From NCBI GenBank assembly GCA_016213725.1, contig JACQZS010000242.1, positions 1 through 34,619 of the forward strand: a stretch of DNA of 34,619 bases, written 5' to 3'. Under the pieces are notes generated by a model that was not told the DNA's origin, ran no database searches, and saw nothing but the letters and a program-made list of their open reading frames with translations. A program made the translations under genes and the position numbers. Origin of the DNA: Acidobacteriota bacterium (GTDB lineage: Bacteria > Acidobacteriota > Terriglobia > Bryobacterales > Bryobacteraceae). Positions 1-34,619 of this stretch are shown here, piece by piece (positions within the stretch are counted from its first letter, which is position 1; each line of letters opens with the position of its first letter).

Positions 1-2268
<2,268 letters not shown>

Positions 2269-2283
2269 AAAAAGAGGCCATGT

Positions 2284-2289
2284 TATACT
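2284..2289 (+). promoter_or_regulatory. Possible -10 element for the first VWFA gene
   Basis: TATACT lies 26 bases before the ATG at 2316, which would place the transcription start near 2296. No good -35 is visible 16-18 bases upstream. It supports the shorter start chosen for the gene. Weak call. Confidence 0.3.
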
Positions 2290-2315
2290 TGGGATGCCAC
2301 AAAGTGAGATGGGCG

Positions 2316-3305
2316 ATGCATAAGCGGATAAGTCCTTTATTTATCTGTCTCTTGGCCTGCGGTTTCGTCTTCCTCGCCGGAGTCGCCGCACAGCAGCCAA
2401 GACCCCAGATCACACCCCGGCCCCGCCCTGCCTCCGAAGTGCCCGAAAACGAACGGATTACCCCTAATCTGCGCATCGACACGAACCAGGTTCTGATCCC
2501 TGTCACCGTCACCACTCCCCTCAACCAGTTCGTCACCGGCATGGAGAAAGAGAACTTCCGCCTCTTTGAAGACAAGGTGGAACAGGAGATCGGCTATTTC
2601 GCCAGCTTCGATGCCCCGCTCTCTATCGGGCTGGTTTTCGATGCCAGCGGCTCCATGGGCAGCAAGCTCACCAAGAGCCGGCAGGCCGCCGCGCAGTTTT
2701 TCAAGACCGCCAACCCCGAGGACGAGTTCTTCCTCGTCCAGTTCAACGACCGCCCGCAACTCGTGGTCCCCTTCACCCAGAACACCGAAGACATCCAGAG
2801 CCGCCTCACCTTCACCCAGGCAAAAGGCCGCACCGCGCTGCTCGACGGCATCTACCAGGCGCTGCAAATGCTCAAGAAAGGCCGCAATCCGCGGCGCGCG
2901 CTGCTGATCATCTCCGACGGCGGCGACAATTCGAGCCGCTACACGGAGAACGAGGTCCGCAACCTGCTGAAAGAAGCAGACGCGCAGATGTACGCCATCG
3001 GCATCTTCGAGCCCATCGGCTCCCGCGGCCGCACGGCCGAGGAACTCTCCGGGCCCGGCCTGCTCAGCGAACTGGCCGAGATGACCGGCGGACGCCACTT
3101 CCCCGTCGATAACCTCAACGATCTGCCCGACATCGCCGCAAAGATCGGCATCGAGCTGCGCAACCAGTACGTACTCGGCTACACGTCGAAGAACCAAAGC
3201 CGCGACGGGAAGTACCGCCGAGTCACGGTAAAATTAAACCAGCCGCGCGGCCTTCCTCCCCTGCGGGCGCTGCACCGGCAAGGATACTATGCACCAAACC
3301 AGTAG
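2316..3305 (+). CDS. Secreted VWFA-domain protein (acidobacterial VWFA-related family)
   Basis: 329 residues. The frame is open from 2280, but ATG at 2316 is preferred because it gives a clean signal peptide (MHKRISPLFICLLACGFVFLAG, cleavage near residues 25-26) and lies below a TATACT -10 element. The VWFA domain spans about residues 100-300. The metal-binding MIDAS motif is intact: D109-A-S-G-S113, with ISDGGDNSSR later. The region before the domain (about 50-98, with VPVTVTTPLNQFVTGMEKENF) matches the layout of TIGR03436-type acidobacterial VWFA proteins, and NQYVLGYTSKN sits near the end. The substrate or partner is unknown; VWFA domains usually mediate protein binding through a divalent metal. 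The 3' end overlaps the next, paralogous gene by 17 bp. Confidence 0.9.
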   Translation: MHKRISPLFICLLACGFVFLAGVAAQQPRPQITPRPRPASEVPENERITPNLRIDTNQVLIPVTVTTPLNQFVTGMEKENFRLFEDKVEQEIGYFASFDAPLSIGLVFDASGSMGSKLTKSRQAAAQFFKTANPEDEFFLVQFNDRPQLVVPFTQNTEDIQSRLTFTQAKGRTALLDGIYQALQMLKKGRNPRRALLIISDGGDNSSRYTENEVRNLLKEADAQMYAIGIFEPIGSRGRTAEELSGPGLLSELAEMTGGRHFPVDNLNDLPDIAAKIGIELRNQYVLGYTSKNQSRDGKYRRVTVKLNQPRGLPPLRALHRQGYYAPNQ

Positions 3306-4230
3306 GCGGGCGGCCATCTATGTCATCCTGGCCGGCTCCCGCTCGCTCCTCGCGCAGCAGCAACAACCTCAAACCGCCGACGATCAGGCCGTTATCCGAA
3401 TCGACACGCGCCTTGTCGTGCTGCACTGCGCGGTGATGGACAGGAAGGGCAACCTCATCACCAACCTGCCGCAGACCGCCTTCAAAGTCTACGAAAACAA
3501 CGTGGAGCAGCCCATCAAGCTGTTCCGCCGCGAAGACGTTCCGGTTTCGCTCGGCATCATCGTCGACAACAGCGGAAGCATGCGCGAGAAGCGCGCCCGC
3601 GTGGAAGCCGCGGCCGTCAAGCTGGTGAAATCCAGCAATCGCGAGGATGACGTCTTCATCGTTAACTTTAACGATGATGCTTACCTGGATGTGCCGTTTA
3701 CGAACGAAATTCCGAAGCTCGAGGAAGGAGTCGCCCGCATCGACTCCAAGGGCGGCACCGCCATGCGCGATGCCATTTCGATGTCGCTCGATTACCTGAA
3801 GCAGGAAGGCAAGAAGGACAAGAAGGTCCTCCTGGTGATCACCGACGGCAACGACACCGCCTCGATGGGCATTACGCTGGAGCGGCTGGTGGAGAAGATG
3901 CAGAAGAGCGAAGCGCTCGTCTATGGCATCGGCATCCTGGCCAAGGAAGACTCGCGCGACCAGAAGAAGGCCCAGCGCGCCATCGATGCATTGACCAAGG
4001 CCTCCGGCGGCGCCAGCTATTATCCGGGCGAAGTGACCGAAGTGGAGTCGATTGCCCAGCAGGTGGCGCACGACATCCGCAACCAATACGTGATTGCCTA
4101 CTCCCCGTTGAATCAGAACCTCGACGGCACTTACCGGACCATCCGGGTGACGGCCAACAACAAGCAGTACACGGTGCGCACCAGGACCGGCTACTACGCC
4201 TCGCCGGACGCGAAGAAGAAGGGGAGCTAG
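3289..4230 (+). CDS. Second VWFA-domain protein, paralogue of the preceding gene
   Basis: 313 residues, with a short hydrophobic N-terminal segment (about residues 8-22) that may be a signal peptide. It has the same layout as the gene before it: a pre-domain with FKVYENNVEQPIKLF, a MIDAS motif D93-N-S-G-S97, a later VITDGNDTAS, and a closing NQYVIAYSPLNQNLDGTYR that parallels the end of its neighbour. The start ATG at 3289 lies inside the upstream gene and is preceded by AAGGA, so the two are probably translationally coupled and expressed together from the promoter before 2316. The function is unknown; a surface or periplasmic binding role is inferred from the domain. Confidence 0.9.
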   Translation: MHQTSRRAAIYVILAGSRSLLAQQQQPQTADDQAVIRIDTRLVVLHCAVMDRKGNLITNLPQTAFKVYENNVEQPIKLFRREDVPVSLGIIVDNSGSMREKRARVEAAAVKLVKSSNREDDVFIVNFNDDAYLDVPFTNEIPKLEEGVARIDSKGGTAMRDAISMSLDYLKQEGKKDKKVLLVITDGNDTASMGITLERLVEKMQKSEALVYGIGILAKEDSRDQKKAQRAIDALTKASGGASYYPGEVTEVESIAQQVAHDIRNQYVIAYSPLNQNLDGTYRTIRVTANNKQYTVRTRTGYYASPDAKKKGS

Positions 4231-4232
4231 CC

Positions 4233-4433
4233 TTGCTCAGGTACCTCTGGAAAGTCACGAAGGGGTATCGCCTGGCGCCGTGGCGGAGCCCCTACTTGCG
4301 GTGGCGGATCGAGACCTTTTGGGGCACGCCGGCTGAGCAGATCGGGGCGGGGGAGTTCTGGCGCTTCTCGTGGCGGCATCGCGGAGATTTCCTTCGCTTT
4401 CTTCGCTGGGCGGAACGGATGGCGCGGGGTTAG
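4233..4433 (+). CDS. Small conserved-looking protein of unknown function, 66 residues
   Basis: Starts at TTG 4233, two bases after the stop of the second VWFA gene, with a good GGGGAG ribosome binding site six bases upstream. The protein is rich in Trp, Arg and Phe (for example WRSPYLRWRIETFWG and WRFSWRHRGDFLRFLRW) and basic, with no signal peptide or clear membrane segment. I do not recognise a named family. Position, spacing and Shine-Dalgarno signal support a real third gene in the VWFA operon. An opposite-strand open frame also covers this stretch, but it lacks any recognisable feature. Confidence 0.6.
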   Translation: MLRYLWKVTKGYRLAPWRSPYLRWRIETFWGTPAEQIGAGEFWRFSWRHRGDFLRFLRWAERMARG

Positions 4434-4447
4434 TTCGTCCCGGCGGG

Positions 4448-4477
4448 TTGATCTGTCCGGCGGCCCTGCGGTACAAC
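4448..4477 (+). promoter_or_regulatory. Candidate sigma-70-type promoter before the methyltransferase
   Basis: TTGATC (4448-4453) and TACAAC (4472-4477) are separated by 18 bases, each matching 4 of 6 consensus bases. The start codon at 4489 follows 11 bases after the -10, so the leader would be very short. Motif evidence only. Confidence 0.3.
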
Positions 4478-4488
4478 CAAGTGTTCGG

Positions 4489-5913
4489 ATGTCGCAACCC
4501 CAGCCAGTTCCTGAGACCGCAGCCCAGTCGCTTTCCGTGAAGCGGGCGCAGGTGGATTTTCACAACTTTGCTTCCCTGGGAGAGCCCGAGCGCGCTCTGG
4601 CCGCCTACGCCGATGAGAACTTCCGGCGCGGCTCGATTCTCAGGGCCAATCTCGACTTCTGCGGCGCGCTGACGCCGTTTCTCGAAGTTGGCGCCAATGC
4701 CGGGCACACCTCGTACCTGCTGGCGAACGACTTCGAGTCCGACGGCTTTGCGCTGGACCTCTCCGCCGACGCTTTGCGGCACGGGCAGTTCCTGCGCACG
4801 GCGTGGGACCTGAAGCGCGCGCCGCTGCTGACTGCGGGGGACGCCACACGGCTGCCGTTCCGCGACAACTCGCTGGCGTTTGTGATGACTTTCCAGACGC
4901 TGTCGCAGTTCCAGGACATGGAGACGGTTATCCGCGAAGTGCATCGCGTGCTGGCGCCGGGCGGGGTTTACTACTTTGCCGAGGAGCCGGTGCGGCGCAA
5001 GTTGTCGCTGCGGCTCTACCGCGCGCCGTACCCGGAACGCATGAAGACGTGGGAGAAGCGGCTGTACGATAACGGGCTGCTGGACTTCATCGCGATGGAC
5101 GTGATTGGAGCGCATCAGGAGGAGTCGTTCGGCATCCGGCAGAATCACCGCTACGGGCTGCGCGATTGGTCTGAGATGCTCTAACACTACTTCGAGGAGT
5201 TGAGGCTGATCACGTTCCCGCGGCAGCGGGGCTGGTCGAACCAGTTTGTGATGTCGGCGTTGCGGATGCTGCCGGGCAATGCTGAGCCGCGCATCGCCAC
5301 GGCGCTGGGCGCCACGCTGGCGGCGTTCTGCCGCAAGCCGGGCCAACTGCCGGAGTCGTTGCCGCTGAAGGAAGCCTTGGCCTGCCCCGATTGCGGCGCT
5401 GCGTTGCCGTTCGAGGAGCAGGCGCTCAAGTGCCCGGCGTGCTCCTACCGGGCGCCGAACGAAGGCGGGGTGTTCAACCTGCTGAGCACGGCGCTGAAGG
5501 CCGAGCTTTACCCTGGCGCGCGGCCGGATACGCTGGACTTCTCCAAGCCAGGCCACGAAGAGGGATTGCTGGAAGGGTTCTTCGATCTGGAAGGCGATTT
5601 TGGCAACAAGTACCGCTGGATCGGCGGACAGGCCAAGGCGCGGCTGAAGCGGGTGCGCACGGGGCCGCAGATGCTGCGGGTGCAGGGCTACGCGCCGTAT
5701 GTGGCAAAGGTGGAATTGAGGGCGAACGGAGCGGCGCTGGGGAGTTGGAAACTGGACCGTCCGGGCCTGTTTATTCTGGAGGCTCCGGTGGCGGAAGCTC
5801 CTGAATACATTGTAGATATCCTCGCTTCGCCGACATTTGCAGAACCCGGAGATGGTGCCAGGACTCTGTCGGTGAATTTGAGTCTTCTCCGTCTGCAACC
5901 GCCCGAAGCATAA
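4489..5913 (+). pseudogene. SAM-dependent methyltransferase with zinc-ribbon C-terminal part, interrupted by in-frame TAA
   Basis: One reading frame of 475 codons from ATG 4489 to TAA 5911 is interrupted once, by TAA at 5182-5184 (codon 232). The first part is a class I methyltransferase domain: LEVGANAGHTSYLL (SAM-binding motif I), LTAGDATRLPFRDNSLAFV, and VHRVLAPGGVYYFAEE. Coding sense runs straight across the stop: WSEML, stop, then HYFEELRLITFPRQRGW. The second part carries a four-cysteine CPDCG...CPACSY zinc-ribbon pattern and a beta-rich tail. It may be a recent pseudogene, a sequencing error, a read-through site, or two polypeptides; a TTG at 5200 just after GAGGAG could restart translation. 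Codon use is unchanged after the stop, which argues for recent inactivation or no inactivation. The methylated substrate is unknown. Confidence 0.75.
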
Positions 5914-5914
5914 G

Positions 5915-5954
5915 CACTTTCTCCGCCGCTGGAACTTTTTCGCCGGGAGAAGTG
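5915..5954 (+). terminator. Possible hairpin terminator after the methyltransferase
   Basis: CACTT-t-CTCC (5915-5924) can pair with GGAG-AAGTG (5946-5954) with one bulged T, and TCTTTAT follows. The stem is imperfect and the loop is about 21 bases. The same bases contain the ECF-type promoter described at 5931-5959, so only one reading, or a combined element, may be right. Confidence 0.35.
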
Positions 5955-5959
5955 TCTTT
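5931..5959 (+). promoter_or_regulatory. ECF-type (sigma-E-like) promoter before the ECF sigma gene
   Basis: GGAACTT (5931-5937), 16 bases, then GTCTTT (5954-5959). This closely matches the known sigma-E class consensus (GGAACTT, about 16 bases, GTC/TCTGA type -10). It sits 52 bases upstream of the ECF sigma start at 6012, the arrangement expected for autoregulation. Two direct repeats of GGCGCTAC (5969-5976 and 5983-5990) follow; the second runs into TACAAT (5988-5993), which could be the -10 of a second promoter. Confidence 0.5.
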
Positions 5960-6011
5960 ATCAATATCGGCGCTACGGTAAAGGCGCTACAATGGCTCTG
6001 CGGAGGCATCC

Positions 6012-6686
6012 ATGCAGCCGGCTCAACATCAACCCGAGCTCGGTCACGACCTCGCCACCCACGAATGGCCGGGATGGCAGGACGAGGGGTGTCTGCTTGA
6101 GGATCTTCGATCCGGATCGGAAGCAGCTTACGAAGTGCTTCTGGAGCGGTTCCAGTCGCCGGTCTTCCACTTGGTACGGCGGCTGATTGACGATCCGAGC
6201 GAAGCGGCCGACGTGGTGCAGGACGTCTTCTTGAAGGTGTTCCGCAGCGTGGGCAGTTTCCGCGGCCAGAGTTCGCTGAAGACTTGGGTCTATCGAATCG
6301 CGGTGAATGAGGCGCATAATCGCCGCCGCTGGTTCAGCCGCCACCGACGCGCCGAGGTGGGCCTGGAGACGGATGGAGATGGTCTGGATTATCTCGACCA
6401 GCTCAGCGACTCCACACGGTCCCCCTATGATCTAGCTTTGAACGAGGAGTTCAAGACGGCGATTGAAACCGCCTTGGCCACTCTTAACCCGGTGTTCCGC
6501 TCTGCCGTCGTGCTGCGGGACCTGGAAGATCTTAGCTATGAGGAAATTGCCGACGTACTGGATGTATCGCTCGGCACGGTGAAATCCCGGATCCTGCGAG
6601 GGCGAGAATCGCTGCGCAGGGCCCTGGTGGAACAGTTGGAACCGTCCCGCGCGCTGGAGTTCCTGCCGCAGACGGTCACCGACTAG
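6012..6686 (+). CDS. ECF-family RNA polymerase sigma factor (RpoE-like)
   Basis: 224 residues. Start ATG 6012 has GGAGG five bases upstream. Region sigma-2 lies at about residues 37-108 (AADVVQDVFLKVFRSVGSF, then LKTWVYRIAVNEAHNRRR, the -10 recognition and core-binding helices). Region sigma-4 lies at about 150-212 (LEDLSYEEIADVLDVSLGTVKSRI, a helix-turn-helix). It directs transcription of an envelope or stress regulon until held by its anti-sigma factor, encoded 11-14 bases downstream. The upstream GGAACTT/GTCTTT motif suggests that it transcribes its own operon. The roughly 36-residue N-terminal extension before sigma-2 is a little longer than in many ECF factors. Confidence 0.93.
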   Translation: MQPAQHQPELGHDLATHEWPGWQDEGCLLEDLRSGSEAAYEVLLERFQSPVFHLVRRLIDDPSEAADVVQDVFLKVFRSVGSFRGQSSLKTWVYRIAVNEAHNRRRWFSRHRRAEVGLETDGDGLDYLDQLSDSTRSPYDLALNEEFKTAIETALATLNPVFRSAVVLRDLEDLSYEEIADVLDVSLGTVKSRILRGRESLRRALVEQLEPSRALEFLPQTVTD

Positions 6687-6697
6687 AGGTCTGGATT

Positions 6698-7396
6698 GTG
6701 ATGGACTGCCAACAAGTCAAGTTGATGCTCTCCTCCTTCCAGGATGGGTGTGTCGTGGAGTCGGAACGGCGCGAGATCCAGAATCATTTGGGTCGTTGCG
6801 GGCCATGTTCGCTCCAATACGGACAACTGGAAATGGTGCGGCAAACGCTGCGCGCCATGCCGAGGCGTCCGATGCCCGCCCACCTGGTATTCTCGTTGCG
6901 ATCGATCGCCTCCCGCGAGGCCGCGCGCCGGCGGTATTATGCCGGATTCCGCGGCTATGTGCGGGGCCTGGCGGAGCGGATCGCGCTGACGAAAGACAAC
7001 TTGATGAGGCCGTTTGCGCTACCTGCCGCAGGCGGGATCGCGTCTGCCGTGTTCCTGTTCGTCATGGTGATGACGAACTTCCAGGGCATTGTCCGGCAGC
7101 ACCCCAATGATGTTCCGCTGGCGCTGGCGACGGAGCCGACCGTTCGCAGCGTCTTCCTGGATTTGGCCGGCGACAATGAAGTGACGCTGGACCTGTATGT
7201 GGACGAGCAGGGCCGCGTGCTCGACTATGCGTTCCCGGACGGGTCGGGATCGATCAAGACCGCGCTGCTCCGCCGCAACCTGGAAACCACGCTGCTGCTT
7301 TCGGAGTTTAACCCTGCCACGACGTTCGGCAGGCCGGTTTCGGGCTGGGTACGGGTGAAGTTCACCGGCCGCAGCCAGATTGACGTCAAGGGCTGA
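6698..7396 (+). CDS. Membrane anti-sigma factor with zinc finger and TonB_C-like periplasmic end
   Basis: 232 residues. The start is GTG 6698 or ATG 6701, with AGAGG upstream. The N-terminal zinc-finger anti-sigma signature is H30-x3-C34-x2-C37 (HLGRCGPC), typical of ZAS-type anti-sigma domains that bind the ECF factor next door. One membrane helix lies at about residues 106-126. The C-terminal, presumably periplasmic, part (about 150-232) has VTLDLYVDEQGRVLDY and FNPATTFGRPVSGWVRVKF, resembling the TonB C-terminal domain pattern. The gene should keep the sigma factor inactive until an envelope signal arrives. Its stop TGA is immediately followed, in the same frame, by the TTG start of rsmA. 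Confidence 0.85.
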   Translation: MMDCQQVKLMLSSFQDGCVVESERREIQNHLGRCGPCSLQYGQLEMVRQTLRAMPRRPMPAHLVFSLRSIASREAARRRYYAGFRGYVRGLAERIALTKDNLMRPFALPAAGGIASAVFLFVMVMTNFQGIVRQHPNDVPLALATEPTVRSVFLDLAGDNEVTLDLYVDEQGRVLDYAFPDGSGSIKTALLRRNLETTLLLSEFNPATTFGRPVSGWVRVKFTGRSQIDVKG

Positions 7397-8125
7397 TTGG
7401 GCCGCCCACTCGGACAGCATTTCCTCTTTCAGCGCTCCATCCTGGAGCGCATTGCCGCGTCTGCACTTCCTGCCCCTCCCCCGCTTTGCATTGAAATCGG
7501 GCCGGGCCCCGGCGCGCTCACGGAATTGCTGCTGGAGCGCACGGAGCGACTGGTGGCGGTGGAACTGGATCCGGCGCTGGCGGACAACCTGAGGCGGAGG
7601 TACGCCGGGGAACCGCGCTTTTCGCTGCTGGAAGGCAACGTTCTGGAGACGGAGCTTCGCGGCATGGGGCCGGCGGTGGTTTGCGGCAACATCCCGTACT
7701 ACATCACGTCTCCAATCATTGAGCGGGCGCTTGCCCTGGGTCCGGAGCTGATCCGGGCGGTGTTCCTGATCCAGAAGGAAGTGGCGGACCGGTTGGCGGC
7801 CGAGCCGGGCTCGCGGGATTACGGGTATCTGACGGTGGCGACACAGGCGCTTTGCGCCGTGGAGAAGCTGTTTGTGGTGAAGCCGGCGTCGTTCCGGCCG
7901 CCCCCAAAGGTGGATAGCGCGGTGGTGCGGCTGACGCCCCACGCTGAGCCGCTGGTGGCGGACTATGCGGCGTTCCGGCGGTTTGCTTCCCAGTGTTTCC
8001 GGCAGAAGCGGAAGACGCTACGGAATAACCTGGGGCGGGCGGACATACCCTATGCGGGGATGCGGGCGGAGCAGCTCACCCTGGCTCAGTTGGCAGAGTT
8101 GTTCCAGGCCCTGCGGGCGCGTTGA
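7397..8125 (+). CDS. rsmA: 16S rRNA (adenine-1518/1519-N6)-dimethyltransferase
   Basis: Dimethylates two adjacent adenines near the 3' end of 16S rRNA during 30S maturation (also called KsgA). 242 residues, somewhat short for the family (about 260-270) because the N-terminus begins almost at the conserved LGQHFL (residues 5-10). Motif I is IEIGPGPGALTELLL (about 33-47), followed by VAVELDPALA; the catalytic N98-I-P-Y101 motif stands in GNIPYYITSP; the late PASFRPPPKVDSAVVRL is also typical. TTG 7397 is the only possible upstream start, because an in-frame TGA (7394-7396) precedes it. AAGGG at 7388-7392 is a close-spaced ribosome binding site. Expression is probably coupled to the anti-sigma gene. 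Confidence 0.95.
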   Translation: MGRPLGQHFLFQRSILERIAASALPAPPPLCIEIGPGPGALTELLLERTERLVAVELDPALADNLRRRYAGEPRFSLLEGNVLETELRGMGPAVVCGNIPYYITSPIIERALALGPELIRAVFLIQKEVADRLAAEPGSRDYGYLTVATQALCAVEKLFVVKPASFRPPPKVDSAVVRLTPHAEPLVADYAAFRRFASQCFRQKRKTLRNNLGRADIPYAGMRAEQLTLAQLAELFQALRAR

Positions 8126-8165
8126 TCCCGAGGAGGCACCGGTCTGACAGCCGGGGGGCAAGGGG

Positions 8166-8522
8166 CTACTGCTTCTTGCACTTATACTCGATGACCATGT
8201 CGCCCATGCCTTTGCCGGAGAGCGTGAGCGTGTCGCCGCCGCTGTGCTTGCCGGTGTAGTTGATGGTCATCTCGTTGTCCTGGATCTTGACCTTGAGCGA
8301 GAACGAGATATTGCCGTCCTCTACTTTGCCGTTCTCGATGACGGATTTGCCAAACATCGGGCTGCTGGCCTCGCCGGTGAGCTTGCTGCCGTCGACTTTG
8401 AAGACGAAGGTGCGTTCGATGGCGCCGTTGGGGCCCTCGGCGGTGCCTTTCCAGGTGCCGGCGAGATCGGCGGCGAAGGTGGTGATGGCCAAGAGCAGGA
8501 ACAGGGGAATGAGTCGGGTCAT
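8166..8522 (-). CDS. Small secreted beta-rich protein of unknown function
   Basis: 118 residues. ATG 8522 has a strong AAAGGAG about 6 bases upstream. A signal peptide is clear ([18 protein letters not shown], cleavage near 18). The mature part begins with [15 protein letters not shown] and has alternating polar/hydrophobic strands ([34 protein letters not shown]), consistent with a small lipocalin-like or beta-barrel fold of the kind common in acidobacterial secretomes. The function is not known. It stands alone, convergent with rsmA and divergent from gltX. Confidence 0.85.
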
Positions 8523-8549
8523 GGACTAGCTCCTTTGCGTTGCACGGCC

Positions 8550-8578
8550 AGTATACACCGGGCGTGCGATACTGAAAG
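8550..8578 (-). promoter_or_regulatory. Candidate sigma-70-type promoter of the small secreted protein
   Basis: On the minus strand, TATACT (8550-8555) is preceded after 17 bases by CTTTCA (8573-8578). The -10 matches 5 of 6 bases, the -35 only 3 of 6. The start codon at 8522 lies 27 bases downstream of the -10. Confidence 0.4.
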
Positions 8579-8582
8579 ATTC

Positions 8583-10019
8583 ATGGTCCGAGTTCGTTTT
8601 GCCCCTTCCCCCACAGGCTATCTGCACATCGGCAGCGCCAGGACGTTCATCTTCAATTGGCTCTTCGCGCGCCGCCAGCAGGGCACGATGATCCTGCGCA
8701 TCGACGACACGGACGTCGAGCGCAACACCCAAGCCTCGCTTGATTCGATCTACGACGGATTGAACTGGCTGGGGCTGGGCTGGGACGAATTTTACCGTCA
8801 GAGCGACCGTTTCGACCTCTACACGAAAGCCGCGTGGGAGGTATTCGAAAAGGACCACGCCTACCGCGACTTCACGCCGATGAACGCGGCCCCGGAAGAG
8901 CCGGCGAGCCAGGGCGGCTGGCTGTGCAATGCGGGCATGCGGGAGCTTTCGAGAGAAGAGAGCGACCGGCGGGCGGCGGCGGGTGAGCCATTCGTGCTGC
9001 GGTTCCGCGTGCCGCGGGATCCGGTGCGCGAGGTGGCGTTCAAAGATCTGGTCTACGGCGAGCAATCGAAATCGACGGCCGACATCGAGGACTTCGCGCT
9101 GCTGCGTTCCAGCGGCGCGCCCACCTATCACCACGCTTCGTGCGTGGACGATTTCGATTTGAAGATCTCGCACATCGTGCGTGGGCAGGATCACCTTTCG
9201 AACACGTTCAAGCACATACTGCTGTTCGAGGCGCTGGGCGCGCCGGCGCCGGAGTTTGCGCACCTGCCGCTGCTGATTGCACCGGACGGGGCGAAGCTCT
9301 CCAAGCGCAAGCATGGCCCGGTGGTGGCGGTGATGACCTACCGCGACGCGGGCTTCCTGCCGCAGGCGTATGTGAACTTCCTGTGCCTGCTGGGTTGGAA
9401 CCCGAAGGACGACCGCGAGAAGATGTCGATCGAGGAGCTGACGGCGGCGTTTTCGTTTGAGGGCGTAAACCGCTCGAACGCCGTGGTGAACTTCACGGAA
9501 GAGGATCCGATAGACCCTAAGGCGCAGTGGCTGAACTCGCAGCACCTTTACGCGATGAGCCACGACGAGCTGGCGGCCTTATTGCAACCGGTATTCGAAA
9601 AAGCCGGCTATGCGGCCAGCGCGGAGAAGACGCGCGCGGTGACGCCGCTGATTCAGGAGCGGATCAAGACGCTGAACGACGCGCCGGCGGTGGCGGACTT
9701 CTTTTTCCTCGACCAGCTCGTGCCCTATGACGCGGCGGAGCTGATTCCGCAGAAAGGCGACGCGGAGATGGCCGTGAAGGTGCTGCGCCACGCGCGCGGG
9801 GTGCTGGAGACGGCCGAATTCACGCACGCGGGCCTGGAAGGCGCGCTGCGGACGGCGGCGACAGAGCTGGGCGTAAAGGCCGGGCAGATGTTCCAACCGA
9901 TCCGCGTGGCCGTGTGCGGACGAAAGAACGCGCCGCCTCTGTTTGAAACTTTGGAAGTGGTGGGCCGCGAAGCCTGCCTGAAGCGCATCGACCAGGCCGT
10001 CGAACTCGTTGGCCGATAG
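8583..10019 (+). CDS. gltX: Glutamate--tRNA ligase
   Basis: Charges tRNA-Glu with glutamate. 478 residues, the normal size. The open frame extends upstream to 8244, but ATG 8583 gives [21 protein letters not shown], the conserved start of the family with the HIGH-type motif HIGS at 15-18. The KMSKS-type motif is KLSKRKHG at about 238-245. [10 protein letters not shown] and [17 protein letters not shown] are also typical of the catalytic domain; the C-terminal anticodon-binding part covers roughly residues 320-478. The cysteines of the zinc-binding insert known from some GluRS are not evident (YRDFT where that site would start). It is followed after 9 bases by glnS. Confidence 0.96.
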
Positions 10020-10028
10020 GAAGACATC

Positions 10029-11768
10029 ATGAGCGAAGCCCCCACAACCAATGGCGCAGGCGCGACGGAAGCACCGCGCCCCTCGAATTTCGTCCGCGAC
10101 ATCATCATTCAGGACGTCGCCGTCGGCAAGCACGGCGGGCGCGTGCACACGCGCTTTCCGCCGGAGCCGAACGGATATCTGCACATCGGCCACGCGAAGT
10201 CGATCTGCCTGAACTTCGGCCTGGCGCGGGAGTTCAACGGCAAGTGCAACCTGCGCTTCGACGATACGAACCCGTGCAAGGAAGAAGTGGAGTACGTCGA
10301 ATCGATCGAGCGCGACGTGCGCTGGATGGGCTTCGAATGGGACGGGCTGTACTACGCGTCGGATTACTTCGGGCAGCTGTACGAATGGGCCATTGAGCTG
10401 GTGAAGCAGGGCAAGGCGTACGTCTGCGACCTGACGGCGGAACAGGTGCGCGAGTACCGCGGGACGCTGACGGAGCCGGGCAAGGAGAGCCCGTACCGGA
10501 ACCGGCCGATCGAAGAGAACCTGGACCTGTTCACGCGGATGAAGAACGGCGAGTTTCCGGACGGCAGCCGGACGCTGCGGGCGAAGATCGACATGGCTTC
10601 GCCGAACCTGAACATGCGCGATCCGGTGCTGTACCGCATCCTGCGAGCCTCGCACCACCGCACGGGCGACACGTGGTGTATCTACCCGATGTACGATTAC
10701 GCGCACGGGCAGAGCGACTCGCTGGAAGGGATCACGCACTCGATCTGCACGCTGGAGTTCGAAGACCATAGGCCGCTGTATGAATGGTTCATCGAGCAAC
10801 TGGGGATCTTCCCGTCGCGGCAGTTCGAGTTCGACCGGCTGAACCTGACGTACACGATGCTGAGCAAGCGCCGGCTGCTGCAGCTGGTGCAGACGAAGGT
10901 GGTGAACGGCTGGGACGACCCGCGCATGCCGACGCTGAGCGGCATCCGGCGGCGCGGCTACACGCCGGAAGCGCTGCGGCTGTTCTGCTCGCGGATCGGC
11001 GTATCGAAGACGAACGGCATCATCGAGCTGGGCCTGCTGGAGCACTCGCTGCGCGAGGATTTGAACAAGCGCTCGCCGCGCGTGATGGCGGTGCTGCGGC
11101 CGCTGAAGCTGGTGATCGAGAACTATCCGGAGGGGCAGATCGAGCAGATGGAGGCGGTGAACAACCCCGAAGATCCGTCGGCCGGGACGCGCAGGGTGGA
11201 GTTTTCACGCGAGCTGTACATTGAACAGGAAGATTTCCGCGAGACGCCGCCGAAGGGTTACTACCGGCTGTACCCGGGCAACGAAGTGCGGCTGCGGTAC
11301 GGGTACCTGGTGCGCTGCACGGGTGTGGTGAAGAACGACGCCGGCGAAGTGACGGAGGTGCGCTGCACTTACGATCCTCTGACCAAGGGCGGCAACACGC
11401 CGGACGGGCGGAAGGTGAAGTCGACCATCCACTGGGTGTCGGCGGCGCATGCCATCGACGCCGATGTGCGGCTGTACGAGAACCTCTTCCTGAAGGAAGA
11501 CCCGAACGACGTGGAGCCGGGCAAGGACTGGACGGACAACCTGAATCCGAATTCGCTGGAGGTGCTGACGGGCTGCAAGATGGAGCCTGGGCTCGCCGGT
11601 GCGAAGGCGGGCGACGGCTTCCAGTTCGAGCGCATGGGCTACTTCTGCGTGGATCCGGACTCGACTCCGGAGAAGCTGGTGTTCAACCGGACGATTGGGT
11701 TGCGCGACACCTGGGCCAAGATTGAGAAGGCGCAGAAAGCGGACCAGAAGGCGGAAAAGAAAAAATGA
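10029..11768 (+). CDS. glnS: Glutamine--tRNA ligase
   Basis: Charges tRNA-Gln directly with glutamine. 579 residues, close to the family norm. The ribosome binding site AGGAAG is at 10018-10023. The HIGH motif stands in [15 protein letters not shown] (about 52-55), and the KMSKS-type motif is MLSKRR (277-282). GlnRS-specific stretches include [30 protein letters not shown] and [19 protein letters not shown]. The C-terminal beta-barrel anticodon domain fills about residues 345-560. The tail is lysine-rich ([13 protein letters not shown]) and unlike the catalytic core. Having both gltX and glnS means that Gln-tRNA need not depend on the transamidation route. The stop overlaps the next start as ATGA. 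Confidence 0.96.
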
Positions 11769-13348
11769 TCATTCTTGGCATCGGCGGCCTGCTGAAAGAT
11801 GCGGCCTGCGCTCTTTTGAAAGACGGCGAACTGGTAGCGGCCGTCGAACAGAACAAAGTGCATGCGCATCACGGCACGGCGCACGCCGGGCTCCCGCTGG
11901 AGGCGGCGCGGACGGCGCTGCACCTGGCCGGAGCGAAGGCGGCCGATGTGCAGACTGTGGCGCTGGCGCGCCCGTTTCCGGAGCGGCATGGGACGCGCCA
12001 CCTGCATCTTGAGTTTCGCGACCATTTCCCGCACGCGCGGGTGGTAAGCGTGGATCATCACCTGGCCCATGCGGCGTCGGCGTATTACGCTTCGCAGTTC
12101 GAGAGCGCCACGGTGCTGACGCTGGACAACACGGGCGACTTCCGCTGCGGCACGTTGTGGCGGGCCGAGGGCGTGGAATTGCACCTGGAGCGCGAGGTTT
12201 CGTATCCGGATTCGCTAGGCGATCTCTACAGCCGCGTGACGGAGCTGCTGGGCTTCAAGCCGGGTGCCGATGAACACAAGGTGCAGTGGCTTTCGACGTC
12301 GGGCGAGCCGAAGTTTGCGGGTGTGTTCCGGCAGATTCTGGCGCGGCCGGGCGTGGGGCTGCGCGTGGACCAGAGCTGGTTCGATACCGACCACGTGGGC
12401 GATGGCGGATTCGGCGCGCGGTTCTATGAAGCGATCGGGCTGGAAGACGGCGCCGAGATTCCGGCGGAGCTGCGGCCGGTGCTGGCGGCGAGCGTGCAGC
12501 GCGCGGCGGAAGAGATGGTGATGGAGCTGGCCGGGACGGGCGAGAACCTGTGCCTGGCGGGCGGGCTGGGATTGAACGCGCTGCTGGTGGCGGCGCTGGA
12601 GAAGAGCGGGCTGTGGAAGAAAGTGTTCGTGCAGCCGGCGGCGGGCAACAATGGAACGGCGATCGGCGCGGCGTATCAGGCGTGGCACGGGACGCACGGC
12701 GAGACGCGGCGGGCGCCGATGACGACGCTGTGTCTGGGGCCGGAGTCGAGTCCGGAGCAGATCAAGAAAGTGCTGGAGAACTGCAAGCTGCGGTTCCAGT
12801 ATCTGCTGACGACGGACGAGATGTTGGCGGCGGCGGTGGGGCAGTTGCAGGCGGACAAGATTGTGGCGTGGATGCAGGGCCGGATGGAGTTTGGCCCGCG
12901 GGCGCTGGGGAACCGGTCGATCCTGGCGTCGCCATTGAATCCGTATTCGACGGAAAACCTGAATGTGTTCATCAAGCACCGGGAGTCTTTCCGGAAGTTT
13001 GCTGCGAGTGTGCCGGCGGAGCTGGTGGGCGAGTACTTCGAGGTGGGCGAGAACGCGCGCTTCCTGACGACCGTGGGGCGCGTGAAGGACGCGCACCGCA
13101 AGACGTTCGAGAGCGCGGTGCTGGGCGATGGTCTTGTGAGAGTGCACACGGTGGACGCGGGCGAGAATCCGCTGTTCCATAAGTTACTGCACGCGTGGGG
13201 CAAGAAGACGGGGCTGCCGGTGCTGTACAACACGTCGTTCAACCTGTTTGGGGACCCGATGGTGTGCACGCCGAGAGATGCCGTGCGGAGCTTCTATTCG
13301 AGTGGGATCGACTCGATGGTGGTGGGGCACTTCCTGCTGGAGAAGTAG
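11765..13348 (+). CDS. Carbamoyltransferase of the NodU/CmcH/TobZ family
   Basis: 527 residues. Family enzymes transfer a carbamoyl group from carbamoyl phosphate, through carbamoyl-adenylate, to a hydroxyl of a small molecule, using a Kae1-like N-terminal domain and a YrdC-like or related C-terminal domain. Visible motifs are the metal-binding V-D-H98-H99-L-A-H102, [19 protein letters not shown], and the diagnostic [18 protein letters not shown] at 373-390. The N-terminal EERF-type motif of the family is replaced here by EQNKV (near 28-32), and the usual EYKVMGLA is QWLSTSGEP-like, so substrate use may differ. The ATG overlaps the glnS stop by 4 bp, so it is co-translated with an aminoacyl-tRNA synthetase. 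The acceptor is unknown. Confidence 0.88.
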
Positions 13349-13410
13349 GGAGGGCTGGGGCCTGTCCGAGGGTCCGAATTCAAATGGCGCGAGCGTGACA
13401 GAAGGTGCCG

Positions 13411-13752
13411 ATGAAGCGCGAGGATTTTATCCGGCGGCTCGTGCTGGACAAGATCTGCGACGACTACGAGAATATCGACCAGACGATTCTGCGCGATGTT
13501 GCTAGCGATGCGGCTGAGTTCGGGTTGGCAGTAGAGCGCAGTGACGTGGTGCGTGCCCTCACTGATCTGATTGGGGAAGGGTTGGTAAAGGCGTACTTGC
13601 TCTCGCGTCACGCTCCGTACGTCACTGAGATGACAGGCATGCCAGCAGTGGAGAGGGCCGAGGAGGAGTTTGGGACCTACTTCCTGGCCACGCAGCAGGG
13701 GATTGACCTTCAATTGAGTGACGATTCCTGGTGGCCTTCCAGCGCAGAGTAG
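13411..13752 (+). CDS. Small conserved protein of unknown function, possibly winged-helix-like
   Basis: 113 residues from ATG 13411; an in-frame GTG at 13405 is possible, but AGAAGG at 13399-13404 spaces better with the ATG. The protein is acidic and soluble, with no signal peptide. Its first 60 residues are predicted by eye to be helical (EDFIRRLVLDKICDDYENIDQTILRDVA, then VVRALTDLIGEGLVKAYLLS), and it ends with the unusual DDSWWPSSAE. The helix order followed by a hinge and a YFLATQQGIDL strand resembles a winged-helix fold, but that is inference. It lies 62 bases after the carbamoyltransferase and may be in the same transcript. Confidence 0.75.
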   Translation: MKREDFIRRLVLDKICDDYENIDQTILRDVASDAAEFGLAVERSDVVRALTDLIGEGLVKAYLLSRHAPYVTEMTGMPAVERAEEEFGTYFLATQQGIDLQLSDDSWWPSSAE

Positions 13753-13765
13753 TGGCCTGCCTGAG

Positions 13766-15670
13766 CTAGACGGCTCGCAGAGGCAGGGCGCGAACGCGCT
13801 TGGCGGTGGCGTCGAAGATGGCGTTGGCCATGGCGGGGGCTACGGCCAGGATTGGCGTTTCGCCGGCTCCGGCGGAGGGTTCTTCCGTGCCGTCGAGGAG
13901 GATGACATCGAGCTTGGGCGGAACGTCGCGGAGGCGGGTGACCTTGTATGCGGAGAAGCGGCCGTTCTTGAGGCGGCCGTTTTCGAATTCGATCTGCTCG
14001 CGCAGGGCGGCCCCTAGGCCCATCAGGATGCAGCCCTCTACTTGAGAGCGGGTATTGGCGGGGTTCAGCAGTACGCCGCACTCGAAGGCTTCTACGATTT
14101 CGAGGAGGCGGGGGGCGCCGGTTTTGGGGTCGACTTCAACTTCAACGCAGGCGGCGACGACGGAGTTCTTTTCCGTGCCGCAGGCGAGGCCGATGCCGTG
14201 GTTGGGGGCGCGCTTCTCCTTGCGGCGGCGGGCCCAGCCGAAGCGCTCAGTGGCGGCGGTGAGGACGGCGCGGATGCGCGGGTGGTGAAGATGCGCGAGG
14301 CGGAAGTCGAGGGGATCCTGGCCGGCAGCGGCGGCAAGTTCGTCCATGAACGCTTCGCGGGCGAAGTTGTTGGCGGTGGAGGCGAGCGCGCGGTAGGAGC
14401 CCTGGCGTAGCGGGGCGTCGCAGGGAATATACTGCTCCTGCCTGGTGGGGATGCGGTATGGAGTTTGGAGCGCGGCGGTGCCGGAGTTGTAATTGATGAA
14501 CTGCCAGGATTCGATAATGCCCTGAGCGTTGAGCCTGGCAGAGGCGTCGATCAAGGCGGCGGGGCGGAAGTAGGCCCACATGAACTCTTCGGCGCGGGTC
14601 CAGCGGACTTTGACGGGCTTGCCGGCGGCCTTGGCGAGCCGGGCAGCCTCGAGCGCGGCTTCGCCGGTATGCTTGCCGCCGAAGCCGCCGCCGAAGTCGG
14701 GAACGATGACGCGAACCTGGCTGGTGGAGAGATGGAAGGCCTGGGCCAGGGAGTCGCGGACGCTGAAGGGGTTGCTGGTGCCGGTCCAGACGGTGAGCTT
14801 GCCGGCGCTCCATTCGGCGACGGCAGCGCGGGGCTCCATGGGAGCGTGCTGGACGTAGGCGGTGCGGAATTCGGCCGCGTGCGTCTTGCCGGCGAGCGGC
14901 TCGACGCGCTGTTTGGCTTTGGCGCGGAGGTCTTCGAAGAGGGTGGGGGTGGAGGATTGCGGAGTGGTCTTCCAGCGGGCGCTGGCTGTGAGGGTTTCGA
15001 GGGCTTTGCGGGCGGCGTAGGAGGTGCGGGCGGCGCAGCCGGCGAAGTCGCCGTCGCGGACCGCGGTGACGAAGTCGAGCTTGTTGGCGGGGTCGAGGTC
15101 GATGGATTCGAGCGTGGCGCCGTAGGCGGGCGGGCGGAGGACGGCGCCGTAGAGCATGCCTTCGCGGGTGACGTCGCTGGGGTACTTGTGTTCGCCGGTG
15201 GCGATTTCCCGGGCGGTAAGGTGCCATTGGGGCTTGCCGAGGATGGTCCATTCGGAGGGCTGGCGGAGAGCCTTGCGTGCGGCGGCGGCAGCCTGGCGGA
15301 CGGCGGGGATAGTGCCGGGCGTGGTGCGGCTGCCGGCGGTGAGGCCGTCGTTGGGGGTGCGATCGGTGTCGGCGAGTTGGACGCGGACTTTGCTCAGGGG
15401 CACACCGAGTTCTTCGGCGGCGGCCATGGCGATTTCGGTGCGCGCGCCCTGGCCCTCTTCGACCTTGCCGCTGAAGACGGTGGTGATGCCGTCGTCGCCC
15501 AAGTGAAGGCGGGCGGCGACGGTTTGTGCTCCGGCCTCGGTGGCGTAGACGGTAACGAGCAGGCCGGCGCCGAGGGTGAGGAAGAAGTCGCGGCGATCGA
15601 CCTCGAAGGTATAGAGGGGGCCTTCACGGAGTTCGAAGCGTTCGGGTTCGCGGGGATCATTTGGTAGCAC
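13766..15670 (-). CDS. Molybdopterin-binding subunit of a xanthine dehydrogenase-family hydroxylase (IorB-like)
   Basis: 634 residues from GTG 15670, which overlaps the small subunit by 14 bp. Family enzymes hydroxylate N-heterocycles or oxidise aldehydes at a molybdenum cofactor. DRRDFFLTLGAG (R26-R27) followed by a hydrophobic stretch looks like a Tat signal, fitting periplasmic IorB-type subunits. The substrate-domain motifs FGGGFGGKH and QHAPMEPRAAVAEW are present, as is the active-site glutamate in G601-A-G-E604. IorB proteins often have about 720-750 residues, so this one is on the short side. No cytochrome c subunit or maturation chaperone gene is in the window. The substrate cannot be told from sequence. 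Confidence 0.9.
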   Translation of the reverse strand: MLPNDPREPERFELREGPLYTFEVDRRDFFLTLGAGLLVTVYATEAGAQTVAARLHLGDDGITTVFSGKVEEGQGARTEIAMAAAEELGVPLSKVRVQLADTDRTPNDGLTAGSRTTPGTIPAVRQAAAAARKALRQPSEWTILGKPQWHLTAREIATGEHKYPSDVTREGMLYGAVLRPPAYGATLESIDLDPANKLDFVTAVRDGDFAGCAARTSYAARKALETLTASARWKTTPQSSTPTLFEDLRAKAKQRVEPLAGKTHAAEFRTAYVQHAPMEPRAAVAEWSAGKLTVWTGTSNPFSVRDSLAQAFHLSTSQVRVIVPDFGGGFGGKHTGEAALEAARLAKAAGKPVKVRWTRAEEFMWAYFRPAALIDASARLNAQGIIESWQFINYNSGTAALQTPYRIPTRQEQYIPCDAPLRQGSYRALASTANNFAREAFMDELAAAAGQDPLDFRLAHLHHPRIRAVLTAATERFGWARRRKEKRAPNHGIGLACGTEKNSVVAACVEVEVDPKTGAPRLLEIVEAFECGVLLNPANTRSQVEGCILMGLGAALREQIEFENGRLKNGRFSAYKVTRLRDVPPKLDVILLDGTEEPSAGAGETPILAVAPAMANAIFDATAKRVRALPLRAV

Positions 15671-16154
15671 TGGAGGCCTCCTTGCGGGCGGCGGGGCTTT
15701 GAACTGCTGCCCGGTGGACTGCGGCGAGGATGCGGGGATAGCCGCAACAGCGGCAAAGGCTGCCGTCGAGGGCTTCGAGGATCTCGGCGTCGGTGGGCTT
15801 TGGGCGCTGTTCGAGCAGGGCCGCCGTGCGCAGGACCATGCCGGCGGTGCAGTAGCCGCACTGCATGGCGCCTTCGTCGATAAAGGCCTGTTGGACGGGG
15901 TGGAGGGCGGCTCCGGAGGCGAGGCCTTCGATGGTTACGATCTTCCCGCCCTGGGCGGTTCGGATAGGGGTGACGCAACTGGCGATGGGACGGCCGTCGA
16001 GCAAGACTGTGCAGGCGCGGCACTGGCCTTCGCCACAGCCGTACTTGGTTCCGGTGAGTTGGAGATCTTCGCGGAGGACTTCGAGGAGAGGGCGGTCGGG
16101 CTCGGTGTCTACGGTGCGGGCCTGGCCGTTGACGGTGAATCGGAATGTAGGCAC
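15657..16154 (-). CDS. [2Fe-2S] subunit of a xanthine dehydrogenase-family hydroxylase (IorA-like)
   Basis: 165 residues. It carries electrons from the molybdenum centre through two [2Fe-2S] clusters. The plant-ferredoxin-type cluster is bound by C40-x4-C45-x2-C48-x11-C60 (GCGEGQCRACTVL); the second by C99-GY-C102 and C134-R-C136. The length matches isoquinoline 1-oxidoreductase alpha subunits. It has no signal peptide of its own, so it would have to be exported folded, carried by the Tat signal of the large subunit. The two genes overlap and are certainly co-translated. A 41-base gap separates it from the gtrA-like gene upstream on the same strand. Confidence 0.92.
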   Translation of the reverse strand: MPTFRFTVNGQARTVDTEPDRPLLEVLREDLQLTGTKYGCGEGQCRACTVLLDGRPIASCVTPIRTAQGGKIVTIEGLASGAALHPVQQAFIDEGAMQCGYCTAGMVLRTAALLEQRPKPTDAEILEALDGSLCRCCGYPRILAAVHRAAVQSPAARKEASSATK

Positions 16155-16195
16155 GGTGGGGGCCTCCGCTCACAGGATAACCGGGATGGGCGGAT

Positions 16196-16597
16196 TCAGC
16201 GAGAGCGGAAGACCCACCATTCGCTGATGGCGAAGTTGAGGAGGGCGGCAAGGGCGATGGAGATAAGATTGGCCAGCATGAGCGGGAGGTGGAAGGCACC
16301 GGCGAAGATGCGCATGAAGATGAGGTTGGCGAGAAGAGAGACGGCGCCGTTGCCGAGGTGGAAGCGGAGCAGGCGGGCCATGCGGGTGCCGGATTGCCCG
16401 CGGCGATCGCGCCAGGTCCACACCTCGTGCCAGACGAAGTTGTGGAGGACGGCGATTTCGACAGCAGCCGCGGTGGCGATGAGGTAATGCCAATGGAGGA
16501 GCCGGGCGAAGAAGGAGAGTGCGGCCAGTTGCACCGCAATGCCGATGAGGCCGACGGCGTTGAACTTGAGCCAGCGGGCGCCGAGTCTCACAGCCAT
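16196..16597 (-). CDS. GtrA-family membrane protein
   Basis: 133 residues with four hydrophobic segments (about 10-30, 36-55, 75-98 and 103-125), the layout of GtrA proteins, which help flip lipid-linked sugars across the inner membrane. LKFNAVGLIGIAVQLAALSF, HNFVWHEVWTWRDR and the terminal FAISEWWVFRSR are typical family sequences. The gene starts 4 bases after the stop of the CDP-alcohol phosphatidyltransferase gene, so the two form an operon. No glycosyltransferase partner is in the window; a role in moving lipid-linked sugar or lipid precursor is inferred. Confidence 0.88.
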   Translation of the reverse strand: MAVRLGARWLKFNAVGLIGIAVQLAALSFFARLLHWHYLIATAAAVEIAVLHNFVWHEVWTWRDRRGQSGTRMARLLRFHLGNGAVSLLANLIFMRIFAGAFHLPLMLANLISIALAALLNFAISEWWVFRSR

Positions 16598-16601
16598 TCG
16601 A

Positions 16602-17273
16602 CTACCACTTGGTCTCTTCGCGGTAGAGTTGGGCCGCGTGGCGGACGGTGGAGTTGACGAGGATGAAGATCATGCCGATGGCGCCGCAGACGCCGCCGAC
16701 GTCGAAGAGCTTGTAGTGATGGCCGAAGATGTTGACGATGGGGCGGTAGAAGAGGAACGCATTCCCGATGAGGAGAAGGATGCGGAGCTCGGTGGGTCCG
16801 AAGAAGCCGGCGCTCATCTGGAAGCGGCCGAGAGCATAGGTGGCGAGGAACGTCTCGATGCTGACGAGCAGATATCCAATGAGCAGCGCCATGGAAATGG
16901 GGAAGCTCATGATGTCGCCGAGGCCTAGGCCGGATATGAGGAAGGCGCTGCCGATGGAGTCCAGGACATGATCGAGGTAGAAGCCGTAGCGGGGGCGCTG
17001 GAGGTTTCGGACGCGGGCGACGGTGCCGTCGAGGGAATCTCCGAACCAATTCAGGACGAGGAAGACGGCGACGAGGGAGAGGCCGAGGACCTTGTCGACG
17101 GAGGCGTACCAGTAAGAGAGGCCGGCGCCGATCATGGCCAGGAAGCCGAGGGCGGTAAGGTGGTCGGAGTTGATCCAACGCGGGAGGTGTTCGGCGATCC
17201 AGATGAGGAGGCGCTTCTCGGCGGAGGCGGTGAGGCTGGAGTGCTCGCGGGCGGCTTGTTTGAATTCGCTCAT
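16602..17273 (-). CDS. CDP-alcohol phosphatidyltransferase family membrane enzyme
   Basis: 223 residues with about six hydrophobic segments. The full catalytic signature is present: D79-x2-D82-G-x2-A86-R87-x9-G97-x3-D101-x3-D105. Enzymes with it transfer a phosphatidyl or similar group from a CDP-alcohol to an alcohol acceptor in phospholipid synthesis. The acceptor (glycerol phosphate, inositol phosphate or other) cannot be read from the sequence, and the protein is not clearly PgsA or PssA. A hydrophilic N-terminal stretch of about 20 residues precedes the first helix. It is the first gene of a minus-strand run with the GtrA protein and the molybdenum hydroxylase. No clear ribosome binding site is seen before ATG 17273. 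Confidence 0.9.
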   Translation of the reverse strand: MSEFKQAAREHSSLTASAEKRLLIWIAEHLPRWINSDHLTALGFLAMIGAGLSYWYASVDKVLGLSLVAVFLVLNWFGDSLDGTVARVRNLQRPRYGFYLDHVLDSIGSAFLISGLGLGDIMSFPISMALLIGYLLVSIETFLATYALGRFQMSAGFFGPTELRILLLIGNAFLFYRPIVNIFGHHYKLFDVGGVCGAIGMIFILVNSTVRHAAQLYREETKW

Positions 17274-17312
17274 GCGGGGCTACAGCCGCAATTGTAACGA
17301 GAGAATGGCGCG

Positions 17313-17339
17313 GGAACAAAGCGGGCGCGGTGGCGTCCA
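17313..17339 (+). promoter_or_regulatory. ECF-type promoter motif before the TonB-family gene
   Basis: GGAACA (17313-17318), 16 bases, then GTCCAT-like sequence from 17335, with CGTC at 17334-17337. The 22-base distance between the two elements is nearly the same as in the motif before the ECF sigma gene (23 bases). The start codon lies 61 bases after the -10. Rest of the 126-base gap (17274-17399): nothing further seen. Confidence 0.4.
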
Positions 17340-17399
17340 TAGGGGCAGAAGATTCGCTCGCAAGAGTGCCGGCGCTCGAACGAAGAAAGGCAAGAGGCC

Positions 17400-18161
17400 A
17401 TGTTCGAGCAGAGCTTTGTGGGAGTCAGTGCGAAAACGAACCGGGGTGCGCCGCTGGCGCTCTCTCTCATTCTGCAATTCAGCCTGGTAGGGACGGCGCT
17501 GCTGGTGCCGCTGCTCAATCCAGAGATACTTCCGCGCGCCGTGTGGTCGGCGTTGCCGCTGGCGGCGCCTCCGCCGCCGCCTCCGCCGCCGGCGCCGGCA
17601 CAGGTGATGCGGCAGGTGATCAAGACGGTGCGGAGCGTGATGGCCGGGGCGGTGATGATGCTGCCGGCGCGGATTCCGGAGAAGGTGAGGATCATCGACG
17701 ACGGGGAGCTGACGGCCGCGGTAAGCGGTTCGCGGGACGGCGTCATCGGCGGCCTGCCCACTGGAGTGCCGGACGGGGTGGTGCGTTCGGTGATGTCGGA
17801 TGCGGCACGGGCGTTGCCGCCGCCGGCGACGGCCGAGCCGATGAAGGTGGTGGAGGGGCCCAAGCCGGTCATCCGCCAGAAAATCGGCGGGAACGTGCAG
17901 GAGGCGATGTTGATTTCACGCGTGATTCCCGTATATCCGGTGCTGGCGAGGCAGGCCCGCGTGGAAGGTAAGGTTGTGTTTGCGGCGGTGATCGGCGTGC
18001 ATGGGACCATCCAGTCGCTGAGGGTGAAGAGCGGCCCGGCCCTGCTGGTGCAGGCGGCGATGGATGCGGTGAAGCAGTGGCGGTACCGGCCGACGCTGTT
18101 GAACGGCGACCCGTGCGAAGTGGACACCGTGATTGAGGTGAACTTCACGCTGAACCGGTGA
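17400..18161 (+). CDS. TonB-family energy transducer protein
   Basis: 253 residues. One N-terminal membrane helix lies at about 17-39, a proline run follows at about 56-67 (typical periplasm-spanning linker), and a TonB C-terminal domain at about 165-253 (VIPVYPVLARQARVEGKVVFAAVIG, then AVKQWRYRPTLLNGDPCEVDTVIEVNF). In the family this links the ExbB/ExbD proton-driven motor to outer-membrane receptors; no exbB or exbD is in the window. The start ATG 17400 has AGAGG just upstream. It may serve receptors such as the one at 23917. An ECF-type promoter motif precedes it. Confidence 0.9.
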   Translation: MFEQSFVGVSAKTNRGAPLALSLILQFSLVGTALLVPLLNPEILPRAVWSALPLAAPPPPPPPPAPAQVMRQVIKTVRSVMAGAVMMLPARIPEKVRIIDDGELTAAVSGSRDGVIGGLPTGVPDGVVRSVMSDAARALPPPATAEPMKVVEGPKPVIRQKIGGNVQEAMLISRVIPVYPVLARQARVEGKVVFAAVIGVHGTIQSLRVKSGPALLVQAAMDAVKQWRYRPTLLNGDPCEVDTVIEVNFTLNR

Positions 18162-18198
18162 CGCCGCGGGTCTGGGGCTGTGATAAGCATGAGTAGAC

Positions 18199-19128
18199 AT
18201 GCGAATTGCAGCCCCATTCCTTTGTCTGCTGATGCCGTTGCTGATGGCCGGTGCGCAGAAGCACATCGTGCTGGTGAGCGGCGATGAAGAGTACCGTTCG
18301 GAGGAGGCGTTGCCGCAGTTGGCGAAGATCCTCACGGAGCGGCATGGATTCAAATGCACGGTGCTTTACGCGATCGATCCGAAGGACGGGACGATCAATC
18401 CGAATATTCAGAACAATATTCCGGGGCTGGAGGCGCTGGACCACGCGGACCTGATGATCATGGCGCTGCGGTTCCGCGACCTGCCTGACGCCCAGATGAA
18501 GCACATCGTGGACTACGTGGAGGCGGGCAAGCCGGTGATCGGGCTGCGGACGTCGACGCATGCGTTCAACATCAAGAGCAGCCCCACCTATGCCAAGTGG
18601 AGTTGGAACAGCAAAGAGTGGGATGGGGGCTTCGGGCGACAGGTGCTGGGCGAGACGTGGATCAAACACCACGGCAAACATGGGGTGCAGAGTACGCGCG
18701 GGGTGTTCGCGCCGGGCGAGGAGAAGCATCCGATTCTGCGGGGCATTCAGAGCGGCGAGATCTGGGGTCCGAGCGATGTCTACGAGACGAAGTTTCCGTT
18801 GGCCGGAGACTCGATGTCGCTGGTGCTAGGGCAGGTGCTGAGCGGGATGAAGCCAAGCGATCCTCCGGCGGAGGGCGCGGTGAACGATCCGATGCGGCCG
18901 GTGGCGTGGACGAAGAGTTATAAGGGCGGGCGGATTTTCACGACGACGATGGGGGCGGCGACGGACCTGGAGAACGAAGCACTGCGGCGGCTGGTGGTGA
19001 ACGCGGCGTACTGGGCGATGGGGATGGAGAAGAAGATCGGGAAGAAGGGCTCGGACGTGCGGCTGGTGGGCGAGTACAAACCTTCGCCGTTCAAGTTCAA
19101 TGGGTTTGTGCCGGGGAGGAAGCCGTAG
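18199..19128 (+). CDS. Secreted ThuA-domain protein
   Basis: 309 residues with a signal peptide (MRIAAPFLCLLMPLLMAGA, cleavage near 19). The ThuA-like, glutamine-amidotransferase-fold domain starts at once: KHIVLVSGDEEYRSEEALPQL, then DLMIMALRFRDLPDAQ, YVEAGKPVIGLRTSTHAF, and near the end GRIFTTTMGAATDLENEALRRLVVNAAYWAMG. Members are linked to sugar (for example trehalose) use in rhizobia and are abundant in planctomycetes and acidobacteria, but no activity is firmly established for most. The gene begins 37 bases after the TonB-family gene and may be co-transcribed with it. A perfect hairpin follows at 19135-19161. Confidence 0.9.
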   Translation: MRIAAPFLCLLMPLLMAGAQKHIVLVSGDEEYRSEEALPQLAKILTERHGFKCTVLYAIDPKDGTINPNIQNNIPGLEALDHADLMIMALRFRDLPDAQMKHIVDYVEAGKPVIGLRTSTHAFNIKSSPTYAKWSWNSKEWDGGFGRQVLGETWIKHHGKHGVQSTRGVFAPGEEKHPILRGIQSGEIWGPSDVYETKFPLAGDSMSLVLGQVLSGMKPSDPPAEGAVNDPMRPVAWTKSYKGGRIFTTTMGAATDLENEALRRLVVNAAYWAMGMEKKIGKKGSDVRLVGEYKPSPFKFNGFVPGRKP

Positions 19129-19134
19129 AGAAGG

Positions 19135-19161
19135 GCACCGTCCCCATGGCGGGGACGGTGC
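19135..19161. repeat. Perfect 11-bp inverted repeat between convergent genes
   Basis: GCACCGTCCCC (19135-19145), loop ATGGC, then GGGGACGGTGC (19151-19161). It lies in the 47-base gap between the ThuA gene and the convergent PEP-CTERM gene. No T-run follows on either strand, so it is not a classic intrinsic terminator. It may end transcripts from both sides or be a copy of a dispersed palindromic (REP-like) element; only one copy was noticed in the window. Confidence 0.7.
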
Positions 19162-19175
19162 TGTAACTGTGGGGA

Positions 19176-19724
19176 TTACTTGCGGCGGCGGGAAATGACG
19201 CTCAGGGCGGCGAGGCCGAGGCCGGCCAGAGCCCAGGTGGAGGGTTCGGGCACCTGGCCATTGACCTGGCCGGCGGTGATGTTGCCCTGGCCGGAGATTT
19301 CGAGATTGAAGGCGCCGGCATCCGTGTTTCCGAAACCGGTCGTCACGAAGTAGTACTGGGTGGACGCCGTGAGGTTGGTGGTGAACCCCGAAAGGCCGAT
19401 GACCAGGTTGTCGTCGTCGCCGATGATCACGTTGGTGAGCTGCGCGGCGGGATTGAAGCTTGTGACGTACAAAAAGGTGTAGTTGTCCCAGTTCGCCGGG
19501 GTGACGCCGGTGTTCTGGAAGGTATAGGAGCCGGAGAGGTCGACCCAGAAGGGGAGGACGTCATAGGCGACGACGGTCCCTACGCCGGATATGGAGTTCG
19601 GGGGTGTACCTTCGACCGGGCGGTTCCAAGTGGGGCCTCCGACCGTAGTGGCGGAATAGTTGAGAGTTGCGCCAAAGGCGGATAGAGAGGCCAAGGCTAA
19701 CAGACCGACAGCGATTATTTTCAT
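19176..19724 (-). CDS. PEP-CTERM sorting-signal surface protein
   Basis: 182 residues from ATG 19724; an upstream in-frame start at 19754 is rejected because GGAGGAGA sits 6 bases before 19724 and the signal peptide MKIIAVGLLALASLSAFGA begins there. The C-terminus has the tripartite PEP-CTERM signal: VPEPSTW, a hydrophobic helix (ALAGLGLAALSVI) and SRRRK. In known systems an exosortase cleaves after this signal and links or releases the protein at the cell surface. The middle part is rich in Thr, Asn, Gly and aromatic residues and beta-strand-like. No exosortase gene is in the window. Function beyond sorting is unknown. Confidence 0.92.
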   Translation of the reverse strand: MKIIAVGLLALASLSAFGATLNYSATTVGGPTWNRPVEGTPPNSISGVGTVVAYDVLPFWVDLSGSYTFQNTGVTPANWDNYTFLYVTSFNPAAQLTNVIIGDDDNLVIGLSGFTTNLTASTQYYFVTTGFGNTDAGAFNLEISGQGNITAGQVNGQVPEPSTWALAGLGLAALSVISRRRK

Positions 19725-19777
19725 TCTGTTCTCCTCCAGACAGACGTGACGCAATAAACGCCAACACCTGAGTTTCC

Positions 19778-19806
19778 ACTGTACGACAAAGATTGCAATA
19801 GCTCAA
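19778..19806 (-). promoter_or_regulatory. Sigma-70-type promoter of the PEP-CTERM gene
   Basis: On the minus strand, TTGAGC (19801-19806), a 17-base spacer, then TACAGT (19778-19783); each hexamer matches 4 of 6 consensus bases with ideal spacing. The start codon is 54 bases beyond the -10. It lies next to, and does not overlap, the plus-strand ECF-like motif at 19814. Confidence 0.45.
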
Positions 19807-19813
19807 CCCATTT

Positions 19814-19840
19814 GGAAACCGAAGAAATGATGTCTGTTCG
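19814..19840 (+). promoter_or_regulatory. Weak ECF-type promoter motif before the second sigma operon
   Basis: GGAAAC (19814-19819), 16 bases, then GTTCG (19836-19840). The distance between elements is 22 bases, like the motif at 17313. The match is weaker than those at 5931 and 17313. The first gene starts 95 bases downstream; the rest of this 211-base divergent gap (19725-19935) shows only the opposing promoter and the AAGGAG ribosome binding site at 19922. Confidence 0.25.
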
Positions 19841-19935
19841 CCTTGCCGGGGAGATCCGGCTCACTACTTTCGTGTTTCGCAATGTGAACCGCCGAGGGGC
19901 TGGGGCGTATGAAGGGGGTGTAAGGAGCAATCATC

Positions 19936-20826
19936 ATGAAGACAATGCGGATCTTAGCGGGTACGGTACTGGCTGCGGGGCTGGTGTTGGGGCAGGTGCC
20001 TGTGGGGCAGGGTGTGTCTGGCGGGGTTGCCAGAGGCGTGCCGGGCGCCGTTGTGCCAATCACCCCGGATTACCAGCAGGATGCGCAACGGACGAAGGAG
20101 CAATTGGACCAATTGCTCGACCGCACGGCTCCGACGATGCGAGAGGTGCTGATTCTCGATCCATCGCTCATCTCGAATGAAGCTTATCTGGCGCCATACC
20201 CCGCGCTGGCGGCTTTCATGCATGTACATCCCGAAATAGCCCGCAATCCGGCGTACTTCCTGGGCGAACGGCATCAGGAGCATCGCGACCCGAGGGAGCG
20301 GGCCGAGGAGCGGGCGGCCGATATGTGGGGCGCGATGATGGGCGGCATGGCGGCGCTCATCGGATTGGCGATGGCCTTTGGGCTGTTGTCGTGGCTGATC
20401 CGCACATTCATCGACTACCGGCGCTGGAGCAGGCTGAGCAAGGTGCAGACGGACGTGCACACGAAACTGATGGACCGCTTCGGGGCTAACGAGGATCTGC
20501 TGGCGTACATCAAATCTCCGGCCGGCGGGAAGTTTCTGGAGCTGGCGCCGATCACGCTGGACTCGGGGCAGAAGTCAGTGGGTGCGCCGCTGGGCCGGAT
20601 ACTGTGGTCGATTCAAGGCGGAGTGGTGCTGCTAGCGGCGGGAACCGGGCTATGGATCATCGGCCATCACGTGGGATACCAGGCGGCTCAGGGAGTTCAG
20701 GCGCTTGGGATGCTGGCGATCGCCTTGGGCGTAGGGTTTGTGGCATCTGCGATCATCTCTTATGGGGTTGCGCGCCGCATGGGACTGATTGAGCCCACGG
20801 AAAAGAAGGAGACAGCAGGCGCGTAG
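19936..20826 (+). CDS. Membrane protein of unknown function, first gene of an ECF sigma operon
   Basis: 296 residues. ATG 19936 has AAGGAG 8 bases upstream. A signal peptide covers about residues 1-20 (ending VLGQ), followed by a periplasmic stretch of about 110 residues containing APTMREVLILDPSLISNEAYL and YPALAAFMHVHPEIARNPAYFLG. A first membrane helix lies at about 134-158, a cytoplasmic part of about 65 residues follows, then two helices at about 226-247 and 254-276. The HPEIARNPAYF stretch is the most conserved-looking part. It stands 23 bases before an ECF sigma gene and two genes before an anti-sigma gene, so it may sense or transmit an envelope signal. I do not recognise a named family. 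Confidence 0.85.
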   Translation: MKTMRILAGTVLAAGLVLGQVPVGQGVSGGVARGVPGAVVPITPDYQQDAQRTKEQLDQLLDRTAPTMREVLILDPSLISNEAYLAPYPALAAFMHVHPEIARNPAYFLGERHQEHRDPRERAEERAADMWGAMMGGMAALIGLAMAFGLLSWLIRTFIDYRRWSRLSKVQTDVHTKLMDRFGANEDLLAYIKSPAGGKFLELAPITLDSGQKSVGAPLGRILWSIQGGVVLLAAGTGLWIIGHHVGYQAAQGVQALGMLAIALGVGFVASAIISYGVARRMGLIEPTEKKETAGA

Positions 20827-20849
20827 GCTCCGATGACCGGGGAAGACGA

Positions 20850-21407
20850 ATGCTCCGCGAGACGACATACAACGGCCTCACCAGAGCCGACATGGCGGTG
20901 GACGCTGTGGAGCTGGTGATGGACGAGGAGGCCTTTCGGGGCTTTTACGAAAGAAACGCACGAAGCGTGTGGGCGTATCTGGCACGCTTGACGGGCGACC
21001 GCCAGTTGGCCGACGATCTGCTGCAGGAGACGTTCTACCGTTTCCTGCGCGCGTCAGCGGTGCACGAGAGTGACACGCACCGGCGGAACTCGCTGTATCT
21101 GATAGCAACGAACGTGGCGCGGGACGCACGGCGGCGGAGGGCGGTGAGGATGCCTTATTCGGCGAGCGCCGAAGTAGAGCAGCACCGCGTGGGAGAGGGG
21201 CCCGCAGTTTCGGAAAAATCGCTGGACCTGACGCGGGCGTTGGCGGAGCTGAAGCCTCGAGAACGGGCCATGCTGTGGCTGGCATACGCGGAGGGCGCCA
21301 CGCATGAGGAGATTGCCGCGGCAGTGGGGGTCCGGCCCTCGAGCCTGAAGTCGCTGCTGTTTCGAGCGCGCAGGAAGATGGCGGCGCTGTTGGGAGGTGC
21401 GCGGTGA
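20850..21407 (+). CDS. ECF-family RNA polymerase sigma factor
   Basis: 185 residues; ATG 20850 has GGGGAAG 4 bases upstream; an internal ATG at 20892 would still keep both domains. Sigma-2 lies at about 28-95 (FYERNARSVWAYLARLTGDRQLADDLLQETFYRFL), and sigma-4 at about 122-180 (LKPRERAMLWLAYAEGATHEEIAAAVGVRPSSLKSLLFRARRKM). It is clearly different from the ECF factor at 6012. The GTGA overlap with the downstream zinc-finger protein gene marks a sigma/anti-sigma pair. The target genes are unknown; the membrane protein encoded upstream is the likely partner in signal sensing. Confidence 0.9.
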   Translation: MLRETTYNGLTRADMAVDAVELVMDEEAFRGFYERNARSVWAYLARLTGDRQLADDLLQETFYRFLRASAVHESDTHRRNSLYLIATNVARDARRRRAVRMPYSASAEVEQHRVGEGPAVSEKSLDLTRALAELKPRERAMLWLAYAEGATHEEIAAAVGVRPSSLKSLLFRARRKMAALLGGAR

Positions 21408-21892
21408 TGCGGAACGAATGTGCACATCTGGAGGAGGTTCTGCTGGCGGCGCGGACGGGCAGCCGGGAGTGGGATGGGCACTTGGCCGAATGTGCGGAGT
21501 GCCGGGATGCGGTGGCGGTGGCGGCGGCGCTTGAGGGGGCGCGAGATGAGGTCCTTGCCGGCGCGGCACTGCCGGATGCGGGAATCGTCTGGCGGCGGGC
21601 GCAGTTCAGAGCGCGGCGGGAGGCGATCCAGGCGGCCGGCCGGCCGATTACGGTGGCTCAGGTGGTGGCTTTCGCGGTGGCCATGGGACTGGTGGGCGCC
21701 TGTGTCGGCGCGACGTCGGAGAGCTTTCAGGCGGTGCTCGCCTGGGTGAGCGGCCATTGGGGCACGGCGTTTCGCGCGGCCATTGCCGATCACTGGATGC
21801 TGGCAGTAGGTGCGGTGGCCGCAATGGTGGCCCTGCCGGGCGCGATCTACGCGTTGGTGACGGCGCTCAGCGGACAGGGAGCCAGACGGTGA
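21404..21892 (+). CDS. Small zinc-finger membrane anti-sigma factor
   Basis: 162 residues; start GTG 21404 overlaps the sigma stop by 4 bases, or ATG 21407. It carries the anti-sigma zinc signature H26-x3-C30-x2-C33 (HLAECAEC), with C6 possibly adding a ligand. Two hydrophobic segments follow at about 84-104 and 130-153, so the C-terminus returns to the cytoplasm and little is exposed outside. That leaves sensing to another protein, perhaps the membrane protein encoded at 19936. The last 26 bases overlap the end of the convergent GH127 gene. Confidence 0.8.
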   Translation: MMRNECAHLEEVLLAARTGSREWDGHLAECAECRDAVAVAAALEGARDEVLAGAALPDAGIVWRRAQFRARREAIQAAGRPITVAQVVAFAVAMGLVGACVGATSESFQAVLAWVSGHWGTAFRAAIADHWMLAVGAVAAMVALPGAIYALVTALSGQGARR

Positions 21893-23801
21893 AGTTGGCT
21901 GGTCCGCGATCGTGAAAGGCGTAGTAGGGGATGAGTGTCATGGCGGCCGGCTTGGATGCCGACGGTGGCTGGTAGGCGTAGAGACCTGTTGAGGAATCCA
22001 AGGCCAGGCCTTTGTGGGTGAGCACGGTGACACCGCCCAGCAGGCTGGGGAGGAACTCGGCGCTGATAGGGTTGCGGTGGTCGATAGCCAGGTCGAAGAC
22101 TGCGGGGCCAGGGTTGTCGGTTTGCTCGGCGGCATATAGGATGGGGCCGCGCTGGATGGCGGCTTTGCCGTAGTCCTCCGAGACGCGCGGATTGGCGTAG
22201 ACCAGCCGGGTTTCGACATCGAGGGTCAGGGTGACCTTGTCGCCGGGCTTCCAGGCGCGCTTCAGCGCCAGATAGGTATTGGGCTTTGGCTGTTCGGCGG
22301 CGGGATTGCCGTTGATGAGGACAGTGGTTTTGAGGGACCAGGAGGGGATGCGGAAATAGAGGGTGAACTCCTCGATCTTGGCGGGGGTGAGCGTGACTTG
22401 GACATCGCCCCGCCAGGGTTGGCCGGTTTGAACCTGGGCTTTCAGGGCGGTACCGGATTCGAGACGCCAATCGAGGGTGGAGTTGTCATAGAGGTGGACC
22501 CACAGGCCGTCCCTGGAGGTGGAGTAGAAGTAGGCGCCGAGTGCGGCGAAGGTGCGTTGGAGATTAGGCGGGCAGCAGCAGGTGTCGTACCAGGGGTTGC
22601 GGATCCTGTCCGAAGCTGAGGCGGCGAGGGGGTTCCGATAGCAGTAGAGGGTGCCGCTGGAGGACATGCCGGAGTTGATGCCGTTGTACAGGGCGCGCTC
22701 GATGAGATCGGCGTAGCGGGCGTCGCCGGTGGCGGCGAGCATGCGTTGGTGGAAGAGCATGCCGGCGATGGCTGCGCAGGACTCGGTGTAGGCCTGTCGG
22801 TTGGGGAGCTCGAAGGGCTCGCCGAAGGCCTCGCCGGAGGCGCGGGAGCCGACACCGCCGGTGACGAACATCTTGGAAGAGGACAGGTCGGCAGCCAAGG
22901 TCTCAAGAGTGCGGCGGTAGGCGGGATCGCCGGTTTCGAGGTAGTAGTCGGCGGCGCCAGTGGCGGCGTAGAGGGCGCGGACGGCGTGGCCCTCGAACTG
23001 AGTGCGGCCGGTAAAGGGCTTCCCGGAGAAGAGGTAGACGAGGTCGCGGTTGGAGAGCTTGAGGCGTTCCCGTTCGACCCCGCTGAGCAGGTAGGCGGCG
23101 AGGTCGAGGTATTGGCGGTTGCCGGTGGTGCGGTAGAGTTCGGCGCGGGCGAGTTCGAGTTCAGGGTGGCCAGTGAGGAGGGGTTGCTTGGGGCTGGGGC
23201 CGAAGTCGCGGACGAGGTAATCGATGAACTTGGTGGAACCGTCCAGGAGCTTCCGTTTGCCGGTGACGCGGTAGTAGGCGATGGCGGCCTGGGTCATGTG
23301 TCCGAGGCAGTAGAGTTCGTGGCCGGAGGTTTGCTGGGTCCAGCGGAGGCTGCTGCGGTCGCCGGTAAACCAGGTGTTGAGGTATCCGGATGGCTCCTGG
23401 GCGGCTAGGATGGTGTCGATGGTCTGGTCGATGGTGGCTTCGAGCTTGGGGTTGGGTTGGACGGCGAGGCTCCAGGCGGCGGCTTCGAGCCATTTGTAGA
23501 GATCGGAGTCGGTGTAGAGGGGGCCGCGACGCGGGATTCCGGAATTGGGCTTGGCCAGGCGGCGGAAGTTGTCGAGGGTGCCTTTCTCCTCAAGGAGAGC
23601 AAGAAGGGTTGGGATTGAATTGCGGATGGCAGTGTCCTGCCGGGATTTCCAGAAGCCCGGCTGGAGAGAGACGGCGCGGACAGGGACTGGGTGGAGGCGG
23701 GCATTGGGGGTGGAAGCGAGGTGCAGAAGGCCCTGATCAGAAGCCGGCACCTGAGCGGCGGCAGGGAGAAAGAGCAGCAGGAAAGCAAGGACCGGACGCA
23801 T
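21867..23801 (-). CDS. Secreted glycoside hydrolase family 127-like protein (beta-L-arabinofuranosidase type)
   Basis: 644 residues with a signal peptide (MRPVLAFLLLFLPAAAQ). GH127 enzymes remove beta-L-arabinofuranose from plant glycans such as hydroxyproline-rich glycoproteins. The zinc and catalytic residues known from the family can be matched: E340-x-C342 (YTESCA) and the cysteine cluster C408-C410 in DTCCCPPN. SGYLNTWF and TGGVGSRASGEAFGEPFELPN are also typical. An (alpha/alpha)6 barrel fills about residues 50-430 and beta-sandwich parts the rest. Other family members have other activities, so the substrate is a prediction. It is transcribed divergently from the large Oar-like receptor, with 115 bases between the starts, which suggests shared control. 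Confidence 0.9.
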   Translation of the reverse strand: MRPVLAFLLLFLPAAAQVPASDQGLLHLASTPNARLHPVPVRAVSLQPGFWKSRQDTAIRNSIPTLLALLEEKGTLDNFRRLAKPNSGIPRRGPLYTDSDLYKWLEAAAWSLAVQPNPKLEATIDQTIDTILAAQEPSGYLNTWFTGDRSSLRWTQQTSGHELYCLGHMTQAAIAYYRVTGKRKLLDGSTKFIDYLVRDFGPSPKQPLLTGHPELELARAELYRTTGNRQYLDLAAYLLSGVERERLKLSNRDLVYLFSGKPFTGRTQFEGHAVRALYAATGAADYYLETGDPAYRRTLETLAADLSSSKMFVTGGVGSRASGEAFGEPFELPNRQAYTESCAAIAGMLFHQRMLAATGDARYADLIERALYNGINSGMSSSGTLYCYRNPLAASASDRIRNPWYDTCCCPPNLQRTFAALGAYFYSTSRDGLWVHLYDNSTLDWRLESGTALKAQVQTGQPWRGDVQVTLTPAKIEEFTLYFRIPSWSLKTTVLINGNPAAEQPKPNTYLALKRAWKPGDKVTLTLDVETRLVYANPRVSEDYGKAAIQRGPILYAAEQTDNPGPAVFDLAIDHRNPISAEFLPSLLGGVTVLTHKGLALDSSTGLYAYQPPSASKPAAMTLIPYYAFHDRGPANFTVWLPVR

Positions 23802-23860
23802 GAGAATGTTGTATCAGAGCGGCGAGGGCGGCTGTTTCCGGTATGAGGTTTCGGAAAATT

Positions 23861-23871
23861 ACCAATGTGGT
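23861..23871. promoter_or_regulatory. Possible operator between GH127 and the receptor
   Basis: ACCAatgTGGT, perfect 4-bp arms around 3 bases, in the middle of the 115-base divergent gap (23802-23916). A second near-palindrome, TGTACA-ctgca-TGCACA (23883-23899), lies closer to the receptor and covers a TACACT that could be its -10. Both are short; motif evidence only. Confidence 0.25.
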
Positions 23872-23916
23872 CAAGAAATGATGTACACTGCATGCACAGA
23901 CAACAGGAGGTCTACA

Positions 23917-26900
23917 ATGACGCCAAAGCTCCTCGCTGCGCTTGCGTTGTTTTGCACGGCAGCATTTGGACAGACCCGAGGTTCCATTTCGGGTGAAGTG
24001 GCAGACCCATCCGGGGCCGCGATTCCGGGTGCGAAGGTGACGGTGAAGTCGCCTGCCATAGGCTTGGCCCGTGAAACGACGACGAATGACGGCGGCTATT
24101 TCAACGTCCCGACGTTGCCTGCCGGCAACTACAACGTGGACGTGGAGGCCAAGGGTTTCAAGACGTTGAACCGCACGGGCGTGCGGCTCGACTCCGACAT
24201 TGCAGTCAGTTTGAAACTCCAAATGGAAGTCGGCCAGTTGGCCGAGAGGGTGGAAGTGACGGCGGATGTGCCGATGGTGGAGACCTCGAACGGCGAAGTC
24301 TCGCGAATGGTGACGTCGCAGCAGTTGCAGAACTTCGCGCTGCCCGGACGCAATCCGTTCTACATGCTGGGCATCATGCCGGGCATCGTCTCCCGCTATG
24401 GGAACTTCATGACGGACTTCCGCGGCGGGAGTTACTCCATGGGCGGCCTGCAGATCAACGGCCAGCGCAAGGATACGAATTTCATTTCAGTGGATGGCGT
24501 GAACAATGGCCGCAACCGCGACGGCGTACAGCAGAACAATATCCTGGGCGTGGACTTCATCGAAGAAGTGAAGGTGCAGACGACGCACTACGCGGCTGAG
24601 TATGGCCGTTCCACAGGTGCGCAGATCAACTTCATCACGCGCCGCGGCACGCAGGATTTCCATGGTTCGGCCTACGAATTCTACTTCAGCGATTCGTTCG
24701 CGGCGTGCCCCTACGTGGTGGGATGCGCGTCAAAGCCGCGCATTCGATACCACAACTACGGTTTCGCGCTGGGCGGCCCCATCTACATCCCGGGCAAGTT
24801 CAACACTGAGAAGAACAAGCTCTTCTTCTTTGTGGGCATGGAAACCCGCTACAACTCGGGGGCGAACCAGAAGATCTCGAACATTCCCACCGCGCTCGAA
24901 CGCAGCGGCAACTTCAGCGCGAGCTCGCTCAAGCCGATCGATCCCACTACGGGCGCTCCGTTCCCGAACAATATCATTCCCACCAGCCGCATCAGCAACC
25001 TCGGCCAGGGCCTGCAGAAGATGTATCCGGATCCGAACTACAACGGCCCCGGCGGCAACTACTACGCCTCGGCGGGTCAGCCGACCGAGAGCCGGGACAT
25101 GATCTACCGCGTGGACTACAACATCAGGCCGAACTGGCAGTTGAGCGTCCGCGCCATGCCCGGCACGCAGGACTTCACCTCGTGGTTCGACAACACGGGC
25201 AACAACATCCCGCTGTTCCAGGTCTACCGCCAGCGCTACGGCGACAACTACGTTGCCACGTTGACGACGGCCGTCAATTCGAGCACGATTAACGAATTGA
25301 GCTACGGCTACTCGGCCTATCGCGAAGGGTTCAACATCCTGGGCGACGGCGTGAAGCGCTCCAAGTACGGCATCACATTCCCGCCGCTGTTCTCCGTGAA
25401 CAACCCGGACCGCATCCCGGTAGTGAGCATTTCTGGCATGACGGGCTTTGGCGCGGGCCAGGCGAACTATGCGCGCACCCCCACTTTCATCCTGCGCGAG
25501 AACTTCAGCAAGATCATCGGTTCGCACACACTGAAGGCGGGCGTCTACTTCGAGTGGATGAACATGAACGAACTCAGCGCCGCCAACGAAAACGGCTCGT
25601 TCGGGTTCGGATCTTCCTCCTCGAATCCCAGGAACTCCGGCAACCCGTGGGCGAACGCCCTGCTGGGCAATTTCGATTCCTACAGTGAGACCGGCCCGCC
25701 GGCGCAAACGGTGTACAAGGCCTATGACCGGGAGCTGTACGTGCAGGACAGCTGGCGCATGAACCGCCGCCTGTCCCTGGAGTATGGCATCCGTTGGGCG
25801 TTCATCTCTCCCTGGGGCGCGAAGTGGAACAACGTCGTGTCGTGGATGCAGCAGTTCTGGGATCCGGCCAAGGCGCCTCAGGTGGCGGCTAACGGTTCGA
25901 TTGTGAACGGGACCGGCGATCCCTACAATGGGCTGGTTCTGCCCGGCACCGGCTTCCCGGATGACGCCAAGGGCCGCGTGGCTGTGTACGGCGATCCGGC
26001 GGTGAACGCCCTGTTTCGCGGGGTGCCGGAGAAGTTCAATCCGACCCGCATGACGAATTTCCAACCGCGCCTGAGCTTCGCTTACGACGTGTTCGGAAAC
26101 GGCAAACTGGCCATTCGCGCCGGCGCCGGCATCTTCCAGGGCGTGACCGGCATCGCCTATTCCGGCTGGTATCTCGGTGCGCGGCCGCCGCTCACACTGG
26201 GTGCGACTGTCACCAACGGCAGTTCCGACAACCCGGGCAGCGGCATTCCGAGCAACACCAAGTTCCCAATCGGCGTTGGCGGCCTGCCGACTGACTACAA
26301 GATCCCGACGATGTACAACTACAGCTTCGGCGTCCAGACGCAACTTCCCTACAAGACCCAATTGGACGTGAGCTATGTGGGCAATTCCGGCCGGCACCTG
26401 TCGCTGACCCGCAACCTCAACCAGGTGAGTCCAGAGGTGCAGCAGGCGCACCAGGGCGTGGACCTGCGGCCCTATTACACTTACCGCGGAGTAGGCGGCA
26501 TTAACATGGTGGAGCCGATGGCGACCTCCAGCTACAACTCGCTACAGGTGGCGGCTCGGCGGCGCACGGGCCAGCTCACCTATTCTGTGTCCTACACGCT
26601 GGGCAAGATCATGGGCTATGGCAACGAAGGCGTGGCCGGCGGGATGCAGAACGCGTTCGACATCAAGTCTGAAAAGTCGGAGCTGGAAGAGAGCCGCAAA
26701 CACTGGCTGGTAATCAGCCACACCTGGGACCTGCCCTGGTACAGAGAGCAGAAGGGCTTCGTCGGCCGCCTGGCCGGCGGATGGAGCGTCTCCGGCGTAT
26801 GGACCATCACCTCAGGCCGCCTGTACGGCCCGAGCGTGACCTCCGTGGCTCGCGGCGTCGCCATCCGGCCTGACCTGGTCGGAAGCTGGTATCTGGAGCC

Positions 26901-27207
26901 GGATCAGCGCTCACTGTTCCGTTACTTCAAGACCGAGGCATTCGCCCGCGCGGCAGATTGGACCTACGGCAACGCCGGCAAGTGGATTGTCCGGGGTCCG
27001 GGCAGCATCGATCTGAGCGCCTTCGTGACGAAGGACGTTCGCGTCGCTGAACAGTACCGGTTCCAACTGCGAATGGAAACCTTCAACGCTCTGAACCACA
27101 TGAACCTCTCCGACATCAACACGCAGTTGGGGAACCGCTCCTTCGGCCAGATCAGCGGCGTGGGCTCGTCCCGCTACGTGCAGATCGGGGCGAAGTTCAT
27201 CTTCTAG
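23917..27207 (+). CDS. Oar-like TonB-dependent outer-membrane receptor with carboxypeptidase-regulatory domain
   Basis: 1096 residues. The frame is open from 23800, but ATG 23917 has a perfect AGGAGG 6 bases upstream and begins the signal peptide MTPKLLAALALFCTAAFGQ. Domain order: carboxypeptidase-regulatory-like domain (about 20-105, GSISGEVADPSGAAIPGAKVTV), plug (about 120-245, with LQINGQRKDTNFISVDGVNNG and IEEVKVQTTHYAAEYGRSTG), then a beta-barrel ending in SSRYVQIGAKFIF with the terminal Phe of outer-membrane proteins. Proteins of this type are greatly expanded in acidobacteria and are thought to import oligosaccharides or other large substrates using TonB. The divergent GH127 gene suggests an arabinose-containing glycan, which is inference. 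No SusD-like partner is present. Two hairpins follow. Confidence 0.93.
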   Translation: MTPKLLAALALFCTAAFGQTRGSISGEVADPSGAAIPGAKVTVKSPAIGLARETTTNDGGYFNVPTLPAGNYNVDVEAKGFKTLNRTGVRLDSDIAVSLKLQMEVGQLAERVEVTADVPMVETSNGEVSRMVTSQQLQNFALPGRNPFYMLGIMPGIVSRYGNFMTDFRGGSYSMGGLQINGQRKDTNFISVDGVNNGRNRDGVQQNNILGVDFIEEVKVQTTHYAAEYGRSTGAQINFITRRGTQDFHGSAYEFYFSDSFAACPYVVGCASKPRIRYHNYGFALGGPIYIPGKFNTEKNKLFFFVGMETRYNSGANQKISNIPTALERSGNFSASSLKPIDPTTGAPFPNNIIPTSRISNLGQGLQKMYPDPNYNGPGGNYYASAGQPTESRDMIYRVDYNIRPNWQLSVRAMPGTQDFTSWFDNTGNNIPLFQVYRQRYGDNYVATLTTAVNSSTINELSYGYSAYREGFNILGDGVKRSKYGITFPPLFSVNNPDRIPVVSISGMTGFGAGQANYARTPTFILRENFSKIIGSHTLKAGVYFEWMNMNELSAANENGSFGFGSSSSNPRNSGNPWANALLGNFDSYSETGPPAQTVYKAYDRELYVQDSWRMNRRLSLEYGIRWAFISPWGAKWNNVVSWMQQFWDPAKAPQVAANGSIVNGTGDPYNGLVLPGTGFPDDAKGRVAVYGDPAVNALFRGVPEKFNPTRMTNFQPRLSFAYDVFGNGKLAIRAGAGIFQGVTGIAYSGWYLGARPPLTLGATVTNGSSDNPGSGIPSNTKFPIGVGGLPTDYKIPTMYNYSFGVQTQLPYKTQLDVSYVGNSGRHLSLTRNLNQVSPEVQQAHQGVDLRPYYTYRGVGGINMVEPMATSSYNSLQVAARRRTGQLTYSVSYTLGKIMGYGNEGVAGGMQNAFDIKSEKSELEESRKHWLVISHTWDLPWYREQKGFVGRLAGGWSVSGVWTITSGRLYGPSVTSVARGVAIRPDLVGSWYLEPDQRSLFRYFKTEAFARAADWTYGNAGKWIVRGPGSIDLSAFVTKDVRVAEQYRFQLRMETFNALNHMNLSDINTQLGNRSFGQISGVGSSRYVQIGAKFIF

Positions 27208-27218
27208 CCAACGAGCGG

Positions 27219-27241
27219 CGGGCACTCCAATCGGGTGCCCG
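27219..27241 (+). terminator. Hairpin just after the receptor gene
   Basis: CGGGCAC (27219-27225) pairs with GTGCCCG (27235-27241) over a 9-base loop, 11 bases after the receptor stop codon. The following sequence (GGCAGTTTGGTT) is only mildly T-rich. Confidence 0.4.
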
Positions 27242-27271
27242 GGCAGTTTGGTTCATACGGCCGAATCGCAG

Positions 27272-27303
27272 CGGGCGCCTGGGGGGTCCTCCCCGGGCGC
27301 CCG
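27272..27303. terminator. Strong GC hairpin between convergent genes
   Basis: CGGGCGCC (27272-27279) pairs with GGCGCCCG (27296-27303); inside, GGGG (27281-27284) pairs with CCCC (27291-27294). On the plus strand TCTCCTTCT follows. It lies 8 bases from the end of the convergent gene and can serve both strands. Together with the hairpin at 27219 it fills the 103-base gap. Confidence 0.6.
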
Positions 27304-27310
27304 TCTCCTT

Positions 27311-28891
27311 CTAGGGAGCAGGTTGGGCATTGAGCTGAATGCGCACTGTGGAGCCGGGCGCGGCGGTGACCGTGAGCGGCAGGCCCTTGAAGGTGGGCAC
27401 CCAGCCCGGTTCCTGCAGCATGGGCTGGAGGTCGAAGGCGTCGCTCAGCGGCTGAAAGAAGGCGTACACGAGGTAGTCCCCCGGCGGCACGGACGTGAAA
27501 CGGAAGCGGCCATCGATGGAGATGGGCGTGGTGAGCAATGCCGCGTCGGCCAGGCGGGAAAGGTCAGACGGAACCAGCACGGCGAAGCAGCGCGAAATGC
27601 CAGAAAGCCCTGACGCGGTGCCCTCGATGACGGCGCCGTCAGCGGCGATTTCAAGAGTCAGTTCGTCAGGAGCGTCAGGGCGCGAGTAATCGACGACAAA
27701 ACTGGGCAGCGGACGGCCCGCGGCAAGGACGGATCTGAGATAAAGGTTCGATTGCTTCGTCTTGAGTTCGATGCGATAGCGCTCGCGCACAAAGGCAAAG
27801 AGCTTCACCTTGCCGTTGGAGGGGAGCGCGACAGGTTCCTGATCCAGGGTGCGGCTGCTGAGCGGCCGAAGACTCACCTCTATGCCGGAGCCGGAGGCGG
27901 CAGAGTTGGGGAGGATGGCTTTGAACAGCACGGGAACCGGCGGCTCCAGAGCGATATCCAGACTCTCCAGATCCCCGTTGTTTATGACAATGCGGCGCGC
28001 GGCGCTGCCGAAATTGGTGGATTCGGCGGAGACGGCGAGCAGGTCGTACTCGCCCGGCGCGACCGTGGGAAAACTGAAAGTGCCGTCGGATGCCTGATAG
28101 CGCGCTTCATGCTGGAGCCCCGGCGGATTGGATCGAAGCAGGACCGTACACCATGCGGGCGCTTTGAGTCCCTCGCTGCTCAGGATTTTCCCGGAGACGC
28201 GGTAGAGCGGAGTGGACAGGAGTGCGAAGTCCAGGCCGGCGAGTTCGGCACCCGCGTCTACGGCGATATTGCGAGCTTGGGCAGGTGAGAGCACGCCCGG
28301 GTAGTAGGAGGGCGAAACGAAGAGTTCCGGGCCGCCCGCGCTGCGGAAGGAGAAGCTGCTGGAGGCTGGGGGCTGGGCACGCAGCAGATAGCTGCCGGCG
28401 GGCACGTTGGAGATACGGTATTCCCCTCCTTCTCCGGATGTGCCGGCGGCGGCTGGGCGAAACTGCCATCGGCCGCCCATCCAGATTCGCTTCAGCACTT
28501 CCACCCGAGATCCTTCCGGGGTCGAACCCGGCGGCACGGAGATGCGGCCGGAGAGGATAGCGGCAGGAGTGAGTTTCAAAGCCAGTCCGGTCTTGTGGCA
28601 ATCCCGGCTGAGATCCGCTCGCGCCGCGGAGTGGCTGGAGGCAAGCAGGCCCGGCTTCTGCACGGCGATGCTGTAAGCGGTGGGATCGAGCGCTGTGGCG
28701 GTGAAGCGGCCCTGATCGTCGCTGATGAAGCCGAGAACGACGGTGCGGAGCCGGGCCGGGGCGTTGAAGAAGATGCGGGCGCGAGGGATGGGAGCGCCGT
28801 CGCCTTCGCGGGTGACAGTGCCTTCCGCCGTGCACGGGCCGTATTGCGCGCGCACGGCGCAGCAGGCCAGAAGGAGCAGGGCAGTACGCAC
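27311..28891 (-). CDS. Secreted protein with carboxypeptidase-regulatory-like repeats
   Basis: 526 residues from GTG 28891, 2 bases after the stop of the upstream gene, with GGAGGG about 9 bases ahead. Signal peptide: MRTALLLLACCAVRAQ. It contains several Ig-like carboxypeptidase-regulatory/CnaB-type units, recognisable by repeated G-x-G-x-F/Y-x-F/I-x-x-V-x-P-G-x-Y patterns: DDQGRFTATALDPTAYSI, GEYRISNVPAGSYLLRA, GTFSFPTVAPGEYDLLAV and GRFRFTSVPPGDYLVYAF. Such proteins are common in acidobacteria, probably at the cell surface or in the periplasm; no enzyme activity is implied. It shares layout with the gene upstream and likely arose by duplication. Confidence 0.85.
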   Translation of the reverse strand: MRTALLLLACCAVRAQYGPCTAEGTVTREGDGAPIPRARIFFNAPARLRTVVLGFISDDQGRFTATALDPTAYSIAVQKPGLLASSHSAARADLSRDCHKTGLALKLTPAAILSGRISVPPGSTPEGSRVEVLKRIWMGGRWQFRPAAAGTSGEGGEYRISNVPAGSYLLRAQPPASSSFSFRSAGGPELFVSPSYYPGVLSPAQARNIAVDAGAELAGLDFALLSTPLYRVSGKILSSEGLKAPAWCTVLLRSNPPGLQHEARYQASDGTFSFPTVAPGEYDLLAVSAESTNFGSAARRIVINNGDLESLDIALEPPVPVLFKAILPNSAASGSGIEVSLRPLSSRTLDQEPVALPSNGKVKLFAFVRERYRIELKTKQSNLYLRSVLAAGRPLPSFVVDYSRPDAPDELTLEIAADGAVIEGTASGLSGISRCFAVLVPSDLSRLADAALLTTPISIDGRFRFTSVPPGDYLVYAFFQPLSDAFDLQPMLQEPGWVPTFKGLPLTVTAAPGSTVRIQLNAQPAP

Positions 28892-28893
28892 GG

Positions 28894-30507
28894 CTACGAG
28901 CCCTCCAGGATCGGGATGACGACGTTGTTGGAGGCGCCGGACTCCAGCTTGACGCGGGTTCCGCGCTGGTCGAGGTCGGCAGGAGCAGGGAGCTCCGCGC
29001 GGCCGAACGCGATCGGGTCCTCCGGCGCAACGGCGTAAAGGAAGTAGCTGCCGGGCGCGAGGTCGGAAAAGGAGAAAGCGCCGGCGGCATCGGTTTCGGC
29101 GCGGGCGAGAGGCTGTGGTTCGCGGGCATCCGGATCGGCGGGCCAGAGAAGCACCGAGGCCGGCCGGCGGGAATCAGTGCGGCCCTGGATGGAGGCCGCG
29201 CCGGAGCGGAAGGTGATGCGGAGCGGAGCGCCCAGCCCCTGTTCCAGCGGGAAGCTGCGGGCGGTGAGGTCCGCGGAGCCGGCCGTGATCGACGCAACGT
29301 AAGTGCCGGCGGCAGGGCGGCCGATCACTTCGACACGGGCAGATCCGTAGCCGGAGCAGGTGAGTTCAAACGTTCCGTCGGCACGCACTTGGTTGATGCT
29401 GGCATCGGAAAAGACACTGGCGCCCGCGGGCCGGATGGCGACCACTACCTGGCGCCAGTCCGGCTTGCTGCCTTCCAGTGAAACCGCGCCGGTGACAATC
29501 ACCGGCGGAGCGGCGCGGAGCACCACACCTTCCACATCGGACTGGGAGACAGCGATCCTTGCACTGATGTTGGGCCGGGCGCCGCTGCTGCGCTGCTGAA
29601 GCATGGCAGTGATCACCCAATCGCCCGCTGGGACCCCCAGGAGTTCGAAGGCGCCGTCCGGGTTGGTGTGGGAGTAGGCGGGCTGCGTGTAGAAGGCGAT
29701 GTTGTGCGCGGATCGGAGCGAGACGCTGAAAGGGCCGGGCGGGCCGCCACTGGAGTCGACCAGGCGGCCGCGCACGGCGAAAACCGGAACACGCTGTAGG
29801 GTGATGGCGATGGGGCCGGTCTCTTCGCCGGCGCGTGCCTCGAAAATGTCGGCCCGGAGCGGATCCAGGGTGGACGGGGCAAAAGTGGCGACGTAGGCCG
29901 TCAGCGGTCCTCCCTGGGTGGGATAGAGCACCTCGCGGGAGTAGGTCTGAATGGCATGAACCAGATATCGCCCAGGCTCGACTCCGGTGATTCGAAACCT
30001 GCCAAGGTCGTCTGTGGCACCGCCGAATCCGCTGACGATGTCGCTGGATGCGCCGCGCGAAGTGATCCGCCGGAAGGCTTGTAGGAAGGCCCCGGCGATG
30101 GGGTCGCCGAAGTCGTCCACCACATTGCCGAAGAGGACCGCCCGCGGCTGCAGGAGGAAGCGGAGGTTGGTGACCGGCGTGGAACCCACTTTCATGCGGA
30201 GCGACGCGGTCATGGCGCGTGGAACCCCGAAGTTCTCTTTATGGATGATGACGCGGTAGTCTCCGGGCTCCAGCGCTTCGACGTGAAAGTGCCCTGAAGA
30301 GTCCGTGATGGCCCCGATGGCGCGCGGCCCAGGCCGGCCGGGTGTCCGCTCCGTGATGAGCTGGAAGCCAACCTGCACCTGGGGCAGTGGCTCTGAAGTG
30401 ACTGAGTGGAGCACGACGCCATCTGCGGATGCCGGGGCAGGCGGCTGGGCGTTGAGCCAGGGAAGAAGCCCGGCAACGGCGCAGCAGGAGAATCGGGCCA
30501 GCCTCAT
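28894..30507 (-). CDS. Secreted protein with carboxypeptidase-regulatory-like repeats (paralogue)
   Basis: 537 residues. The frame opens at 30519, but ATG 30507 begins the signal peptide (MRLARFSCCAVAGLLPWLNAQ) and has GGGGAC upstream. Repeating units end in typical turns: GHFHVEALEPGDYRVII, GRFRITGVEPGRYLVHAI, GAFELLGVPAGDWVITAM and GAFSFSDLAPGSYFLYAV. The order of units parallels the downstream neighbour, and the two are in one operon with a 2-base gap. Role unknown; it may form part of a surface complex with the Oar-like receptor, whose N-terminal domain is of the same fold, but this rests only on proximity and fold. The 144 bases upstream (30520-30663) hold no clear signal apart from a run of eight G. 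Confidence 0.85.
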   Translation of the reverse strand: MRLARFSCCAVAGLLPWLNAQPPAPASADGVVLHSVTSEPLPQVQVGFQLITERTPGRPGPRAIGAITDSSGHFHVEALEPGDYRVIIHKENFGVPRAMTASLRMKVGSTPVTNLRFLLQPRAVLFGNVVDDFGDPIAGAFLQAFRRITSRGASSDIVSGFGGATDDLGRFRITGVEPGRYLVHAIQTYSREVLYPTQGGPLTAYVATFAPSTLDPLRADIFEARAGEETGPIAITLQRVPVFAVRGRLVDSSGGPPGPFSVSLRSAHNIAFYTQPAYSHTNPDGAFELLGVPAGDWVITAMLQQRSSGARPNISARIAVSQSDVEGVVLRAAPPVIVTGAVSLEGSKPDWRQVVVAIRPAGASVFSDASINQVRADGTFELTCSGYGSARVEVIGRPAAGTYVASITAGSADLTARSFPLEQGLGAPLRITFRSGAASIQGRTDSRRPASVLLWPADPDAREPQPLARAETDAAGAFSFSDLAPGSYFLYAVAPEDPIAFGRAELPAPADLDQRGTRVKLESGASNNVVIPILEGS

Positions 30508-30663
30508 CACAGTCCCCATTGTGACGCGGGCTGTATTGGAATGGTTGCCTGAATGACGATGGAGCGGGAGGCCGAGCTTCGGTAGGAGCGTGGGTGTTTG
30601 GCCGCCTCTACTGCCTTCCGGTTGGGGGGGGCGAGCCGCCTCATGTGCTGCGCCGCGAGGCCC

Positions 30664-31131
30664 TCAATCCAGCCGGGCGGCAAAGGGCCGGGCGACGGCA
30701 TCGGCCTCGGCCTCGGGAAGTCCGACCACGCCCGCCAGCCAATGGGCCTTGGTGAAGACGAACGTAGGCTGTGCGCCGTCCTTGCCGAAATAGCCGCCAA
30801 AGTGGGCGATGAGCTTTGGGTTAGCCAGGTTCTTCTTGAAGTCCAGCAGAAGGATGGCGGCGTCGGTAGGCGAAGCCGTGCGGATCAGAATCAGACTGTA
30901 CTGCTGTTTGCCCCTCTGGTAGGTGGCCAGATTGCCCCCCGGAAGGAAGGGATGACCGAGAATGTGCTCGGCAATCACCTTGGCGTCCTGGCGGCCATCG
31001 GCGGGGAACCGGCGGGTGTCGTCGGGAGGAGGCGCGGCCTGCTTTTCCGGCGCCGGTGCGGGTGCCGGTTTCGGCTCCTGCGAACAGCCGGCGAGCAGGA
31101 GGATGGGGAGCAACAGGAAAACGAGGCGCAT
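30664..31131 (-). CDS. Lipoprotein of unknown function
   Basis: 155 residues with a lipoprotein signal peptide: MRLVFLLLPILLLAGC, lipobox L13-A-G-C16. A Pro/Ala-rich linker follows (PKPAPAPAPEKQAAPPP), then a compact domain with GRQDAKVIAEHILGHPFLPGGNLATYQRGKQQYSLILIR and FTKAHWLAGVVGLPEAEADAVA. The linker suggests that the domain stands off the membrane. I do not recognise the domain. TAGAAT (31141-31146 on the minus strand) sits only 9 bases before the start codon. It is divergent from the GHMP kinase gene. Confidence 0.85.
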   Translation of the reverse strand: MRLVFLLLPILLLAGCSQEPKPAPAPAPEKQAAPPPDDTRRFPADGRQDAKVIAEHILGHPFLPGGNLATYQRGKQQYSLILIRTASPTDAAILLLDFKKNLANPKLIAHFGGYFGKDGAQPTFVFTKAHWLAGVVGLPEAEADAVARPFAARLD

Positions 31132-31170
31132 GCGGTAGCGATTCTATCAAGCCGGCGGCGCATAGCGCGG

Positions 31171-31176
31171 TAATCT
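31171..31176 (+). promoter_or_regulatory. -10 element placed for a leaderless GHMP-kinase transcript
   Basis: TAATCT ends 7 bases before the ATG at 31184, so transcription would start at or next to the start codon. No Shine-Dalgarno sequence is present before this gene, which fits a leaderless mRNA. No convincing -35 is seen. The opposing TAGAAT at 31141-31146 has similar geometry for the lipoprotein gene. Confidence 0.35.
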
Positions 31177-31183
31177 ATTTCTA

Positions 31184-32191
31184 ATGCAAGTTACGGCAAG
31201 GGCGCCCTGCCGGGTGGACCTGGCAGGCGGCACACTCGACATCTGGCCGCTGTATCTCTATCATGCGAACGCGGTCACACTGAACTTCGCGGTCTCCGTG
31301 TATACGAGCTGCAAAGTAACGGCCAGGGACGGCGACGCCATCACGTTGCGTTCGCTGGACCAAAGCACCGAAGAGACGTACGGCAGCCTGGCGGCCCTAC
31401 TGGCCGCAAGGAAGCACCGGCACGCTCTCGCGGCACAGGTGGTGAAGCACTTCCAGCCCAAGGGAGGCCTGGTGGTGGAGACGAACTCGGAGTCGCCGCA
31501 CGGCGCGGGAATCTCCGGATCTTCGTCGATGTTCATCTCGACGGTGAGTGCGTTCAACCGGTACTTGAAAATCGGACACAGCATTGAGCAGGTGCGGGAG
31601 ATCGCCCAAAACCTGGAGGCTCGAGTCATTCAGGTGCCCACAGGTTGCCAGGACTACTATCCGGCGATGTACGGCGGAGTGAGCGCGATCGACCTGACCG
31701 CGGCGGGCATCCGCCGAAAGGCCTTGCCGGTGGACACCTCGGAGTTGAACCGCCGCTTTGTGCTGGCCTACACGGGCAAGCCGCGAAACTCCGGCATCAA
31801 CAACTGGGAAGTGACGAAACTGCACATCGACGGGGACAGGGCAGTGCAACGGAACTTCGCGCGGATCGCCGCCATCTCCCATGCCATGCGGGGGACGCTG
31901 GAGCGAGGCGACTGGCCGGGGACGGCGCGGCTGCTGCGCGCGGAGTGGGACCACCGCCGGACCAACGCGCCGGGCATTACCACCGAATTCATCGACCATC
32001 TGGTGCGCGTGTCCCGCACGGCCGGCGCCAAGGCGGCCAAGGTGTGCGGGGCCGGCGGCGGCGGATGCGTGGTGTTCCTCTGCGCGCCCGAATCCCAGGA
32101 AAAGCTGGCGTCCATTCTGGGGAAGGAGGGCGCCCAGGTGCTGGATGTGAAGGTGGCCCCGAAGGGCGTGACTTTGAAAAGTGCGGGCTGA
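31184..32191 (+). CDS. GHMP-family sugar kinase (heptose-7-phosphate kinase-like)
   Basis: 335 residues. N-terminal VTARAPCRVDLAGGTLDIWPL is the GHMP substrate-binding start; the ATP-binding motif is SPHGAGISGSSSM (about 103-116) and the C-terminal glycine-rich motif is KVCGAGGGGCVVFL (about 285-298). The sequence resembles D-glycero-D-manno-heptose 7-phosphate kinases (HddA) and related galactokinase-like enzymes that feed nucleotide-heptose for surface glycans, but the exact sugar cannot be fixed from sequence. No other heptose gene is next to it. It starts a run with the CPBP protease and a secreted protein; the next gene begins 8 bases after its stop. Confidence 0.85.
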   Translation: MQVTARAPCRVDLAGGTLDIWPLYLYHANAVTLNFAVSVYTSCKVTARDGDAITLRSLDQSTEETYGSLAALLAARKHRHALAAQVVKHFQPKGGLVVETNSESPHGAGISGSSSMFISTVSAFNRYLKIGHSIEQVREIAQNLEARVIQVPTGCQDYYPAMYGGVSAIDLTAAGIRRKALPVDTSELNRRFVLAYTGKPRNSGINNWEVTKLHIDGDRAVQRNFARIAAISHAMRGTLERGDWPGTARLLRAEWDHRRTNAPGITTEFIDHLVRVSRTAGAKAAKVCGAGGGGCVVFLCAPESQEKLASILGKEGAQVLDVKVAPKGVTLKSAG

Positions 32192-32199
32192 GAGAGGCA

Positions 32200-33063
32200 A
32201 TGGAAGAAACGAGTAGCAGCGCCAGCAAGTTGTTCGGACTCCTGGTGAGAGGCGGTCTGTTCCTCATCTTCATCCGGTTCGGCGGCGGCCTGTTTGGCGT
32301 GCTTTTGTACTGGTTGTTCGACAGCATCTTGGTGGCATCGGCGATGAGCCTGTTCTTCGCGGCGGTGGTGGCCAGCGCATTCGTCGTCAGAACGTTCGAA
32401 CGCGGGCGCCTGGAGGACATCGGCATGGCGTGGGGCCGGGACTCGCTACGCCACTTGTGGATCGGGCTGGCACTTGGCGCCGGGGCGGGGTTGTTGGTGA
32501 TGTTAGGGCCGGTGGCCGCCGGCGCGGCTTCCGTCATTCCGGCCACGGAGGCGGCCAATGCCTTCACGCCGGGCAAGTTCGTTTTCGTATCGGTGATCCT
32601 GCTGTTTGGGGCAGTGGGTGAAGAGTTGATGTTCCGCGGCTACGCTTTCCAGATCCTGCTGCGCGAGTACGGCCCGTGGTGGGTGATCGTTCCGTTCGGA
32701 GCCCTCTTTGCTCTGGCGCACCTCGATAACCCCGGGATGAGCTGGCTGGGGATTGCGAACACCGGGCTGTGGGGCGTTCTGCTAGGCTACTCTTTCTTTC
32801 GCAGCGGCGACCTGTGGCTGCCTATCGGCCTGCACTTCGGGTGGAACTGGGTGTTGCCCCTCTTTGGAGTGAATCTGAGCGGATTTACAATGGGATTGAC
32901 AGGCTATACGCTGCGCTGGAGCGCAGGCGCGCTCTGGAGCGGTGGCGCCTACGGAGTGGAAGCCGGAGTGCCGGCGACGGCCGTGGTGTTCGGGGTGGGT
33001 ATTTTGCTTTGGAAACTGCGGCTGGAACGACAGCCGGCTCCGCTACTGGAGCAATCGTCATGA
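32200..33063 (+). CDS. CPBP-family intramembrane metalloprotease
   Basis: 287 residues with about eight hydrophobic segments. The frame is open far upstream, but ATG 32200 lies just after the kinase stop, with AGAGAGG directly before it. The three catalytic motifs of the family are intact: E141-E142-x3-R146 (EELMFR), F170-x3-H174 (FALAHLDNP) and H212-x3-N216 (HFGWN). Family members (CAAX protease and bacteriocin-processing, formerly Abi) cut substrates within the membrane; many bacterial ones have unknown targets. The stop overlaps the next start as ATGA, so the product and the secreted protein that follows are co-translated, and the latter could be a partner or substrate (inference). Confidence 0.92.
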   Translation: MEETSSSASKLFGLLVRGGLFLIFIRFGGGLFGVLLYWLFDSILVASAMSLFFAAVVASAFVVRTFERGRLEDIGMAWGRDSLRHLWIGLALGAGAGLLVMLGPVAAGAASVIPATEAANAFTPGKFVFVSVILLFGAVGEELMFRGYAFQILLREYGPWWVIVPFGALFALAHLDNPGMSWLGIANTGLWGVLLGYSFFRSGDLWLPIGLHFGWNWVLPLFGVNLSGFTMGLTGYTLRWSAGALWSGGAYGVEAGVPATAVVFGVGILLWKLRLERQPAPLLEQSS

Positions 33064-33866
33064 TGATGCGGATCATGGGGCTGGCCTTATTCGCGACGGT
33101 GTGGCTGCCCGGCCAGGCCGGTAAAGCGGATCCGGTGCGCAAGCTCACCGACGAAGAGAAGATCGAGATGATGCGCGGGCTCACCGCCGAGTACGCCACG
33201 GTGAAGGCCTTCATCCCCCGCAGCAAGAAGGCCGTGAAGTTTCCCAGCGACGGCAAGTGGGACAAGTCGGAATGGCGCGAGGCGGGCGACGAATACGGCC
33301 CCGTCGGACGGGTGGGCGATCTGGTCCAGATCACCAAAGTGGACATCGACGACGACCGCATCACGCTGCAGATCAACAACGGCCTGAATACGAAGGGGAA
33401 GTGGTACGAGCGGATCGAGGGCGGTGTCGGCATGGGTGGGCAGACCACTCCCATGTCGCGCGGGCAGACCCGCAGCGCCGGCACCACGGTCGCCCTGGTC
33501 TTTCCCGGCCGGATTCCACCCGTTACCAAGCCCGGCGACGTGAAGAAGATGCTGGCGCCCATCCTGGACTTCGAGAAGCGCAGCCCCACGGAGAACTACT
33601 TCGAGTCACTGCCCCCGGAGATTCAGGAGGCCATCAAGGCGAAACGCGCCGAAGTCGGCATGACGCGCGACCAGGTGAAGATGGCGCTTGGACAGCCGCG
33701 GGACCGCATCCGAGAATCCAAGGACGGAGATGAGACCGAGGATTGGGTCTACGGCTATCCGCCCGGCAAGATCACGTTTGTCACCTTCAAGGGGCAAAAG
33801 GTGATCAAGGTCAAAGACAGCTATGCGGGACTGGGCGGGCAAACGGTGCCCATGCCGAAACAGTGA
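33060..33866 (+). CDS. Secreted protein with BamE/SmpA-like C-terminal segment
   Basis: 268 residues from the first of three consecutive ATGs (33060, 33063, 33066), overlapping the protease stop. A signal peptide covers about residues 1-22. After an acidic middle part with VGRVGDLVQITKVDIDDDRITLQIN, residues 198-252 read like the BamE/SmpA/OmlA fold: GMTRDQVKMALGQPRDR, then EDWVYGYPPGKITFVTFKGQKVIKV, where GM(T/S)..QV...G.P is the signature turn. The motif G-x-GGQT-x-PM occurs twice, at about 124-132 and 257-265, the second almost at the C-terminus. There is no lipobox, unlike true BamE. Role unknown; an envelope assembly function is inferred. Confidence 0.82.
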   Translation: MMMRIMGLALFATVWLPGQAGKADPVRKLTDEEKIEMMRGLTAEYATVKAFIPRSKKAVKFPSDGKWDKSEWREAGDEYGPVGRVGDLVQITKVDIDDDRITLQINNGLNTKGKWYERIEGGVGMGGQTTPMSRGQTRSAGTTVALVFPGRIPPVTKPGDVKKMLAPILDFEKRSPTENYFESLPPEIQEAIKAKRAEVGMTRDQVKMALGQPRDRIRESKDGDETEDWVYGYPPGKITFVTFKGQKVIKVKDSYAGLGGQTVPMPKQ

Positions 33867-33879
33867 TCGGGTGAGTTGA

Positions 33880-34260
33880 CTACTGGTGCGCCGAGACCTG
33901 CGGCTGAGGAGCGTTGAGTTTCACTTCCACCGTGCGTTCGGCTTCATTGATCTCGAAGGTCTGGCCGTAGGTCTGATATCCGGTAGCGATCACCTGCACC
34001 AGGATGGTGCCCTGGGGCAGGGGAGGGAACTTGGCGATCCCTTCCTGGTTAGACTTGAGCTGCCAGGAGGTATTGATCTTCTTGCCGAGTTTCACTACGC
34101 TGCGGCCGGCGACGAATCGCACGATGACGCTGGCACGGTCCACCGGACGGCCGGCGTAGGTCTTAACCTCCACCCTGATGGCCGTCATCGGGGGGTCGCC
34201 TGCCGTTAGGGGCAGAGCCAGAAGGCAAAGTGCGAGAAGCAGCGCGAGTCGAGTCCGCAT
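33880..34260 (-). CDS. Small secreted protein with carboxypeptidase-regulatory/CnaB-like fold
   Basis: 126 residues with a signal peptide (MRTRLALLLALCLLALPLTAG). The mature part reads as one Ig-like unit: RVEVKTYAGRPVDRASVIVRFVAG, a middle WQLKSNQEGIAKFPPLPQGTILVQVIATGYQTYGQTFEIN and EAERTVEVKLNAPQP, the usual pattern of a carboxypeptidase-regulatory domain (G-x-A-x-F-x-x-L-P-x-G-x-x-x-V-x-V-x-A-x-G-Y). It starts 9 bases after the hpnE stop, on the same strand, so it is probably co-transcribed with that gene. Function unknown. Confidence 0.82.
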   Translation of the reverse strand: MRTRLALLLALCLLALPLTAGDPPMTAIRVEVKTYAGRPVDRASVIVRFVAGRSVVKLGKKINTSWQLKSNQEGIAKFPPLPQGTILVQVIATGYQTYGQTFEINEAERTVEVKLNAPQPQVSAHQ

Positions 34261-34269
34261 ACCTCAATT

Positions 34270-34619
34270 TTAAGCGATATCGGGGAAAAGAAAGCGCGCC
34301 GGTTGGCCCAGAGCGGCGGCGGCATGCTCCGCCGCGATATATCCACTCCTGACGGCGCCCTCCATGGTGGAGGGCCATCCGGTGCGGGTCCAGTCTCCCG
34401 CCAGCGAAAGATTGGCGATCGGCGTGGCGGCGCCAGGGCGGGCGGCCTCCAGCCCCGGCTTGGCGGAAAAGGTCGCCCGCTGTTCCTTGGCGACGTGCGA
34501 CCTCACCACCTTCGCGTGCCGGACGGCCGGCAGAAATTCACCCAGTTCCTCGACGGCGAGGTCCACTACTTCCTGGCGCGACATCGAGGTGAGCGAGCGG
34601 GAATCGCTGACCACCAGAA
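34270..34619 (-). CDS. hpnE: Hydroxysqualene dehydroxylase HpnE-like FAD amine oxidase, C-terminal part
   Basis: About 116 codons visible; the 5' part lies beyond the right edge. HpnE makes squalene from hydroxysqualene in hopanoid synthesis (HpnC/HpnD/HpnE route). The C-terminal signature of this flavoprotein family is clear: RATFSAKPGLEAARPG, then NLSLAGDWTRTGWPSTMEGAVRSGYIAAEHAA, where GDWT..G.P.T.E.A..SG forms the FAD-binding end. SDSRSL and the REEVV-like SRQEVVDLAVEEL also fit. Other amine-oxidase-like desaturases share GDWT, so the HpnE assignment is strong but not certain. The gene order suggests that hopanoid genes continue beyond the window. Confidence 0.85.
   Translation of the reverse strand, partial: LVVSDSRSLTSMSRQEVVDLAVEELGEFLPAVRHAKVVRSHVAKEQRATFSAKPGLEAARPGAATPIANLSLAGDWTRTGWPSTMEGAVRSGYIAAEHAAAALGQPARFLFPDIA

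Follow-up and report, generated by a model that had tools for sequence, protein, structure and literature searches.

A private in-frame stop codon in an otherwise intact methyltransferase-zinc ribbon gene of an Acidobacteriota draft genome

Interrupted coding sequences (ICDSs) are known to comprise both true mutations and sequencing errors (PMC1852416). When such genes of M. smegmatis were re-examined, sequencing errors were found in 28 of the 73 interrupted genes checked (PMC1852416). According to another study, in-frame stops with dN/dS below 1 are widespread among bacteria; its case is built on stops that orthologues share, with the focus on those found at one and the same position in two or more species (PMC7918605). 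Here we analyzed a stretch of 34,619 nucleotides (the window), which is contig C171 of a draft genome (6.05 Mb in 341 contigs, 88.8% complete). It carries a gene that resembles the ICDSs and young nonsense pseudogenes (PMC1852416) in having a single in-frame stop and being otherwise intact. We found no difference from the ICDSs, and the changed codon next to the stop is the sole peculiarity of the window gene. It is an ordinary interrupted coding sequence of a known kind and involves no new mechanism. The best explanation, to which we give a probability of roughly 0.5, is a private and very young nonsense substitution in a conserved, single-copy and probably non-essential methyltransferase gene.

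The interrupted gene and its product

An earlier note on this DNA had described a methyltransferase-zinc ribbon gene in one frame with a single TAA, and our translation agreed with it in frame, coordinates and lone stop (Table 1). The frame has 475 codons, including the terminal stop. The note had also held that the gene continues unshifted past the TAA and that both sides are alike in codon use. Indeed, the homologues align across codon 232 as one unbroken protein, and the coding potential is high both upstream (0.40) and downstream (0.26). The frame beyond the TAA is genuinely the same gene and more than a chance continuation.

Table 1. Features of the interrupted gene, with positions in the window.
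Feature	Position	Strand	Basis
Interrupted gene: class I SAM-dependent methyltransferase, zinc ribbon and C-terminal beta-sandwich (predicted)	4489..5913	+	translation, Pfam, homologue comparison
Open part ahead of the stop, 231 aa: N-terminal region and SAM-binding Rossmann part	4489..5184	+	Pfam PF08241
Internal TAA, codon 232; TAC (Tyr) in the closest relative, sense in all relatives read	5182..5184	+	
Codon 233, CAC (His), private; Arg/Lys in nearly all relatives	5185..5187	+	
TTG, suggested re-initiation start; GAGGAG (5194-5199) abuts it without a spacer; CTG in the closest relative	5200..5202	+	
Putative zinc ribbon CPDC...CPAC, residues 299-318	5383..5442	+	sub-cut-off Pfam matches, Cys conservation
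C-terminal beta-sandwich, residues ~360-470, predicted fold like CBM6/35/36	5566..5898	+	structure model, Foldseek
Terminal TAA, the same stop codon in normal use	5911..5913	+	

By its Pfam match, the N-terminal part belongs to the class I SAM methyltransferases (PF08241): Methyltransf_11 matched residues 65-163 with 54.4 bits against a cut-off of 21.2 (E = 2e-14). The product has the SAM-binding N-terminal region in common with that family and differs from it in the Cys4 zinc ribbon and the CBM-like beta-sandwich that are fused on. The Trm112p and zinc-ribbon models of Pfam matched the ribbon region, all below their cut-offs, and the four cysteines of the two CxxC knuckles (C299, C302, C315 and C318) are invariant in 11 homologues. 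In a structure model built from an 11-sequence alignment, the methyltransferase half cannot be trusted (pLDDT below 50), and the beta-sandwich is modelled mostly with good confidence (block pLDDT 62-95). Foldseek related the beta-sandwich to carbohydrate-binding modules CBM6/35/36 (E about 3e-5 to 2e-4), with a low whole-chain TM-score. None of the NCBIfam equivalog models passed its own cut-off against this protein. From the domains, one might guess that the protein helps to modify a glycan or a lipid-linked sugar.

In the segment upstream of the ATG (window 4466-4491), no ribosome site was found. About 12 bases ahead of the ATG, the same segment contains the motif CTGCGGTACAA, which is kept in three relatives. 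It is possibly the -10 element of a leaderless, or nearly leaderless, transcript.

Codons 232 and 233 in the relatives

Judged by the interrupted gene, the nearest relative is G008 (JARKQJ010000145.1), filed as a Paludibaculum sp. MAG (Acidobacteriota) and called the sister below. Its contig is collinear with almost the entire window, with a DNA identity of 82-90%. The orthologue in the sister is intact: residues 1-474 align at 92% protein identity, with the same domains and in the same neighbourhood. It differs from the interrupted gene at codon 232 (TAC versus TAA) and at codon 233 (CGG versus CAC). With a threshold of E below 1e-60, homologues were found in 131 of the 237 family genomes, at more than 130 places in all, and no internal stop occurred in these homologous stretches outside the window. 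A TAG that looked like a second case (G003, contig C48) was the normal terminator of its gene. A search of a plasmid collection gave no more than distant methyltransferase matches.

The note had asked for codon 232 to be compared in close relatives. All those read have a sense codon there: Tyr in the sister, His, Asn or Gly in the other genus members, and almost anything further out (CAC/CAT, AAC, GGC etc.). The alignments mark it as a very variable position. CAA appeared at this column in none of the loci read, and the note was wrong in its example of a CAA to TAA change. Codon 233, which the note did not mention, is His in the window and Arg or Lys nearly everywhere else. The stop is private, and its surroundings look intact.

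The relatives also bear on the suggestion that the TAA divides two genes, a 231-aa methyltransferase and a zinc-ribbon/beta-sandwich protein started separately at TTG 5200 or ATG 5251. Start-capable codons do follow the stop, with GAGGAG nearby. However, all complete relatives have one continuous frame and encode one continuous protein, not the pair of separate genes that the note had envisaged. GAGGAG touches the TTG with a spacing of zero, and it codes for Glu-Glu in the intact sister, which reads GAAGAG CTG there. ATG 5251 lacks a good ribosome site, and a properly spaced site together with a conserved start was not found after the stop. In the low-confidence model, the boundary would also fall inside a predicted helix and not between domains. 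We consider a split gene with re-initiation very improbable.

An open frame of 584 aa (window 4255-6009, minus strand) runs antisense to the whole gene. It is a by-product of codon use, because the sister has five stops there and the other relatives have 0 to 7.

Age of the stop and its possible causes

We polarised the differences between the window and the sister with seven outgroup genomes. On the 3′ side of the stop, seven amino-acid changes fell on the window branch and eight on the sister branch, together with 32 and 30 synonymous changes, respectively. On the 5′ side, the amino-acid changes numbered seven and four, and the synonymous changes 28 and 37. The dN/dS between window and sister was 0.08 after the stop and 0.05 before it. 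Neither relaxed selection nor a second lesion was seen 3′ of the stop. The dS between the two was about 0.7, and had the whole branch evolved neutrally, some 190 non-synonymous changes would have accumulated 3′ of the stop. The observed counts leave room for no more than a few extra changes, so by our estimate the stop spans at most about 3% of the branch. Therefore, the stop is either very young, or not present in the cell, or relieved in its effect by read-through.

Decay after the lesion would be missing in a very young interrupted gene and equally in a sequencing error; a young interrupted gene needs no decay. Of the marks of a young nonsense pseudogene, we found a disabling lesion absent from the orthologues, and we did not find subsequent decay in the form of raised dN/dS or further lesions. 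Two of the four readings proposed in the note, a very recent nonsense mutation and a sequencing error, both fit all of these findings, and only the proposed CAA origin fell away.

If the mutation is real, TAC to TAA (Tyr232 to stop) would be the simplest substitution. Translation would end after 231 residues, and the end of the methyltransferase region would be lost along with the zinc ribbon and the carbohydrate-binding-like domain. Truncated in this way, the gene has most likely become inactive in this lineage. We infer that the TAA is present in cells, not merely in the consensus, and that the product is inactive. The gene would then be an interrupted coding sequence too young for visible further decay. 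Its loss looks tolerable, because many family genomes have no match at the threshold used. Nevertheless, all nine genus genomes carry the gene, which suggests that the gene is of some use. A real lesion would mark the very recent loss of a methyltransferase kept by all sampled members of the genus. Several points tell against a young mutation. It would have to be very young, codon 233 is also odd, and in this assembly three further genes interrupted by private stops (see below) have extra private changes nearby as well. Such clusters of changes around stops also fit local consensus errors.

If the consensus is in error through sequencing or assembly, the gene is intact in the cells and codon 232 is a sense codon there, probably TAC. 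The lack of decay on either side of the stop, the draft state of the genome and the precedent of M. smegmatis all agree with this. So do the odd difference of two neighbouring codons (TAC CGG in the sister, TAA CAC in the window) and the short clusters of private changes in which the other private stops sit. On the other hand, no substitution type was in genome-wide excess towards this assembly in 105 gene pairs, and no frameshift-like breaks occurred in 94 genes. A consensus error is a serious contender at somewhat less than even odds, in our view slightly behind a real, very young nonsense mutation. When a draft assembly shows a lone stop, relatives and reads should be consulted before recoding or a split gene is proposed.

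The absence of relaxed selection after the stop would also be expected if read-through supplied some full-length protein and kept the gene under purifying selection, and the note had listed programmed read-through. Like the in-frame stops under purifying selection described in bacteria, the window stop is followed by sequence with dN/dS far below 1. It differs from them in being private, whereas the published evidence rests on stops shared by orthologues (PMC7918605). Read-through also found no support in the other features that we surveyed. The stop is absent from all homologues, and no unusual stimulating RNA structure was found downstream of the TAA (z = 0.19). ARAGORN, run on the 41 tRNA matches of the assembly (genome 88.8% complete), gave no anticodon for TAA; a tRNA-Sec is present in the assembly and reads UGA, and no other stop-reading anticodon was found. 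Furthermore, the interrupted gene itself terminates in TAA, and TAA is accordingly a terminator that works in the gene itself. Read-through that maintains selection on the gene is improbable. A real stop with enough UAA read-through to act as a lineage-specific brake on expression is a shade more so.

Other interrupted genes in the assembly

A coding-potential scan covered 967 kb of the assembly and was followed by Pfam searches and genus alignments. It gave 38 candidates, most of which had the look of ordinary gene boundaries in the same frame. Pfam checks of ten candidates identified boundaries in at least four cases and interrupted genes in two (GTP cyclohydrolase II and a GSU2086-family gene). 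Altogether, at least four genes are interrupted in 0.97 Mb, namely the window gene and three others. This is a lower bound, as the scan is blind near gene ends, covered the fetched stretches only, and had only part of its candidates checked. In 346 kb of the sister, five candidates were found, which by eye resembled gene boundaries or an antisense frame. The difference between the two genomes means nothing, because only one to two interrupted genes would be expected in the sister at the same rate. The private stops of this assembly belong to a background of interrupted genes that is already known.

In-frame stops in three further genes might be taken as a sign that TAA is reassigned or suppressed genome-wide in this organism. 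However, TAA, TAG and TGA all occur among these stops, and the residues replaced differ (Tyr, Ser, Leu, Gly and Cys). The 20 window genes whose terminators were inspected end in TAG (11), TGA (8) or TAA (1); 19 of the 20 thus avoid TAA, and the one that uses it is the interrupted gene. A suppressor tRNA was rejected, as none was found among the 41 tRNAs. We regard genome-wide reassignment or suppression as next to negligible.

The sister genes were also compared with the fetched parts of the assembly. Two of the 94 well-matched genes had clear internal stops, namely the window gene and a gene on contig C220; a third flagged stop precedes the likely true start of its gene. A generally error-prone assembly was not supported by these 94 genes, which lacked frameshift-like breaks, or by the substitution spectra, which were near-symmetrical in the 105 gene pairs. 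An oxidative-damage signature was rejected too, since C>A was balanced with A>C and G>T with T>G in the same pairs. The impression that G-to-T and C-to-A changes are common came from private changes picked by hand (Y232 to stop, A84S, P187T and the other stops).

Each of the three other genes has its own features. On contig C220, a gene with no family assigned (L155:5435-6190, plus strand) has two private stops, TAG 6068 and TAA 6080, four codons apart near its 3′ end. Beyond both stops, identity to the sister remains at about 80%. On contig C132, the GTP cyclohydrolase II gene (L207:13099-13821, minus strand) has TGA at 13461-13459, where eight relatives have an invariant Gly; to arrive there from GGC or GGG takes two base changes or more. 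Contig C253 carries another homologous gene, which is uninterrupted. On contig C8, the GSU2086-family gene (L054:16845-17461, plus strand) has TGA at 17099-17101, at a Cys (TGC) invariant in all eight genus relatives. The genus has a tRNA-Sec, and selenocysteine is conceivable at this TGA. A private nonsense change appears as likely, because no stable bacterial-type SECIS hairpin was predicted after the TGA (z = 0.38) and a nearby invariant His is Gln.

Elsewhere in the window lies the gene of a molybdopterin-binding oxidoreductase (13766-15985, minus strand), for which the longest frame of the sister starts further upstream and the window has a TAA at 15937. The N-terminal extension looks like an over-call.
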